Assembly: GCA_001829185.1 (NCBI GenBank)
Contig: MIAR01000057.1
Location: 1-57,029, forward strand
Source of the DNA: Spirochaetes bacterium GWB1_60_80
GTDB taxonomy: Bacteria; Spirochaetota; Spirochaetia; Treponematales; UBA12059
DNA: 57,029 bases
Reading direction: 5' to 3'
The translations under genes and the position numbers were made by a program. A model generated the notes under the pieces. The model was not told the origin of the DNA. It made no database searches and saw nothing but the letters and a program-made list of their open reading frames with translations. This document shows positions 1 to 57,029 of this stretch, piece after piece (positions within the stretch are counted from its first letter, which is position 1; every line of letters begins with the position of its first letter).

Positions 1-70
1 TCCGACCCCGGCAGTAACCGGAATTTCCTCATCTGTAACACAGTTTCAGCACTTAGCTTTTCGAACATAT

Positions 71-93
71 GAAAAGCGCCTTTTACGTGGCGC
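71..93 (-). terminator. Possible Rho-independent terminator after ygeW
   Basis: Read on the minus strand, GCGCC and GGCGC pair around an 8-base loop and are followed directly by TTTTC. It lies about 65 bases past the ygeW stop, where the long purine operon would be expected to end. The stem is only 5 bp and the T-run is short, so it may be a weak or composite terminator together with the GC hairpin at 100-131. Confidence 0.45.
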
Positions 94-99
94 ACTGGG

Positions 100-131
100 C
101 CGGGAGGGAAACCGCAGGGTTGCCCTCCCGG
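100..131. other. GC-rich hairpin downstream of ygeW
   Basis: The nine-base arms CCGGGAGGG (100-108) and CCCTCCCGG (123-131) are perfectly complementary around a 14-base loop. There is no T-run next to it. It probably protects the mRNA 3' end or assists the terminator at 71-93. Nothing else is recognisable in 1-156. Confidence 0.4.
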
Positions 132-156
132 ACTGCTTCAATTAATCAAACTATTT

Positions 157-1353
157 TTATAGAATCTCGCGGGCGTGAGCGCGCTCCAGCAGCTGGCCGA
201 GGGTGGCGGCTGGGTCTTGGCGCTTGCCAAGCAGGATCATGGCGGCGATGATGTAGGGTTTGTAGCTGGCTTCGCGGTAGGTATCGTCGCGGTAGCGGTC
301 GAAGACCGACTCGGCCACCTCGCCGGCCTTGCAGGAGACGCCGGTGATGTCGGCCGGCAGGCAGTGCATGTAGAGCGCCTTGCCGCCCTTGGTCAGCTTC
401 ATCTTGGCCTCGGTGCATTCCCAGTCCAGGAACTTGGCGTTGTTGGCCAGGCACTGCTTCTCCAGGTCCTTAAGGCCGGCCTGGTCGTTGGCGTGCAGCA
501 GGGGTACGCGCTGCTGCATGACGTGGTAGGGCGCCCAGCTCTTGGGGTAGACGATGTCGGCGTCCTGGAAGGCTTCCTCCATGCTGTTGACGTGCTGGAA
601 GGAGCCGCCGGAGGTTGTAGCCTGCTTCTTGGACAGCTCGACTACTTCCGGTATCAGGCCGTAGCCTTCCGGGTGGGCCAGGCTGACCTGCATGCCGAAG
701 CGCGAGGCCAGGCCGATGATGCCCTGCGGGACGGACAGCGGCTTGCCGTAGGACGGCGAGTAGGCCCAGGTCATGGCGATCTTCTTGCCCTTCAGTTTGT
801 CCAGGCCGCCGAAGTGGTGCGCCAGGTGCAAGAGGTCGGCCATCGACTGGGTGGGATGGTCGATGTCGCTCTGCAGGTTGACGACGGTGGGGCGGTCGGG
901 CAGGACGCCGGAAGCGACGCCTTCGTCCAGGCTCTTGGCCACCTCGCGCTGGTACTTGTCGCCTTCCCCGAGGTACATGTCGTCGCGGATGCCGATGGCC
1001 TCGGACAGGAAGCTGATCATGTTGGCCGTCTCGCGCACCGTCTCGCCGTGGGCGATCTGGCTCTTGCCTTCGTCCAGGTCCTGGACGTAAAGACCCAACA
1101 GGTCGCAGGCTGACGCGTACGAGAAGCGGGTGCGGGTGGAGTTGTCGCGGAAGTTGGACACGGCGATGCCGGAGTGCCACAGCCGCGGGCTGACGTTCTC
1201 CACTCTCATGGCGCGCAGGATGTCGGCCACCAGGAAGGTGGCCTGCAATTCGTCGGCCGACTTCTCCCAGGTGAGCAGGAAGTCCTTGTGGAACATGCCG
1301 ATTTTCTTGCTGGACAGGTCGGCGATCATTTTCTTGATTTCGGGTATACCCAT
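157..1353 (-). CDS. ygeW: YgeW-type knotted carbamoyltransferase
   Basis: A 398-residue member of the aspartate/ornithine carbamoyltransferase superfamily, about the same length as E. coli YgeW. The carbamoyl-phosphate motif STRTR lies at residues 72-76, and HCLPA starts at residue 330. In purine-degradation clusters YgeW is thought to take the carbamoyl group from a ureido intermediate to make carbamoyl phosphate, a source of ATP. The exact substrate here is inferred. The ATG at 1353 follows GGAGG with 5 bases of spacing; an in-frame start further upstream at 1410 has no comparable site. It is the last gene of the operon, 106 bases after xdhD, and a weak terminator follows. Confidence 0.93.
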   Translation of the reverse strand: MGIPEIKKMIADLSSKKIGMFHKDFLLTWEKSADELQATFLVADILRAMRVENVSPRLWHSGIAVSNFRDNSTRTRFSYASACDLLGLYVQDLDEGKSQIAHGETVRETANMISFLSEAIGIRDDMYLGEGDKYQREVAKSLDEGVASGVLPDRPTVVNLQSDIDHPTQSMADLLHLAHHFGGLDKLKGKKIAMTWAYSPSYGKPLSVPQGIIGLASRFGMQVSLAHPEGYGLIPEVVELSKKQATTSGGSFQHVNSMEEAFQDADIVYPKSWAPYHVMQQRVPLLHANDQAGLKDLEKQCLANNAKFLDWECTEAKMKLTKGGKALYMHCLPADITGVSCKAGEVAESVFDRYRDDTYREASYKPYIIAAMILLGKRQDPAATLGQLLERAHAREIL

Positions 1354-1459
1354 AATTTCCTCCGTAGTGTGGCCGGCTGTACCGGCTGGCCGGACAAGCC
1401 GGCCTTGCAAATATACCCGCCGCGCTCACCGCCAAAGCGGCTGCGCGACGGGCGCATAA

Positions 1460-4324
1460 TCAAATCTTGCCGAGCGCTTTCAGCACCCGTTCCGGGGTGA
1501 AGGGCCACTCCCGGCACCAGACGCCGACGGCGTCGTGGATGGCGATGGCGATGGCCGGGGCAGCCCCATTCAGGCTGATCTCGGACACGCTCTTGCCGCC
1601 GAAGGGTCCGACCTCGTCGGCCACCGGCACCAGCTCGATGTGGAAATCCTCCGGCACCTCGAAGACCGACGGGATCTTGTAGTCCAGGAAGCCGGTATTG
1701 AGCGGCTTGCCGTTTGGATCATACAGCATTTCCTCGTACAGCGAATGGCCGACCGCCTTCATGACGCCGCCGTAGATCTGGCCCAGGGCCAGCGCCGGGT
1801 TGATGGGCGTGCCGCAATCCTGGTAGGCGTGGTAGCGCTTGAGGACGACCTGGCCGCTGCGCTCGTTGACGGCCACCTGCGCGAAGTGGGCGCCGTAGGG
1901 GAAAGCGGCGTGGTCGGTCTTGAAGTTGCCGTAGCCGCATAGCTCGTGGTGCCCTTCTCCCTGGATGGACAGGTGCGCCAGTTTGGCCAGGCTGATCTCG
2001 CCTTGCTTGCCGCGGACGATGCCGCGCGGCACCAGGCGCAGGTCTTCCACCGGCTCGCCCAGCAGGCCGGCCGCGACGGCCAGGCACTTGGCGCGCAGGT
2101 CCTCGGCGGCGCGCACCGCGGCGTTGCCCGAGAAATAAGTCCCCGAGCTGGCGTAGGCGCCTTTGTCAAAGGGCGTTATATCGGTATCACCGGAGATGAC
2201 GGCCACGTCCTCCATATCCAGCCCCATGATCTCGGCGGCCGCCTTGGCGGTGACGGTGTCCAGGCCGGTACCGAGGTCGGCGCCGCCGGACAAGAGCAGC
2301 AGCGTACCGTCGGCCAGGAGCCGCAGTTCGGCGTTGGCCGCGTCCAGGCCAGGCAGGCCGGAGCCTTGCTGGATGATAACGGCGCCCTGTCCGGACTTCC
2401 AGCCGGGCTCGGCGGCCGGCCTGGGCATTGACCACTTGAAGGCCTCGCGGCCGCGCCGGATCATTTCGCCCAGGCCGCACTCGCCCAGCGTCACGGCCGC
2501 GCCGGGCCGTCCCTCGCCCAGGCTGCGCAATATCTCGATGGTCGAGCCGGAACGGACCCGGTTCTTTTCCAACAGGTCGAGCTGGTCCATGCCCAGTTCG
2601 GCGGCCAGCTCGGCCAGGGCCGTCTGCAGGGCGAAGGAGCCCTTGGGCGCCCCGTAACCCTGGTAGGCGCCGGCCGGCGACAGGTTGGTATAGTAGCTCT
2701 TGACCTCGAAGCGGGCGTTGTCGCACAGCACCAGCGGCAGGCTCTTGCTGATGGCGTTCATCGGCACGGTCAGGCAGTGCTGGCCGTAGGGGCCGGTGTC
2801 GGCGTCCAGTACCATCTGCACCGCCGTCAGCCGGCCGTCTTGCTTGGCGCCCAGCTTGACGCTGATCTCCATGACGTGGCGGGTGCGGCTGGCGCTGAAT
2901 TCCTGGGCCCGGTCGTAGCGGAAGAAGACCGGGCGGCCGGTGGTCCAGGCCAGCCAGCCGGCCAGGTCCTCGACCACGATGTCCTGCTTGGCGCCAAAGC
3001 CGCCGCCGACCCGCTCCTTGATGATGCGGACCTTGTTCTCGCTGATGCCGATGACCCGCGAGACGATGCGGCGGACGTGCCACGGTACCTGGGTGGAGGC
3101 GTGGATGACCAGCCGGCCGCCATCGACCTTGGCATAGACGACATGCGGCTCCAGCGGCGTGCACTGGACGCGGTTGCCCTTGTAGCTTCTCTCGATGACC
3201 ACGTCGGCCTCGGCGAAGCCTTTTTCGACGTCGCCGATGCCGTCGGCCACGCTGGCCGCCAGGTTGCGGTGCGGGTCGGCATGTAAGGGGAACTGGTATA
3301 TTATCGGATCATCGCGGCCGTCGCCCTTGACGGAGCTGCCAGCCGGCGGATTGCCGACCACGTAGCTGACCTCGCCGTGGTGCACGATCGGCGCGCCGCT
3401 CGCCTTGGCCGCGGCGATGGACAGGACGGGCTGGAGGACCTCGTACTCCACCTTGATGGCGGCCAGGGCGGCGCGGGCCTCGTCCAGGCTCTCGGCCAGC
3501 ACCGCCGCCACGCGGTCGCCGACGTAGCGCAGCTTGCGCGGGAACATGCGCTGGTCGTGGGGACTGGGTTCGGGAAAGCCCTGGCCGGCCGTGGTGTAGA
3601 CCTGGTCGGGGCAATTCTGGTGCGTGACGATTGATACCACGCCGGGCATGGCCTCGGCTGCCGCCGTATCAATCGACTTGACCCAGGCGTGGGCGTGGGG
3701 GCTGGGCAAGACTAAGAGGTGGCAAGCCGTGGCGTCCACTCGGTCCTCGACGAAGGCCCGCTCGCCGCGGGCCAGGCCGGCGGCGTCGACCTTGTCGCGG
3801 TCCTTGCCGACATGTACCAGGTCGGGCCGGAATTCCGGCCCGGCCGGTTCAACGTAGGCCGGATCTAGCAGACGGGCGGCGGCGATGCGGGCGGCGGCAT
3901 AAAACTGCTCGTAGCCGGTGCAGCGGCAAAGCGTGCCGGACAAGGCGTCCCGCACCTCGGCCTTGGTCGGCCGCGCGCTGCGTTCCAGCAGTTCGTGCAG
4001 GGCCAAGACCACGGCTGGGGTGCAATAGCCGCACTGCACGCAGGCGGCGTCGATCAAGGCGCGCTGGACGATGGACAGGCCACGGTCCTGGCCGTAATGC
4101 TCGACGGTGTAGACGCGGCTGCCGTCGACTTGTAGGGCCAAGAGCTGGCAGGAGTTGACCAGCCGGCCTTCCAGCAGCACGGCGCACAGGCCGCAGCTGC
4201 CTTCGCCGTCGCAGCCGTTGCGCACCGAGACGAGGCCCTTGCGCCGCAGGACGGCCAGCAGCGTTTCGGCCGGCTCGACTTCCCAGGCCACGGTCCGTCC
4301 GTTAAGAATAAATGACGTTTTCAT
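1460..4324 (-). CDS. xdhD: Fused 2Fe-2S / molybdopterin-binding dehydrogenase, XdhD type
   Basis: A 954-residue molybdenum hydroxylase that fuses an N-terminal two-cluster 2Fe-2S domain to the Mo-binding domains, the architecture of E. coli XdhD (selenium-dependent xanthine/hypoxanthine dehydrogenase family). Cys38, Cys44, Cys47 and Cys59 fit the plant-type cluster; CVQCGYC near residue 97 and LCRCTGY fit the second cluster. GGGFGAKQD lies near residue 441 and AYQGYGAPKG near 553. The expected catalytic Glu is in SVSEISLNG near 911. The FAD part is on the separate gene just upstream, and the two overlap by ATGA. The ATG at 4324 has GGAGG seven bases upstream. Substrate (purine hydroxylation) is inferred from family and context. 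No in-frame TGA suggests selenocysteine; selenium would be a cofactor ligand. Confidence 0.93.
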   Translation of the reverse strand: MKTSFILNGRTVAWEVEPAETLLAVLRRKGLVSVRNGCDGEGSCGLCAVLLEGRLVNSCQLLALQVDGSRVYTVEHYGQDRGLSIVQRALIDAACVQCGYCTPAVVLALHELLERSARPTKAEVRDALSGTLCRCTGYEQFYAAARIAAARLLDPAYVEPAGPEFRPDLVHVGKDRDKVDAAGLARGERAFVEDRVDATACHLLVLPSPHAHAWVKSIDTAAAEAMPGVVSIVTHQNCPDQVYTTAGQGFPEPSPHDQRMFPRKLRYVGDRVAAVLAESLDEARAALAAIKVEYEVLQPVLSIAAAKASGAPIVHHGEVSYVVGNPPAGSSVKGDGRDDPIIYQFPLHADPHRNLAASVADGIGDVEKGFAEADVVIERSYKGNRVQCTPLEPHVVYAKVDGGRLVIHASTQVPWHVRRIVSRVIGISENKVRIIKERVGGGFGAKQDIVVEDLAGWLAWTTGRPVFFRYDRAQEFSASRTRHVMEISVKLGAKQDGRLTAVQMVLDADTGPYGQHCLTVPMNAISKSLPLVLCDNARFEVKSYYTNLSPAGAYQGYGAPKGSFALQTALAELAAELGMDQLDLLEKNRVRSGSTIEILRSLGEGRPGAAVTLGECGLGEMIRRGREAFKWSMPRPAAEPGWKSGQGAVIIQQGSGLPGLDAANAELRLLADGTLLLLSGGADLGTGLDTVTAKAAAEIMGLDMEDVAVISGDTDITPFDKGAYASSGTYFSGNAAVRAAEDLRAKCLAVAAGLLGEPVEDLRLVPRGIVRGKQGEISLAKLAHLSIQGEGHHELCGYGNFKTDHAAFPYGAHFAQVAVNERSGQVVLKRYHAYQDCGTPINPALALGQIYGGVMKAVGHSLYEEMLYDPNGKPLNTGFLDYKIPSVFEVPEDFHIELVPVADEVGPFGGKSVSEISLNGAAPAIAIAIHDAVGVWCREWPFTPERVLKALGKI

Positions 4325-5310
4325 GGCAGCACCTCCGCGGACAGCAGCGCCTGCAGGCAATCAGCCACCAGGGCCGCGCCTTGCTGGCGCTTGAAGGCGC
4401 TACTGCCGCGCTGGTCGTCGATGGCCGACAAGAGCGGCCGGATCGCCGCCTCGGTGGCGGCCAGGTCGTCTAGGTCGCGGCCGTCGAACAGCGCCTCGAT
4501 ATCGAGACGGCGTAGGGCGTGCAGGCTAAAACCGCCGACCACCAGGCACAGCTCAAGCAGCCGGCGGCCTTTGACGGTAGCGACGGCGGCCACGGTGGCG
4601 GTGGAGACATCGCAGGCGGTGCGGCTGGAGCGGGCGAAGGCGGCGCTCCGCCCTCCCCCGGCCGGCAGGATGAGGTTCAGGAGCAGGCCGGCCGGCTTGA
4701 TTAACCACTTGGCCAGGGGCAGCGTCTGGTTGGCCGGGCCGCCGCCGGCGCATTCCACGGCCGCGTCGAGCGCCAGGCAGAGCGGCACCAGGCTGGCGCA
4801 GCTTTTGTTGAAGGCCAGGTTGCCGCCGACCGTGGCCCGATTGCGGATGTTGCGGTTGGCCATGCTGCGCGCCGACGCCTGGAGGGCCGAGAAGGCCAGC
4901 GGGCTTTCCAGCACTTCCTGGAAGGTGGTGCCGGCGCCGATGACCAGGCCGGCCGCCGTCTGGTTCAAGCCGCGCGGCAGGATGCGGCCGACGTCGATCA
5001 GGAGTTCCGGGAAGTCGGCGGCGGTGCGGTTGCCGGCCACCGAGGGCGAGGCGGTCGACAAGAGGGCTGTACCGCCGGCCAGCCAGGCTGCGCCACCAAT
5101 AGTGGCTGCGCCACCAATAGTGGCTGCGCCACCAATAGTGGCTGCGCCACCAATAGTGGCTGCGCCACCAATAGTGGCGGCGCCACCAATAGTGGCGGCG
5201 CCACCAATAGTGGCGGCGCCACCAGAGGTGGCGGCGCGCTTGGCCAGGGCCTGTTCCATCAAGGCGACGGCCTCGGCCGCGTCCTTGGGTCGTACATATT
5301 CCTTTACCAT
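4321..5310 (-). CDS. ygfM: FAD-binding subunit of molybdenum hydroxylase, YgfM type
   Basis: A 329-residue xanthine-dehydrogenase-type FAD domain protein that would pass electrons from the XdhD 2Fe-2S centres to the final acceptor. The flavin loop appears as WLAGGTALL and the second flavin motif as RNIRNRATVGGNLA. The C-terminal part has the usual CO-dehydrogenase flavoprotein C-domain with DQRGSSAFKRQQ. Between the first helix (residues 1-28) and the flavin loop sits an unusual array of seven TIGGAA hexapeptides preceded by one TSGGAA, encoded by the 18-bp repeats at 5092-5235. The ATG at 5310 overlaps the previous gene's stop by 7 bases and has AAGGGA upstream. It overlaps xdhD by ATGA. The E. 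coli homologue has no such array. Confidence 0.9.
   Translation of the reverse strand: MVKEYVRPKDAAEAVALMEQALAKRAATSGGAATIGGAATIGGAATIGGAATIGGAATIGGAATIGGAATIGGAAWLAGGTALLSTASPSVAGNRTAADFPELLIDVGRILPRGLNQTAAGLVIGAGTTFQEVLESPLAFSALQASARSMANRNIRNRATVGGNLAFNKSCASLVPLCLALDAAVECAGGGPANQTLPLAKWLIKPAGLLLNLILPAGGGRSAAFARSSRTACDVSTATVAAVATVKGRRLLELCLVVGGFSLHALRRLDIEALFDGRDLDDLAATEAAIRPLLSAIDDQRGSSAFKRQQGAALVADCLQALLSAEVLP
5092..5235. repeat. In-frame 18-bp tandem repeat inside ygfM (8 units)
   Basis: Units start at 5092, 5110, 5128, 5146, 5164, 5182, 5200 and 5218. Seven share GCCACCAATAGTGG; the eighth has GCCACCAGAGGTGG. The first four end in CTGC and the last three full units in CGGC, so two sub-types form blocks, as expected for duplication by slippage or unequal exchange. 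Each unit encodes one TIGGAA hexapeptide on the minus strand, so copy-number change keeps the frame. Confidence 0.97.
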
Positions 5311-6704
5311 CCGGTTTTGATCCCTTCTTTTTCGAGCAGGCGCTTGGCGCAGCGGTTGGCCTCGGTCCGGATCAGCTCCTCGTCGGCGCCGCATAGCCGC
5401 CGGTCGCGCACCACGAATTCGCCGTTGACGATCAGATGGTCGACGCCGTGGTTATAGCCCGAGAACAGCAAGGCGGCGGCGGGGTCGGACAAGGCGCCGG
5501 AGTACTCCAGCTTCATGACGTCGAACAAGGCCAGGTCGGCCAGGGCGCCTTCTTCCAGCCGGCCGGCTTCCTCGTAGCCCAGGAGGCGGGCGCCGCCTGT
5601 GGTAGCCAGACCGAGCACCTCGCGGGCGTTGATACCGGCCGCGCCGTAGCGCACCCGTTGCAGCAGCAAGGCCTGGCGAGCCTCGCCCAGCATGTCCGAG
5701 GCGTCGTTGGAGGCCGATCCGTCGACCGCCAAGCCGACCGGCACGCCCAGGTCGAGCATCTCGCGCACTCTGGCGATGCCGGAGCCGAGCCGCATGTTGG
5801 ACGACGGGCAGTGCGCCACGCCGGTCTTGGTGGCGGCTAGCAGTTTGAGTTCCTGGTCGTTAAAATGGATGCCGTGGGCGTACCAGACGTCCGGGCCGAT
5901 AAAGCCGCAGTCTTCCATCACCCTAAGCGGGCGGCGGCCGTACATCCGGACGCAGAACTCATCCTCGTCCAGGGTCTCGGCCAAATGGGTATGCAGTCGG
6001 GCGCCGTAGCGGCGGGCCAGGGCGGCCGCGTCCTTCAGGGACTGCTCGGAGACCGAGAAGGGCGAACAGGGCGCCAGAGCCAGCTTGCGCATGGCGTCAG
6101 GCGACTTGTCGTGATACTTTTGTAAAGCCGCTTCGCTGGCCGAGAGTATGAAGTCCTCGTCCTGCACCACGCTGTCCGGCGGCAGGCCGCCGTCCTTCTT
6201 GGAGCGCGACATCGAGCCGCGGGTCGGTGCGAAGCGCAGGCCGATCTGGGCGGCGGCCTTGAATTGCAGGCCGGGCAGGTCTTCCTTGAAGGACTGGGGG
6301 TACAGGTAATGGTGGTCGGTGGTCAACGTACAGCCGGTCTTGGCCAGCTCGGCCAGGGCCAGCATGCTGGACCAGTAGACCGCCTCCTCGTCGACATGCT
6401 TCCAGACCTCGTACAGGTAGACCAACCACTTAAAGAGCTTGGCGTCCTGCACGGCCGGGATGTTGCGCGTCAGGGTCTGGTAGAAATGGTGATGGGTGTT
6501 GACCAGGCCCGGCATGACGACGTGGCGCGAGGCGTCGAGCGTCGGGCAGCCGGCCGGAACGGCCAACCCCTGGCCGATCTGCTTGATGCGCTTGCCGTCC
6601 ACCAGGATGTCGACGCCGGACAGGTCGTCCGCCTGAGTACCGGCCTGCGGACCGCTACCGTAGCGCGGACGAACCACCCGGAAGCAGTTCTGCAGGAGTA
6701 TCAC
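5304..6704 (-). CDS. 8-oxoguanine deaminase-like amidohydrolase
   Basis: A 466-residue metal-dependent amidohydrolase of the TrzN/AtzB/8-oxoguanine-deaminase subfamily. The metal site motif VNTHHHFYQTLTR is at residues 69-80, followed by a DHHYLYP segment. Further on come HTHLAET, WYAHGIHF, HCPSSNMRLGSG and the catalytic-Asp segment AVDGSASND. By family it would deaminate a keto-purine such as 8-oxoguanine, or guanine, feeding urate or xanthine to the pathway. It starts with GTG at 6704, and GTGA makes a 4-base overlap with the upstream PLP gene. The N-terminal residues before this codon read like out-of-frame sequence. It is clearly different from ssnA in the same operon. Other aminohydrolases of the family, such as triazine or pterin deaminases, are alternatives. 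Confidence 0.85.
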   Translation of the reverse strand: MILLQNCFRVVRPRYGSGPQAGTQADDLSGVDILVDGKRIKQIGQGLAVPAGCPTLDASRHVVMPGLVNTHHHFYQTLTRNIPAVQDAKLFKWLVYLYEVWKHVDEEAVYWSSMLALAELAKTGCTLTTDHHYLYPQSFKEDLPGLQFKAAAQIGLRFAPTRGSMSRSKKDGGLPPDSVVQDEDFILSASEAALQKYHDKSPDAMRKLALAPCSPFSVSEQSLKDAAALARRYGARLHTHLAETLDEDEFCVRMYGRRPLRVMEDCGFIGPDVWYAHGIHFNDQELKLLAATKTGVAHCPSSNMRLGSGIARVREMLDLGVPVGLAVDGSASNDASDMLGEARQALLLQRVRYGAAGINAREVLGLATTGGARLLGYEEAGRLEEGALADLALFDVMKLEYSGALSDPAAALLFSGYNHGVDHLIVNGEFVVRDRRLCGADEELIRTEANRCAKRLLEKEGIKTGW

Positions 6705-8158
6705 TTCAGTACCTCGGCGTTGAACTCGGTGATCATCTTGTCGATGACCGCCGCTTGGGCGTGCAGGCCGTCCCAGTACACGTGGTGGTCGTCCCACTGG
6801 GCGCGCAGTTCCGTCAGGTCCTTGCCCAGCTGCTCGATCCAGGTGTAGTACTTGAGGTTGTGGACGCGGCGGCGCTCGGCGTGGGTCATGTCCAAGACGT
6901 AATCGACAGAAAGATTCTGTAACATATCCAGGTCGCGGTCGGCGTCGCGCTGGGTGTAGGGGCCGCGTTCCTTGGTCAATTCCACCAGGCGGGAACCGTA
7001 CATGGCCAGCGAATCGGTGAAGACGGTCAGGGCGACGTCGGTTTCGGTCAGCTCGTAGTACTTGGCGGCCTTGATGGTGGCCACCAGGTTGCCGATGCCG
7101 GAGATGCCCATCAGCTCCAGCCGGTCCAGGACCGCCTGGCTGACGCCATGCTCAAACAGAACCTTCTGGCCGGCCGGCTCGTTGAAGAGGCGCAGCAGGC
7201 GGATGGTGATCTCGTCATCGACGGCCACGGCCACGTCGGTGTCGCGCAGGTTGTGGATCCAGGGGATGTGCTTGTCGCCGATGCCCTCGATGCGGTGGTC
7301 GCCATAGCCGTTCTCGTAGACGGTGGGGCACTGCAGGGCCTCGCCGACGCCGACGCGGGTGCCGAAATGCTTGGTTTTAAGGTAGCTGCCGGCGCCCAGG
7401 GTGCCGGCTGAACCGGAACTGAAAATGCTCAAGGCCAGATGGCTCTTCGGGCCGGCCAATTTGCAGTAGACTTCTTCCATGGCCGGTCCGGTGACGCTGA
7501 AATGCCACAGGTGGTTGGGCAGCTGGTCGAACTGGTTGAAGATGACGCACTCGGGGCGGGTCTTCTCGATCTCGATGCACTTGTCAAATATTTCCTTAAC
7601 ATTAGATTCGCAGCCCGGCGTGGCGATGACTTCCTCGGCCATGGTCCTGAGCCACTCGAAGCGCTCCTTGCTCATGCCGGCCGGCAGAATGGCCACCGAC
7701 GGGCAGGACAGCAGGCGCGAGATATAGGCGCCGCCGCGGCAATAGTTGCCGGTGCTCGGCCAGACGGCCTTCTTGGAGGAGGGATCGAAGCGGCCGGTGA
7801 CCAGCTCCGAGATCAGGCAGGAATAAGCCGCGCCGACCTTATGAGCGCCGGTCGGGAACCACTTGCCGGCGATGCCGGCAATCTTGGCCTTGGTATTGGT
7901 CAACTCGCGCGGTAGCTCAAGGTAGTTGACGTCGCCGAACTGGCCGCCTTTTTCCTTGGGCTCGTTCTTCCAGGTAACGCGGAACAGGTTGCTGGTGTGC
8001 ACGTCCCACAGGCCGACATTTTTAAGTTCGTCCTTGATGCGCTGCGGCGTCTTGGACGGGTCGCGCATTTGCTCGTAGGTGGGCAGCAGGATGCCCTTTT
8101 GCTTGCAGCGTTCGATATTTCGTTTGCGTCCAGCTTCGTCAATCTTAAGATCGATCAT
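6701..8158 (-). CDS. Fold-type II PLP-dependent enzyme, purine-cluster associated
   Basis: A 485-residue enzyme of the cysteine-synthase/tryptophan-synthase-beta fold. The predicted PLP Schiff-base lysine is Lys107 in PTGAHKVGAAYS. WPSTGNYCRGG (133-143) matches the substrate/phosphate loop, and FSSGSAGTLGAGS near 246-258 matches the glycine-rich PLP-phosphate loop. It is longer than typical cysteine synthases and has an alpha-helical C-terminal extension ending in a W/H/D-rich segment. It is not YgeX (diaminopropionate ammonia-lyase, about 400 residues), although it occupies that place in the operon. A beta-elimination or beta-replacement reaction on an amino-acid product of purine ring breakdown is a reasonable inference. 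The start has AAGGAG seven bases upstream, and it overlaps the next gene by GTGA. Confidence 0.8.
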   Translation of the reverse strand: MIDLKIDEAGRKRNIERCKQKGILLPTYEQMRDPSKTPQRIKDELKNVGLWDVHTSNLFRVTWKNEPKEKGGQFGDVNYLELPRELTNTKAKIAGIAGKWFPTGAHKVGAAYSCLISELVTGRFDPSSKKAVWPSTGNYCRGGAYISRLLSCPSVAILPAGMSKERFEWLRTMAEEVIATPGCESNVKEIFDKCIEIEKTRPECVIFNQFDQLPNHLWHFSVTGPAMEEVYCKLAGPKSHLALSIFSSGSAGTLGAGSYLKTKHFGTRVGVGEALQCPTVYENGYGDHRIEGIGDKHIPWIHNLRDTDVAVAVDDEITIRLLRLFNEPAGQKVLFEHGVSQAVLDRLELMGISGIGNLVATIKAAKYYELTETDVALTVFTDSLAMYGSRLVELTKERGPYTQRDADRDLDMLQNLSVDYVLDMTHAERRRVHNLKYYTWIEQLGKDLTELRAQWDDHHVYWDGLHAQAAVIDKMITEFNAEVLK

Positions 8159-8210
8159 TAGTAACTCCTTGTCAGCATTGTCCGGCGCGCCAGGCGCTCC
8201 GTCGTTACGG

Positions 8211-9425
8211 CTACAGGGCCAGCGCCTTCATCGCGCCGGCGATATCCTTGAGGCCCGAGCCGGTCAACATCACCACCACCCGCGCTTCGTGGTCGAGCAG
8301 CTCCTTGACCTTGCGGAAGGCCGCCCAGGCCGCGCTCGAGCTCGGCTCGGCGAACAGCCCGGACTTGGCGGCCAGCTCACGCTGGGCCCGCAGTATCTCG
8401 GTATCGTTGACGATGACGGCGCGGCCATTGTACTTCTGCAACTTGCGCAGGGCATGGTGGCCGTTGCTGGGCACGTCGACGGCGATGGAGTCGGCCAGCG
8501 TGGAGCTGGGCACGGCCGGGCCGAAGCCACCCTGCTCCAGGGCGCGGGCGATAGCGCTCGAGCCCTCGGCCTGGCAGGCCCAGATCATTGGCACCTGCCG
8601 GATGCGGCCGAGGCGCACCAGGTCCTCGAAGCCCTTGTAGACGCCGGCGATGATGACGCCGTCGCCGACCGGCACGAAGACGTGGTCCGGCGCCACGAAG
8701 GCCGGCGCCGGCTCATCAACCCCGGCGGCGTGCAAGGCCCAGGCCAGGTCGCGGCACATTTCAAAGGACACTGTTTTCTTGCCCTCGATGGTCAGCGGGT
8801 TGAAGGCGGTGTTGCGCGACAGCACGCCGTTGGCCGAGGTGTAGGCCAGCGACTCGCCCAGGGCGTCGTCGTAGGTACCGTCCACCTCGACCAGCTTGGC
8901 GCCGTACTGCAGCACCTGGACCCGCTTGGCCTGCGGGGCGGCCTTGGGCAGGAAGACGGTGATGTCCAGGCCGGCGGCGGCGCCGACGCAGGCCATGCTG
9001 GAGGCGGCGTTGCCGGTACTAGCCAGGGCGATTTCCTTGATGCCGTGCTGGCGGGCGAAGGCCGCCACCAGAACGGACGCCCGGTCCTTGAATGAACCGC
9101 TCGGCTCGCAGCAGTCGTCCTTGAGGAACAGAAAGGGAAAACCGGTTTCGGCGCGCAGCCGCTGTGGCTCCCACAGCGGCGTGTTCCCGACCGGCAGGCT
9201 GGGGAAAAATTCGCCGGGCACCGGCAGGGGGATGTCGTCGGCCCCGCCGTCGTAGTCGCCCTCCCAGACGCATTCCAGGACGCCGTCCAGCGGCCGGACG
9301 GCCATGGCCAGCGGATCATTCCGCCCCAGCCGCCGAGCGCACTCCGGACAGAGGTAAAGCCCCGGTTTCAGCGGGAAACGCTTCCGGCAGGTACTGCATT
9401 CATAGAGCCAAGTCAGTTCAACCAT
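8211..9425 (-). CDS. Threonine synthase-like PLP enzyme with zinc ribbon
   Basis: A 404-residue fold-type II PLP enzyme. It opens with a CxxC...CxxC zinc ribbon (Cys10, 13, 26, 29), as in many bacterial threonine synthases. The PLP lysine is Lys113 in PSGSFKDRAS, ASTGNAASSMA follows, and VPVGDGVIIAGVYKGF matches the phosphate loop. It lies one base after the ygeY stop and 52 bases before the second PLP gene. Housekeeping threonine synthase is possible by sequence. However, placement inside a purine-degradation operon beside a second PLP enzyme suggests a lyase acting on a diamino- or hydroxyamino-acid product. The reaction cannot be fixed from sequence alone. Confidence 0.82.
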   Translation of the reverse strand: MVELTWLYECSTCRKRFPLKPGLYLCPECARRLGRNDPLAMAVRPLDGVLECVWEGDYDGGADDIPLPVPGEFFPSLPVGNTPLWEPQRLRAETGFPFLFLKDDCCEPSGSFKDRASVLVAAFARQHGIKEIALASTGNAASSMACVGAAAGLDITVFLPKAAPQAKRVQVLQYGAKLVEVDGTYDDALGESLAYTSANGVLSRNTAFNPLTIEGKKTVSFEMCRDLAWALHAAGVDEPAPAFVAPDHVFVPVGDGVIIAGVYKGFEDLVRLGRIRQVPMIWACQAEGSSAIARALEQGGFGPAVPSSTLADSIAVDVPSNGHHALRKLQKYNGRAVIVNDTEILRAQRELAAKSGLFAEPSSSAAWAAFRKVKELLDHEARVVVMLTGSGLKDIAGAMKALAL

Positions 9426-9426
9426 G

Positions 9427-10650
9427 TTATTTTCCGATCTTCATACCGTCCAGCACGTACGGCAGGGCGGCGTAAAACGCGGCGGCCTTCCAGAGGTCGT
9501 CTACCCGGGTAATCTCGTTCGGGGCGTGAGCCTGGTTCTCGTCGCCGGGGCCGAAGCCGATGCTCGGGATGCCATGCTCGCCGGCCACCGCGACGGCGTT
9601 GGTCGAGAAGGTCCACTTGTCGACCACCGGGGCGGCGCCGAAGACGGCCTGGTGGGCGGCGACGCCGGCCTTGACCACCGGATGGTCGGCCGGGAATTTC
9701 CAGGTCGGGAAATACAGCTCCTGGCCGAAGTCCATGCCGGTCCAGCTGGGGATAGTGTAGCTGGGCATGACCACTTCGGCGTCCGGCACGCCGGCGGCCG
9801 CGCAGGCGTCCTTGACCTGCTTGATGGCCAGGTCCTTGGTCTCGCCCCAGGTCAGGCGGCGATCCAGGTAAAGCATGGCCTGGTCGGGGACGGCGCACTG
9901 CGACGGGCCGTGCACGTCGATCTTGGACACCACGACGGTGCCCTTGCCGAGGAAGCCGTCTTCGTCCGGCTGGAGGGCGTCGTTGAGGGCTTCCATGGCC
10001 AGGGCGGCGCGGGCGGCCTTGTAGGCGGCCGAAATGCCGCGTTCCGGCGCCGAGCCGTGGCAGGACTTGCCCTTGAGGTGGACTTCCATCTCCATGCGGC
10101 CGCGGTGGCCGCGGTAAAGGCGCAGGCTGGTCGGCTCGGTAGACACGAAGACGTCCGGAATGAACTTTTCTTTATGGATCAGGTATTTCCAGCACAGGCC
10201 GTCGCAGTCTTCCTCGATGATGGTGAAGGCGAACCAGACGGCGTACTCGCCGGAATAATTCATTTCCTTGAGGATGCGGCCGGCCGTGATCATGGCGGCG
10301 GCGCCGCCGGTCTGGTCGCTGGTGCCGCGGCCGTGCACCAGTCCGCCTTCGATGTCGCCGGAGAAGGGATCCTTCTTCCACTGGCTCTTGTCGCCGATGC
10401 CGACGGTGTCGATATGGGCGTCGATCACCAGCTTCTTGGGGCCGCTGCCGACCCTGGCCAGCAGGTTGCCCAAGCCGTCAATGCGCACTTCGTCGAAGCC
10501 GGCCTTCTCGCACATTTCTTTCAAGAACAGGATGCGGTCCTTTTCCTTGTTGCTCATGGCCGGCACCTTGATGATGTCCGACAGGTTCTTTGCCGTCCAG
10601 TCCTTGTAGGCTTCCGCCTTGGCCTTGATTTCCTTGCCGTTGAAATTCAT
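9427..10650 (-). CDS. ygeY: YgeY family M20 hydrolase
   Basis: A 407-residue M20 (ArgE/DapE/acetylornithine deacetylase-like) metallohydrolase of the YgeY selenium-metabolism-linked family. His79 and Asp81 in IDAHIDTVG, Asp112 in GRGTSDQTGG and the Glu pair near 146-147 in IIEEDCDG are the expected metal and catalytic residues. CHGSAPERG gives the dimerisation-domain His. In the purine cluster it is thought to hydrolyse an amide or ureido bond in an opened-ring intermediate, probably in the cytoplasm since no signal peptide is visible. The ATG at 10650 follows GGAGG by seven bases and overlaps the ssnA stop by ATGA. Confidence 0.93.
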   Translation of the reverse strand: MNFNGKEIKAKAEAYKDWTAKNLSDIIKVPAMSNKEKDRILFLKEMCEKAGFDEVRIDGLGNLLARVGSGPKKLVIDAHIDTVGIGDKSQWKKDPFSGDIEGGLVHGRGTSDQTGGAAAMITAGRILKEMNYSGEYAVWFAFTIIEEDCDGLCWKYLIHKEKFIPDVFVSTEPTSLRLYRGHRGRMEMEVHLKGKSCHGSAPERGISAAYKAARAALAMEALNDALQPDEDGFLGKGTVVVSKIDVHGPSQCAVPDQAMLYLDRRLTWGETKDLAIKQVKDACAAAGVPDAEVVMPSYTIPSWTGMDFGQELYFPTWKFPADHPVVKAGVAAHQAVFGAAPVVDKWTFSTNAVAVAGEHGIPSIGFGPGDENQAHAPNEITRVDDLWKAAAFYAALPYVLDGMKIGK

Positions 10651-11969
10651 TCGATTTCCTCCATCCGCTTCCATAATCGTATAGTTTGTTCGCGCCCGCG
10701 CGCCATGATGGCCGCGGCGTCAAAATTCGGGGTCCGGTCCTTAATGACGAATTTTCCGGCCACCATCACCGAGCGCACCATGCGGCTGCCCATGCCGAAG
10801 GCGGCGTGTCCGGCCAGGTTGCCGGGCAGGAGCGGCGTCGGCGGGTCGTAGTCCCAGAAACAGAGGTCGGCGGCATGTCCTGGCTCGACCCGGCCGAAAC
10901 GCTGGCCAACGAAGTAACGATTCAATAACTCGTTGCCGTTCTGGAGGAAGCCGAGGAAGGCGTCCATCCAGAGCGGCCCGCCTGAGTCGCGATGCTTGTA
11001 GAAGGCGAAGTTGGCCGAGTTAAGCATGTCCGAGCCGATGCCGTCAGTGCCCAGCACCACGTTGCGCAGCTGCGGCAGGCTGCCGTTGTAGCCGACGGCG
11101 TTGTTCATGTTCGACTGGGCGTTGTGGGCCAGGAAGCAGTCGCGGGCCTTGAGGGTCTCAATCTCGCTGGCCGAAAGGTAGAGGCCGTGGGCGACGATGC
11201 TGCGGCTATCCAGCAGCCCGGCCCGGTCCAGCCGTTCCACCAGGTCCAGGTTGTGTTCATGGCGGCTGTGCACGGCGTCGAACTTGTCCTCGGCGGCGTG
11301 AATATGCAGGCCGCGGCCGCTAGAGCGGCAGGCCTCGGCTAGGCCGGCCAGGGTGTCGTCGCCGACCGTGAAGGGGGCGTGGGCGCCGATGGCGGCTTCC
11401 ACCATAACCGGCCGGCCGGCGGCTCGCAGCGCGTCCACTGTTGTAGCGAAACGAACGTTCTCGGCCAGGCCGGCGCGGGCTCCGTCCAAGCCGTTGCGGT
11501 CGGTGGTCTCGTAGCACAGGATGCCACGCAGACCGGTGGCGTCAAAGCCTTCTTTAAGTACGTCCAACGAGCCGTCAATGAAGGACGGGCTGGCGTGGTG
11601 GTCGACCACCGAGGTCACGCCGGCGGCCAGCGCTTCGGCCGCGCCGGTCAGGCCGCTAGCCCGGACGATGTCCTGGTCGAGGGCGCGGTCCAGCCGCCAC
11701 CAGAGGTGGCGCAGTTGCTGGGCAAAATCCTTGCTGGGCTTGATGGCCACATTGAGGCCGCGCGCCAGCATACTGTAGAAATGGTTGTGGCCACAGACCA
11801 GGCCCGGCGTGACGAAGCCGCCGGGGGCGTGGCGCTCGGCCTGCGGATACTTGGCGCCTTCGCCGCGGCCGACCGCGAGGATGGTACCGCCCTCGATTAC
11901 GATGTCGACCGGCTCGCTGACCTGGCCGGGGCTGAAGTGCAGCACCGGCACGCGTTCGATGACGATCAT
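10647..11969 (-). CDS. ssnA: SsnA-type aminohydrolase
   Basis: A 440-residue amidohydrolase close in length and motifs to E. coli SsnA (442). The metal-site motif VCGHNHFYS has His61 and His63. DHHASPSFIDGSLD, GAHAPFTV, LHIHAAEDKFD, HNAQSNMNNAVGYN and LGTDGIGSDM follow in the SsnA order. The family is linked to anaerobic urate/xanthine ring opening together with YgfK, though the precise reaction is not settled. It overlaps both neighbours by ATGA, and GGAGG lies upstream of the ATG. A second amidohydrolase in the operon (5304-6704) is of a different subfamily. Confidence 0.94.
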   Translation of the reverse strand: MIVIERVPVLHFSPGQVSEPVDIVIEGGTILAVGRGEGAKYPQAERHAPGGFVTPGLVCGHNHFYSMLARGLNVAIKPSKDFAQQLRHLWWRLDRALDQDIVRASGLTGAAEALAAGVTSVVDHHASPSFIDGSLDVLKEGFDATGLRGILCYETTDRNGLDGARAGLAENVRFATTVDALRAAGRPVMVEAAIGAHAPFTVGDDTLAGLAEACRSSGRGLHIHAAEDKFDAVHSRHEHNLDLVERLDRAGLLDSRSIVAHGLYLSASEIETLKARDCFLAHNAQSNMNNAVGYNGSLPQLRNVVLGTDGIGSDMLNSANFAFYKHRDSGGPLWMDAFLGFLQNGNELLNRYFVGQRFGRVEPGHAADLCFWDYDPPTPLLPGNLAGHAAFGMGSRMVRSVMVAGKFVIKDRTPNFDAAAIMARGREQTIRLWKRMEEIE

Positions 11970-14900
11970 GACAAAACCTCCGGGCGCAGATAAGCGTGTT
12001 TGCTGTCAATCTCGCGCGCCAGGGCCAGCAAACCGGTTGCCTTGGCCAGGCCGGCCTCCAGCTCGGGTTTGGTGCCGACCGGCAGTTTCCCGAGCCAGGC
12101 CCGGGCGGCGACGGGCTCGGACCAATCGGCCCAGGCGGCGCGCAGCACCGGCTGCTCCTGGCCGGGCGACAGCCGCAACAGCAGCTCGGGTCGGACCGTG
12201 GCGGCGCTGTACAAGAAAGCGAAGCCGGCGTTGGCGCTGTGCCGCAGGTCGGCCTCGAGCGCGAACAGGGTCGGCTTGTGCAGGTACGGTTGGCCCTCCC
12301 AGGGGCAGAAGAAGCCGCAGTTGCCGCACTCGTTGCACAGGTCGTCGACGTGGACGATCTGGATGGACTGGGTCAGGCCGTCGCCGGCCGTAACCGGCAG
12401 GGCGAAGTTGGCCCGGTTGGGGCAGACCTCGACGCAGCGCAGGCAGGCCGACCCGCAGGACAGGCAGCGCTGCTCGGCCTCGGTCTGGACGAAGGCGGCG
12501 TCGTGGAGGGCGCAGGACTCGAGCAGCTCGCCGCGGCGCGACAGGGCCTCGCGGTCGGCTGGGGGTGGCGCCATGGCTGGCTGCTGGATGGGCAGGCCGG
12601 CCAGCTCCAGGATGGCATAAGCCGCCTGGCGGCCGTCGGCGGCGGCGGCGATGATGCTGGCCGGGCCGCGCCGGGCGTCGCCGGCCACGTACAGGCCGGG
12701 CACGTTGCTGGCCATGGTGCGGGGGTCGACTTCCGGCCGGCCGCCTGGGCCGACCTTGACGCCGAGGGCTTCCAGCGCCGCCCGGTCGGGCAATTCGCCG
12801 ACGGCGGCGATTAAAAGATCACAGGGCTGAACGCGGGTGGCGGCCGCCGGCAGCGGCGAGCGCCGACCGGACTGGTCGGGTTCACCCAGTTGCATCTCGC
12901 GCACCGTCAGCCGCGGCAGCTCTACCCCGGCAGCCGGCGCGGCACTTTCCGGCAGCGACAGGCTGCGGTAGGCCACCCCGTCGGCCAGGGCGGCCTCGTA
13001 CTCCTCGCGGTCGGCCGGCATCTCGGCCAAGGTGCGCCGGTAGAGCAGGCTGACGCTTGGCCGGCCGGACAGGCGGACGGCGGCGCGGGCGGCGTCCATG
13101 GCGGTATTGCCGCCGCCGCAGACCACCACCGCCTGGCGGTCGGCCCAGGCGGCCGGGTCATGGTGGACCGCCTCCAGGAAGTCGAGCGCGTCGACTGTCG
13201 TGATGCCGGCGCCGGCCAGCTCGAGCGGACGCGGCGATGGGGCGCCGGCCGCGAAGACGAAGGAAGTATAACCTTCGGCCTTGAGAGCCGGCAGATCGAT
13301 GGTGCCGGACCAGCCGAAGGCGAAGCGGGCGCCGAGCTGCTCGATGCGCCGCACGTCCTTGGCGATGTCGGCCGGGTCGATGCGGAAGCCGGGGATAACG
13401 TTGGCCGGCACGCCGCCGGCTTGTAGCGCGGTATCGAAGAGGCTGACCGGGTAGCCGTGCAGGGCCAGGTAGTGGGCGCAAGCCAGGCCGGCCGGACCGG
13501 CGCCGAAAACGGCCGTCTTTCCCTTGCCATTCACGGGCGCGGCCGGCGCGGCCGGCAGGCTGGCGGCGCGGGCGCAGGCCAGCTTCATGGCCCGGATCTC
13601 GACCGGGCCCTCGTAGTCGACCCGGGCGCAAACGGACATGCACTGGTGGTCGCACAAGAGGCCGGTGATGTGCGGCAGCGGGTTGTCGGCCAGGATGATG
13701 GACAGGGCGCGCGCCGCCTCGCCCTTGGCCAGGGCCTTCATGTAGGCCGGCGGCTTCTGCCCGGCCGGGCAAGCGGCCACGCAAGGCGCGGCGAAGCAAT
13801 CCGTCAGCGGCAGCGGGCCGGCGATGGCGGTACTGCCCCGCTTCCAGTCGCCGCGATAGTGCTTGGCACTCAGGGCGGCTTCGGCCAGCTGGCGCAGGCG
13901 GGCCTTGTCCGGGCCGCCCGGTAGGCCGGCCTTCAGGGCGCGGACCGCTTCGCGGGCCATCGGCTCCAGGCGCAGGTAGCCGCCCGGCTTGAGGATGTCG
14001 GTGGCCACGGTCAGCGGCCCCAAGCCGGCTTGCAGGCAGTCGTAGACGTTGAAGGCGCTGACGCCGCCGCAATACGAGAAGGCCGGCGGCTGCGGCAGGG
14101 CGGCCGCCAGGTCGGCCGCCAGCCGGGCCGTGATCGGGAACAGGGCTCGGCCGGACATGTAGCGCTCGGCGCCGGGCAGGCGCGGTTCGTCGTTGACGTT
14201 GGCCAGGGTATTGGACAGCTTGACGCCGAAGTGCCGGCCGGCCGCGGCCGCCTTGGCGCGCAGCGTCGCTACCAGGCGCAGGGCGGCCTCGAACTGCAGG
14301 TCGTGCTCGAAATTCGGCCGGGTCAGCCGCACCTTCTGCCAGCCGCAGGTATCGAGGATGCCGCGCACGGTGTCGTAGCCGAGCAGGGTCGGGTTCAGCT
14401 TGATGTAGGTATCAAAATGTTTACTATCGATCAGGTAGGCGCCGATGCGCTCGATCTCCTCGGGCGGGCAGCCGTGCATGGTGGACAGGGTGACCGAGTG
14501 GATCGGATTGGCCGGCATGGCAGCCAGGGCGGCCAGCGCCTGGTCCTGGCCGGCCTTACCGAAGGCCTGCGCGAAGCTCGCCGCGCCGACGGACAGCCGG
14601 GCCTCGGCCAGGGCCGTCTCCCAGATGGCCGTCCCGGACGGATTACGCATGCCCTCGATAAAGCCGTCGACCTTCGGGCCCTTGATGCCGTCCAGGGTGT
14701 AGCCGACCGACATGTTGAACAGGACGCCCGGTTGCCCGCTCAGGCTGGCCGGCGAGCCCTTGCCAGCCAGGGCGGCGCGCAGCAGGTGGATGGCCAGCCA
14801 GCCGCGCAGGTACTCGGCCCGGGCCTCCTCGAGCAGCAGCTCGGTCGACCACTCGACGTTGTGCCCCTCGTCGAGGGCGTCGATACAGGGCTTGGCGATC

Positions 14901-15199
14901 TCCAGGCGGTCGTTTTCCTGCACCGTCTTGAGCTCGAAGACGCGCGACCCGGCCAGCCAGGCGGCCACCAGGTTGGGCGCGATCTGGCTGTGCGGACCGG
15001 CGGCCGGCCCGACCGGCAGGCTGACTTTCAGGCCGTTGACGGCGAAGCCTGTTGAAGCCGCCTCCAGGTCCAGGACGCGGCGTACCAGCTCGGCCGGTAT
15101 ATCGTAGATCGATTGCCGGGCGGCCCACTCGCCACAGATGCGCCGGAGCAGGTCCGCCATCGGCAAGGCTTTCATCAATTTGCTCACAAATTCCCCCAT
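11966..15199 (-). CDS. ygfK: YgfK-type iron-sulfur flavoprotein (putative selenate reductase family)
   Basis: A 1077-residue multidomain oxidoreductase, close to E. coli YgfK (1032). Residues of about 30-420 resemble a dihydroorotate/dihydropyrimidine-dehydrogenase flavin barrel. Next comes a GltD-like cysteine region (CFAAPCVAAC near 468, CDHQCMSVC near 519). Two nucleotide-binding motifs follow, GAGPAGLACA near 565 and CGGGNTAMD near 694. The C-terminus holds ferredoxin-type clusters (CLSCGSACLRCVEVC near 920, CNECGNCGFFC near 956). It probably uses NAD(P)H or ferredoxin electrons to reduce a purine or a partly opened product. The ATG at 15199 is the YgfK-like N-terminus; a TTG at 15217 in the same frame is possible. 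It overlaps the previous gene by 16 bases and ssnA by ATGA. Confidence 0.93.
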   Translation of the reverse strand: MGEFVSKLMKALPMADLLRRICGEWAARQSIYDIPAELVRRVLDLEAASTGFAVNGLKVSLPVGPAAGPHSQIAPNLVAAWLAGSRVFELKTVQENDRLEIAKPCIDALDEGHNVEWSTELLLEEARAEYLRGWLAIHLLRAALAGKGSPASLSGQPGVLFNMSVGYTLDGIKGPKVDGFIEGMRNPSGTAIWETALAEARLSVGAASFAQAFGKAGQDQALAALAAMPANPIHSVTLSTMHGCPPEEIERIGAYLIDSKHFDTYIKLNPTLLGYDTVRGILDTCGWQKVRLTRPNFEHDLQFEAALRLVATLRAKAAAAGRHFGVKLSNTLANVNDEPRLPGAERYMSGRALFPITARLAADLAAALPQPPAFSYCGGVSAFNVYDCLQAGLGPLTVATDILKPGGYLRLEPMAREAVRALKAGLPGGPDKARLRQLAEAALSAKHYRGDWKRGSTAIAGPLPLTDCFAAPCVAACPAGQKPPAYMKALAKGEAARALSIILADNPLPHITGLLCDHQCMSVCARVDYEGPVEIRAMKLACARAASLPAAPAAPVNGKGKTAVFGAGPAGLACAHYLALHGYPVSLFDTALQAGGVPANVIPGFRIDPADIAKDVRRIEQLGARFAFGWSGTIDLPALKAEGYTSFVFAAGAPSPRPLELAGAGITTVDALDFLEAVHHDPAAWADRQAVVVCGGGNTAMDAARAAVRLSGRPSVSLLYRRTLAEMPADREEYEAALADGVAYRSLSLPESAAPAAGVELPRLTVREMQLGEPDQSGRRSPLPAAATRVQPCDLLIAAVGELPDRAALEALGVKVGPGGRPEVDPRTMASNVPGLYVAGDARRGPASIIAAAADGRQAAYAILELAGLPIQQPAMAPPPADREALSRRGELLESCALHDAAFVQTEAEQRCLSCGSACLRCVEVCPNRANFALPVTAGDGLTQSIQIVHVDDLCNECGNCGFFCPWEGQPYLHKPTLFALEADLRHSANAGFAFLYSAATVRPELLLRLSPGQEQPVLRAAWADWSEPVAARAWLGKLPVGTKPELEAGLAKATGLLALAREIDSKHAYLRPEVLS

Positions 15200-16614
15200 C
15201 GTAGTTGTTTCCCCCAACCGGGCGCTACCACGATGCCGGCATCGGGCCGCTCGTCAGTGGCGCGCTGTCCATCCCAGACCGTCCGGCCGCGCACCATGGT
15301 CAAGACCACGTCGCCGGCCAGGGTCATGCCTTCAAAAGGCGTTATCGTTCCTTTACTGAGTAGCGCGTCGCCGCGCACCGTCCTGGTCGCGGCCGGGTCG
15401 ACCAGCGCCAGGTCGGCGTCCTTGCCGACGGCCAGGCTGCCCTTGGCAGAGACCAGGCCGTAGCGGGCGGCGGCCGCGCCACAGCTGGCCCGCAGCAGGG
15501 CTGACAGGCCAAGGCGGCCGCGGCGGAAGCCTTCCGAATACAGCAACGGGAACAGGGTGCCGCTGCCGGGAATGCCGCCGTAGTCGGTCCAAACCGAGCC
15601 GCTGTTCTTCTCCGCCGCCGGGGCCGGGGCGTGGTCGCTGGCCGCGAAGGCGATGCGTCCGTCGGCCAGCTGCTGCCAGAGGCGCTCGGCGTTGCCGGCT
15701 TCCTTGACCGGCGGCGCCGTCTTGAGCGCCGATCCGAGCGTAACAAAATCATCACGCGAAAAGACCAGGTACTGCGGGCAGGTTTCGCAGCTGGCGCCCT
15801 GGCCAAAGCCGGCCAGCAGCTCGACGGCGTCGGCCGTGCCGACGTGCACGATGTGCAGCCAGGGCCGCAGGTCGGCCTGTACTTGTCCGCCGTTCCGGCT
15901 GCCGGGCCGGGCGTAACTGATGGCCGCCGCGATGGCCGCCAGCTCGGCGCCCATCGGCCGCGATTCGACATAATCGTCCCAGGTGGCGGTTTGGCCGCCG
16001 CTGACGGAACGCGCCTTGCATGCCACCGTGGCGGCGTTGACGTACGAAGGGTCCTCGGCGTGCAATAGCAGCGGCCGGCCCAGGCGGGCGGCCGTGTTCA
16101 GGGCGCGGGCCAGGCCGAAATGGTCGACGGCCGTGAAGCTGTCCATGCCCGAAATCAGGTAGCACTTGAAACCCAGCACCTCGGGCGCCAGCTCGGCCAT
16201 ATCGCGTTCCAGCGCTTCCTCGATACGGTGGCCGGAAACGCCGCCGAACAGGCCGAAGTCGACGACGCTGCGCTGGCCCATGGCCGCCAGCTTAATGCGC
16301 AGCTTGGCTAGGCTGGTGACCGGCGGCAGCGAAGTGCAGGGCATGTCGATGACCGTGGTGACGCCGCCGCGGGCCGCGGCCATGCTGCCGTGGAGGAAAT
16401 CTTCACGCTGCGTGAAGCCGGGCTCGTCGAAATGGACGTGCGGATCGATGGCGCCGGGGAAGACCTGCAGGCCGGCGGCGTCGATCGTTTCCTCGCCGGC
16501 CTCCGGCTCCAGGGCCGGCTCAAGGGCGACGATGCGGCCATCAACGACGCGGATGTCCAGGCGGCGGAATTCGTCGGCGCCGGGCAAGGCGCAGGCGCCA
16601 TGCTGAATGATCAT
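15184..16614 (-). CDS. Allantoinase/hydantoinase-like cyclic amidohydrolase
   Basis: A 476-residue cyclic amidohydrolase. Metal ligands His59 and His61 lie in DPHVHFDEPG, the carboxylated lysine is Lys150 in GFKCYLIS, His185 is in LLLHAEDP, IVHVGT follows, and the catalytic Asp is in AASDHAP. DPHVHFDEPG and GFKCY resemble allantoinase and dihydroorotase more than the HyuA/YgeZ form that is common in E. coli-type clusters. It should open a hydantoin- or ureide-like ring made from the purine skeleton. Start and stop overlap the neighbouring genes (ATGA with the Mo subunit, 16 bases with ygfK). Cytoplasmic; no signal peptide. Confidence 0.88.
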   Translation of the reverse strand: MIIQHGACALPGADEFRRLDIRVVDGRIVALEPALEPEAGEETIDAAGLQVFPGAIDPHVHFDEPGFTQREDFLHGSMAAARGGVTTVIDMPCTSLPPVTSLAKLRIKLAAMGQRSVVDFGLFGGVSGHRIEEALERDMAELAPEVLGFKCYLISGMDSFTAVDHFGLARALNTAARLGRPLLLHAEDPSYVNAATVACKARSVSGGQTATWDDYVESRPMGAELAAIAAAISYARPGSRNGGQVQADLRPWLHIVHVGTADAVELLAGFGQGASCETCPQYLVFSRDDFVTLGSALKTAPPVKEAGNAERLWQQLADGRIAFAASDHAPAPAAEKNSGSVWTDYGGIPGSGTLFPLLYSEGFRRGRLGLSALLRASCGAAAARYGLVSAKGSLAVGKDADLALVDPAATRTVRGDALLSKGTITPFEGMTLAGDVVLTMVRGRTVWDGQRATDERPDAGIVVAPGWGKQLRWGNL

Positions 16615-18911
16615 CGCCCGGCCTCCCCGCCGGACGGCCCGGCCGGAACCAAGTCGCCAGTCAGCAGGCCCAGCACCTTCTCGCAGGTCATGGGCAGGTC
16701 GTAGGCCAGTTCGAGACCCGGCCGGGCGGCGCGCAGGGCGTCGGCGATGGCGAACCAGCCGGCGATGCCATACATCAGCGGCGGCTCACCGACGGCCTTG
16801 GAATTGGCCACCGCCTTCGGGTTGGGCCGCTGCAGCATCTCGACGTCCAGCCGGGGCATGAAATGGCCGTCCGGAAGCTTATACGTCGATAACGTATCGG
16901 CCAATAGCCGGCCTTTGTCGTCGAAGCGCAGGTCCTCCAGGGCGGCCCAGCCCAGGCCCTGGGCGAAGGCGCCCTCGATCTGGCCCAGGTCGACCAGCGG
17001 GTCGATCGACACTCCGGTATCGTGCACCATGATGGCGTCGTCGAACTGGTAACGGCCACGCAGGGTGTCGACCGTCACGGTCAGCAAGGCGCAGCCGTAG
17101 ACGTGGTAGGCGAAGGGACAACCCCGCTCGGTGGCCAGGTCGTAGTGCAGACCCGGTGTGGCGAAGAAAGCGTGGGCCGACAAGTCGACGCGCCCTTCGT
17201 AGGCCTTGGCCACCAGGGCGGCGAAGGACAATAACGGGCCGGCCGCCGGTTCGGGATCGGCGAACAGTTGGCCGTCGCGCAAAGTCAGGCTGGCCGGATC
17301 GAGCTGGAGCGAAGCGGCGGCGAAGGCCAGCAAGCGCTGGCGGATTTCGGTGGCGGCCAGCTGGGCGGCCATGCCGTTGATGTCGGCGCCGGTACTGGCC
17401 GCCGTCGGCATGGTGTTGGCCACGGTGGTGGTGCGGGTGCTCTCCACCCGCACCGCCGTCTGGCTGACGCCCAGGGCGCGCGCCACTATCAGGGCCAGCT
17501 TGCGGCTAACGCCCTGCCCCATCTCGGTGGCGCCGGTGCTGACGCCGACCGAACCGTCATTGTAGACGTGGATCAGGGCGCCGCCCTGGTTCATCATCAT
17601 TTTGGTGAAGCTGATGCCGAAGCAGACCGGCATCACCGCCAGGCCGCGCTTGCTGGCCGGGTTGGTCCGGTTATATTCCTGTATCGCGGCGCGGCGCTCA
17701 GGATAGCCGGCCCTGGCCAGGCAGCGCTCGAAAGTCTCGGTCGCCAGCACGCCCTCATGCGGCATGCCGTAATGGCTGACGTCGCCCTCGCGCAAGAGGT
17801 TGCGCCGGCGCAGTTCCACCGGGTCGAGACCGAGGGCGGCGGCGGCCTTGTCCAGCGCCGCCTCGATGACGAAGAAGCCCTGCGGCCCGCCGAAGCCGCG
17901 GAAGGCTGTGAACGGCACCAGGTTGGTGCGGCACAGGTAGCCAGTGACGCGCACGTTGGGTATGTGGTAGGCGCCGGCGGCGTGGAACAAAGTGCGCGGG
18001 ATGATGGCCGGCGACAGGTCGCAGGCCGCGCCGGAGTTCTGGTAATAGTCGGCCTCGAAGGCCAGGATCTTGCCGTCCTTATCCAGGCCGATGCGGAAGT
18101 CCGACGAATACGGATGGCGCTTGCCGGTCGAAGTCATGTCGTCGCGGCGCGATAAATATATTTTTACCGGACGCTGGGTGGCGAAGGCGCCCAGGGCGGC
18201 CAACGCCGCCCAGCCGGAGGCCTGGTCTTCCTTGCCGCCGAAGGCTCCGCCCATGCGGCGCGTCTCCACCTCCACCAGGTTCATCGGCAGCCCCAGGACG
18301 CGGGCCACGATCTTCTGCACGCCGGACGGCCCCTGGGTGCCGGACATCAGGCGCACGCCGCCCGAGTCGTCCGGCAAGGCGATGGCGCCCTGGGTTTCCA
18401 GGTAGACGTGCTCCTGGCCGGCCGAGTCGGCCCGGCCGCTGACCACCAGGTGGCAGAGCGCGAAGGCGGCCGCCGAGTCGCCCCAGCGCTGGGTGCGCGG
18501 CTTCAGGATCAAGTCGCCCCGGGCGAAGGCGACGCGCGGATCGGTCACCGCCGGCCGGTCGGCGGCGCCGACCAGCTTGATGGCGGCGGCGGCCCGCCGG
18601 GCCAGCGAGCGGCTTCCGGCCAGCACCAGGGCGATCACCTGGCCGCGGAAGTGCCAGACGCCTTCGGCCAGCATCGGCTCGTCCAGGACGGCCGTACCCA
18701 GCTGGTTCTGGCCGGGAATATCGGCCGCCGTCAGGACGCGCACGGTCGGATCGAGGGCCAGGGCGGCGCTGAGGTCCAAGCCGGCGAAACTGCCGTGGGC
18801 CGATGGCGAAGTGAATACGGCGGCGTGCAACAAGTTGGCCGGCTCGGGCAGGTCGTCGATATAGACCGTCCGGCCCAGTAGGTTCTGGATGAAATCGAAA
18901 TTGTGCTTCAT
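16611..18911 (-). CDS. Xanthine dehydrogenase molybdopterin-binding subunit
   Basis: A 766-residue Mo-binding large subunit of the two-subunit (XdhA/XdhB) xanthine dehydrogenase type. Mo-cofactor motifs are GGAFGGKE near residue 220, TAFRGFGGPQG near 333 (the Arg used for purine binding is present) and MGQGVSRKL. The catalytic Glu is in VGEPPLMYG near 707. It would hydroxylate hypoxanthine or xanthine. Its partner with FAD and 2Fe-2S centres is the gene directly upstream, joined by ATGA; it overlaps the allantoinase-like gene by ATGA. This is the second molybdenum hydroxylase of the operon and differs from XdhD in motif details. The gene name would be xdhB in the two-subunit nomenclature. Confidence 0.93.
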   Translation of the reverse strand: MKHNFDFIQNLLGRTVYIDDLPEPANLLHAAVFTSPSAHGSFAGLDLSAALALDPTVRVLTAADIPGQNQLGTAVLDEPMLAEGVWHFRGQVIALVLAGSRSLARRAAAAIKLVGAADRPAVTDPRVAFARGDLILKPRTQRWGDSAAAFALCHLVVSGRADSAGQEHVYLETQGAIALPDDSGGVRLMSGTQGPSGVQKIVARVLGLPMNLVEVETRRMGGAFGGKEDQASGWAALAALGAFATQRPVKIYLSRRDDMTSTGKRHPYSSDFRIGLDKDGKILAFEADYYQNSGAACDLSPAIIPRTLFHAAGAYHIPNVRVTGYLCRTNLVPFTAFRGFGGPQGFFVIEAALDKAAAALGLDPVELRRRNLLREGDVSHYGMPHEGVLATETFERCLARAGYPERRAAIQEYNRTNPASKRGLAVMPVCFGISFTKMMMNQGGALIHVYNDGSVGVSTGATEMGQGVSRKLALIVARALGVSQTAVRVESTRTTTVANTMPTAASTGADINGMAAQLAATEIRQRLLAFAAASLQLDPASLTLRDGQLFADPEPAAGPLLSFAALVAKAYEGRVDLSAHAFFATPGLHYDLATERGCPFAYHVYGCALLTVTVDTLRGRYQFDDAIMVHDTGVSIDPLVDLGQIEGAFAQGLGWAALEDLRFDDKGRLLADTLSTYKLPDGHFMPRLDVEMLQRPNPKAVANSKAVGEPPLMYGIAGWFAIADALRAARPGLELAYDLPMTCEKVLGLLTGDLVPAGPSGGEAGR

Positions 18912-20401
18912 GAGAAGAGCGCCTTCTCCAGCTTCAGCTGGGGCCAGAGCCGGATGGCATGCGCCCACATGAAGCGCTCCAGCAGGCGGCGGCGGTAGAC
19001 GCTACTGCCGCGGACGTCGTCTTGGGGCGTGCCGGCGGCGGCGGCCAGGCGGCCGGCCTCCCGGAACAGCTCGACGCTGGGGAGGGCGTCGGTCAGCAGG
19101 GCCTCGACCTCGGCCAGGCGCAGCGGCACGGCGGCGATACCGCCGGCGCTGCAGACGGCTTGCCGGATGCGCCCCTCCCCGTCCAGGCGGACGGCCAGAG
19201 CCGAATTGGCGCTGGCAATGTCCAGGCGGGCCCGCCGCGCCACCTTCTCGAAGTTGAACCGCACCGGCTCGGCCGGCAGGCGGATGGCGGCGATGGCCTC
19301 GCCGGGTTGAAGATCGATTTTCTTGTAAGCCAGGAAGAACTGGTCCAGCCGCAGCAGGCGCCGCGCCCCGGCTGGGCCGACCAGCACCAGGCAGGCGTCG
19401 AGGGCCAGCAGCATGGCCGTCAGGTCGGCGATGGGCGAGGCGTTGGCGATGTTGCCGGCCAGGGTGGCCCGGTTGCGGATCGGCGGCGAGGCGATTTCGT
19501 CGGCGAAGCGCTCGATGCCGGGGACCAGAGCCTGGACGGCCGCCGAGGCGAAGAATTGGCTGGTGGTGACGGCCGCGCCCAGTTCCAGCCAGTCGGCGCC
19601 ATCGGCCTGGAGGCTCTCGATGCGGCGGGCGGCCGGCGTCTGGTCGACCAGGACGGTCTGGAGGCCCGGTTCCGGGTCGGGGTGGCGCACGAAGTAGTCG
19701 GTGCCGCCGCCGATGACGGTAGCAGCGCTGGCGGCGGTGGCGGCGGTGGCGGCGCCCGGCGTGGACGGCGACGGCGGCCGGGCAGCCGGCGGCGGCGCGG
19801 CCAGCATCAGGGCGGCCAGGCTGGGCGGCAGCACGCCGCGTCGGCCCAGCTCGGCCAGGCGCCCGGGCAAGTCGTCCGGCAAGTCGGCGAACTCTAGTGC
19901 CAGGCGCACGGCGGCGCGGCGGATGCTGCCGTAGCCGGTGCAGCGGCAGAGGTTACCCTCCACGGCGGTCATGGCGGCTACCGGGTCGATGTGGCGGCCG
20001 CTGACCAGGAAGCCGGTCAAGGCCAGCACGAAGCCCGGCGAGCAGAAGCCGCACTGGCTGGCGCCCTCATCCAACATGGCGGACATCACCGGCGTCAGGC
20101 CGGCTTGGGCCAATCCCTCGATGGTGATTACGTGGCGGCCGTCCAGGTCGCTCAGTGCCAGCGTGCAGGCCGTGGCGCTGTACCACTCCATGCCGCCACC
20201 GGCCTCCGGCGCGGACGCCCCGGCTGGGCCGGTCAAGCCGCCCAGCAACACTAGGCAGGCGCCGCAGTCGCCCTCGCGGCAACCTTCCTTGGTGCCTTTC
20301 AGGCCGGCCTCGCCCCGGATCCAGTCCAGAGCCAGGCGTTCGCCGGACAGCCTGATTTCGTGCAGGGTTTCATTCAATCGAAAGCGGATACTTCGTTCCA
20401 T
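18908..20401 (-). CDS. Xanthine dehydrogenase 2Fe-2S/FAD small subunit
   Basis: A 497-residue fusion of an N-terminal 2Fe-2S domain and an FAD domain, the XdhA arrangement. Cys41, Cys46 and Cys49 form the first cluster; Cys117, Cys120, Cys152 and Cys154 (CGFC...CRC) form the second. The flavin loop VIGGGTDYFV is at 229-238, preceded by an Ala/Thr/Pro-rich linker (about 201-228). RNRATLAGNIANASP is the second flavin motif. It pairs with the Mo subunit downstream (ATGA overlap). AAGGAC precedes the ATG at 20401. A 153-base leader with hairpins separates it from ade. Confidence 0.93.
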   Translation of the reverse strand: MERSIRFRLNETLHEIRLSGERLALDWIRGEAGLKGTKEGCREGDCGACLVLLGGLTGPAGASAPEAGGGMEWYSATACTLALSDLDGRHVITIEGLAQAGLTPVMSAMLDEGASQCGFCSPGFVLALTGFLVSGRHIDPVAAMTAVEGNLCRCTGYGSIRRAAVRLALEFADLPDDLPGRLAELGRRGVLPPSLAALMLAAPPPAARPPSPSTPGAATAATAASAATVIGGGTDYFVRHPDPEPGLQTVLVDQTPAARRIESLQADGADWLELGAAVTTSQFFASAAVQALVPGIERFADEIASPPIRNRATLAGNIANASPIADLTAMLLALDACLVLVGPAGARRLLRLDQFFLAYKKIDLQPGEAIAAIRLPAEPVRFNFEKVARRARLDIASANSALAVRLDGEGRIRQAVCSAGGIAAVPLRLAEVEALLTDALPSVELFREAGRLAAAAGTPQDDVRGSSVYRRRLLERFMWAHAIRLWPQLKLEKALFS

Positions 20402-20554
20402 AAACGTCCTTCACAGGCTGGATACCGGCAAGCCGGACAGAGTCCGGCCGTGTTGCGATCCATAGTGCTGTTCCCGGTTGTTTCCGGCCTGGCGCCAGCG
20501 CAGCGGGAGTGTCGCCCCTTGCGCTGGTCACCCGACCTTTCGTTTAATCGGAAG
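20402..20554 (-). other. Leader between ade and the xanthine dehydrogenase genes
   Basis: This is the longest gap inside the purine cluster. It contains two hairpins: CCAGCGCA/TGCGCTGG (20495-20527) and CCGGAC/GTCCGG around three bases (20433-20447). Neither is followed by a T-run. A 29-codon frame (20463 down to 20374) runs into xdhA in another frame and has Cys at 9, 12 and 17. No clear promoter is seen, so attenuation, processing or an internal regulatory site are all open. Confidence 0.35.
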
Positions 20555-22354
20555 TTACTCAAACAGTGGCACAGCGCTGAAGCTGTCCACGTCGACGAGG
20601 CCCTTGTCGGTTATTTTCAATGATGGGATCACCGGCAGCGCCATGAATGACAGGGTCATCAAGGGCGAACCGCCGGGCATGGCTTCCCGCTCGAAGTATT
20701 GACTGAATTGGGCCAGTTTTTCAAGCACCTCGGCGGCCGGCCGGTCGCTCATCAAACCGCCGACCGGCAAGGCCAGTTCGGCGATGATTTCCTCACCGTC
20801 GGTAATGACGAAACCGCCCTTGATGGCGTTCAGGCGCTTGACGGCCTTGAAGATGGAAACGTCGTCGGCGCCGGCCACGATCATGTTGTGCGAGTCGTGG
20901 CTGACGGTGGAGCCGATGGCGCCGCGCTTCAGCTTGAGGCCGCGGATGAAAGCCTTGCCGACCAGGCCCGACCCGGTGTGCCGCTCGATGACGAACAGCT
21001 TGATCAGGTCGCGGGCCACGTCGGATACGCACAGGCCGTCCACCACCGTCGGCCGTTCCCGGCTCTGAGCGGTGATGATCGAGCCCGGCGTGGCCTCGAT
21101 GACGCGTACCCGGCCGCCCTCGTCCGGGATGCGAAAAGCCGCCGCCTCCAGCCACTTGACGTTGACCGAGTCGCGCACCGCCGGAGTACGCCGGTCGTCG
21201 GAGCGGAAACCGTCCCACTCGGCCGACGGTTTACCGCCGCGGGCCACTACCACGCCGGCCTTGAGCACCAGTTCGGCCTGGAAGTCGGCCGGATCGCCGA
21301 AGGCTAAAAGGTCGGCCTTATAGCCAGGCGCGATGGCGCCAGAGCGGCGCAAGCCGTAGTATTGGGCCGGGTTGTAGCAGGCCATGCGCAGGGCATCGAC
21401 CAGCGGAATGCCGTTGGCCAACAAAATACGCAGGGCGGCGTCGATATGCCCCTCGGCGACGATGTCGTTGGGGTGCCGGTCGTCGGTGCAGAGCAGCATG
21501 CGGTGGCGGGCCTCGCCCTCCATGGCCGGAATCAGGTGCTCCAGATCGCGCGCGCCGGAGCCGAAACGGGCCATCACCCACATGCCCTTGCTGATCTTCT
21601 CCAGCGCCTCGGCCGGGCTGGTGGCCTCGTGGTCGCTGCGTATGCCGCTCAGCACGTAGGCCGACAGGTCGCGTCCCGACAAGCCGGGGGCGTGCCCGTC
21701 AATCGGCCGGCCGGCCTCCCAGAACAGCGACAGCTTGTCGAGCACCCGCGGGTCGCCATTGAGGACGCCGGGGTAATTCATCATCTCGCCCAAGCCCAGC
21801 ACCCGTGCCTCGCGTAGGAAGGGCGCCAGGTCGGAGGCATAGAGGGCCGCGCCGGCGGTGTCGAAATCGGTGGCCGGCACGCAAGACGGCGCCATGATGT
21901 AGACATCGAGCGGCAGGCCCTCCGAGGCGCGCAGCATCCAGTTGATGCCGTCGTAGCCAAGGACGTTGGCGATTTCGTGCGGGTCGGCAATCACCGACGT
22001 AGTGCCGCGCGGCGTAACCAGGCGGGCGAATTCGGCCGGCGCCAGCAAGCTGGACTCGATGTGGACGTGGGCGTCGACCAGGCCGGGGCAGACATGGCAG
22101 CCGGCCAAATCGAGGATCTGACGCGCCGGCAGCTCCTCGCCGACGCCGACGATATAGCCCTTGTAGATCGATACGCTGCAATTATCGACCACCCGCCCCC
22201 GGAAAAAGTCGACTACCCGGCAGTTGACGAGCTGGAGATCAACCGGCACCTGCCCACGGGCGGCCGCGATATATTCATACTTGAGCGTAACAACCTCCCG
22301 CTGTTGGGTAATGGGTGACCAAAAACCGCCGCCGTACCCGGCAGTAGCGGCCAT
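20555..22354 (-). CDS. ade: Adenine deaminase
   Basis: An Ade-family adenine deaminase converting adenine to hypoxanthine, which feeds the xanthine dehydrogenases downstream. GLVDAHVHIESS, the ADPHEIANV segment, LCTDDRHPND in the middle and SHDSHNMIVAG in the C-terminal third are typical of the family. Homology begins at KYEYIAAARG. The only canonical in-frame start is the ATG at 22354, and it forms part of a strong promoter's -10 box (TACAATG). The true start is therefore probably later. A GGGAGG lies just before GTT GTT ACG (ACG at 22288), with no ATG, GTG or TTG in frame. The start is therefore unusual, or a one-base error is present. Confidence 0.92.
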   Translation of the reverse strand: MAATAGYGGGFWSPITQQREVVTLKYEYIAAARGQVPVDLQLVNCRVVDFFRGRVVDNCSVSIYKGYIVGVGEELPARQILDLAGCHVCPGLVDAHVHIESSLLAPAEFARLVTPRGTTSVIADPHEIANVLGYDGINWMLRASEGLPLDVYIMAPSCVPATDFDTAGAALYASDLAPFLREARVLGLGEMMNYPGVLNGDPRVLDKLSLFWEAGRPIDGHAPGLSGRDLSAYVLSGIRSDHEATSPAEALEKISKGMWVMARFGSGARDLEHLIPAMEGEARHRMLLCTDDRHPNDIVAEGHIDAALRILLANGIPLVDALRMACYNPAQYYGLRRSGAIAPGYKADLLAFGDPADFQAELVLKAGVVVARGGKPSAEWDGFRSDDRRTPAVRDSVNVKWLEAAAFRIPDEGGRVRVIEATPGSIITAQSRERPTVVDGLCVSDVARDLIKLFVIERHTGSGLVGKAFIRGLKLKRGAIGSTVSHDSHNMIVAGADDVSIFKAVKRLNAIKGGFVITDGEEIIAELALPVGGLMSDRPAAEVLEKLAQFSQYFEREAMPGGSPLMTLSFMALPVIPSLKITDKGLVDVDSFSAVPLFE

Positions 22355-22380
22355 TGTAAGCCATTCTACGGATTTGTCAA
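22353..22380 (-). promoter_or_regulatory. Sigma-70-type promoter for ade and probably the purine operon
   Basis: On the minus strand TTGACA (22380-22375) and TACAAT (22358-22353) are separated by 16 bases. This is a near-perfect housekeeping promoter between the GGDEF gene stop and ade. Transcription would start near 22346. Confidence 0.75.
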
Positions 22381-22433
22381 ACCAATTTTGGGGCTGAAAA
22401 CGACCATTTTTAACGTCATAAAACGATTACCGG

Positions 22434-23465
22434 TTAGTCGTCGGCGAAGCAGTCCAATACCACTTGGCTGAATTCCGGCTCGGCCCGCTCTTCCTTGCGC
22501 CGGTACATATCCTTGTCCGATTCCTCGAGCAAGGTATTGATATCCAGGTCGGTGCCGGCATGGACTCCAAAGCTGACGCTGAAGGGACAAGGGTCGTCAT
22601 CGGCCGCCTTGGAGGCCACCAGCTGTTCCAAGCGTTCCCGCACTAGCCTAGCCTCGTCCAGACCGGCTTCCGGCAGGATGATCAGGAACTCGTCGCCACC
22701 GTATCGGGCGATCAATTCACCCTGGCGGCAAGCCTCGGTCAGAGCCTCGGCCACGAGGCGCAACACCTGATCGCCAGCGGCGTGGCCAAGATTGTCGTTA
22801 ATCTGCTTGAAGTGATCGATATCGGCCAGGATGAAGGCCATCCGGCCGCCGGTACGTTCCACCCGTTGCTGTTCGCGCTGCAGAACCCGGCCCAGCCCGC
22901 GCCGATTGAGGAGCCCGGTCAAGGCATCGGTCATGGCCAGGCGCTTGATACGGTTCAGGTAAACCGCTTTCTCGATGGCGATAGCCGCAAAATCGGCGAT
23001 GGTAGACAGAATGTGCATCTCAAGGGCCGAGAATCGGCTGTCGTCCAGCTTGTTGATCAATTCAATGACGCCGAACACCCGGTCGTCGGTCTTGAGCGGC
23101 ACGGCGATGATCGAGCGAGTGGTAAAACCGGACAGGCTGTCGATGCGCTCGCTGAAGCGGGGGTCGCTGCTGACATCCTCGACGATCAGCTCCCGGCCGT
23201 AGGCGACCACCCAGCCGGCGATGCCCTCGAAGGCCGGAATGCGTCGGCCCAACAACCAGTCGCTGTTGCGCCCGGTAACCAACTTGAACTCCAGCTGGTC
23301 GGCACGGCGATCCAGTAACAAGATCGAACAATTCTCCGGCCCAAACAGCTCCACCAGCGTATCCATCAACCGGGACAGGATGCCCTGGATGCTCACCTCG
23401 CGCACGATGGCCTTGGCCAAGCGGCTGAAGGAGGACAAGCGGACCACTTCCTGCAATTCATCCAT
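22434..23465 (-). CDS. GAF-GGDEF diguanylate cyclase
   Basis: A 343-residue soluble signalling protein. Residues of about 10-165 form a GAF domain (GIAGWVVAYGRELIVEDV, SIIAVPLK). Residues 175-330 form a GGDEF domain with an intact RYGGDEF active site, so it should make cyclic-di-GMP. At the inhibitory-site position the sequence is RQGE instead of RxxD, so product inhibition may be altered. GAGGT lies before the ATG and a promoter is visible at 23520-23548. It probably stands alone; the signal sensed by the GAF domain is unknown. Confidence 0.93.
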   Translation of the reverse strand: MDELQEVVRLSSFSRLAKAIVREVSIQGILSRLMDTLVELFGPENCSILLLDRRADQLEFKLVTGRNSDWLLGRRIPAFEGIAGWVVAYGRELIVEDVSSDPRFSERIDSLSGFTTRSIIAVPLKTDDRVFGVIELINKLDDSRFSALEMHILSTIADFAAIAIEKAVYLNRIKRLAMTDALTGLLNRRGLGRVLQREQQRVERTGGRMAFILADIDHFKQINDNLGHAAGDQVLRLVAEALTEACRQGELIARYGGDEFLIILPEAGLDEARLVRERLEQLVASKAADDDPCPFSVSFGVHAGTDLDINTLLEESDKDMYRRKEERAEPEFSQVVLDCFADD

Positions 23466-23519
23466 CGCGCACCTCGCTGGTGGTCGGGCCGTCCAACGAA
23501 ACCCTCAATCCACTAATTA

Positions 23520-23548
23520 ACCATAATAGAGCAGGTTGGCCTTGTCAA
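23520..23548 (-). promoter_or_regulatory. Probable promoter of the GGDEF gene
   Basis: TTGACA (23548-23543) and TATGGT (23525-23520) on the minus strand are spaced 17 bases, about 55 bases before the start codon. The rest of the 329-base gap 23466-23794 holds the outer-membrane gene's terminator and no supported gene. Confidence 0.6.
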
Positions 23549-23720
23549 ATGTTATGGCGAGCTTCGCGACCCTGCTATGGCATCTGTTTCTGGAAAGCCG
23601 AGCTGGCACAGCCGGAAGTCCACCTGATTCCAAAGTCGAGCTACGCCGAGGCCGCCGAGCTGGCCTATTTCCTGTTCGAAAAAGGCGACCAGGCGGCCAT
23701 CCACCATCCCTGGCTCGAAC

Positions 23721-23759
23721 AAAAAAACCGCCACCCGGACAGTGTCCCGAGCGGCGGTT
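23721..23759 (-). terminator. Rho-independent terminator of the outer-membrane protein gene
   Basis: On the minus strand AACCGCC pairs with GGCGGTT, enclosing an inner GGACA/TGTCC stem, and seven T residues end the structure. It begins 36 bases after the stop at 23795. Confidence 0.85.
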
Positions 23760-23794
23760 CGGCTGGTCGGACCAGCGGCCTATCGAGAGGAACG

Positions 23795-25507
23795 CTATCG
23801 AGCCGGAGCCAGCGGGATGATGGCCTGGATAGTAAAGCTCTCGAAGCTAAGCAGGTTGCCGTTGAGGATGGCCTCAAAGCGGACACCGTTCTCCAGCGGC
23901 AGGAAGATGCCGATGTAGTGGGACTCGCTCAAGTTGTAGCTGACGGAAGCGGTGGTCGTCGAGCTGGGGAGGGTGGTATTGATGACTGTCGCCGTCGTAA
24001 CAGTCGCCAGAATGGTATCGGTGGTTTCTACCGCGGTCTCAGCGCTCGAGGTGTAGGAAGTAATGGTTGAGCTAAATTGCGGGGTGGCACCGGCCAGGAA
24101 GCCGAATTTCCACTCGCGCGGCTGGAAGACCAGGCCCATCGGCAGCGCGGCTCCAAGCGTGACGGTAGTGGTCGAGGCGCCTTCCCCGCTGTAGGTGGTG
24201 GTAATCCGGTTGTAGGCAATGGCCGGATCGATCGTGCCGTCGGCCAGGTAGGTCGGGCTCTGACTGACCGTATTGGTCAACTGCGGATCTCCAGCCAGGC
24301 TGAAATTGAAACTGGCGCCTGGACTAAAGCGGAACTGCAGCTCGGGCAGTGGGTTGAAGCTGAAAAGGCGGCTACCGCTCAGGCCGGCGCTGAAATCGAC
24401 CGCCGCGGCGAAGGTCTCGGTCAGGGAATCGCGGCTACCGCCGTCGACAGCGGTCTTCGCGGCGAGAACCGACAGGTCGTACGGGGTAATGGTGTCCTCA
24501 AAGGCATATTCGCTTGAATCAATGTCCACCCCGAGCGACAGGCCCGCGATCCAGACATTGCCCTCGCCGCCAGCCGGCAGGCGCAGGCCATAGTCCAAGG
24601 AAACGGTGGTCGTCGTGTCGCGATCCGTGATGGTTAGAGTCTCGTCGTCGACCGCGGCGCCACCGACGTTGAGGGCGCGGGCGCTGTTCACGATCGAGTA
24701 GGCGCCTGACTGGTCGCTGGTAACCATCCGCAGGCCGAGCGTGGCCCGGTGCTCCAGATTGCCGGTCATCATGGCGAAGGGGACGCCGACATAGACGCTA
24801 ACCGGCCGGACATACAGGCCGCTAGAGCCGGCGGCAACCGGAGCGGTCAGGTTGTCGAGCTCCGTCGTGACGGTATAGTCCAACTGAACCACCGGCACGG
24901 CGCCGAGGACGGCAGTGTTGTCGTTGGTGGTCGCGACAATGGATCGGAAGGCATTGTTGGCCGCGAAGGCGTCGGCGGCCGAATTGTCCACGTCCATGAA
25001 GAAATACAAGCCGGTTACGGCCGGTCCGACGCGGGTCAAGGCTCGCAGGCTGGCATTCCAGGTACGGGCCAGGATGGCGTCGTTGTAGGTGATGGCCTGG
25101 TTCGAGCTCAGCCACTCGTGGTTGGTGGTAGTCGTACCGCTGACCACTGACACGGTGGCATAGCTGGGCGTGTTCTCGGTACCGCTCTTAATCGGGCGCG
25201 CGGACAAGCCGTTGACGTCGACCGAGGCAAAGAACGACAGCGGCATGGCGCCGTGCTGGTAGTAACCAAGCTCCAGGTTCCCGCTCAAGCTGGTGTCCAA
25301 GGCCTGCTCAAAGCCCGGGTTGCCCAGGCCGGCAAAGAGCAAATCGGCTTCGGTACCGCCAAAGGTAGCTGTCGGCTGAAACTCCAGATCAAACAAATTC
25401 TGAAACAGACCACCAGTATACGCATATAGGATGGACATCGGGTTGGCTTGACTGAAAACCGGCAGCACCAGCAGTACCGCCAGAATGAAAAGCATCACTT
25501 TCTTCAT
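23795..25507 (-). CDS. Putative outer-membrane beta-barrel protein
   Basis: A 570-residue protein with a clear signal peptide (KK, then a hydrophobic run ending near FSQANP, cleavage about residue 20). The rest is rich in Thr, Ser, Val and aromatic residues in alternating beta-strand patterns, with no hydrophobic helices, as in outer-membrane barrels. No conserved enzyme motif is seen. AAGGAAGG precedes the ATG, a promoter is visible at 25588-25616 and a strong terminator follows. The divergent neighbours are a lipoprotein and a LysM protein, which suggests an envelope role. I do not recognise the family beyond a spirochaete-like outer-membrane protein. Confidence 0.75.
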   Translation of the reverse strand: MKKVMLFILAVLLVLPVFSQANPMSILYAYTGGLFQNLFDLEFQPTATFGGTEADLLFAGLGNPGFEQALDTSLSGNLELGYYQHGAMPLSFFASVDVNGLSARPIKSGTENTPSYATVSVVSGTTTTNHEWLSSNQAITYNDAILARTWNASLRALTRVGPAVTGLYFFMDVDNSAADAFAANNAFRSIVATTNDNTAVLGAVPVVQLDYTVTTELDNLTAPVAAGSSGLYVRPVSVYVGVPFAMMTGNLEHRATLGLRMVTSDQSGAYSIVNSARALNVGGAAVDDETLTITDRDTTTTVSLDYGLRLPAGGEGNVWIAGLSLGVDIDSSEYAFEDTITPYDLSVLAAKTAVDGGSRDSLTETFAAAVDFSAGLSGSRLFSFNPLPELQFRFSPGASFNFSLAGDPQLTNTVSQSPTYLADGTIDPAIAYNRITTTYSGEGASTTTVTLGAALPMGLVFQPREWKFGFLAGATPQFSSTITSYTSSAETAVETTDTILATVTTATVINTTLPSSTTTASVSYNLSESHYIGIFLPLENGVRFEAILNGNLLSFESFTIQAIIPLAPAR

Positions 25508-25587
25508 TGTAACCTTCCTTGTCGAGAAAACTTGTTAAACGGGAGCAACGCCCCCGACCGGAACGGTGCCGCAAGCACCAGAACCAT

Positions 25588-25616
25588 AATGTAATGCGCA
25601 ATAAAGGAAAAATCAA
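25588..25616 (-). promoter_or_regulatory. Probable promoter of the outer-membrane protein gene
   Basis: TTGATT (25616-25611) and TACATT (25593-25588) on the minus strand have a 17-base spacer, giving an 80-base leader before the ATG at 25507. Confidence 0.5.
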
Positions 25617-25678
25617 ATTCCCGGCCGGCGGCGAGCTGCTGGCGAATCGTCGGATTGTCCGGATACCGGTGGTCAAGC

Positions 25679-25707
25679 TTGCCCGGCACCATTATTTGCG
25701 CTATGCT
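25679..25707 (+). promoter_or_regulatory. Probable promoter of the lipoprotein-LysM pair
   Basis: TTGCCC (25679-25684) and TATGCT (25702-25707) with a 17-base spacer lie about 70 bases before the lipoprotein start, diverging from the outer-membrane gene promoter. Confidence 0.45.
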
Positions 25708-25775
25708 AGGGGTGGGCGCTTGTTTACCATATCCAAGCGGCCCGGCAGTGAAAAGGGAGCTACAAGGAGCGGGTA

Positions 25776-27026
25776 ATGACACGAAAAAAACGGCTTTGGC
25801 TGATCGGGCTAGGCGTGCTGCTGTTGGCGGCCTGCCAGACCCAAGCGCCGGTTGTGGAAGAAGAGCCACCGGTAATAGTCGAGGAGACGCCACCAATTGA
25901 AGAAGAGCCGGTAGTAGTTGAGGAACCGGTGGTTGTGGATACCACGGCTGAACTGCGAGCCGAAGTTCAAGCCCTCCACGACCAGGTCCTGGCCCTGCGC
26001 GCCCGGGCGGTAGAAATCCAGGCCAACGAGCAGTTGCCCGACCAGTACGACGCCGCCGACCAGCTCTACCTGGCCGGCAAGACCGCCCTGGACAGTGAGG
26101 CTTGGGAGACCGCTAAAACCGCCCTAACCGGGGCTCGGCCGCTGTTTGAGCAAGTGCTTGAAAATAGCTACCGGCTATCCATAAACCAACAAAAAGACCT
26201 GATCGAGCAATTGCACCGCGCCGCCGAGGCGGCAGACGCCTACAACCTAGCGCCTGGCCTGCTGGCCAATGCCGCCAGCCGGTTGGAGGCGGCCGCCAGC
26301 GCCGAAGACGAAGGCCGCCTGGCCGATGCCTTAGCTCTCTACAACGAGGCCCGCCAGTGGTACGACGGCGCCGTGAAACGCGCCCGCGCCTTGTCCGTCA
26401 AAGCCCGCATCGACGAGCTGGACTACGCGACGGCCGATCCGGGCAATTACGCCCTGGCCGGCGAGAAACTGGCCACGGCCGATAGCCGCTGGCAGGAACT
26501 GGATCTGACTGCCGCCACCGATGCCATCGAGGAAGCCTTGCTGCGCTACAACCTGGCGCTGGCCCGCGGTTGGGAATTGTTAGCCGGTACCCAGCGCTCG
26601 CGCGCCGAGGCTAACAAGCAGCTGGCTGACGACATCAAAGCCAACATCGCCGTGGCCGAACAGTATGACACCGCCAAGCTGGTATGGGACAATGCCGTCG
26701 AAGCGGCCGCTGGCGGTAACAATGAATACGCCGCCGGCTTGTTTGAACAGGCCGAAGAACTGTTCGCCGTCGTCTACCAGACCGCCGCCGACAAGCGCAG
26801 CGCCGCCGAGGCCGCTATGGCCGCCGCCCGCAACCGCCAGGGCCAGAGCCTGAGTACCGCCCAGGAAGCCGACCAGACCCTCGGCCTGACACCTGAAAAC
26901 AGCGAAACTATCATCGAGCTGGAACCGACCACCGACGACAGCATCAACGTGGAAGTCCTCGAAGGTGACGCCGCGGCCGATGGGAGCGCCACGACAACCG
27001 AAACCGGTACGGGCGAAGGAGAATGA
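25776..27026 (+). CDS. Lipoprotein with coiled/helical repeat region
   Basis: A 416-residue lipoprotein. The signal sequence ends in the lipobox LLAAC with the lipidated Cys near residue 20. A Val/Pro/Glu repeat linker (about 25-55) would span part of the periplasm. It is followed by Ala/Glu-rich helical repeats with TPR-like spacing (ADQLYLAGKTAL, ALALYNEARQWY, AAGLFEQAEELF) and an acidic Thr-rich tail. GGAG lies before the ATG. It overlaps or abuts the LysM gene, and the two are probably an operon. The function is unknown; an envelope-spanning scaffold is a fair inference. Confidence 0.8.
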   Translation: MTRKKRLWLIGLGVLLLAACQTQAPVVEEEPPVIVEETPPIEEEPVVVEEPVVVDTTAELRAEVQALHDQVLALRARAVEIQANEQLPDQYDAADQLYLAGKTALDSEAWETAKTALTGARPLFEQVLENSYRLSINQQKDLIEQLHRAAEAADAYNLAPGLLANAASRLEAAASAEDEGRLADALALYNEARQWYDGAVKRARALSVKARIDELDYATADPGNYALAGEKLATADSRWQELDLTAATDAIEEALLRYNLALARGWELLAGTQRSRAEANKQLADDIKANIAVAEQYDTAKLVWDNAVEAAAGGNNEYAAGLFEQAEELFAVVYQTAADKRSAAEAAMAAARNRQGQSLSTAQEADQTLGLTPENSETIIELEPTTDDSINVEVLEGDAAADGSATTTETGTGEGE

Positions 27027-27031
27027 CGACC

Positions 27032-27790
27032 ATGCGCAAGATAGTTGTACTGATCGCGGTGGCCTGCGCCGCCGTCTTTGCCCTGGTCGGCCAGAGCCTG
27101 ACCGGTCAAGCTCTGACCGGTCAGAGCTTGACCACCAATGAATATTACCTGCGCAGCCTGGAACTGGAGCGGCTGGCCAGCCAGGCCTTCGAGTACGGCG
27201 ACTACGACGCCGCCGCCGATTACGCCGCCCAAGCCCAGGAATACGCCGAGATGTCCGACCTGTACGTCGCCACCAGGCTGCTCAAAGAGGCCGCCACCGA
27301 CCGCCTAGCCCAGGCCCAGACGCGTTACGTTTGGGCGGCTAGCGAGGAAGTCGCCGCCGCGTTGCGTTACCCCGACCAGTTCACGGCCGCCACCCTGGCC
27401 CTGGAGGAAGCCAAGCTGGAGTTTTCCTACGAAAGCTTCCAGAAGACTATCGACCAGGCCAGCCGGGTGCTGGAACTGCTGGCCGCCCTGACGCCGGTGC
27501 CGGTTTTCCCGGCCTACTACGTGGTACAGCGCCAGTCCAGCCTGACCGACTGCCTGTGGCGGATCGCCGCCTTGCCCTCTGTCTATAACGACCCGCTACG
27601 TTGGCCGGAACTGTACCGCGCCAACCGCGCCATCATGCCCCAGCCGGGCAATCCGGACTTGATCCTGCCAGGCATGATATTGCGCATCCCGGCGCTGCGA
27701 GGCGAGAAACGCGAAGGCACCTGGCGAGACGGCGAAACCTACCCGGTCTTCGGCCAGACCGAAACGCCCGCTCCCAATACCCAACAATAA
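27032..27790 (+). CDS. Secreted LysM-domain protein
   Basis: A 252-residue exported protein. The signal peptide (MRKIVVLIAVACAAVFALVG) is followed by a short repeat GQSLTGQALTGQSLT encoded by near-identical 15-bp units. A helical TPR-like region (about 45-155) resembles the upstream lipoprotein. The C-terminal part (about 165-230) is a LysM fold (YYVVQRQSS...LWRIAA...YRANRAIM...ILPGMILRIP), predicted to bind peptidoglycan. The ATG at 27032 has AAGGAG ten bases upstream; the ATG at 27023 lies too close to it. A bidirectional terminator follows. Confidence 0.85.
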   Translation: MRKIVVLIAVACAAVFALVGQSLTGQALTGQSLTTNEYYLRSLELERLASQAFEYGDYDAAADYAAQAQEYAEMSDLYVATRLLKEAATDRLAQAQTRYVWAASEEVAAALRYPDQFTAATLALEEAKLEFSYESFQKTIDQASRVLELLAALTPVPVFPAYYVVQRQSSLTDCLWRIAALPSVYNDPLRWPELYRANRAIMPQPGNPDLILPGMILRIPALRGEKREGTWRDGETYPVFGQTETPAPNTQQ

Positions 27791-27826
27791 GCTCTCCAGC
27801 GCGCCTTAAACGACGCGCCTAGAAGA

Positions 27827-27863
27827 AAGGCCGGCCCCTCCTCAGGGAACCGGCCTTTTCTCT
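27827..27863 (+). terminator. Bidirectional Rho-independent terminator
   Basis: AAGGCCGG and CCGGCCTT pair around a 15-base loop, with TTCTCTT on the plus side and TCTTCT on the minus side. It lies between the convergent LysM and aminopeptidase genes and can serve both. Confidence 0.8.
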
Positions 27864-27881
27864 TGTGAGTCGGACAGCCGC

Positions 27882-29201
27882 TCAGTCAGCCACCGCCGGC
27901 CCTTCCATATAGGCGGCCTGGAGCAGGGCGATCAGGCTATCGTGGTCCACCGTGCCGGCGGTCTCGCGGACGGAGTGCATGGCCAGCATCGGCAGGCCAA
28001 TGTCGATGGTGCGGATGCCGGTGTTAGCGCTGGTCATGGGGCCGATAGTCGAGCCGGGCGACAAGTCGGCGCGCATCACAAAGCGCTGGCAGGGCAGCTG
28101 GTGCCGGGTGCAGAGCGACCGGATGTAGGCCTCGCCCTTGGCCTCGGTGGCATAGCGGATATTGGCGTTCAGCTTGATAGCCGGTCCCTTGTTCAGCACC
28201 GGCGCGTAGTCCGGGTCAAACTTATCGGCGTAGCCGGGATGGAAGGCCTGGGCGCCGTCCACCGACAGCAGTAAGGACGAAGCCGCCGCCCGGTAGAAAT
28301 CCTGGGCGGTGCTGGCCTGAGCCAGGACGATGCGCTCCAAAACGTCGCGCAACAAAGCCGAATTGGCGCCGCGGGTGCTGGTCGAACCGATTTCTTCATT
28401 GTCGAACAGTACTGCCACCTGGGTATGGGCCGTGGCGCGGCAGGCGCAAAAGGCGCTCAGGATGGCATGGCAGCCCTCCAGATTGTCGATGCGCGAGGCG
28501 GCCAACAGCTCGTCGTGCTCGCCGAAAATGACGGACGGCGCCGCTTCATAGAACGTCAGCTCGGCCGACAGGATAGCGGCCGGATCCACCGCCAATTCGC
28601 GGGCGAGGGCACTCAGTAGCCACGAGCCCTGAACGCCCTCGCCCGCCGGCGCGGCCCCATTGGCCGCTACCAAGGGCAACATGGCGGTGTGCATCGGATA
28701 CTCGAAGCCCTTGTTCAGGTCGCGGTTCAGGTGAATAGCCAGATTGGGTATGATGGCCAGCGGCCGGGAAAAATTGACCAGGCGGCTGACCACCCGGCCA
28801 GCGGCGGCCTGCAGCAACACCCGGCCAGCCAGGGACAGCGGCCGATCCAGCCAGGTAGCGTTGATCGGGCCGCCATAAACCTCGACGGCTACCCGCTCCA
28901 AGCCCTTGGCGGCGACGGCCTTGTCGATCCGGGCGCGCAGACCAGGCGCATCGGTATGGGCGCCGGCCAACAGAAAGCCGGCCGTGGCCAGCGGCGCGGT
29001 GCCCAGCCGAAAGGCTATCAGGCTAGCGTCGTCGCGAACCAAGTAATACAGCTGCTGCGGCTGGAGGTCCCAGACCTCTTTCTCGGACAGGCGCTGGCCA
29101 CCCCAGGCCTTGAGCATGGCTTCGGCCGAATCGACGGCATGAAAGGCAGTGGGAGAGGCATCGATGAATTCACACAGGGCACGGCCATGTTGGGTCGGCA
29201 T
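27882..29201 (-). CDS. apeB: M18 family aspartyl-type aminopeptidase
   Basis: A 439-residue cytoplasmic zinc aminopeptidase of family M18. His82 and Asp84 in GAHTDAPGLR, the catalytic Glu pair in DNEEIGSTSTRGA and the late ligand in PMLAMHSVRE are all present, and the length fits the family (about 420-480). It removes N-terminal residues, usually acidic or neutral. GGAGGAAG lies before the ATG. It is transcribed alone and convergently with the LysM gene. The symbol follows the common bacterial naming and is less certain than the family. Confidence 0.94.
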   Translation of the reverse strand: MPTQHGRALCEFIDASPTAFHAVDSAEAMLKAWGGQRLSEKEVWDLQPQQLYYLVRDDASLIAFRLGTAPLATAGFLLAGAHTDAPGLRARIDKAVAAKGLERVAVEVYGGPINATWLDRPLSLAGRVLLQAAAGRVVSRLVNFSRPLAIIPNLAIHLNRDLNKGFEYPMHTAMLPLVAANGAAPAGEGVQGSWLLSALARELAVDPAAILSAELTFYEAAPSVIFGEHDELLAASRIDNLEGCHAILSAFCACRATAHTQVAVLFDNEEIGSTSTRGANSALLRDVLERIVLAQASTAQDFYRAAASSLLLSVDGAQAFHPGYADKFDPDYAPVLNKGPAIKLNANIRYATEAKGEAYIRSLCTRHQLPCQRFVMRADLSPGSTIGPMTSANTGIRTIDIGLPMLAMHSVRETAGTVDHDSLIALLQAAYMEGPAVAD

Positions 29202-29306
29202 GTTCTTCCTCCAGAATGATGAGCTTGCCAGGCGACCATGCCCGCTGGCTGGCCAATCGATGGCGTATTTTACTTTTAGTTTTCTCCATTATAACCAAAG
29301 AATCGA

Positions 29307-29817
29307 TTATGGCAAGCATAAAATGCGGTCAGCCGCTGGCGTATCGATATTATAGGCTTCACTTTCCTGATAGTACCATACGCGGCCATCGATAACCCCC
29401 AGCTTCAATTCCTTGACTAGCAGGTTGTTGAAAAAGCCGGTTGCTTTCTCAACAACCTTAACAATTCCTCGCATAGCTTGCGCTATGCTGCGTAATTGTA
29501 CCGGCTTTTGAAGTGTTGAAAAGCCGCATCCGCGTTTTTCAACACCCTGCTAGGAGGGCGCTAGGGTAAAAATCATCGTTCAGACAAATGTTGAATTTTT
29601 TACAGCTCTTGAAGAGAGCGCCAATATAATTACTCGGATTTCCAACTTTTTCCAGGACGAAGTCCAGTTCCGGGATAAAATCAGGCGGCCCGCGCAATAC
29701 ATGCACCAGATAATGTTCGTTACAGCCTGGGACATGCACATTCCAGAAGGCCTTGCGGGTTAGCTCTTCCACCGGCCGGAAATCGGAGACGTTTTCCGGC
29801 CGGATAACATAATCCAT
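29307..29817 (-). pseudogene. GNAT acetyltransferase pseudogene split by a MITE
   Basis: The 5' part (29817-29550) encodes a GNAT N-terminus (IRPENVSDFRPVEELTRKAF, PGCNEHYLVHVLR, PELDFV). It then jumps to GNPSNYIG..FKSCKKFNICL, skipping the central part where acetyl-CoA binds. At 29550 the frame enters a MITE and stops. The C-terminal part continues on the other side (29420-29307). If the element and one CTAG copy are removed, the frame reads SALLVKELKLGVIDGRVW without a break. The gene therefore carries both an internal deletion of roughly 75 residues and the insertion, and cannot be functional. Confidence 0.88.
29421..29549. mobile_element. MITE copy 1 (129 bp, intact)
   Basis: The ends are inverted repeats of the form CAGG(G/T)TGTTGAAAAA. 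The element is flanked by a CTAG duplication (29417-29420 and 29550-29553). It is identical to the copy at 32708-32836 in reverse orientation and contains three hairpins. There is no coding capacity, so it must be moved by a transposase elsewhere. The palindromic YTAR-type 4-bp duplication is typical of IS5-group transposases. Confidence 0.93.
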
Positions 29818-29820
29818 TTC

Positions 29821-30078
29821 CCCTCCTTCGCCGTCGGGTTTCCCCTGGAACGAGCAGCTTGCTAGCCAGAATCGCCCACCTGCGACACACCAACTATCGG
29901 CGATACCGGCTACCGGCGCAAGGCGGAAACCGCCGCCAACAGGTACCCTTGGTATATAGCCCCCATGAACGTGGTTGACATGGTCAGCGAACTCAGGCCG
30001 GATACCTGATATTTCAGGACCACTTTCATAGCGCCGACCAGGGTAGTAGCCTATAATTCAACTGACCGTTAGACGGAG
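29821..30078. other. Intergenic region before the HD-GYP gene
   Basis: Between the pseudogene start and the HD-GYP start there is no supported gene, RNA or clear promoter. Its only firm signal is the ribosome-binding site GGAGG at 30075-30079. Confidence 0.4.
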
Positions 30079-30084
30079 GTTCGA

Positions 30085-31611
30085 TTGAAAAACCCGAGCC
30101 GAGTACCGAATAACCCCAGCCTGAAAGCTACCGGCCGGGCCATATTGTTGTCCTCAGTCGGCATCGCCCTGATCCTAGCCACCTTGGCAATCCCCCTCCT
30201 GATTCTGTCCCAACGCATCATGCGTATCTCAACCATACTGATCGTTGGCGCGATCCTGGCGATCATCTATCTCAGTCTGCGCATCTGGCGGCTTTCCAAG
30301 CGGATTCACTTCATCACCAACGGGGTCGAAAAGGTCCTGGCATCGATCGAGCGCGCCGTCGTGAAGGATATCAAGCCGATCGGGGCGGTTTCTGGCACCT
30401 GGCTCGAGCTCCGGAAAATCGTCAACCACGCCAACACCATAATTGGCGACCTGTCCTTTAGCCGTGGCTTGAGCGCCGCTACCCAGAACGAGCCGGATCT
30501 AATCTCGGCGCTGACCGCCCTGTTCCCGCTGCTGGCATGCAAAATCCCCTGCGAACGCCTGGCCGTGGCTTTTGTCGACCAGGTCGGCGGCGTGGCTGCC
30601 GAGCACGCTATCAGCCTACAACCGACCATTCTGCTCGGCGAAGGGTATCACCAGTTCCTGGCTGAATCCACCTTGTCTGACGTGGCCAGGGAACTGAAGC
30701 CGCGTATCATACCGGATCTGGAAGCCTACTATTCCCAGAAGCCCTCGGAACCAACCGGCCGGCTCCTGACTGAAGGGTTTCGCTCCTCGCTTACGATTCC
30801 GCTAGCCTATGGCCACCGTTGCGTTGGCTTTCTGTTTGTGAATTCGAGTAAGAGGAACGCCTACCGCGGTGACCACATTCCGGTAGTCGAGCACATCCTG
30901 CATTCGCTGACCGGAACCATCTACCACCATTACTTGGTGCAGCTGATGCTCGCCGAGGCCGCTCGGGCCTTTATCAAGTCCATGGAGAAGAAAGACAACG
31001 AGACCAGCGAACACATCTCCCGGATGAGCCGCTATTCGCATGCCATCGCCAGGCATTTATCCAAAAACGACCAATACGCCAGCCATTTGAAGCCCAAAAC
31101 CGTCCGTGACATCCTGTGGTACTCACCCTTGCACGACATCGGCAAAATCGGCATCCCGGATCATATCCTGTTCAAACCAGGCCCCTTGGACAAGCCGGAG
31201 TGGGAAATCATGAAGACCCATGTCAGCCAAGGCGTCGATATCATCCGCACTCTGGACGACGGCTTGGCGCGTTTCTTCCCGCAGCCGCCCTTCGCCACGG
31301 CCATCGACATAATCTACGGCCACCATGAACGCTGGGACGGCACTGGCTACCCGCGGAAGATCGCCGGAGAGGCCATCCCGGTACCGGCCCGGATCGCCGC
31401 CGCCGCCGACATCCTAGACGCCTTGACCTCCGATCGGCCCTACAAGAAGGCTTGGTCATTTGACACGGCGTTCGAGCACATGGCAGCGTTGAGCGGGAAT
31501 CATCTGGACCCGATGGTGTACCATTCACTGGTTGAGTGCCGGCCGGAAATCGAGGCGATAGCGGAGGAGAATCGGCTGGGTGAAGCAGAACTGGAGATTT
31601 CGGTAGGATGA
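30085..31611 (+). CDS. Membrane-anchored GAF/HD-GYP phosphodiesterase
   Basis: A 508-residue signalling protein. Two hydrophobic segments (about 20-45 and 48-70) anchor it, a GAF-like sensor spans about 130-300, and an HD-GYP domain covers about 310-490. HDIGKIGIPD begins near residue 350 and HHERWDGTGYP near 413, so the catalytic metal site looks complete and it should hydrolyse cyclic-di-GMP. It starts with TTG at 30085, supported by GGAGG six bases upstream. It is a likely opposite partner for GGDEF proteins such as 22434-23465. No operon partner is visible. Confidence 0.92.
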   Translation: MKNPSRVPNNPSLKATGRAILLSSVGIALILATLAIPLLILSQRIMRISTILIVGAILAIIYLSLRIWRLSKRIHFITNGVEKVLASIERAVVKDIKPIGAVSGTWLELRKIVNHANTIIGDLSFSRGLSAATQNEPDLISALTALFPLLACKIPCERLAVAFVDQVGGVAAEHAISLQPTILLGEGYHQFLAESTLSDVARELKPRIIPDLEAYYSQKPSEPTGRLLTEGFRSSLTIPLAYGHRCVGFLFVNSSKRNAYRGDHIPVVEHILHSLTGTIYHHYLVQLMLAEAARAFIKSMEKKDNETSEHISRMSRYSHAIARHLSKNDQYASHLKPKTVRDILWYSPLHDIGKIGIPDHILFKPGPLDKPEWEIMKTHVSQGVDIIRTLDDGLARFFPQPPFATAIDIIYGHHERWDGTGYPRKIAGEAIPVPARIAAAADILDALTSDRPYKKAWSFDTAFEHMAALSGNHLDPMVYHSLVECRPEIEAIAEENRLGEAELEISVG

Positions 31612-31698
31612 ACAAACGCTTTTCACTGGCAAAGGCGCCCACTATGCCATCCCGATGCCAGAACTGCCCGGTTCGCGCCACAACAGATTGGCTAACGC

Positions 31699-32565
31699 CT
31701 ATTCAGTTTGAGCTTTCCACCCATTTTCCATGCAATGGTGCAGAATAGCGGCTTGGACGTGCAGTAAATCCCGCTTGAAGGCATAGCCGACAAAACTGGC
31801 GGAGTCTATCGCGTCGGCCGATACCTCCTCGCCTCGCTGGAAAGGCGGGCAAGGATTCAGCAGAGCCCGACTTTTGGCCTGGCTCATCAATTTTTGGGTG
31901 ATTTGGTATTTCTGATAATACGCTTCGTTTCGCAATTCCGCCGGCAGGGGGTCCGTTAGGATAACATCAGCGGCCGCGATTATTTCGTGTATATCAGCAT
32001 GAAACGAGTAGTGCTCACTATCGTCAGCCAATCTGTATTTTTCAGGCGAGACATGATGGATTCGAAAGCCGAGATACCTGGCGGCCTCAATCCATGAAAA
32101 TAAGATATTACCAGGCGCTCCGACAAATACGTAAACCAGATCGCTATAGGAGCCTTTCTGCGAATTGATCGCGTATAGATCGGATAAAATTTCACAAGGG
32201 TGATTGCTGGACGTCATGGCATTGATTATCGGAACGCTTGACGATTCCCCCATCCGCTTCAAGACTGAGAAATCACGATGCCGGATAACGCACAGGTCGG
32301 CCCAATTCTGGATATATCCGACGAGGTCCTTATGGTCTTCGCGTTTATCCAGGGTAGTGCTTGGAAACAGGATAAAGTCACCACCCAGATTCTTGACCGC
32401 CTTCTCGAAACTGATCCTGGTCCTGACGCTGGATTCCGGAAAAAATGCGATGCAGGTCTTTCTGCCCAAGGTATGCAAGGCATGCCCAGCCTTGAATCGA
32501 TCGACAAGTCTGAAAACGCTGGCTATCTGGGCATGAGAAAAATCGCTGATTGACAGAAAATTCAA
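31699..32565 (-). CDS. Aspartate/ornithine carbamoyltransferase superfamily protein
   Basis: A 288-residue carbamoyltransferase, shorter than usual (310-340). The carbamoyl-phosphate site reads SSVRTRISFEKAVKNLGG, the middle motif HPCEILSDL, and the late loop NPCPPFQRGEEV. The conserved Arg and His needed for carbamoyl phosphate are present. The late loop resembles the aspartate-transcarbamylase PLPPFxRG form more than the ornithine HCLP form. The acceptor is therefore unclear. It starts with TTG after AAGGGG. Base composition is visibly more AT-rich than the surrounding genes, which suggests horizontal acquisition. It is unrelated in detail to YgeW in this window. Confidence 0.8.
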   Translation of the reverse strand: MNFLSISDFSHAQIASVFRLVDRFKAGHALHTLGRKTCIAFFPESSVRTRISFEKAVKNLGGDFILFPSTTLDKREDHKDLVGYIQNWADLCVIRHRDFSVLKRMGESSSVPIINAMTSSNHPCEILSDLYAINSQKGSYSDLVYVFVGAPGNILFSWIEAARYLGFRIHHVSPEKYRLADDSEHYSFHADIHEIIAAADVILTDPLPAELRNEAYYQKYQITQKLMSQAKSRALLNPCPPFQRGEEVSADAIDSASFVGYAFKRDLLHVQAAILHHCMENGWKAQTE

Positions 32566-32566
32566 G

Positions 32567-32677
32567 CTATTCCCCTTCAGCTATTTTAAAACAAAAACCA
32601 TTCACCTTTCCTAACCAAAAAGAACCAGCGCTCTTAAAACCGGCTTTTTCCAATACTTCCTCATAACGTGCGATCAT
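32567..32677 (-). pseudogene. Short C-terminal gene fragment upstream of the carbamoyltransferase
   Basis: A 36-codon frame (start MIARYEEVLEKAGF, end NGFCFKIAEGE) with GGAG five bases before its ATG. It can extend nine codons upstream to an ATG at 32704 that overlaps the MITE's TTAA. The peptide looks like the tail of a larger enzyme, possibly a SAM-dependent methyltransferase, but this is a weak impression. The 5' part is gone, replaced by the MITE and the tRNA region. It lies one base upstream of the carbamoyltransferase start, so the two were probably once an operon. Confidence 0.45.
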
Positions 32678-32707
32678 AAATACTCCATTAAAATTTGACG
32701 GCATTAA

Positions 32708-32836
32708 CAGGGTGTTGAAAAACGCGGATGCGGCTTTTCAACACTTCAAAAGCCGGTACAATTACGCAGCATAGCGCAAGCTATGCGAGGAATTGTTAAG
32801 GTTGTTGAGAAAGCAACCGGCTTTTTCAACAACCTG
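32708..32836. mobile_element. MITE copy 2 (129 bp, intact)
   Basis: The same element as at 29421-29549, in opposite orientation, with TTAA duplicated on both sides (32704-32707 and 32837-32840). An internal TTAA (32796-32799) precedes the terminal hairpin GGTTGTTGA/TCAACAACC. It lies between a gene fragment and the tRNA palindrome. Confidence 0.93.
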
Positions 32837-32872
32837 TTAAGCGTCAACCAAACGCTTTGGCGCGAAAACCCA

Positions 32873-32946
32873 CCGACTCCCCTAGGGGCTAAACGAAACG
32901 CCCACCCTAGCGGGTGGGCGTTTCGTTTAGCCCCTAGGGGAGTCGG
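32873..32946. repeat. Perfect 74-bp palindrome covering the 3' end of tRNA-Glu
   Basis: Two 35-base arms (32873-32907 and 32912-32946) are perfectly complementary around TAGC. The right arm contains the last 19 bases of tRNA-Glu (part of the T arm and the acceptor strand) plus 16 bases downstream of it. The left arm is an inverted copy. The inner part would also act as the tRNA terminator stem. Confidence 0.96.
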
Positions 32947-32999
32947 ACCCCTCTTTAAAGATTGAGAATCTTTTGTCCTAACCGATAGACGAAGGGGCC
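32928..32999 (-). tRNA. tRNA-Glu (anticodon CTC)
   Basis: A 72-base cloverleaf. The acceptor is GGCCCCT with AGGGGCT plus discriminator A (first pair G-U), the D stem is GTCT/GGAC, and the T stem is AGGGG/CCCCT. The anticodon stem AAAGA/TCTTT holds loop TTCTCAA, anticodon CTC. CCA is not encoded. The A/T-rich anticodon stem and C at position 55 of the T loop are unusual. It lies 10 bases after tRNA-Gln and shares its promoter. Confidence 0.85.
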
Positions 33000-33009
33000 A
33001 GAAAGATAG

Positions 33010-33080
33010 TTCCCCAGGGAGGATTTGAACCCCCACAAACAGATCCAGAATCTGTGGTGCTACCATTACACTACCGGGGA
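33010..33080 (-). tRNA. tRNA-Gln (anticodon CTG)
   Basis: A 71-base cloverleaf. The acceptor is TCCCCGG/CTGGGGA with discriminator A, the D stem is GTGT/GCAC, and the T arm is GGGGG-TTCAAAT-CCTCC. Anticodon stem ACAGA/TCTGT holds loop TTCTGGA, anticodon CTG. CCA is not encoded. It is first of a two-tRNA unit with tRNA-Glu. Confidence 0.93.
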
Positions 33081-33097
33081 ATGTCTAACGCTCGGTT

Positions 33098-33126
33098 ACA
33101 ATATAAAAAATCGGCCGCTTTGTCAA
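33098..33126 (-). promoter_or_regulatory. Promoter of the tRNA-Gln/tRNA-Glu unit
   Basis: TTGACA (33126-33121) and TATTGT (33103-33098) with 17 bases between lie about 18 bases before tRNA-Gln. An overlapping TATATT at 15-base spacing is also possible. Confidence 0.65.
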
Positions 33127-33303
33127 GCCGGAATTCAGGCCAGTTTCTGGATTTATCCCGTACTGGCCAACGGCCACCCGATCGCGCCAAGCGGGGGCGG
33201 CACAAAAACAACAAGCTGACCGTCGGTTGACGATCAGCTTCATAGATAAGCCCACGCTAACTCCGACAGCCAAAGCGACTGCCGGAGCGCCTGATTCAGA
33301 CCC

Positions 33304-33588
33304 TTACCACCAGCCGAAGGCAGTGCCGCAACGGGTCAGATACCACACCAGGATGATAGCGACCACACCGGCGTAGACGAAGAACCAGGTGGCCAGGACC
33401 GAGCCTTCGACGCGCGCCAGCGCGCCATTGAAGATGGAGCCGGCGATGCCAAAGATGAAGCCAAAGAGGGCCAACACACCGAACAGAACGCTGGCCGGCT
33501 GCGTCAGGGCAAACAGGCAAAAGACGAAGGAAAAAACGAACAACAGGATAAAGAGCGCGAAGTTGATCAAGCCGTTTCGACTGTCCAT
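33304..33588 (-). CDS. Small integral membrane protein
   Basis: A 94-residue protein with three predicted membrane segments (about 8-30, 35-55 and 66-85) and little outside them. AAGGAG lies nine bases before the ATG at 33588; a longer frame to 33663 has no better site. A CTCCGGCAG/CTGTCGGAG-type hairpin follows the stop without a clear T-run. I do not recognise the family. The neighbours (tRNA unit and DJ-1 gene) give no hint. Confidence 0.7.
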   Translation of the reverse strand: MDSRNGLINFALFILLFVFSFVFCLFALTQPASVLFGVLALFGFIFGIAGSIFNGALARVEGSVLATWFFVYAGVVAIILVWYLTRCGTAFGWW

Positions 33589-33709
33589 ATCGGATGACTC
33601 CTTTTCAGTTTCAATTACTAGCCGTCCGTAGTATACTGTCTGAAATGCAGTTTGTCCATCCAAAATTTGTCATTATATTGACGTTGACCGATTAGCCAAG
33701 GGAGGTTCC

Positions 33710-34279
33710 ATGATCAAGGCTTGCATTATTCTGGCCGACGGCTTCGAGGAAGTCGAAGCGATTACGCCGATCGACTATCTACGCCGCGCCGGTTTCGACC
33801 TGACGGTGGCCGGGCTGACCGGCACGGCCGTGACCGGCGCCCATGGCATTGCCTTGCACTGCGACCGCAGCCTGGCCAGCCTGGACTGCGGCAGCTTCGA
33901 TGTCATTATCCTGCCAGGCGGCCTGAAAGGCGCCGAAGCGCTGGCTGCCGACAGTCGGGTGCGGCTAGCCGTCCGGGATCAGCTAGACCAGGGCAGGCAT
34001 GTCGCGGCTATCTGCGCGGCACCGGCTCTGGTGCTGGGCAAAGCCTGCGGAGTGCTGCATGGCCGCCGCTATACCTGCTTTCCGGGCATGGAACGGGAGG
34101 TCCCGGCCGGGGGGCACTATACGGGAGAAGCCGCCACGGTGGACGGTCGGCTGATTACCGGGGCCGGACCGGCCTGCGCCCAAACCTTCGCTCTGACCAT
34201 TGTGGCTGAATTGGCCGACCAGGCGGCGGCCGACAAGCTGGCAACCAGCCTGCTGGTCAACCTGGCGCGGCAAGGCTAA
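33710..34279 (+). CDS. DJ-1/PfpI family protein (YajL/ThiJ-like)
   Basis: A 189-residue DJ-1 superfamily protein. The reactive Cys is in AAICAAPALVLG near residue 104, and the conserved acidic residue is in ADGFEEVEA near 15-18, so the oxidation-sensing/glyoxalase-like site is intact. The family includes protein/nucleotide deglycases and oxidative-stress chaperones. GGGAGG precedes the ATG. It is convergent with the RseC-like gene, only 18 bases separating the two stops. Confidence 0.92.
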   Translation: MIKACIILADGFEEVEAITPIDYLRRAGFDLTVAGLTGTAVTGAHGIALHCDRSLASLDCGSFDVIILPGGLKGAEALAADSRVRLAVRDQLDQGRHVAAICAAPALVLGKACGVLHGRRYTCFPGMEREVPAGGHYTGEAATVDGRLITGAGPACAQTFALTIVAELADQAAADKLATSLLVNLARQG

Positions 34280-34297
34280 CAGGCTGCTGAAGGCTCC

Positions 34298-34708
34298 TCA
34301 GTCCAGCCGCGCAATTACCCGGGGGCGGGCATTCAGGCGGCCGCGCCGGCTGGCGAAGACCGCCAACAGCAGGCCGGCAGCCAGGCCGCCGATGCCAGCC
34401 AGAGCGGCCGGCCCCTCGCCACTGCCGGAGGTCAGGCGCTGTACCAGCAAATAGGCGCCGCCAAAAAGCACCACTGGCAGCACGATGAGCCAGAACAGCC
34501 CCAGCAGATGGGCCGAATTAGGCACCTCGACGCAGACCTTGTCGCCCACTTTTATGGATAAACCGGCCTGAATCTCGGCCTGCAACTCCCGGCCGGTGCC
34601 GGAGGCGCAACCTTCCTTCGAGCTGCAGCCATGGCAGCCCTCGCCCATGATGAAGCGTACCGAGGCTCGCTTTTCTTCGATTTTAGTTACCAGGGCCGTC
34701 TCAGTCAT
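34298..34708 (-). CDS. RseC/MucC-like positive regulator family membrane protein
   Basis: A 136-residue RseC/SoxR-reducing-system family protein. The N-terminal soluble part has a CHGCSSKEGC cysteine motif (residues 25-34), then the basic/beta segment KVGDKVCVEVPNS, then two membrane helices (about 67-90 and 98-118). The family is linked to Rnf-type electron transfer and to SoxR or sigma-E control. No rnf genes are in this window. It overlaps the YmdB-like gene by 8 bases, so the two are co-translated. Confidence 0.85.
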   Translation of the reverse strand: MTETALVTKIEEKRASVRFIMGEGCHGCSSKEGCASGTGRELQAEIQAGLSIKVGDKVCVEVPNSAHLLGLFWLIVLPVVLFGGAYLLVQRLTSGSGEGPAALAGIGGLAAGLLLAVFASRRGRLNARPRVIARLD

Positions 34709-35504
34709 TAAAGGCCTCCTTGCACGGCAGGCGCAGGCTCCGGATGGCGCTGGCGCGCCCGTCTACTTCCAAGGTAATCAAAACGGCCTGGACTTCCAAC
34801 TGGTTGCTGGAATCCTTGGCCCAGGACGGGATGCCGCTCAGGTACTCGGCAATGCGGGTGCCGGCGTCCAGACCGCCGACGCTGCACAGGCTGCCACAGC
34901 GGCCGGCGTCGGTGATGACGGCGGTGCCAGGGCTCAGGATGCGGGCGTCGGCCGTCTGGGTGCGGGCATTGGAGCCGATGACGGCCGCCGCCCGCCCGGC
35001 TACATGCTGGAAAAAGCTGTTCTTCTCGGCGGTGGTGGCGGCGTGGAAATCGACCAGGATGGCATCGCAAGCCGCCTTGAGACGCGGATACAGCTCGTCG
35101 AACAGGCGAAACGGGTTGGCCAGGTGGACGCGGCTGAAGCCGGACTGGCCAAGGAGCTGCATGACGGCCAGCCGGAAGCCGCCCAGGTCGACGATGCGGA
35201 CGCCGCGTCCCGGCACCTCAGTCGGGTAATTTTCCGGCCGCAGCAGCCAGTGCGACTTGGGAAAAACCTCGAGGATGTCCTTCTTGAAGAAGGCCGCCTC
35301 GCCCGTGGTGACCACGTCGATGCCGAGCTTGCGCAGATAAAGGGCGTGGGCTTTGCCGAGACCGGCCCCGCCGGTGGCGCCGTTGGCGTTAGCGATGACG
35401 GCCGCGGCGCCAAACTCGGCCTTCAAGCCGGGCAACAGCCGCTTGACCGCGAAGATGCCGCCTTTGCCGACTATTTCGGCCAGGTACAGGATGTTTACAC
35501 TCAC
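34701..35504 (-). CDS. YmdB/TIGR00282 metallophosphoesterase homologue, probably inactive
   Basis: A 267-residue protein aligned along its full length with the YmdB 2',3'-cyclic-nucleotide phosphodiesterase family (PENYPTEVPGRG, DFHAATTAEK, QTADARILSPGTAVITD). Most metal ligands are missing. The start reads LAEIVGKGG (usual GDVVG). NGENAAGG becomes NANGATGG, GNHTWDKK becomes GEAAFFKK, and GTHTHVQTAD becomes GSNARTQTAD. Only the DFHA His remains clear. It overlaps the RseC-like gene downstream. It is either a pseudoenzyme with a binding or regulatory role, or has a different chemistry. Confidence 0.85.
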   Translation of the reverse strand: MSVNILYLAEIVGKGGIFAVKRLLPGLKAEFGAAAVIANANGATGGAGLGKAHALYLRKLGIDVVTTGEAAFFKKDILEVFPKSHWLLRPENYPTEVPGRGVRIVDLGGFRLAVMQLLGQSGFSRVHLANPFRLFDELYPRLKAACDAILVDFHAATTAEKNSFFQHVAGRAAAVIGSNARTQTADARILSPGTAVITDAGRCGSLCSVGGLDAGTRIAEYLSGIPSWAKDSSNQLEVQAVLITLEVDGRASAIRSLRLPCKEAFND

Positions 35505-35552
35505 CCGGCCAGCCTACCCGATAACGCCCGCCCTATCAAGGCCGGCCACGGT

Positions 35553-36041
35553 TCACTGATTATCATAGCGCTCCACGACCGGGTCGACATACTCGATAGT
35601 CACGCCGGCCCCGCCGAACATGGCCTCGCTCTCGGCGCCTTCATGGTACTTGCGCTCGCAGACCACGCGCTGGATGCCGCAATTGATAATCATCATGGCG
35701 CAGGCCCGGCACGGCGTCATCTTGCAGTAGAGGGTGGCGCCCCCGATGGCCGCGCCGCGCCGGGCGGCCTGGCAAATGGCGTTCTGTTCGGCGTGGACGG
35801 TGCGCACGCAATGCTTGCTGACGCTGCCGTCCTCGTGGACGAGCTGCTTGAGCTGATGCCCGGCCTCGTCGCAGTGCGGCAGTCCGGCCGGGGCGCCGAC
35901 GTAACCGGTGGCCAAGATCTGGTGGTCACGGGCGATGACGCAACCGGAGCGGCCGCGGTCGCAGGTGGCCCGCTTGGCGATGGCCCGGCAGACTTCCATG
36001 AAATATTCGTCCCAACTCGGCCGCTGGTAGGCTTCGTCCAT
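35553..36041 (-). CDS. dCMP deaminase family protein (ComEB-like)
   Basis: A 162-residue zinc deaminase of the dCMP-deaminase/ComEB family. The zinc and catalytic residues are in TVHAEQNAI and MTPCRACAMMI, and ATGYVGAPAGLPHC is a typical dCMP-deaminase segment. It would turn dCMP into dUMP for thymidylate synthesis. Length fits the family. It is divergent from the immunophilin gene and 48 bases downstream of the YmdB-like gene start. Confidence 0.93.
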   Translation of the reverse strand: MDEAYQRPSWDEYFMEVCRAIAKRATCDRGRSGCVIARDHQILATGYVGAPAGLPHCDEAGHQLKQLVHEDGSVSKHCVRTVHAEQNAICQAARRGAAIGGATLYCKMTPCRACAMMIINCGIQRVVCERKYHEGAESEAMFGGAGVTIEYVDPVVERYDNQ

Positions 36042-36150
36042 TGTGGCTGTCCTCTCCGCCCGTCGACCGCACCGTCCGGGCTTGGCTCAGGTTTCTGGAA
36101 CCTAGCCGGCTGGCGGAAAGTATACACCAGCCGGCCGCTTCGAGAAAAGC

Positions 36151-36179
36151 TTGTACCCCGGCGACTTTTATGCTACCAT
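36151..36179 (+). promoter_or_regulatory. Weak promoter candidate for the immunophilin gene
   Basis: TTGTAC (36151-36156) and TACCAT (36174-36179) are spaced by 17 bases in the gap 36042-36271. A GCGCC/GGCGC hairpin lies further on, before the ribosome-binding site. Both boxes deviate from consensus. Confidence 0.3.
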
Positions 36180-36271
36180 CAGCCGCCCGCAGCCCGGCCC
36201 GGCTTCAACCCCCGGCTAGGGCAGCGGCCACGGCGCGCCTTCGGCGCGTCTCCAGCTTTTCGGGAGGATTT

Positions 36272-37315
36272 ATGAAACCTGTTGTCCACACCATCCGCCG
36301 CGGTGGATTCGCCATACTGTTGCTGGCCCTGACCTTCACCTTGGCGGCTTGCCTGGAAAGCGCCAGCAGCCGCGGTTTGCTGCCCGGGCTCTATGCCCGC
36401 CTCGAAACCAGCCGCGGCACCATCATCGTCCATCTCGACTACGACAAGGCGCCGCTGGCGGTGGCCAATTTCGTCGGCCTGGCCGAAGGCACCCTGGACG
36501 CTTCCTGGAACAAGCCCTTCTACGACAGCCTCACCTTTCATAAAATCATGCCCGGCCTGCTTGTCCAGAGCGGCTGTCCCTACGGGGACGGCACCGGCAC
36601 CGCCGGCTACATCTTCCCCGACGAGTACCATCCTAGCTTGCGCCACGACGCCGCCGGCGTCATGGGCTACGCCCAGGGCAATTCCAACGACACCAACAGC
36701 TCCCAATTCTACATCACCATGGCCCCCCTGCCCTTCTTGGACGACAAGTACACCATCTTCGGCCGCGTGGTCGTCGGCCTCGACTTATTGGAAAAAATCG
36801 CCCTGGGCGATGTTCTGGAGAGCGTCATTATTGAACGCGTTGGCCAGGCCGCCGTCGATTTCCGCTGCGACCAGGAAGCCTGGCAGGAATATTTCGACAT
36901 CGCCCTGGAAGGCGCCCGCATCCGGATGCAGATGCAGCGCCAGACGGCCCTGGCCGGCATCCAGCGGCTCTGGCCGGAAATGCGACCTGGCCTGTTCGAT
37001 ATCCTGACCGCCAGCCTGCAGGAAGGCAGCGGTCCCAAACCGGAGGTCGGCGCCGCCGTCAAGGTCCACTACAAGGGCATGCTGGCCGATGGCACCGTCT
37101 TTGACCAGACCAACCCGGCCGGCGACCCCTACAGCTTCGAACTGGGTGTCGGCCAGGTTATCGAAGGCTGGGACGTCGTCGTCGGCAACATGCGCCAGGG
37201 CGAGAAGCTGCGCGTGGCCATCCCGCCGGAAATGGCCTACGGCTCGGAAGGCTACGCCGACATCATTCCCGGCAACAGCTTCCTGGTCTTCGAGATCGAG
37301 CTGGTCGATTTTTAA
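36272..37315 (+). CDS. Dual-family immunophilin lipoprotein: cyclophilin + FKBP
   Basis: A 347-residue exported peptidyl-prolyl isomerase carrying two unrelated isomerase folds. The signal peptide ends in lipobox LAAC (lipidated Cys near residue 27). The cyclophilin domain covers about 40-190 (GTIIVHLDYDKAPLAVANF, FHKIMPGLLVQSG, NSSQFYITMAPLPFLD). A helical linker leads to an FKBP domain at about 250-347 (VKVHYKGMLADGTVFDQ, GVGQVIEGWD, IPPEMAYG). It should act on periplasmic protein folding. The ATG at 36272 follows GGGAGG; earlier in-frame codons read as non-coding. A strong terminator follows. Cyclophilin-FKBP fusions are known from Treponema and Flavobacterium, which supports a spirochaete host. 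Confidence 0.94.
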   Translation: MKPVVHTIRRGGFAILLLALTFTLAACLESASSRGLLPGLYARLETSRGTIIVHLDYDKAPLAVANFVGLAEGTLDASWNKPFYDSLTFHKIMPGLLVQSGCPYGDGTGTAGYIFPDEYHPSLRHDAAGVMGYAQGNSNDTNSSQFYITMAPLPFLDDKYTIFGRVVVGLDLLEKIALGDVLESVIIERVGQAAVDFRCDQEAWQEYFDIALEGARIRMQMQRQTALAGIQRLWPEMRPGLFDILTASLQEGSGPKPEVGAAVKVHYKGMLADGTVFDQTNPAGDPYSFELGVGQVIEGWDVVVGNMRQGEKLRVAIPPEMAYGSEGYADIIPGNSFLVFEIELVDF

Positions 37316-37340
37316 CTGATCCATGGCGACAAGCTAAGCA

Positions 37341-37375
37341 GCGACCGGGGTTTTCCACCCCGGTCGCTTTTTTTT
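37341..37375 (+). terminator. Rho-independent terminator of the immunophilin gene
   Basis: GCGACCGGGG and CCCCGGTCGC pair around TTTTCCA and are followed by eight T residues. Confidence 0.95.
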
Positions 37376-38939
37376 AGCGCCGGTAGCCGCGCCGGGCCAG
37401 CTCCAGCTCCACCCTGGCCGGGCGCTCGGCCAGCGACAGCGCCCGCAGGAACATGGTGCGGGCGGCCTGGTCGCGGCCGGCTTTCTCCAGACAAAGCGCC
37501 GCCTCCAGATAATAGCCCGCCGCGCCGCGCGGCTGCCCACCGGCCTTGAGCAGCGCGGCCACCGCCTCGAAGTCGGCCGCGGCCTGGACTAGCTTGCCGA
37601 AAACCGCCTCGGGCACGGCGGCCGCCACATTGGCCCGGTTCAGCAAGGCCGCCTGGCGGGCGCCTTCCGGACCGCTCGCGGCGGACAGGGCCACCGCCCG
37701 GTCGAGCAACTGGAAAGCCGCCTGCACCAGAGCCACGGCCTGGGCCGGGTTGGTCTGGCCGCCCCGCATCGCCATCAGCGAACCCTTGTAGGCCAGGGCT
37801 TCGGCCGCGTCCGGATCGGCCTGCAATAGGCTGTCGAAGGCCGCCTCGGCCTCAGCCGACCGGCCGGCACCGAACAGGGCGACGGCCCGAGTCAGCCGAT
37901 CGGCCGAGGCCAGGTCAAGCGCCTGCTGCGCCTGCCAGGCTGCCTGGTCGGCTTCCGACTCGGCGGCCGCCGCTAGGCGCAGCTCCTCGAGCCGCTGGGC
38001 GGCGGCCGAGCGGCTGGCCTGGGCGCGGGGAGAGCGGTAGCTGACCAGGGGATCGAAGCCCGGCACCTCCAGCGGCGGCAGGACGACCAGGCCGCTGACC
38101 GGGTCAGGCGCCGCGGCCAGCAACTCGGCCTGGCTGCGGCCATCCGGCGCTATCAGGTCGTAGACCCGGCTGGCGTCCAGGCTGGCGGCGCCGCCGCCGG
38201 AACGCAGGCCGGCCGCTTCGCGCACCGCCATGATGCCGCCGGGCGCCAGCGGGTCGGCCAGGCAGCACAGCACCCAGTGCCGGGTCGGCCGGCCGTCCAG
38301 CACCGGCTTGGTTTCGGCCAGGTCCAAAGGAATGCGCACCGCCAGGGTGGCCGTCTGGGTCACCACGAAGCAGGTCAGCGGCTGGCGCTGGCCGGCGACC
38401 GTGATCAACTCGGCGCCGCCAGGCAGGCTGCCGTCCAGCCGGACCATGAAGTCCCAAGCCGCCTCCAGCGGGAAGGCTACGTACTCGCCGCGCGCCGCCT
38501 CTGTCTGGCTGGAACCGCTGGGGCCGTCGATATCGATATAAATAGAAACCACGATGCCGGAAAAACCGCTGGCCAGGCTAAAAGGATTGGCCAGCTGGCT
38601 GAGGGTGACGTCGAGTTGCCAAAAATCGGCCGGCTCGCTCCAGGCGGCATTGACCAGCGGCCGGCGCACCTCGTAGACGGCCAGGTCGGCCAAACCGCCG
38701 CCGGCAAAAGCCTCATGCAAGGGGTAACTCAGGCCGCCAGAACCGGCGTCGTCACCCAGGGCATCACAGTACGTGGCCAGCAGCGGGCCGCCGGCGAAGG
38801 CCGGGTCGACCCGCACCTGCAGGGCGGCGTGCAGGCGCGGATAGATGGCGCCGCCAAAAATGAAGGACAGCGGAATTAGAACCAAGCTGGCCTTGGCCAA
38901 CAGGCGCAGAATCGGCGACAGCCAGTATGAAAGCTTCAT
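37374..38939 (-). CDS. Anchored periplasmic protein with DOMON-like (glucodextranase C-type) and TPR-like domains
   Basis: A 521-residue protein with one N-terminal hydrophobic anchor (about 12-35). Residues of about 60-240 match the pattern of the glucodextranase C-terminal DOMON-like beta-sandwich (DALGDDAGSGGLSYP, LANPF, IVVSIYIDIDGPSG, AWDFMVRLDG). Residues of about 325-521 are TPR-like helices with ALAYKGSLMAMRGG. That block resembles one in the secreted protein at 40922-41641. DOMON folds bind haem or sugars, but no haem ligand can be assigned here. GAGGAG lies before the ATG at 38939. Last gene of a five-gene envelope operon, 11 bases after the NapH-like gene. Function unknown. Confidence 0.78.
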   Translation of the reverse strand: MKLSYWLSPILRLLAKASLVLIPLSFIFGGAIYPRLHAALQVRVDPAFAGGPLLATYCDALGDDAGSGGLSYPLHEAFAGGGLADLAVYEVRRPLVNAAWSEPADFWQLDVTLSQLANPFSLASGFSGIVVSIYIDIDGPSGSSQTEAARGEYVAFPLEAAWDFMVRLDGSLPGGAELITVAGQRQPLTCFVVTQTATLAVRIPLDLAETKPVLDGRPTRHWVLCCLADPLAPGGIMAVREAAGLRSGGGAASLDASRVYDLIAPDGRSQAELLAAAPDPVSGLVVLPPLEVPGFDPLVSYRSPRAQASRSAAAQRLEELRLAAAAESEADQAAWQAQQALDLASADRLTRAVALFGAGRSAEAEAAFDSLLQADPDAAEALAYKGSLMAMRGGQTNPAQAVALVQAAFQLLDRAVALSAASGPEGARQAALLNRANVAAAVPEAVFGKLVQAAADFEAVAALLKAGGQPRGAAGYYLEAALCLEKAGRDQAARTMFLRALSLAERPARVELELARRGYRR

Positions 38940-38950
38940 GGCAATGCTCC

Positions 38951-40222
38951 TCAATTAAACAGGAAGGAACCGTGCAGCACCAAGTTGAGCAGGCGGGTGA
39001 CGGTATTGACGGCAAAGCCGCCCATGATGATGCAGCCGAACAGCCAGCCGGAAAAGGGCAACAGGGCCTTGGGATCGGACAGCTCGACGGTCAGAGACAG
39101 GCCCGCGGCCAATGCCCGCGCCAGGCGCTTACCCGAACGCAGCCGGGCAATGGTGGGCTCAAAGCGGCCGGGCCGCGGCGTGCAGGGCTGCCAGGTGAAC
39201 TCGTAGCGGATAGCCTGCCGCGAGCAGGCCGCCATGCACAGGCCGCACTTGGTGCAGGTCAGCAGCACCTTGCCTTGGGCCTGATGCTGGCCGCCGGACA
39301 GGCAATCCTCATGGATGGACAGGGTCGGGCAGACCCGCAGGCAAGCCTGGCAGCCGTTGCACAGGGTCGGGTCGATGCGCACCCGGTAGAGCGACAGCTT
39401 GTCGGCCAGCGACTGGAAGGCGCCGAAGGGGCAGAAGCTCATGCACTGCGCCCGCTTTTTGGTCAACAGGGGCAGCACCACCACGAAGCCGAAGAAGGTC
39501 AGCACCAGGAGCACGAAGGCGATCAGGCTCGGGCCGTTGGTCACCTGATCGAATTCGGTGATCAGCTTGAAGGGGCACAGCCAGGCGCAGTAGACGGCCG
39601 TAAAGGTGGCCAGGGCGGCCAGCGCCACGAAGAGCAACATGCTGAAGTTAAAGTAACGGATTTTCTTGTCCGGGTCCTTTACCGGCAGCATGGCCTTGCG
39701 TGGCAGGGCGGCCAGGCCTTCGTCCCAGCCGCCGTAGAAGCAGACCCAGGAGCACCAGCCGCGGCCGAGGGTGAAGGTGGCCACCAACCAGATCAACAGC
39801 ATCGGGTAGAAGGCGGCGTAGTGGTTGCTGAGCTGGGCCGGGAAGATCAGCACGCCCTCCAGCAGATACGGCAGGATGGTCATCGGCAGCACGATGTGGC
39901 AGAACGGCGTCTCGGTCGCGAAGATATCGCTTGCGGTCAGGAACATGCTGCCGCGCGCCTCCAGCAAGTTGGCGATGAACGAAGGGAAGAAGAACAGGGC
40001 CCCGGCCACGAACATCAAGCGGCGGTACTTACCGGTCTGGCCGGTGACCAGCAGGCGCCAGAAGGCGGCGCCGGAGGCGACGGTCAACAAGGCGGCGGCC
40101 GGCAGACTGAGGCCGCGGGCATTATAGAGAAAGAAGAAGGCCAGCATCAGCAGCATCAGGCCGCCTAGGACCAGGCTGGCCGGTAAGGACAGGGCATTTC
40201 TAAAACGTCCGGATTGAATCAT
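38951..40222 (-). CDS. NapH/NosR-like membrane polyferredoxin
   Basis: A 423-residue membrane protein with six or more helices and two cytoplasmic 4Fe-4S clusters (CNGCQACLRVCP and CTKCGLCMAACS near residues 290-340). It also has the NapH/NosR/CcoG-type motifs GRGWCSWVCFYGG, CAWLCPF and CMSFCPFGAF. Such proteins move electrons across or along the membrane to periplasmic reductases or assembly factors. No napA, nosZ or ccoN partner is nearby. The start overlaps the SafE-like gene by ATGA. Within the envelope operon it is the clearest redox component, and its electron donor and acceptor are not identifiable. Confidence 0.9.
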   Translation of the reverse strand: MIQSGRFRNALSLPASLVLGGLMLLMLAFFFLYNARGLSLPAAALLTVASGAAFWRLLVTGQTGKYRRLMFVAGALFFFPSFIANLLEARGSMFLTASDIFATETPFCHIVLPMTILPYLLEGVLIFPAQLSNHYAAFYPMLLIWLVATFTLGRGWCSWVCFYGGWDEGLAALPRKAMLPVKDPDKKIRYFNFSMLLFVALAALATFTAVYCAWLCPFKLITEFDQVTNGPSLIAFVLLVLTFFGFVVVLPLLTKKRAQCMSFCPFGAFQSLADKLSLYRVRIDPTLCNGCQACLRVCPTLSIHEDCLSGGQHQAQGKVLLTCTKCGLCMAACSRQAIRYEFTWQPCTPRPGRFEPTIARLRSGKRLARALAAGLSLTVELSDPKALLPFSGWLFGCIIMGGFAVNTVTRLLNLVLHGSFLFN

Positions 40223-40920
40223 GACCAGCCTCCGGTCAGGATCTTGAGCAGACCCTCAAAGAACAGAAAATAGACGCCCAGCAGCAGCATGGCGCCGCGC
40301 GCCACCGGTTTGAGACCGCTCCTGAGGTTGGCCAAGCGCGGGCTGGCCAGCCAGCCGCCGGCGAAGAGGGGAATCAGCCAGACGCTGGTTCCCAGGTAAA
40401 AGCTGAAGAAGTACCAGACGCCAGCCAGCGGTCCGCCGGCGGTAGCAGCGCCATCCGCGCCGCCGGCCAGGCTGGGGGCGACTAGCCCGGCGCCGAACAA
40501 ACGGGCGGCGGCGGCCACGAAGGGCGGGCAGATACTCAGGCCGGCGGCCAGACCCAACAGGAAGAGACCGCGCCCCGGCCGCCACCAGCGGGCCGTCAAC
40601 TGGCAGAGCTTGAGGCGCGGAAAGTGGTACAACAAGCCGCCCAGGCTGAGGACGGCGCCGGACAGGAGCCAGCTGGCGATCTGCAGGCGGCGGGCGTGCA
40701 GCGGGTCGAGGAAGCCGGCGGCGTAGGTGCCCAGGCCGCCCAGCAGTAGGCCGACGGCCAGGTAGGCCAGCAGGCGCCCGAGCATGAACAGCCCGACCCG
40801 GGCGGCGTTGGCGCGGTGGCCGGCCGGCTCGGCCAGGATCGACGGCAGGGCCAGCGGCAGGCAGGTCATGACGCAGTAGCTGCCAGTACTGAGGCCGAGT
40901 AAGAAGCCTTCGAAGTTCAT
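40219..40920 (-). CDS. SafE/CcdA-like membrane protein
   Basis: A 233-residue membrane protein with about six helices. It belongs to the sulfite-exporter TauE/SafE, UreH-like and DsbD/CcdA-related group. The first helix carries SYCVMTCLPLALPS and a later one GLSICPPFVAAA, giving CxxxxC and CPP motifs as in thiol/electron or metal-handling relatives. SafE-like genes often sit beside CcoG/NapH-type ferredoxins in oxidase or reductase maturation loci. GGAGG precedes the ATG at 40920. It overlaps the NapH-like gene by ATGA and lies one base after the helical-repeat gene. Confidence 0.82.
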   Translation of the reverse strand: MNFEGFLLGLSTGSYCVMTCLPLALPSILAEPAGHRANAARVGLFMLGRLLAYLAVGLLLGGLGTYAAGFLDPLHARRLQIASWLLSGAVLSLGGLLYHFPRLKLCQLTARWWRPGRGLFLLGLAAGLSICPPFVAAAARLFGAGLVAPSLAGGADGAATAGGPLAGVWYFFSFYLGTSVWLIPLFAGGWLASPRLANLRSGLKPVARGAMLLLGVYFLFFEGLLKILTGGWS

Positions 40921-40921
40921 G

Positions 40922-41641
40922 CTATTCCTCCAGCCTAGCCAAAAGCTGCCGGGCTTGGCGGCCGGCGGCGGATTGCGGCGCGCAGTCAATGGCCCGGTAC
41001 AGGCAGGCCAAGGCCGCGGCCGCCTGGCGCTGTAGCAGCTTGAGGCGGGCGCAGGCCAAGTAGTAGAGGGCCCGTGACGCGGGGTCTAGGCTGGCCTCGG
41101 CCAAGCCGATGGCCTGTAGGTCGGCCGTGATGGCGGGCTGGCGGCTGAAGGGTGTCGTCTCGCTGATGGCCAAGCCGTTCTCCAGGCGCAGGAAGCGGAT
41201 GGCCAGATCCTGCCCATCGAGCAGGACGGCCTGATCCATCAGGGCAAAGCCGCTGTTCAGCCGGCTAGAAGCCGCCACCACGTTGCCGCGCTGATTATCA
41301 ACGCTGGCCAGCAGGGTGACGGCGCTGCCGCGGTAGGCCAGGGCCAGGGCGGCATAACGGCCGCCGCGGTAGGCGGCCAAGCTGGCCACGGCCGACTCGG
41401 CCCAGCGGGCGGCGTCCTGGATGGCCAGATTGTGCAGAATCAGGCCGGCATAAAAGGCGGCGTCCGGGTCGCTCGAGGCCTGCCAGGCAGCCAGCAGCGA
41501 CTGCAGCCGGGCCGGGTCGGCCGCGGACTGGATGGCCTGGACCGGGTCGGCAGCCTGGGCGGCGGCCGGAGCGGCCAGCCCGGCGACGTTACAGGCCAGC
41601 AGACAAGCCAGCGCCAGGCCGGCGAAATTAGTCAACTTCAT
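40922..41641 (-). CDS. Secreted TPR-like helical protein
   Basis: A 239-residue exported protein with a signal peptide (cleavage near AAPAAAQA, residue about 30). It then consists of Ala/Leu-rich helical repeats. The block ALAYRGSAVTLLASVDNQRG...GFALMDQAV aligns with ALAYKGSLMAMRGG...AFQLLDRAV in the DOMON protein of the same operon, so they share a domain. GGAGG precedes the ATG at 41641. It is probably a periplasmic scaffold linking the outer-membrane barrel to the inner-membrane redox proteins, but this is inference. Confidence 0.72.
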   Translation of the reverse strand: MKLTNFAGLALACLLACNVAGLAAPAAAQAADPVQAIQSAADPARLQSLLAAWQASSDPDAAFYAGLILHNLAIQDAARWAESAVASLAAYRGGRYAALALAYRGSAVTLLASVDNQRGNVVAASSRLNSGFALMDQAVLLDGQDLAIRFLRLENGLAISETTPFSRQPAITADLQAIGLAEASLDPASRALYYLACARLKLLQRQAAAALACLYRAIDCAPQSAAGRQARQLLARLEE

Positions 41642-41697
41642 GGTATCCTCCTCATGATTATAGGAAATTAAGCCAGCGGTCAGGCAGGCCGCCGGCG

Positions 41698-43095
41698 TCA
41701 ATCGAAGCCGCCGCTGCCCACCAGGCCGATACCCCACACGCCGGACCGGTTGACGCCGGCGTGGAGCGTGAAATGGGTGTTGACCGGCGCGTCGAAACCG
41801 AAGCGCAGGCCACCCCCAAAGGCTTCCAGGAAATAGGCGCCGGCCGTCTCCGGCGCGGCATTGAGGCGGAGCGCCTCCGGCAAGGCCGCCGGATCGAGCG
41901 TTTGGCGCTCGGCCAGGGCCAGGTCGGCGAACAGGAAAAGCTTGAGGTAGGTATTGAAAAAGGGCGGTATAAAAAAGCGCAGGGCCGGGCCGCGCAGTTC
42001 GATATTGGCCAGCAGGAAACGGTCTGGGCTGGCCTGGCTGAAGGACAGCGCCGAGCGCACCGCGGCGTCCGCCGTACTGGCCAGGTCAAAACGGCGGTTC
42101 AGCGGCAAGCTTCCGGCCGACCATCCGGCGCTGGCCTGCAGAGCCAGCGCGAAGAATTCATTACCGACGATGGCGGCCAGGCGGCCGCTCGCCTGGGCTT
42201 GGACCGCCGCCAGCCAATCCAATTCGGCGGCCACCGGCCAAGCGGCCAGGCTGAGGCCGGCCGAGCCATTTCCCGCCAGGTTGAGGCTAAAGGCTTGGCC
42301 GGGGAAACGGAAGCGGGCGGCTAGCGTGGCCGCCAGGCCGGGCGACAGCCAGCTGCCGGCTGGGAACCAGGCCGCCGCCGGCTGGTCGGGCAGCAGATCC
42401 ATGTAGCGGGCGTCCAGGTTAATACCCAGCCGCCAGTCGGGATGGGGCCGCCAGGCCAGGCTGGCTTCAGCCTCGAAGCGATGGAAGGGCAGCAAGCCGC
42501 CCAGCAGGCTGTTGCTGTACAGGGCGCTGCCGGCCGCCTCCAGGGGCAGGCCGAAAAGCAAGCCGTCGGCATACTCGGCGCCAGCCAGATTGGCCCCGGC
42601 GTACAGCCGCCAAGAACGGCGCAGCCCGCCAAAGTTGTCCAGACCGACCAGACCGAAGGCGTTACCGCCGCCAAAGCGCCAGCGGAAGCCTTCGCGCAGG
42701 CTGATGACCACTAGGCGGGCTTGCGGGTCGCGGTTGGAGGGTAGTACCAGCACGCTGGGGGCATAAAAGCAGCCGCTGCCGGCCAAGCGGGCCTCGGCGG
42801 CGCCGGCCCGGCGCCGCAGGTCGGCCTCGGCCAGCTGGTCGCCTGGCCGAAAATCGAGAAAGCTGGCCACCATGGCCGGATGGCTCAAGCCGTTGGCCTC
42901 GCGTTCCGGCATGGCGGCCGGATCACGCCAATTGTAGACGCTATCGTCGATGATGAAACGCACCAGGCTGATGTTTATTTTTGCCGCCGGATCGGCCGAC
43001 CCGATCGCCGCCGGCTGGCCCGGTGCCTGGCCAAACGTGGCCCACGCCACCAGCCAGAGTAAGACAAGCCCACCAATTTTTCCGCGAAATGGCAT
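41698..43095 (-). CDS. POTRA/beta-barrel (Omp85-like) outer-membrane protein
   Basis: A 465-residue protein with a signal peptide ending near FGQ (residue about 22). Residues of about 40-145 look like one POTRA module (ISLVRFIIDDSVYNW, FRPGDQLAEADLRRR, LVVISLREGFRWRFGGG). About 300 residues of amphipathic beta-strands follow, typical of a 16-strand barrel. It is shorter than BamA and has one POTRA, as in small TpsB/BamA-like relatives. GGGGGG precedes the ATG. It is the first gene of the envelope operon; the 218-base gap upstream, to the luxR stop, contains the palindrome at 43246-43263. Confidence 0.75.
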   Translation of the reverse strand: MPFRGKIGGLVLLWLVAWATFGQAPGQPAAIGSADPAAKINISLVRFIIDDSVYNWRDPAAMPEREANGLSHPAMVASFLDFRPGDQLAEADLRRRAGAAEARLAGSGCFYAPSVLVLPSNRDPQARLVVISLREGFRWRFGGGNAFGLVGLDNFGGLRRSWRLYAGANLAGAEYADGLLFGLPLEAAGSALYSNSLLGGLLPFHRFEAEASLAWRPHPDWRLGINLDARYMDLLPDQPAAAWFPAGSWLSPGLAATLAARFRFPGQAFSLNLAGNGSAGLSLAAWPVAAELDWLAAVQAQASGRLAAIVGNEFFALALQASAGWSAGSLPLNRRFDLASTADAAVRSALSFSQASPDRFLLANIELRGPALRFFIPPFFNTYLKLFLFADLALAERQTLDPAALPEALRLNAAPETAGAYFLEAFGGGLRFGFDAPVNTHFTLHAGVNRSGVWGIGLVGSGGFD

Positions 43096-43245
43096 ACCGC
43101 CCCCCTTCTGTTGACGCGACACCGTCCCTTGGCAGGCGAGGGCGCGCGCCTGGCCGGCAAAATTCTTTCGGCGGCCCGGTCAGGAGGATACAGCGCCAAG
43201 CGCGCGGCGGCTTGTCGGGAAAAGGGTGATTCGGCCTGGAATCGC

Positions 43246-43263
43246 GTCAACCTTGCGGTTGAC
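43246..43263. promoter_or_regulatory. Palindrome GTCAACC-N4-GGTTGAC, candidate operator
   Basis: Seven-base perfect arms around TTGC lie between the LuxR-type regulator and the envelope operon. Its size and symmetry fit a dimeric helix-turn-helix binding site. A terminator role is less likely because no T-run follows on either strand. Confidence 0.35.
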
Positions 43264-43313
43264 AAGCCGACGCCAGAGCGGCCGGCGGGTCGTCGGCATT
43301 GACTAAACGGCCG

Positions 43314-44357
43314 TCAGGAACCGCGCAGCTTGTTGATGACGTCGATCTTGGAAGCGGCGCCCAGCTTGGCGTAGAGGCGGATGATGTAGGTCTTGATGGT
43401 GGCCACCGACAGGTCGAGGGCAGCGGCAATTTCTTTATAACTACGGCCAGCGCATAGCTGGCGGGCCATCTCGCGTTCGCGTTCCGACAGGCCATGGCTG
43501 GCCATACAGGCTTCGTCTAGGCCGCGACAGGCCCCGGCCGACGGAACCGGCTGCCCGGGCGGCGGCGCGGCCGGCAGGGGTAGCAGGCTGCAGGCCATCT
43601 GGCGCAGCACGTTGGCCAGATAGACTAGGCACCAGCTGACGAAAAACAGCGGGAAGAAGCGGAAGCCGGCAGTTGATAGCTTGGTGACCGGCGGCAAAAG
43701 ATCGAAGAATACGAAGGCCGGCAGATAGGCCAGGGTCAGCCAGCTGGCCAATGTGGAGACATTCTGCCAGAACGGAGAAATCCTGTCGGCCAGCGGCTGG
43801 CGGCGCCGGCGGCTAGCCCCGATACCGCTGATCACGATACCGCTGACCGAAATGCCGCCGATGGTCAGCGCGTAGCTGCCGAAGACCAGCAGCGACAGGT
43901 AATAGTTCCAAGGGCCGCTCCACAGGATGGCGTTGGCCAGCCATAGGGCGGCGGCCAGGCCGGCCAGCAGCCCGAGCAGGCGCCGGGCATGGCGGAACCG
44001 GGGCATCAGGGCCAGGGCGAAGGCCGGCGTAGCCCACAAACCCAGGCAGACGCCGCTGATGGTCACAAAGCTGAGGATGGACTGGGCACTGTTGAAGCGG
44101 AGAATAGTTGGATCAGCCGGCGCCGCCTCCGGCCAAAGGATGGCCAGCGTGGCGCCGGCCATGATGAAGGAAAAGGAGAGTACCAGCAAAAAATGGGCTT
44201 TTTCGGCGTTGAGGGCCGTCCAGTCGACGGCGGCGCTGTCGGCCGGCAGGAGCTTCCGGTAGCGGCCGAAGAAAAGACTGCGCGCCAAGGCCACTACCAC
44301 GGTGACCAGCATGACGGAGTAGCAAAAAAACCAGTAGATGAACAGTAAAGCCCTCAT
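43314..44357 (-). CDS. Membrane-bound LuxR-type transcription regulator
   Basis: A 347-residue protein with seven or eight predicted membrane helices in the first 270 residues and a C-terminal LuxR/GerE helix-turn-helix (LSEREREMARQLCAGRSYKE, LDLSVATIKTYI, KLGAASK). It has no phosphoryl-accepting domain, so the membrane part probably senses a ligand or membrane state. GGAGG precedes the ATG at 44357; the upstream codons of the longer frame lack support. It lies directly upstream of the POTRA/NapH operon on the same strand and is its most likely regulator. It diverges from the hybrid kinase. Confidence 0.88.
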   Translation of the reverse strand: MRALLFIYWFFCYSVMLVTVVVALARSLFFGRYRKLLPADSAAVDWTALNAEKAHFLLVLSFSFIMAGATLAILWPEAAPADPTILRFNSAQSILSFVTISGVCLGLWATPAFALALMPRFRHARRLLGLLAGLAAALWLANAILWSGPWNYYLSLLVFGSYALTIGGISVSGIVISGIGASRRRRQPLADRISPFWQNVSTLASWLTLAYLPAFVFFDLLPPVTKLSTAGFRFFPLFFVSWCLVYLANVLRQMACSLLPLPAAPPPGQPVPSAGACRGLDEACMASHGLSEREREMARQLCAGRSYKEIAAALDLSVATIKTYIIRLYAKLGAASKIDVINKLRGS

Positions 44358-44490
44358 CAAACCTCCGGACCGGCCGACCGCCCCCAGCATAGACCTTCCG
44401 GCCGAAGAATTCCAGCCTGGCCAGTATGTCGAAGGCAGTCTGCTTCCAGGCCAACCTGGTTAAAAGAGCGCCGATAAGCAACATTTGACG

Positions 44491-44519
44491 TTGGTAAAAC
44501 AGTCCCAATACGCTATAAT
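44491..44519 (+). promoter_or_regulatory. Promoter of the hybrid histidine kinase gene
   Basis: TTGGTA (44491-44496) and a perfect TATAAT (44514-44519) are spaced by 17 bases, about 33 bases before the ATG. Confidence 0.7.
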
Positions 44520-44552
44520 GGCAGCATGCCACTGCGCTTTTGAGGATGTACC

Positions 44553-47246
44553 ATGCTGCCTACCAGTCTGTCATTTTGGTTATCCAGAGCCTCCGCGGTC
44601 ATTGTCCCGATTTACCTGTATGCGGCCTACCGCTCGCTGCGGCTCAACCCGCGCGGCACCGCCAACCGCCTCTCGGCCCTCTTCAACGCCGTCTTTGCCG
44701 TTTGGGCCGGCGCGGCGGTATTCTGGTACTCGGCCGAATCCGCCAGCCAAGCTGACTCCTGGTACCGGGCCTTCAGCTGGACCTGGTGCCTCTTCCCGCC
44801 GCTGGTGCTGCACTTCAATCTGACCATTTCCGGTTCCAGCCTGCGTAAGCGGCGCTGGCTCCGTTATCTCGTCCTGGTAGCGATCTACGCGCCGGCCGCC
44901 TTGCTAATCTACTTGACTCCAACTCGTATTCTGTCTACCCCGGTTTACCGTCTCGGCCACTGGATGCTGACGGTCAACTACGCCTGGCCGTACTATTTCT
45001 TCGTCGCCCATTTCATTCTCTACAGCCTTATCGGCATCCTGGCGGTCAACTTCGCCCGTGTTAAGTCGCGCAACGGCAACGAACGCTCCCGCCTAGCCGT
45101 CATTGTGGCCACCTTGATCCTGGCCATCAGCTTCGGCTTCCTGACCGACGGCATCTTCATCATGACCCAGGCCGACGTGCCCAACCTGGCTATCTTCTGG
45201 GCGCTGATCGTGTCACTGGGCCTTTTAATGGCCATCAACCGCTTCGGCTTCCTATCGCCGTTGCCGATAGCCGAGACGCCCCGCATCCTCAACGCCCTGG
45301 CCGACATAGTGGTGTTCCTGGACAGCACCGGCAGTATCGCCTGGGCCAATAAAAGCGCCCTGGAAAGCGCCGGCCTGACCAACCTGGAAGCCGTCAAGGG
45401 CAAAGGCATCGACCTGTTTGTTGACGAGGCCGACGCGCGTTCTATTGGTGACACGGCCCGTGGCCTGATCGACTTCTATACCGGGCGTTCGCACTGGGGC
45501 CAGCGCCGGCTGCCGGTCAGCCTGCGTTCCCGGGCCATCGTCGACCTCAACCAGGTACAGGGGGCCATCGTCACCGCGCTGGACATGAGTACGGCCTTCG
45601 CCCTGGAGAAAGCCGAGCAGACCGCCGCCGACTCAGGACTGTTATTCAACGAGTTCATCGAACATTCGCTGGACGGCATCATCTTAACCGACGCCGACGG
45701 CAACATCACGGTCTGGAACGCGCCCATGGTCAGCCAGACCGGCCTGGCGACCAGCGAGGTTCTGGGCACCAAGATCTGGGATACCATGGCCCGGCTGCTT
45801 CCGGCCAACAAGCGCAACCAGCAGGACTCCATCGGGCTCAAGCGCAGCATCATCACCGCCATGCTCGGTTCCAGCTCGCCTTGGACCAGCAAGATTATCG
45901 AACAGCCCATAACCCGGACGGACGGCGAGGAACGCATTCTGCAGAGCAGCTCCTTCATCATACCGCTACGCACCGGCGCCATCTCGGCCACCATCATCCG
46001 CGACATCACCGAAAGCCGGCGGGCGTCGGAAGAAATGATCGAACGCATCCGCAAGCTCGACCACGCCCAGAAAATGGACGCCGTCGGCTCGCTATCCGGC
46101 GGCATCGCCCACGACTTTAACAACACCCTGGGCGGCATCGTCGGCGCCATCTCGCTCATCAAGATGGGCGTGGAGGATGGCACCTACACCAAACTGTCGG
46201 ACATCGAAAAGGAAATCAGCATCATCGACCGCTCGGCCGCCCGGGCCAGCGCCTCGGTAGCCCGGCTGCTGGCCCTAACCAAGAAGCGCCTGCCGGAAAA
46301 CAATATCTTCAAATTCAAGGAGGCCCTCAAGCGGGTATGCGACTTTGCCATGCGCGGCATGGACAACGCGGTGCTCATTGAATTCCCGAAGAACAGCCGT
46401 GAGGCCTATATCAACGGCGATCCTGGCCTCATCGAGCAGATGCTGCTCAACCTGTTCATCAACGCCGAGCACGCCATGACCATCATGCGGCCGAAAGGCC
46501 AGAAACGCGGCGGGCACATCGTCGTCGGCCTGGAACGCTTCAAGCCGACCCAGAATTTCCTGGCCATCAATCCGGCCGCCAGAAAGCAGGACTACTGGTG
46601 CGTTAGCATCCAGGACGAAGGCGTCGGCATTCCGCACCACATCCTGCCGCACATCTTTAACCCTTTCTATAGCACCAAAAATTCGGAAAAATCGAACGGC
46701 CTGGGTCTGTCCATGGTTCACTCCATCGTCGCCCAGCACGGCGGCTTCGTCGATGTGGCCAGCCAGCTCAATAAAGGCAGCACCTTCTTCATCTACTTGC
46801 CGGCGGCCGACATCGCCGACGCTAAAACTAGCCAGCGCCAGCAAATTCTGCGTGGCACGGGCAGCATCCTGCTGGTGGATGACGACGAGGTGGTGCGCGA
46901 CACCGGCATGGCCATGCTCGGCGCCCTAGGCTACAGCTCGGAGGCGGCCGTCTCCGGCGAGGAAGCCATTGAGTTGTTCAAGCAGGAACCAGAGCGCTGG
47001 GCGGCCGTCATCATGGACTTGCGCATGAACGGCATGAGCGGCGACGAGGCCACCATGATACTACGCGGCATCCGCTCCGACCTGCCGGTAATACTGGCCT
47101 CCGGCTTTGCCAGCGAAGAAGCCATCCGCCTATCCGAAGACCAGCCGGCCATGACCTTCATCCAGAAGCCCTATTCCATCAACACCCTCAGCCTGGCCTT
47201 GATGGAAGTCCAGGGCAAGGGTTCGGCTGGCAATTCGACCCGGTAG
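44553..47246 (+). CDS. Hybrid histidine kinase: 7TM, PAS, HisKA/HATPase, receiver
   Basis: An 897-residue sensor. About seven membrane helices (1-230) of the N-terminal 7TM histidine-kinase type come first, then two PAS-like domains (about 240-345 and 365-490). The phospho-accepting His is in GGIAHDFNN near 519. ATP-binding motifs follow ([31 protein letters not shown]), and a C-terminal receiver has its phospho-Asp in [12 protein letters not shown] near 821. With no separate output domain, the phosphate probably passes to another regulator. GAGGAT precedes the ATG. It diverges from the membrane LuxR gene, so the pair may control the envelope operon jointly. Confidence 0.94.
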
Positions 47247-47294
47247 GAGTTCAAGACAGGGTGGCGGTCAAGGCGTGGCCGGCGGCCAGCCGGC

Positions 47295-48113
47295 TCATGA
47301 AGCTCCGGCCAGGGCGTTGCGCAGCAGTTGAATGTGCTTGGCCGGGTAGACAGCCTGCGGACAAACCTTCGAACAGGCCAAGTGGCGCTGGCAGACACCT
47401 GCCCCGTCCGGCCCGGCGGCCAGGGCCAGCCAGGCGGCGGCCTGCTCGGGCCGTTTCTGGCGCTGGCAGTTGAAGGCAGCCAGGGCGGCCGGCCCCATGA
47501 AGGGGGCTTTGACCGGGCAGGCCGCCCGACACAAACCGCACTCAATGCAGGCCTCAAAGCGCACACCCAGACGGGCGGTTCGCCGCTCGTCTGGCCAGGC
47601 GGCGGCCGGGGCGCTGGCTGGCGTCGCGCCGGCCGCGAGGGTCGGGTCGGCCGGCAAGGCGGCCTTACCGACCCGGTCAACCGTGGTCAGGTAATCCAGG
47701 CCGGGCGGCAGGCTGGCAAACAGGTCGCCAGGGTGGACGGCGATGCCGGCGACGACTGTAGCGCCGGGTAACGGCGACAGGCGCAGGACAGCCGGGACAG
47801 TCGCCGCAGCGCTCGGGTCGGCCGGATCCAGCGCCATGGCCACCGTCGTCAGACAGAGCAGGGCCGGCCGGCCGCCGATCAGAGCACCGCAGGTGCCGCA
47901 AGAGCCGTGGTGGCAGGAATGGCGATAGGCCGGAAAATCCTCGGCCGTTTGGCCGGCGCGCAGGGTTTCTAGTAGGTCCAGCACCGTACTGGCCGGGTCG
48001 ACCGCCAGCTCGAACAGCTTGAGACGCGGCGCATCGCCGCCCACAGCGCCGAGGTTGATTTCCAGAAGCAGCTTAACAGGGTGTTGAAAAACGCGGATGC
48101 GGCTTTTCAACAC
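47295..48113 (-). CDS. SdhB/FrdB-like iron-sulfur subunit with start displaced into a MITE
   Basis: A 272-residue iron-sulfur protein with succinate-dehydrogenase/fumarate-reductase subunit B architecture: 2Fe-2S motif CHHGSCGTCG with a later Cys, then CIECGLCRAACP and CQRHLACSKVCP for the 4Fe-4S/3Fe-4S clusters. The native N-terminus would be about LLLEINLG; the frame upstream of this comes from the MITE at 48077-48164. The only start codon is GTG at 48113 (or the TTG after it) inside the element, and no ribosome-binding site is visible. The partner flavoprotein is probably the GlpA-like gene upstream. Expression may be reduced or altered. Confidence 0.82.
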   Translation of the reverse strand: MLKSRIRVFQHPVKLLLEINLGAVGGDAPRLKLFELAVDPASTVLDLLETLRAGQTAEDFPAYRHSCHHGSCGTCGALIGGRPALLCLTTVAMALDPADPSAAATVPAVLRLSPLPGATVVAGIAVHPGDLFASLPPGLDYLTTVDRVGKAALPADPTLAAGATPASAPAAAWPDERRTARLGVRFEACIECGLCRAACPVKAPFMGPAALAAFNCQRQKRPEQAAAWLALAAGPDGAGVCQRHLACSKVCPQAVYPAKHIQLLRNALAGAS

Positions 48114-48164
48114 TTCAAAAGCCGGTACAATTACGCAGCATAGCGCAAGCTATGCGAGGAATTG
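48077..48164. mobile_element. MITE copy 3 (88 bp, one end deleted)
   Basis: Identical to the first 88 bases of the intact element, flanked by TTAA (48073-48076 and 48165-48168). The missing 41 bases correspond exactly to the stretch between the internal and terminal TTAA of copy 2, so a deletion between two TTAA words explains it. The TTAA at 48165 contains the stop codon of the GlpA-like gene. Confidence 0.93.
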
Positions 48165-49391
48165 TTAACATGGCGCGAGCTCCAAGCCCGGCTCGGCCGG
48201 CGTGAAGCTGCCGGCCGGCAGGGGTTGGTAGAATTCCCGCCAGGACGGCAGGCGGTAGTTGGCGGAGCGGCAGGCGCCGCTCAAGCCCAGGTAGCGGCAA
48301 GCCTGGTCGGCGGCCCGCTCGGCCATGGCGCGCAGCACGGTAGCCTTGCCGCCGACGATGGACAGCAGCCCGGCGGCGCCTTCGGCCGCATGGTCAATCA
48401 GGGCCAGGTCGCGGCTGATGGCGCGGCCGTCGCCGTCGGCCAGGCCGGCCAGGGGACGGACGGCGGCCCAGGCGGCCTGACGCGGCTGGGCGGAGAAAGC
48501 CGGCAGCAGCTCGTCGGCTCGGCGCAACAAGAAATCCAACTCCTCGGGTAGCGGCAGAAGGCCGTCCGGCGAATCAGCCCGGCGTTGGGTGCTGCCGATG
48601 ATGGACAGCCCGCGTTGCGGCACGATGATGTCGCCGTCGCCGGGCGGCGCCAGGCGGCTGATGACCAGGTCGCTCAGGCGGCCACGCACCGCCAGCATGG
48701 CGCCGGCGGCCGGCGTCAGCGGCACGCGCCCGCCGGCCAGAGCCGCCACGCTATCGGCCCAGGCGCCGGCGGCGTTGATGACGCAGTCGAAGGCGGCGCG
48801 CCGCTCGACGCCGTCAGCCCTGCGCCAGCTCAGGCCGGCGACGCGGCCGGCGCGCAGGTCGATGGCGCTGACCGAGGCGAAGGGATGCAGTGACGCCCCC
48901 AGGCGCCGGGCCGCCGCCAGGAAGGACAGGGGCAGACGGAAGGTATCAAAGGTCCCGTCCGGCACCCAAACCGCCCGCCGAACCGACGGCGTCAAGCCCG
49001 GCTCCACCCGCCTGGCTTCAAGCGGCGGCAGATCGCGGGCCGGAATGCCGGCCGCCAGGCAGGCACTGATAAAAACATCACCGTAGGCGGCCTCGTCGTC
49101 CGTCACGGCCACGAAGAAGCCGCCGTTGTACTCGATTGTCTCCGGCGCGATGCGGCGCAGGGTGAGGCTTTCCCGCAGGCACTCAGCGGCGATGCGGCGG
49201 TCGCGGACTGCGTAGCGGGCGCCGCAATGCAGCTGGCCGTGGTGTCGCCCGGTGGTACCGGAAGTGAACTCGCCCTGCTCGAACAGGCTAACGCGGCAGC
49301 CGCGCAGGGCCAAGTCCCAGGCCAGGGCACAGCCGGTGCCGCCGCCGCCGATGATGGCCACCGCCGGGTTGTCTTGAGTCGCCTGGGTCAT
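48165..49391 (-). CDS. GlpA-like FAD-dependent dehydrogenase without the BFD domain
   Basis: A 408-residue FAD oxidoreductase closely resembling anaerobic glycerol-3-phosphate dehydrogenase GlpA. FAD motif GGGGTGCALAWDLALRG lies near residues 14-30, with TTGRHHGQLHCGARYAV, YNGGFFVAV, VPDGTFDTFRL and VNAAGAWADSV in order. It ends before the C-terminal 2Fe-2S (BFD-like) domain found in E. coli GlpA (542 residues). The downstream SdhB-like protein could supply the iron-sulfur chain. Another alpha-hydroxy acid is possible as substrate. The ATG at 49391 overlaps the regulator gene by ATGA. Its stop codon TAA lies in the MITE target sequence. Confidence 0.86.
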   Translation of the reverse strand: MTQATQDNPAVAIIGGGGTGCALAWDLALRGCRVSLFEQGEFTSGTTGRHHGQLHCGARYAVRDRRIAAECLRESLTLRRIAPETIEYNGGFFVAVTDDEAAYGDVFISACLAAGIPARDLPPLEARRVEPGLTPSVRRAVWVPDGTFDTFRLPLSFLAAARRLGASLHPFASVSAIDLRAGRVAGLSWRRADGVERRAAFDCVINAAGAWADSVAALAGGRVPLTPAAGAMLAVRGRLSDLVISRLAPPGDGDIIVPQRGLSIIGSTQRRADSPDGLLPLPEELDFLLRRADELLPAFSAQPRQAAWAAVRPLAGLADGDGRAISRDLALIDHAAEGAAGLLSIVGGKATVLRAMAERAADQACRYLGLSGACRSANYRLPSWREFYQPLPAGSFTPAEPGLELAPC

Positions 49392-50101
49392 AGGGGTGGC
49401 AAGGAGGTGCGGAAACGACTGACGCCGTCCTGAAAACTGATGCCGAAGGTCCAGCGCACGTCCGGCGCCGGCAACGGTCCAACCGGCCGGCCATCGCTGG
49501 CCACCTCGATGGCGGCGCGGGCGATGGCGGCGTCGGCCGCCGAATACTCGGTGGCGCCAGCGGCAAACAGGTGGCGCAGGCAACTGCCCACCGCGGGTTC
49601 GCGGTAGCGGGCGGCCAGCTGGTCGATAGTGCGGCGTAACTCCAGCCACTGTTCGTCGTTGCAATAGAGGCTGAGGTCGTACAGGAAGCTGCCGGGGTCC
49701 TTGGTGGCCTGCACCGTCGGGCCGGTGGTGCGTTCCAGGAAGACTTTCAAGCCATCCTTAAAGCGCTGGGTAATCAGGCGGGCCACCTCGTCGCGCAGGC
49801 TCTGGTCGCTGGCGCTGCCCAGGCTGGCGGCTTGCACCCGAAAGCGGGCGGCGGCCGGCTGATAGTAGCGGGCAATGATGCCGTTGACCGTTTCGGTATG
49901 GGACAGCACCACGATGCCGGCGCTCTCCAGGATGCGCATGTGGTAATGAACCTTGCCCGGGCCGTCGCCGAGAGCTCGGGCCACCTCGGTGGCGGTAGCC
50001 GGCTTGTGCAATTCCTTGAGCACGTGCAAGAGCTTCATGCGGTAGGGGTGGGTGAAGGCCTTGACCTTATCTTCGCTGTCCAGTTCGAGTTCGTCGAGCA
50101 T
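49388..50101 (-). CDS. ArsR-like helix-turn-helix regulator
   Basis: A 237-residue protein with an N-terminal winged helix-turn-helix (KVKAFTHPYRMKLLHVL, ATATEVARALG, KVHYHMRILESAGIV) of the ArsR/UPF-HTH_20 type and a C-terminal region of about 140 residues with no recognised fold. It probably controls the flavoprotein/iron-sulfur genes downstream, with which it shares an ATGA junction. The ATG at 50101 is chosen; a TTG at 50122 is the alternative and neither has a strong ribosome-binding site. Confidence 0.82.
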   Translation of the reverse strand: MLDELELDSEDKVKAFTHPYRMKLLHVLKELHKPATATEVARALGDGPGKVHYHMRILESAGIVVLSHTETVNGIIARYYQPAAARFRVQAASLGSASDQSLRDEVARLITQRFKDGLKVFLERTTGPTVQATKDPGSFLYDLSLYCNDEQWLELRRTIDQLAARYREPAVGSCLRHLFAAGATEYSAADAAIARAAIEVASDGRPVGPLPAPDVRWTFGISFQDGVSRFRTSLPPL

Positions 50102-50217
50102 ACGCCGACCAGTGTCCTGCAAAATGCGGAAAAATGCAAGGGTTAACGAGGCAAAGGGCTCGACCAGGCAGCCGCGGCTGCGACCGCCTAGTTGGACTCT
50201 ACGGAATCAGCGGCTGT

Positions 50218-52227
50218 TTATTCGGCCGGCTTGTCGGGGCGCTTGCCGCCCTTGTAGGGCTTGTCGCCGTACTTGCCGGCCGGTTTCCCGGCATAGCCGC
50301 CTGTCGGCTTGCCAGCATAGCCGCCTGTCGGCTTGCCAGCATAGCCACCGCCCGGCTTGCCGGCGGAGCCGCCACCAGCCGGCTTGCCGCCGTAGCGGCT
50401 GCCGCGATCCTGGTAGGGAGTGCGCGGCCGGGCGCCAGGGCCGTCCTTCGGTATGGCGATCTTGACGAAGGGCGCGCCGCGCTGCTTGCGGGCTTCCTGG
50501 ATGGCGCGCTCGGCGGCATCGAAGGGCACGGTGGCGAACGAAAAGTTCTCCAGCACTTCGATGGCATCGACCATGCGATCCGGCAGGCCGGTCAGCCGCT
50601 TGACGGCCTCAGCGATGTCCTTCGGCCAAACGCCGTCGCGCTTGCCCAGGCCGATATACAGCCGGGCGGTGCCGGTGCTGTCTACCGACACGTCGCGCAC
50701 CTCGCCGTAGCGCCGCGGATCCAGGTCACCGGCGTAGGCCGCCGCCGCCAGAGCCGCCACGGCGTCGCGCGGGCTCAGGCTGACCAGCAGCTCGTCGGCC
50801 AGCTCGTAGAAAGCCTTGGTGAAGCGGGCCACCTTGGCCGGGCCAGCTTCTTCTTTGGCGTCACCGGCCTTGGCCGCTGTGTCGGCAACGACGGCGGCTT
50901 CGATCCCGACGGCCGGGCTGCCGGGCTCAGCGTCGGCCACAGCCACCTCGTTACCCTCGCCAGCCTCACTGGGCTCGGCGATGGCCGCATCGATTTCGGG
51001 ACTTTCTTCGCCCTCCACCGGCGGCAGTACCAGGCCGAGGATGTCGCGCGCCGCTTCGGCGGCCTTGAGCCGGATACGGGTCCGCTTGGCCTGGATAACC
51101 GCGCCGATGGTCGGCACGGCGCCTTTGCGCAGGCCGTCGCCGGAGGCCTTCTTGAGGGCGAAGAGGCGGCGGTACTCCTCGGGCGTCACGAAGGTGATGG
51201 CCGTGCCCTTGTTGCCGGCTCGGCCGGTGCGGCCGATGCGGTGGGTATACGATTCGGTGTCAAACGGCAGGTTGAAGTTGACGACGTGGGTCAGGCGGTC
51301 GATGTCGATGCCGCGCGCCGCCACGTCGGTGGCCACCAGGATGAGCGTCTTGCGCTCGCGGAAACGTCCCAGGATGCGCTCGCGCAGGTCCTGGGAAACG
51401 TCGCCATGCAGAGCTTCGGCGGCGTAACCGCGTTCGGACAAGGCGCGGGCCACGGAATCGGTCTCCACCTTGGTGTGGCAGAAGACCAGGCCGTAGAACT
51501 CGTCCTCCGAGTCGACGATGCGGCAGAGCGCCTCCAGCTTGTCGCGGGCCCGCACCTCCAGCCAGATCTGGTCGGTCAGGCCGGCCTGGACCGGGCTGGT
51601 GTTGTCCTCGACCGTCTCGAACTCGCCCAGGTAGTTGCGGGCGATGCGCAGGATGGCCGACGGCATGGTGGCCGAGAACAGCATGACGCGGCGCAGCGGA
51701 TTGGCTTCCTTGATGACCAGCTCGATGTCCTCGATGAAGCCCATGTCGAGCATCTCGTCGGCCTCGTCGAGCACCAGCCATTCCAGGGCCGACAGATCCA
51801 GGGTCTTGCGGCCGATATGGTCGATAACGCGACCAGGCGTGCCGACGACGATGTCGACGCCGCGCGCCAGGCGGCGCAGCTGCTCGCCCATCGAGGCGCC
51901 GCCGTAGACCGTGGCGATGCGCGGGCAGCCGCCGGTCGAGAAGCTGGACAATTCCTCGGCCACCTGCACCGCCAGCTCACGGGTCGGCACTAAAATCAGG
52001 GCACGCACCTTTTCGCCCGGCACGGCCAGACGGTCGACCAGCGGCAGGCCAAAGGCGGCCGTCTTGCCGGTACCGGTGCGGGCCCGCGCTACCAGGTTGG
52101 GACCAGGCTGCAGCATGCGCGGGATGGCTAGGGACTGGATGGGAGTCGGTTCTTCGAAGCCCTTGCGCTCCAGGGCTTGCATGACCGCGGCACAGAGGCC
52201 GAAGTCGGCAAAAGACAGTAAATTCAT
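50218..52227 (-). CDS. DEAD-box RNA helicase with DbpA-type RNA-binding domain
   Basis: A 669-residue helicase of the CsdA/DeaD group. Motifs are ARTGTGKT (I), PTRELA (Ia), DEAD (II), SAT (III) and HRIGRTGRAG (VI), with DEAD at about residue 152. An Ala/Glu-rich insert (about 410-480) precedes a DbpA/CsdA RNA-binding domain (RDVSVDSTGTARLYIGLGKRD). The C-terminal tail is basic and contains three AGKPTGGY-type octapeptides. AAGGAA precedes the ATG at 52227. It probably acts in ribosome assembly or mRNA unwinding. A structured region lies 90 bases upstream and could be part of its leader. Confidence 0.95.
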   Translation of the reverse strand: MNLLSFADFGLCAAVMQALERKGFEEPTPIQSLAIPRMLQPGPNLVARARTGTGKTAAFGLPLVDRLAVPGEKVRALILVPTRELAVQVAEELSSFSTGGCPRIATVYGGASMGEQLRRLARGVDIVVGTPGRVIDHIGRKTLDLSALEWLVLDEADEMLDMGFIEDIELVIKEANPLRRVMLFSATMPSAILRIARNYLGEFETVEDNTSPVQAGLTDQIWLEVRARDKLEALCRIVDSEDEFYGLVFCHTKVETDSVARALSERGYAAEALHGDVSQDLRERILGRFRERKTLILVATDVAARGIDIDRLTHVVNFNLPFDTESYTHRIGRTGRAGNKGTAITFVTPEEYRRLFALKKASGDGLRKGAVPTIGAVIQAKRTRIRLKAAEAARDILGLVLPPVEGEESPEIDAAIAEPSEAGEGNEVAVADAEPGSPAVGIEAAVVADTAAKAGDAKEEAGPAKVARFTKAFYELADELLVSLSPRDAVAALAAAAYAGDLDPRRYGEVRDVSVDSTGTARLYIGLGKRDGVWPKDIAEAVKRLTGLPDRMVDAIEVLENFSFATVPFDAAERAIQEARKQRGAPFVKIAIPKDGPGARPRTPYQDRGSRYGGKPAGGGSAGKPGGGYAGKPTGGYAGKPTGGYAGKPAGKYGDKPYKGGKRPDKPAE
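50291..50362. repeat. 24-bp tandem repeat encoding the helicase tail (3 units)
   Basis: Units start at 50291, 50315 and 50339 and share GCATAGCC..C...CGGCTTGCC. They encode a Gly/Lys/Pro/Tyr octapeptide in the disordered RNA-binding tail; copy-number change would keep the frame. Confidence 0.85.
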
Positions 52228-52314
52228 GGTTTTCCTTGTCATGTCGTTTGGGACTGGCCAAAGCGCGGTTTCGACCGTCGACAAGGGCTGGTCCATCCGG
52301 TTGCCTATAGCGTA

Positions 52315-52456
52315 CCGGAGCCAAGGCGCAAAATCGCCAGATTTCGGAATATCCCGCTAAAGCGGGGCCCGATTGCGCCGAAATTTCAAGTAGAGGGGCG
52401 CGGAAATCCGCGACGGCTCCGGCCGGCGAGGCCCAATGCCCCATCCTGCCGCATTG
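52315..52456. other. Multi-stem structured region upstream of a small ORF
   Basis: An 8-bp stem CCGGAGCC/GGCTCCGG (52315-52322 with 52415-52422) closes a junction. Inside are GGCGCAA/TTGCGCC (52325/52373) capped by CCCGC/GCGGG (52353/52362) and a separate CGCGG/CCGCG hairpin (52399/52408). A further hairpin CAATGC/GCATTG (52434/52451) ends directly before the ribosome-binding site of the ORF at 52468. It could be an RNA leader on the plus strand or, read the other way, part of the helicase leader. It matches no riboswitch I know. Confidence 0.55.
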
Positions 52457-52467
52457 AGGAGAGGAAC

Positions 52468-52662
52468 ATGAAACAGTTCGCCATCAAGAGCACGGATACA
52501 TCGCCCTCGGTCATGGAATTACTCGATGAAATCGAAAGCGGCTTCGTGGTGCGCATCGTCCGCAAGCGCGAGGACTGGGAAGACATCAGTGAAGAATTCA
52601 TCACCCGGGAATTGTTCGAGACCTGCGTCAGGACCGGTTACCTCGCCGAGCTTTCGGCCTGA
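52468..52662 (+). CDS. Small unrecognised protein (64 aa)
   Basis: A 64-residue frame with AGGAGAGG before the ATG. The protein is acidic and well-formed, with helices ELLDEIESGF and ISEEFITRELFETCVRTGYL and a strand-like FVVRIVRKRE. No signal peptide and no family recognised. It is preceded by the structured region and ends 24 bases before the convergent receiver gene. The ribosome-binding site and codon composition make it a credible gene. Confidence 0.62.
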   Translation: MKQFAIKSTDTSPSVMELLDEIESGFVVRIVRKREDWEDISEEFITRELFETCVRTGYLAELSA

Positions 52663-52686
52663 TCCTTCCCGGACACTGTAAAAAAG

Positions 52687-53067
52687 TCAAGCCTGGCAAG
52701 CCCCGCCGATGGCCCTCGCCACGGCAGCCACCAGTTCCTGCGGCGTGAACGGCTTGGCCAGCGAACAGACCACGCCGAAATGGCCCGAGAAGTTCCGGAT
52801 GGAGTCGGTCTCGACCGGCACCCGGCCGGACATCAGCACGATGGCCAGGCTCTTCTTATGCTGGTGCAGCTCCATGGCTAGTTCCAGACCGTTCTTGTCC
52901 GGCATGAAGACATCCATCAAGACGACCGCCGGATCGTGAGCGGCTACCATGCGGACGGCCTCGCCGGCCGAAGCCGCGCAGACTACTTTGTAGCCGGCCT
53001 TGTTGAGCATCAAGGTTACCACCTCGCGGATCTCGCTCTCGTCGTCGACAACTAAAATAGTCTGCAT
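52687..53067 (-). CDS. Single-domain response regulator (CheY-like)
   Basis: A 126-residue receiver-only protein. The acidic pair is in VVDDESEI (residues 6-13), phospho-Asp in VVLMDVFMPDKNG (about residue 55), the switch Thr/Ser in LMSGRVP and Lys in LAKPFTP. There is no output domain, so it may receive phosphate from a hybrid kinase such as 44553-47246 or act on a protein partner. The ATG at 53067 follows GAGGAGAGG by about 11 bases; the longer frame upstream is not supported. Confidence 0.92.
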   Translation of the reverse strand: MQTILVVDDESEIREVVTLMLNKAGYKVVCAASAGEAVRMVAAHDPAVVLMDVFMPDKNGLELAMELHQHKKSLAIVLMSGRVPVETDSIRNFSGHFGVVCSLAKPFTPQELVAAVARAIGGACQA

Positions 53068-53206
53068 GGTATTCGCTGCCTCTCCTCGTCCCGGATAGTA
53101 TAATGTGTTACCGTTTATGATGCAACCATGGCGGCGCGCCGGCTTGACCAGAGGCCCGTATCCCGCTATCATGGCAGCCGTTGCCCAGGCAACCGAGCCA
53201 ATCCGC

Positions 53207-53291
53207 GCCGGGGTGGTGGAATGGTAGACACCAGGGACTTAAAATCCCTTACTGCGCAAGCGGTGTGCGAGTTCAAGTCTCGTCCCCGGCA
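53207..53291 (+). tRNA. tRNA-Leu (anticodon TAA)
   Basis: An 85-base class II tRNA. Acceptor GCCGGGG pairs with CCCCGGC, discriminator A. Anticodon stem AGGGA/TCCCT holds loop CTTAAAA with anticodon TAA, followed by a long variable arm and a GTTCAAG T loop. CCA is not encoded. A terminator lies 22 bases downstream. Confidence 0.95.
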
Positions 53292-53313
53292 AATCGGTAT
53301 CTTTGGCTGACGG

Positions 53314-53341
53314 GCCACCCTTCATGAGTGGCTTTTTTTTA
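53314..53341 (+). terminator. Terminator after tRNA-Leu
   Basis: GCCAC and GTGGC pair around a 9-base loop, followed by an uninterrupted T-run to 53341. Confidence 0.82.
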
Positions 53342-53368
53342 TTCCCGGCCGGCCCAACTGGGCCAAGC

Positions 53369-53395
53369 GGCGGCTTTCCAACACTTCAAAAGCTG
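53369..53395. mobile_element. MITE copy 4 (short remnant)
   Basis: GGCTTTCCAACACTTCAAAAGC followed by TGTTAA matches the middle and the very end of the 129-bp element with one mismatch; the parts between are gone. As in copy 3, the TTAA (53396-53399) contains a neighbouring gene's TAA stop codon, here that of the helicase. Confidence 0.7.
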
Positions 53396-55057
53396 TTAAT
53401 CCTCCGGCAGTTCCTTGTCGGGCGCGCCGGAGCGACCCGGGGAACGCGGTTTGCTCGACGCCGAGCGGTAACTACCAGTGGCGGCGGCTACGGCTTTCTG
53501 GATGGCCGACAGCGACTGGGGGTTGACCAGGTGCTGTCCGCGCCCGGCCGATCTTCCCTGGCCGCCACCGCGGGCGGGGCGGTCACCACTCGGGCGGTCG
53601 CTGGCGGGACGCGGACCACTACCGCCAGCCGGGCGATCCGGCCGGCCGGCGGCGGGGCGGCCATGGCCGTCAGGCGAACCACGGTTGCCGCGCTGGGCGT
53701 CGGACGGCCGCTCAGAGGTTGGCCGCTCGCCGCGTTCGGAACGCGGCGAGCGGTCCTGGCTGGGGGCTTGGCCGGCGCGCGGCGCACGGTCGGTACGGGC
53801 GGGGCGATCAGCGCGCGGGGCGCGGTCTTCACGGCGGACCGGCGGCCGGACGCCGTCGGGGCGACCGCCCCGGCCAAAGCGCTGTTCGCCCGGCTCGCGG
53901 TGGTCTTCACCCTGGACGCCGGCGTAGCGATGCTCGCGCACCACCGGTATGCCGCGGCCCAACAGGTGTTCCACCTGGCGCAGCAGTTTCTTTTCCTCGG
54001 TATCGCAGAACGAGATGGCGGCGCCGGAAGCGCCGGCCCGGGCGGTTCGCCCGATGCGATGGACGTAGGTTTCCGGCTCGGTCGGCAGATCGAAGTTAAA
54101 CACGTGGCTGATGTCGTCGACATCGATACCGCGGGCGGCGATATCGGTGGCCACCAGGATGCGGGTCTCGCCGCCACGGAAGGCCTCCATGGTGCGGGTA
54201 CGGTTCCCCTGCCCCTTGTTGGCGTGGATGACGCCAGCCTGGATGCCGGCGGCGTGCAGGCCGCGGGCGATGCGGTCGGCGCCATGCTTGGTGCGCGAGA
54301 AGACGATGGCCCGGAAAACGTTCAGTTCCTCGACCAGATGCGCCAGCAACTCGCGCTTGGCGCCCTTCTCGACATAGTAGAGGGTCTGGGCGATGCTCTC
54401 GACGGCCGGCTTGTCCGGTTCGATGGACACCCGCACCGGCTTGTTGAGCAGGCCGGTGGCCAGGCCCTCGATCTCGGTAGGCATAGTGGCCGAAAAAAGC
54501 AGGGTCTGGCGCTGCTTGGGCAGCAAGGCGATGATCTTGCGGACGTCGTGGATGAAACCCATGTCCAGCATGCGGTCGGCCTCGTCGAAAACGACGATCT
54601 CGACCGCCGCCAGGCTGAGCGCGCCGTCATGATGCAGGTCGAGCAGGCGGCCGGGCGTGGCTACCAGGACATCGACGCCGCGGGACAGGGCCCGCACCTG
54701 CGGCACCTTGCCGACGCCGCCGTAGACACAGGCGCGGGACAGGCCACTGTGCCGGCCATAGGCGGCGAAGCTGGCGTCGATCTGGGCGGCCAGCTCGCGG
54801 GTCGGCGCCACCACCAGGGAACGCACCTGGCGAGGCTGCAGCTTGCGGTGGTCGGCGGACAGGCGCTGGATGATGGGCAGGGCGAAGGCCGCGGTCTTGC
54901 CGGTGCCGGTCTGGGCACAGCCCAGCAAGTCGCGACCTTCCAGGAGGGAGGGAATGGATTGTTGCTGGATGGGGGTCGGCTTGGCATAGCCCTCGTGCAG
55001 CAGGGCCTTGAGACAGTCGGGCGACAAGCCCAACATCTCGAAACTAGGGTCTATCAT
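53396..55057 (-). CDS. DEAD-box RNA helicase, RhlE-like
   Basis: A 553-residue helicase with AQTGTGKT (I), PTRELA (Ia), DEAD (II), SAT (III) and HRIGRTARAG (VI), and the Q motif GYAKPTPIQQQ. The core ends near residue 370. The rest is a long Arg/Gly/Asp/Pro-rich disordered tail typical of RhlE-type proteins and useful for RNA binding. AAGGAA lies before the ATG at 55057. Its stop codon sits in a MITE target sequence. It is distinct from the DbpA-domain helicase at 50218-52227. Confidence 0.95.
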   Translation of the reverse strand: MIDPSFEMLGLSPDCLKALLHEGYAKPTPIQQQSIPSLLEGRDLLGCAQTGTGKTAAFALPIIQRLSADHRKLQPRQVRSLVVAPTRELAAQIDASFAAYGRHSGLSRACVYGGVGKVPQVRALSRGVDVLVATPGRLLDLHHDGALSLAAVEIVVFDEADRMLDMGFIHDVRKIIALLPKQRQTLLFSATMPTEIEGLATGLLNKPVRVSIEPDKPAVESIAQTLYYVEKGAKRELLAHLVEELNVFRAIVFSRTKHGADRIARGLHAAGIQAGVIHANKGQGNRTRTMEAFRGGETRILVATDIAARGIDVDDISHVFNFDLPTEPETYVHRIGRTARAGASGAAISFCDTEEKKLLRQVEHLLGRGIPVVREHRYAGVQGEDHREPGEQRFGRGGRPDGVRPPVRREDRAPRADRPARTDRAPRAGQAPSQDRSPRSERGERPTSERPSDAQRGNRGSPDGHGRPAAGRPDRPAGGSGPRPASDRPSGDRPARGGGQGRSAGRGQHLVNPQSLSAIQKAVAAATGSYRSASSKPRSPGRSGAPDKELPED

Positions 55058-55280
55058 CAATTTCCTTTTTCTAGAGTATGTCGGCAGGCACTGACAACCG
55101 GATCCGCCAGCCAAAACTGCCGGCAGCCGATCGCTCAGTCGGTTGTAACCTGGAGGCCTGACGCTCGATCCGGCAGCCGCTCGCGGCGGCGGGAGGTGGC
55201 ATTCGAAACGCGCAGACTGGACACAATGTCTCCACTGGCTTCAAATATACCGAAAAAGGGCCGCTCTGCATAGTAGGTCA
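55058..55280. other. Helicase upstream region, no feature seen
   Basis: No gene, RNA or convincing promoter was found in this part of the 516-base gap between the RhlE-like helicase and the membrane protein gene. Confidence 0.4.
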
Positions 55281-55330
55281 ACCGTTTCTAGCCGTTTCCA
55301 TCCGTTTCTAACTGTTTCCACCCATTTCCA
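55281..55330. repeat. Five imperfect decanucleotide repeats
   Basis: The units ACCGTTTCTA, GCCGTTTCCA, TCCGTTTCTA, ACTGTTTCCA and CCCATTTCCA follow each other without gaps, with TTTC in the same place in each. At 10 bases per unit the TTTC tract recurs on one face of the helix. Confidence 0.85.
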
Positions 55331-55415
55331 GCCGCATCAGGCTCAGCCAGATACCCGTTTAGCCAGGCGGGAGCGTCGCGGCCGAGTAGGAGTCTGTCAG
55401 GCTTTGGGTTTTGGC

Positions 55416-55525
55416 CCAGCGAAAGTGAGCCACGAGTGGAAAATTGGTGAGGATTGAGGGTCATACTTCCGGTATGGCCCGATTGACGAACCGATTTTAC
55501 GCTGTGGGGCGCTGAGCTCGGCTAA
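55416..55525. repeat. Imperfect ~110-bp inverted repeat
   Basis: The sequence folds back around 55469. The inner stem is GGGTCATAC/GTATGGCCC (55458-55466 with 55472-55480), then ATTGGT/ACCGAT, then AAAAT and CCAC/GTGG blocks and a GCTGAG/GTGAGC-like outer part. It resembles a degenerate transposable element or an intergenic repeat family; no reading frame is present. Confidence 0.6.
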
Positions 55526-55573
55526 AAAGTGTGAAAAGCTCTTCCGAGTTTCTGGATTCTTCAGATTTGTTTC

Positions 55574-56926
55574 CTAATTTTTCTTGATAATCATTCTTCG
55601 CTTTCCATAGCCCGACAGGCTCCTAGCCAGCCAGGCACCGACGCCCCACCCATAACCGGCCAAGGCGAGCAGCAGCAGCGTCCGGATGAGGGACCGGTAC
55701 CAGGGCTGCAACAAGCGCTCAGGCAGATAGCGCAGCGCGACGTAGCCGTAGAGGACCCCATCCCGCCAGTAGGCCCGGCGGTATTCGAGTAGCCCGCCCT
55801 GACTGATGAAGCGGGACCGGAAGAAGACATTGTCCGCGGCCACCAGGCGGCCGGGGCCAGCTACGGCCGCCGCGCTGGGGTCATTACCGGCCGGAGCGGT
55901 GGGAGCGGTCGGTTCCGGCGCGGTGCCTAGGCCATTGGCGATGACCAGGGCAGCCGGCGGGGCATTGAAGGCTGCGGCCGGGGCTGGCCGGCGCAGGGCT
56001 ACCAGCGCCAGGTTGGTGCTGGCCTGCAGGATGAAGGTATCGTCCTGCCAGCCAGGCTGCCACCAGCTGACGTCAACCGGCGCCAGCGGACTGTCCCGCC
56101 AACTGGTGGCCAGGGCGGCAAACCAGGTAGCCAGCTCGGGTCGCGTCGGTTGGCTGGAGAGACGAGTCGCTAAACGCTGACAGAGACGCTCGGCATCGCG
56201 GCGAGCCAAATCAAGCAGGCTGTCGGCCTGCTGCCAGAGCTGAAAAAGGTTAAACAGAATCAGCGCCAGAGCGAACGGCCAGGCCGCCGGCCGCCGCCAG
56301 CGGGGCGTTTGATTCGACCGGCCGACCAATCCGGTTCCGCTGAGGCTGGCCGGCGCCAGAGCCACTCCGGACTGGGCCGCGGCCAGCCGCCGGGACAGCG
56401 CCAGCCGATACCAGGCCCAAGCATGCCAGAGCACTGCCAGCCCGGCCAGGCACCAGCTTAGCCAACCGACGTAGCGGAAATAATCAGGGCCGCCGGCAAA
56501 CAGCCAGACATGGGCCAAGTGGCTGCCAACCAGCAAGCCGCTCAGGCTAACGGCCGCGGCCAGCGACAGTCGGCCGTCCAGGCGCAAGGCCAGCGGCAGG
56601 CGCCCACCCAGCCAACCGGCCAGCGCCTGCCACAGCGCGTACAGGAAGCCCAGGTAGACCGCGGCCAGCAAGGCCAGCGCCAGCCCCCAAGCCACCGGCC
56701 CGGTTGGCGCGCTCTGCCGTCCCGGCCAGCTGGCGGCCAGTGTGGGCGGGTCGAGGTAGCTAGTCCAGTGCAAAGGTTGTAAGGCCCGGTCGGGCGGCCA
56801 GCCCACCAGCAGCGGCAGAAACAGCCAGGCTAGGCAAAACAGCGGTACAGCCCAGGCCAGGATGAGCCTCAAGCGCGACTGGCGCCGATACCGGGCTTCC
56901 GGCGATGAACCCAAAACTGTGCGCAT
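55574..56926 (-). CDS. Multi-pass membrane protein of unknown function
   Basis: A 450-residue protein with about six N-terminal membrane helices (residues 20-240), a helical segment rich in Gln, Leu and Arg (QLWQQADSLLDLARRDAERL), a soluble, Trp/Ala-rich domain (about 280-405) and a last helix followed by the basic end GYGKRRMIIKKN. The layout resembles the input half of a membrane sensor whose cytoplasmic output is missing or was lost. GGAGAGG precedes the ATG at 56926. No family recognised. The gene ends 48 bases from a large inverted repeat. Confidence 0.7.
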   Translation of the reverse strand: MRTVLGSSPEARYRRQSRLRLILAWAVPLFCLAWLFLPLLVGWPPDRALQPLHWTSYLDPPTLAASWPGRQSAPTGPVAWGLALALLAAVYLGFLYALWQALAGWLGGRLPLALRLDGRLSLAAAVSLSGLLVGSHLAHVWLFAGGPDYFRYVGWLSWCLAGLAVLWHAWAWYRLALSRRLAAAQSGVALAPASLSGTGLVGRSNQTPRWRRPAAWPFALALILFNLFQLWQQADSLLDLARRDAERLCQRLATRLSSQPTRPELATWFAALATSWRDSPLAPVDVSWWQPGWQDDTFILQASTNLALVALRRPAPAAAFNAPPAALVIANGLGTAPEPTAPTAPAGNDPSAAAVAGPGRLVAADNVFFRSRFISQGGLLEYRRAYWRDGVLYGYVALRYLPERLLQPWYRSLIRTLLLLALAGYGWGVGAWLARSLSGYGKRRMIIKKN

Positions 56927-56950
56927 GGCGGCCTCTCCGTGTTGCCTCAT

Positions 56951-57020
56951 AATAAAATCTAGTCCTACGAGGTGGTTGCCTCATAAGTCAAATTCTAGTC
57001 CAAGGATAAGCTTGGACTAG
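56951..57020. repeat. Direct and inverted repeats at the window edge
   Basis: GTTGCCTCATAA followed by an AT-rich spacer and CTAGTCC occurs twice (from 56941 and 56975). The second copy leads into the inverted repeat CTAGTCCAA-N8-TTGGACTAG (56995-57020). Together they look like an operator or the end of an element, upstream of the membrane protein gene. Confidence 0.5.
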
Positions 57021-57029
57021 AGTTTCCTG

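Follow-up and report, generated by a model that had tools for sequence, protein, structure and literature searches.

A three-gene inner-membrane redox module, which appears to be undescribed, occurs in anaerobes of at least six phyla, and its sequence context suggests that it has been paired repeatedly, lineage by lineage, with membrane-coupled regulators of unrelated families. We found the module in DNA from Spirochaetes bacterium GWB1_60_80 (contig MIAR01000057.1), where it is part of a five-gene cassette; the whole stretch of 57,029 nucleotides that was analysed is called the window below. The reading we prefer, and to which we give an even chance, is that the module is an inducible inner-membrane electron relay to which spirochaetes have added envelope parts of their own. 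The original prediction for this DNA, that five genes could carry electrons from the cytoplasm to the cell surface, overlooked that three of the genes make up a widespread core, repeatedly accompanied by membrane-coupled regulators and operator repeats. This regulation, in which regulators of unrelated families accompany one core, is the new element. We found no description of the trio or of the cassette combination in the open-licence literature and no counterpart in curated families, which supports the prediction in knowing of no named system with this composition.

The gene cluster in the window

An ORF check of the window places the five genes on the minus strand, in the order and at the coordinates first predicted (Table 1), closely spaced and located behind a membrane LuxR (GerE) regulator. 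The NapH-like gene overlaps the stop of the DsbD_2 gene by 4 bp, and the DsbD_2 start adjoins the stop of the TPR gene. The protein types proposed for the five genes are borne out by the ORFs, Pfam, AlphaFold, and Foldseek, as is the membrane regulator ahead of them, in which the GerE domain follows about seven hydrophobic segments. A strong hairpin at the far side of the cluster is the likely end of the transcript.

Table 1. Features of the cassette and its surroundings (window positions)
Feature	Position	Strand	Evidence
Membrane-bound LuxR (GerE) regulator, ~7 TM and C-terminal HTH	43314..44390	-	GerE 1.3e-13 (Pfam)
Omp85-superfamily outer-membrane protein, one POTRA-like domain	41698..43122; likely start ATG 43095	-	AlphaFold, Foldseek, Pfam in homologue
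Secreted TPR-like protein	40922..41737; likely start ATG 41641	-	Family homology, hhalign
DsbD_2 (CcdA-like) membrane protein	40219..40989; likely start ATG 40920	-	PF13386
NapH-like membrane polyferredoxin	38951..40222	-	Fer4_5 and Fer4 over cut-off
Membrane-anchored DOMON-like (Glucodextran_C) and TPR protein	37374..38954; start TTG 38954 or ATG 38939	-	PF09985 1e-18
Strong hairpin, between the cluster and a convergent PPIase gene	37340..37368		12-pair stem, then T-run on + strand
Hybrid kinase gene, divergent from the LuxR gene	44553-47246	+	

The hybrid kinase gene does diverge from the regulator gene, as predicted, but it does not belong to the module: we saw no conservation with the cassette for either the kinase or the PPIase and rejected both as module parts. 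The statement that the cluster has no cytochrome also stands, and multihaem cytochromes of the kind found in porin-cytochrome conduits are absent from its genes. The cluster has no conserved gene for an acceptor.

Distribution and the three-gene core

Co-conservation of the five genes had been proposed as a test of the system, and the five do occur together elsewhere. The order barrel, TPR, DsbD_2, NapH-like, DOMON/TPR is shared by 11 distinct spirochaete loci (the window, L020, L022, L023, L027, L029 (= L141), L125, L135, L137, L139, and L140). Relatives seldom carry it: among 59, just two encode a closely homologous polyferredoxin (at 52% and 44% identity), and the sole other genome of the same genus has none, which marks the cassette as an accessory gene set.

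Wider scans recover a smaller unit. The module is carried by 32 of the 394 genomes in an order-level scan, and a scan of 84,980 species genomes yielded 74 module loci. In profile searches, genes for the DsbD_2 protein, the polyferredoxin, and a third protein (C2/DOMON) are adjacent in approximately 90 of 95 loci, a set that includes some contigs fetched twice, and most of the exceptions are truncated by the end of a contig. The hosts of this trio are anaerobes from Spirochaetota, Bacteroidota, deltaproteobacteria, Verrucomicrobia, Elusimicrobia, Riflebacteria, and Delongbacteria. Genes for the barrel and the secreted TPR protein are missing from the core outside spirochaetes and in many treponemes. 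Judged by this distribution, the functional core would be three genes, with the outer-membrane parts as spirochaete additions.

The outer-membrane additions

In the AlphaFold model of the barrel protein, the POTRA at residues 48-144 is confident and the barrel part is less certain (moderate confidence). The best Foldseek matches are BamA/TamA (E 3.5e-11), and a POTRA followed by a BamA/TamA-fold barrel is the arrangement of the Omp85 superfamily. The window protein itself has no informative Pfam match; its homologue in L020 passes the Pfam cut-off for POTRA. There is no conserved Cys in the barrel. The secreted TPR protein of the window also lacks a Pfam match of its own, and hhalign shows homology between its family and the C-terminal half of the DOMON/TPR protein (Prob 98.4, E 5e-15); the homologue from L125 has a Pfam TPR match over cut-off.

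A conduit from the cytoplasm to the cell surface, as first predicted, would explain why redox inner-membrane proteins and an outer-membrane barrel share one operon. However, most lineages have the core but no outer-membrane parts, which makes such a conduit unlikely, and other evidence points the same way. The barrel has an Omp85 fold, not that of a porin-cytochrome system, and we know of no Omp85 barrel that contains an electron carrier. No chain of haem, flavin, or Cys crosses the periplasm, and no haem ligand is conserved. We therefore regard electron transfer to the surface as highly improbable.

The fixed order of the Omp85 and TPR genes within the spirochaete cassette fits another possibility, in which the redox proteins supply thiol reduction for outer-membrane biogenesis, keeping the Cys residues of an Omp85/TPR export machine or of its clients reduced. 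We consider this quite unlikely, because most phyla and many treponemes have the core by itself and the barrel has no conserved Cys to protect.

The DsbD_2 protein and the polyferredoxin

The two redox proteins are defined by nearly invariant Cys and Fe-S motifs. The window DsbD_2 protein scores 57.1 bits against PF13386 (gathering cut-off 24.9), and its four Cys (C39, C43, C129, and C154, numbered from 40989) are conserved at 99-100% in 87 sequences; they include a CX3C-xP motif and a second Cys pair. The polyferredoxin passes the Pfam cut-offs for both Fer4_5 (8e-16) and Fer4 (4.9e-11). Across 91 sequences it conserves two 4Fe-4S motifs (eight ferredoxin Cys), three CX3C pairs, and a PFCH motif. 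Our own reading of the sequence by the positive-inside rule would put the ferredoxin part and two of the CX3C pairs in the cytoplasm, and the remaining pair and the PFCH motif in the periplasm. Sequence searches of the PDB with the DsbD_2 and DOMON proteins returned nothing useful.

The polyferredoxin falls well short of the named families that it resembles. The window protein scores 62.6 bits against NapH/MauN (TIGR02163, cut-off 213.05) and 65.9 bits against NapH (NF007013, cut-off 234), and CcoG is not among its best 25 matches. A Bacteroidales member (L040) scores 20.3 bits against CcoG (TIGR02745, cut-off 316.7), and the Bacteroidales polyferredoxin likewise fails the NosR cut-off.

The CcoG comparison bears on a metal-handling role, in which the polyferredoxin would reduce a metal ion and the four-Cys DsbD_2 protein would bind or move it. 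CcoG, a related polyferredoxin, is reported to have cupric reductase activity. The CX3C-xP motif and second Cys pair of DsbD_2 would suit metal binding, and there is a weak match (E 0.006) to the PpoB2 'copper chaperone' family. Against this stand the very low CcoG score of the Bacteroidales protein and the anaerobic hosts, and no copper ATPase, chaperone, or oxidase was noticed beside the core. A metal-handling role is therefore unlikely, though less so than the two outer-membrane readings.

The DOMON-like protein and its short form

The N-terminal domain of the window DOMON/TPR protein is a DOMON/CBM9-like sandwich, which scores 68.2 bits against PF09985 (Glucodextran_C, gathering cut-off 22). 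Outside spirochaetes, the third core member is a 150-aa protein, C2, which has no Pfam match. By hhalign it shares homology with the N-terminal region of the DOMON/TPR protein (Prob 99.5, E 8.5e-23), and on this alignment C2 and the DOMON N-terminus can be treated as one family. In its structure model (mean pLDDT 89.6), C2 has a single TM helix and a sandwich of eight strands. VIA places the DOMON region of dopamine beta-hydroxylase (DBH) at the top (Z 5.8) and gives Z 4.7 for a CBM9 module. Both values are weak and close to those of Ig-like sandwiches, and the DOMON-like assignment therefore depends more on the Pfam match of the long form.

We considered a relation of C2 to the iron-uptake protein P19/FetP (Foldseek rank 1, E 0.076). 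It was set aside because the E-value is no better than background and VIA puts the DBH DOMON first, itself barely above unrelated Ig-like sandwiches.

The 89-sequence C2/DOMON alignment has no conserved Cys, His, or Met and hence no conserved cofactor ligand; H226 is conserved (96%) only within the 26 long spirochaete-type DOMON proteins. A haem-carrying DOMON, for which haem staining had been suggested as a check, is therefore unsupported, and we rejected it.

Electron donor and partners

Genome content narrows the choice of donor and acceptor in treponemes. The module-bearing treponeme genomes that were checked have no MenD match over cut-off and no c-cytochrome assembly gene, which makes a menaquinol donor or a c-type haem acceptor unlikely in them; just one has VitK2_biosynth over cut-off. 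The window genome, with one cytochrome-assembly-type gene and one VitK2_biosynth match, falls outside this argument.

Nearby partners are also lacking. A motif search of the 95 loci found no thioredoxin-like partner within 4 kb (one elsewhere in the genome is possible), and a search with one pattern found no FMN-attachment motif within 8 kb at the same loci.

Regulators beside the module

The type of regulator beside the core depends on lineage. In Treponema, a stand-alone LytTR gene lies 3' of the module in 17 loci, at no more than 84 bp in 16 of them and at 240 bp in L138. A gene of DUF3021 size follows the LytTR gene in all 17, usually overlapping it by a few bases, and passes the Pfam cut-off in those tested. 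Treponemes carry from 0 to 6 LytTR genes, and in four that bear the module, the module LytTR is the only one in the genome. In Bacteroidales and Verrucomicrobia, a multi-TM protein (4TM in Bacteroidales) with a C-terminal LytTR domain is usually directly upstream.

The window genome has no LytTR gene and has a membrane GerE protein instead. Such proteins, with 6-7 TM, are the regulators in the window, L020, L022, and L023: the 6-TM homologues in L020 and L023 are directly upstream of the cassette on the same strand (gaps of 151 and 64 bp, respectively), and that in L022 is divergent. A PadR gene (over cut-off) is upstream in L036, L139, and L140, and in the latter two a membrane protein, whose HAAS match is below cut-off, overlaps the start of the barrel gene. 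Some loci have no adjacent regulator. We detected no homology among DUF3021, the 4TM part of the Bacteroidales LytTR proteins, and the membrane part of the GerE proteins, so the membrane-coupled association seems to have arisen several times and the pairings look convergent.

Operator repeats

LytTR regulatory systems (LRS) have a published promoter layout, with repeats approximately 10 bp before the -35 box, and a membrane partner of the DUF3021 kind known as an inhibitor (PMC6193735). In Treponema, we found the operator TGCAWCTTRCC-N10-TGCAWCTTRCC upstream of the operon, mostly 10 bp before the -35 box, with the -10 box 17 bp further. The LRS layout, i.e., direct repeats 11-13 bp apart and ~10 bp before -35, is thus present in Treponema (spacer of 10 bp in 13 of 17 aligned), and by these published marks the Treponema module would qualify as an LRS-controlled operon. 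In Bacteroidales, tandem WTTYRYCCC repeats with 20-22 bp spacing precede the DsbD_2 gene; most loci that lack a neighbouring regulator have weaker repeats or none. In 17 of 18 cases the Treponema operator outscores every other site in its locus, and the WTTYRYCCC repeats do so at 22 of the 26 loci that have a neighbouring 4TM-LytTR gene. These ranks overstate significance, because the motifs were read off the same sequences that were later scored. No operator was identified for the GerE regulator of the window.

Searching for a regulon with the Treponema operator turned up few further sites, which share no clear functional theme. For example, sites occur at a gene for a HEYGHT membrane protein (G106, G128, and G156) and in the upstream region of a C39-like protease gene (G106, with identical operator sequences in G140). 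Other sites are at a second LytTR operon with a lipoprotein, at DUF2141 with flavodoxin/ferredoxin, and at MatE.

The recurrent pairing admits a second explanation, the main rival to the relay: the trio is a redox sensor that acts as the input of the adjacent regulator, with the polyferredoxin and DsbD_2 reporting the redox state of the envelope and releasing or activating LytTR, GerE, or PadR. NosR and RdxB/CcoG, which affect transcription, are precedents. That membrane-coupled regulators of unrelated families recur beside the core, with membrane parts that are not detectably homologous, is in its favour. However, the operators precede the trio, the position expected if it is a regulated effector, and some loci have no adjacent regulator to inform. 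The Treponema LytTR protein, moreover, is already paired with its own inhibitor-type membrane protein, DUF3021 (PMC6193735). We therefore judge the sensor rather unlikely. The same tentative standing applies to its broadest form, in which the trio serves generally as a redox-signalling complex, gates membrane-coupled transcription factors of unrelated kinds, and so supplies the input of LytTR-type systems in anaerobes.

Proposed mechanism

In the relay that we prefer, a soluble low-potential carrier, such as ferredoxin or flavodoxin, would give electrons to the two 4Fe-4S clusters of the NapH-like protein at the cytoplasmic face. The electrons would then pass via CX3C Cys pairs to the four membrane Cys of DsbD_2 and on to the periplasmic face; we infer the contact between the two proteins from the adjacency of their genes. 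The anchored DOMON-like sandwich may be a non-redox docking or substrate-binding subunit at that face, where the electrons could serve reduction or repair. In spirochaetes, the TPR proteins and the Omp85 barrel presumably position the acceptor or handle an outer-membrane client. Production would be switched on by a membrane-coupled regulator, perhaps responding to the envelope, which is LytTR with DUF3021, 4TM-LytTR, 7TM-GerE, or PadR with a membrane protein, depending on the lineage.

The pairing with regulators gives a handle on the function of an orphan polyferredoxin/DsbD_2 family. It is also a lead to what LytTR regulatory systems respond to, as their signals are unknown (PMC6193735). The module suggests, in addition, a supply of electrons to the envelope in spirochaetes without detected genes for menaquinone or c-type cytochrome pathways.

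Comparison with known systems

Each part of the module has known relatives from which it differs. The spirochaete DOMON proteins pass the PF09985 cut-off and so resemble DOMON, Glucodextran_C, and CBM9 domains; the DOMON/C2 family differs from them in being membrane-anchored and in having no conserved haem ligand. The barrel shares its POTRA and barrel fold with the Omp85 proteins BamA and TamA (the Foldseek match given above), but it is short, has just one POTRA-like domain, and is encoded in a redox operon.

Like the polyferredoxins NapH, NosR, and RdhC (PceC), the cluster polyferredoxin is a membrane Fer4_5 protein with CX3C(P) motifs. The CX3CP motifs of NapH, NosR, and RdhC are thought likelier to form disulfides than clusters (PMC5928378). 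Unlike these proteins, the cluster polyferredoxin has a third CX3C pair and an invariant PFCH motif, its partners are DsbD_2 and DOMON proteins instead of a respiratory reductase, and no FMN-type motif is nearby. Flavinylated NapH-like and DsbD gene clusters have been proposed to carry electrons from the cytosol to extracytosolic proteins (PMC8238504). The lack of a nearby FMN motif or thioredoxin-like partner sets the module apart from those systems, and unlike them it has NapH-like and DsbD-like proteins in one cluster.

The regulation in Treponema is close to that of LytTR regulatory systems (PMC6193735), with a LytTR and DUF3021 pair and direct repeats of 21-bp period ~10 bp before -35. 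It differs from them in the place of the pair, which is at the 3' end of a redox operon.

Other genes in the window

The N-terminal region of the hybrid histidine kinase matches HisKA_7TM weakly, and no conserved link between this kinase and the cassette was seen. Because the xanthine-dehydrogenase-type molybdoenzyme stands with carbamoyltransferase and adenine deaminase genes, its neighbourhood suggests a purine or allantoin-like pathway.

Other features of the window
Feature	Position	Orientation	Domains
Xanthine-dehydrogenase-type molybdoenzyme	1460-4360		
Cyclophilin-type/FKBP-type peptidyl-prolyl isomerase fusion	36269-37315	convergent	
Hybrid histidine kinase	44553-47246	divergent from the LuxR gene	N-terminal 7TM region, PAS, kinase, receiver

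The operator at other loci

In one treponeme (genome G064, locus L123), DsbD_2, the polyferredoxin and the operator are all retained, a DOMON gene was not detected beside them, and the genome is without a LytTR gene; the module here is possibly in decay. The module's operator is also present at a second LytTR + DUF3021 operon (G377, L164 272-1414), in which a lipoprotein gene comes first.

In three Treponema genomes (G106 at L143, G156 at L152 and G128 at L155), the same LytTR-type operator precedes the gene for a small HEYGHT-motif membrane protein, which may be a metalloprotease. At L144 (G140), the identical operator sequence was all that was seen. In G136 (L148 1596-2803), the operator is followed by genes for a DUF2141 protein and for a fusion of flavodoxin and ferredoxin that might donate electrons to the module.
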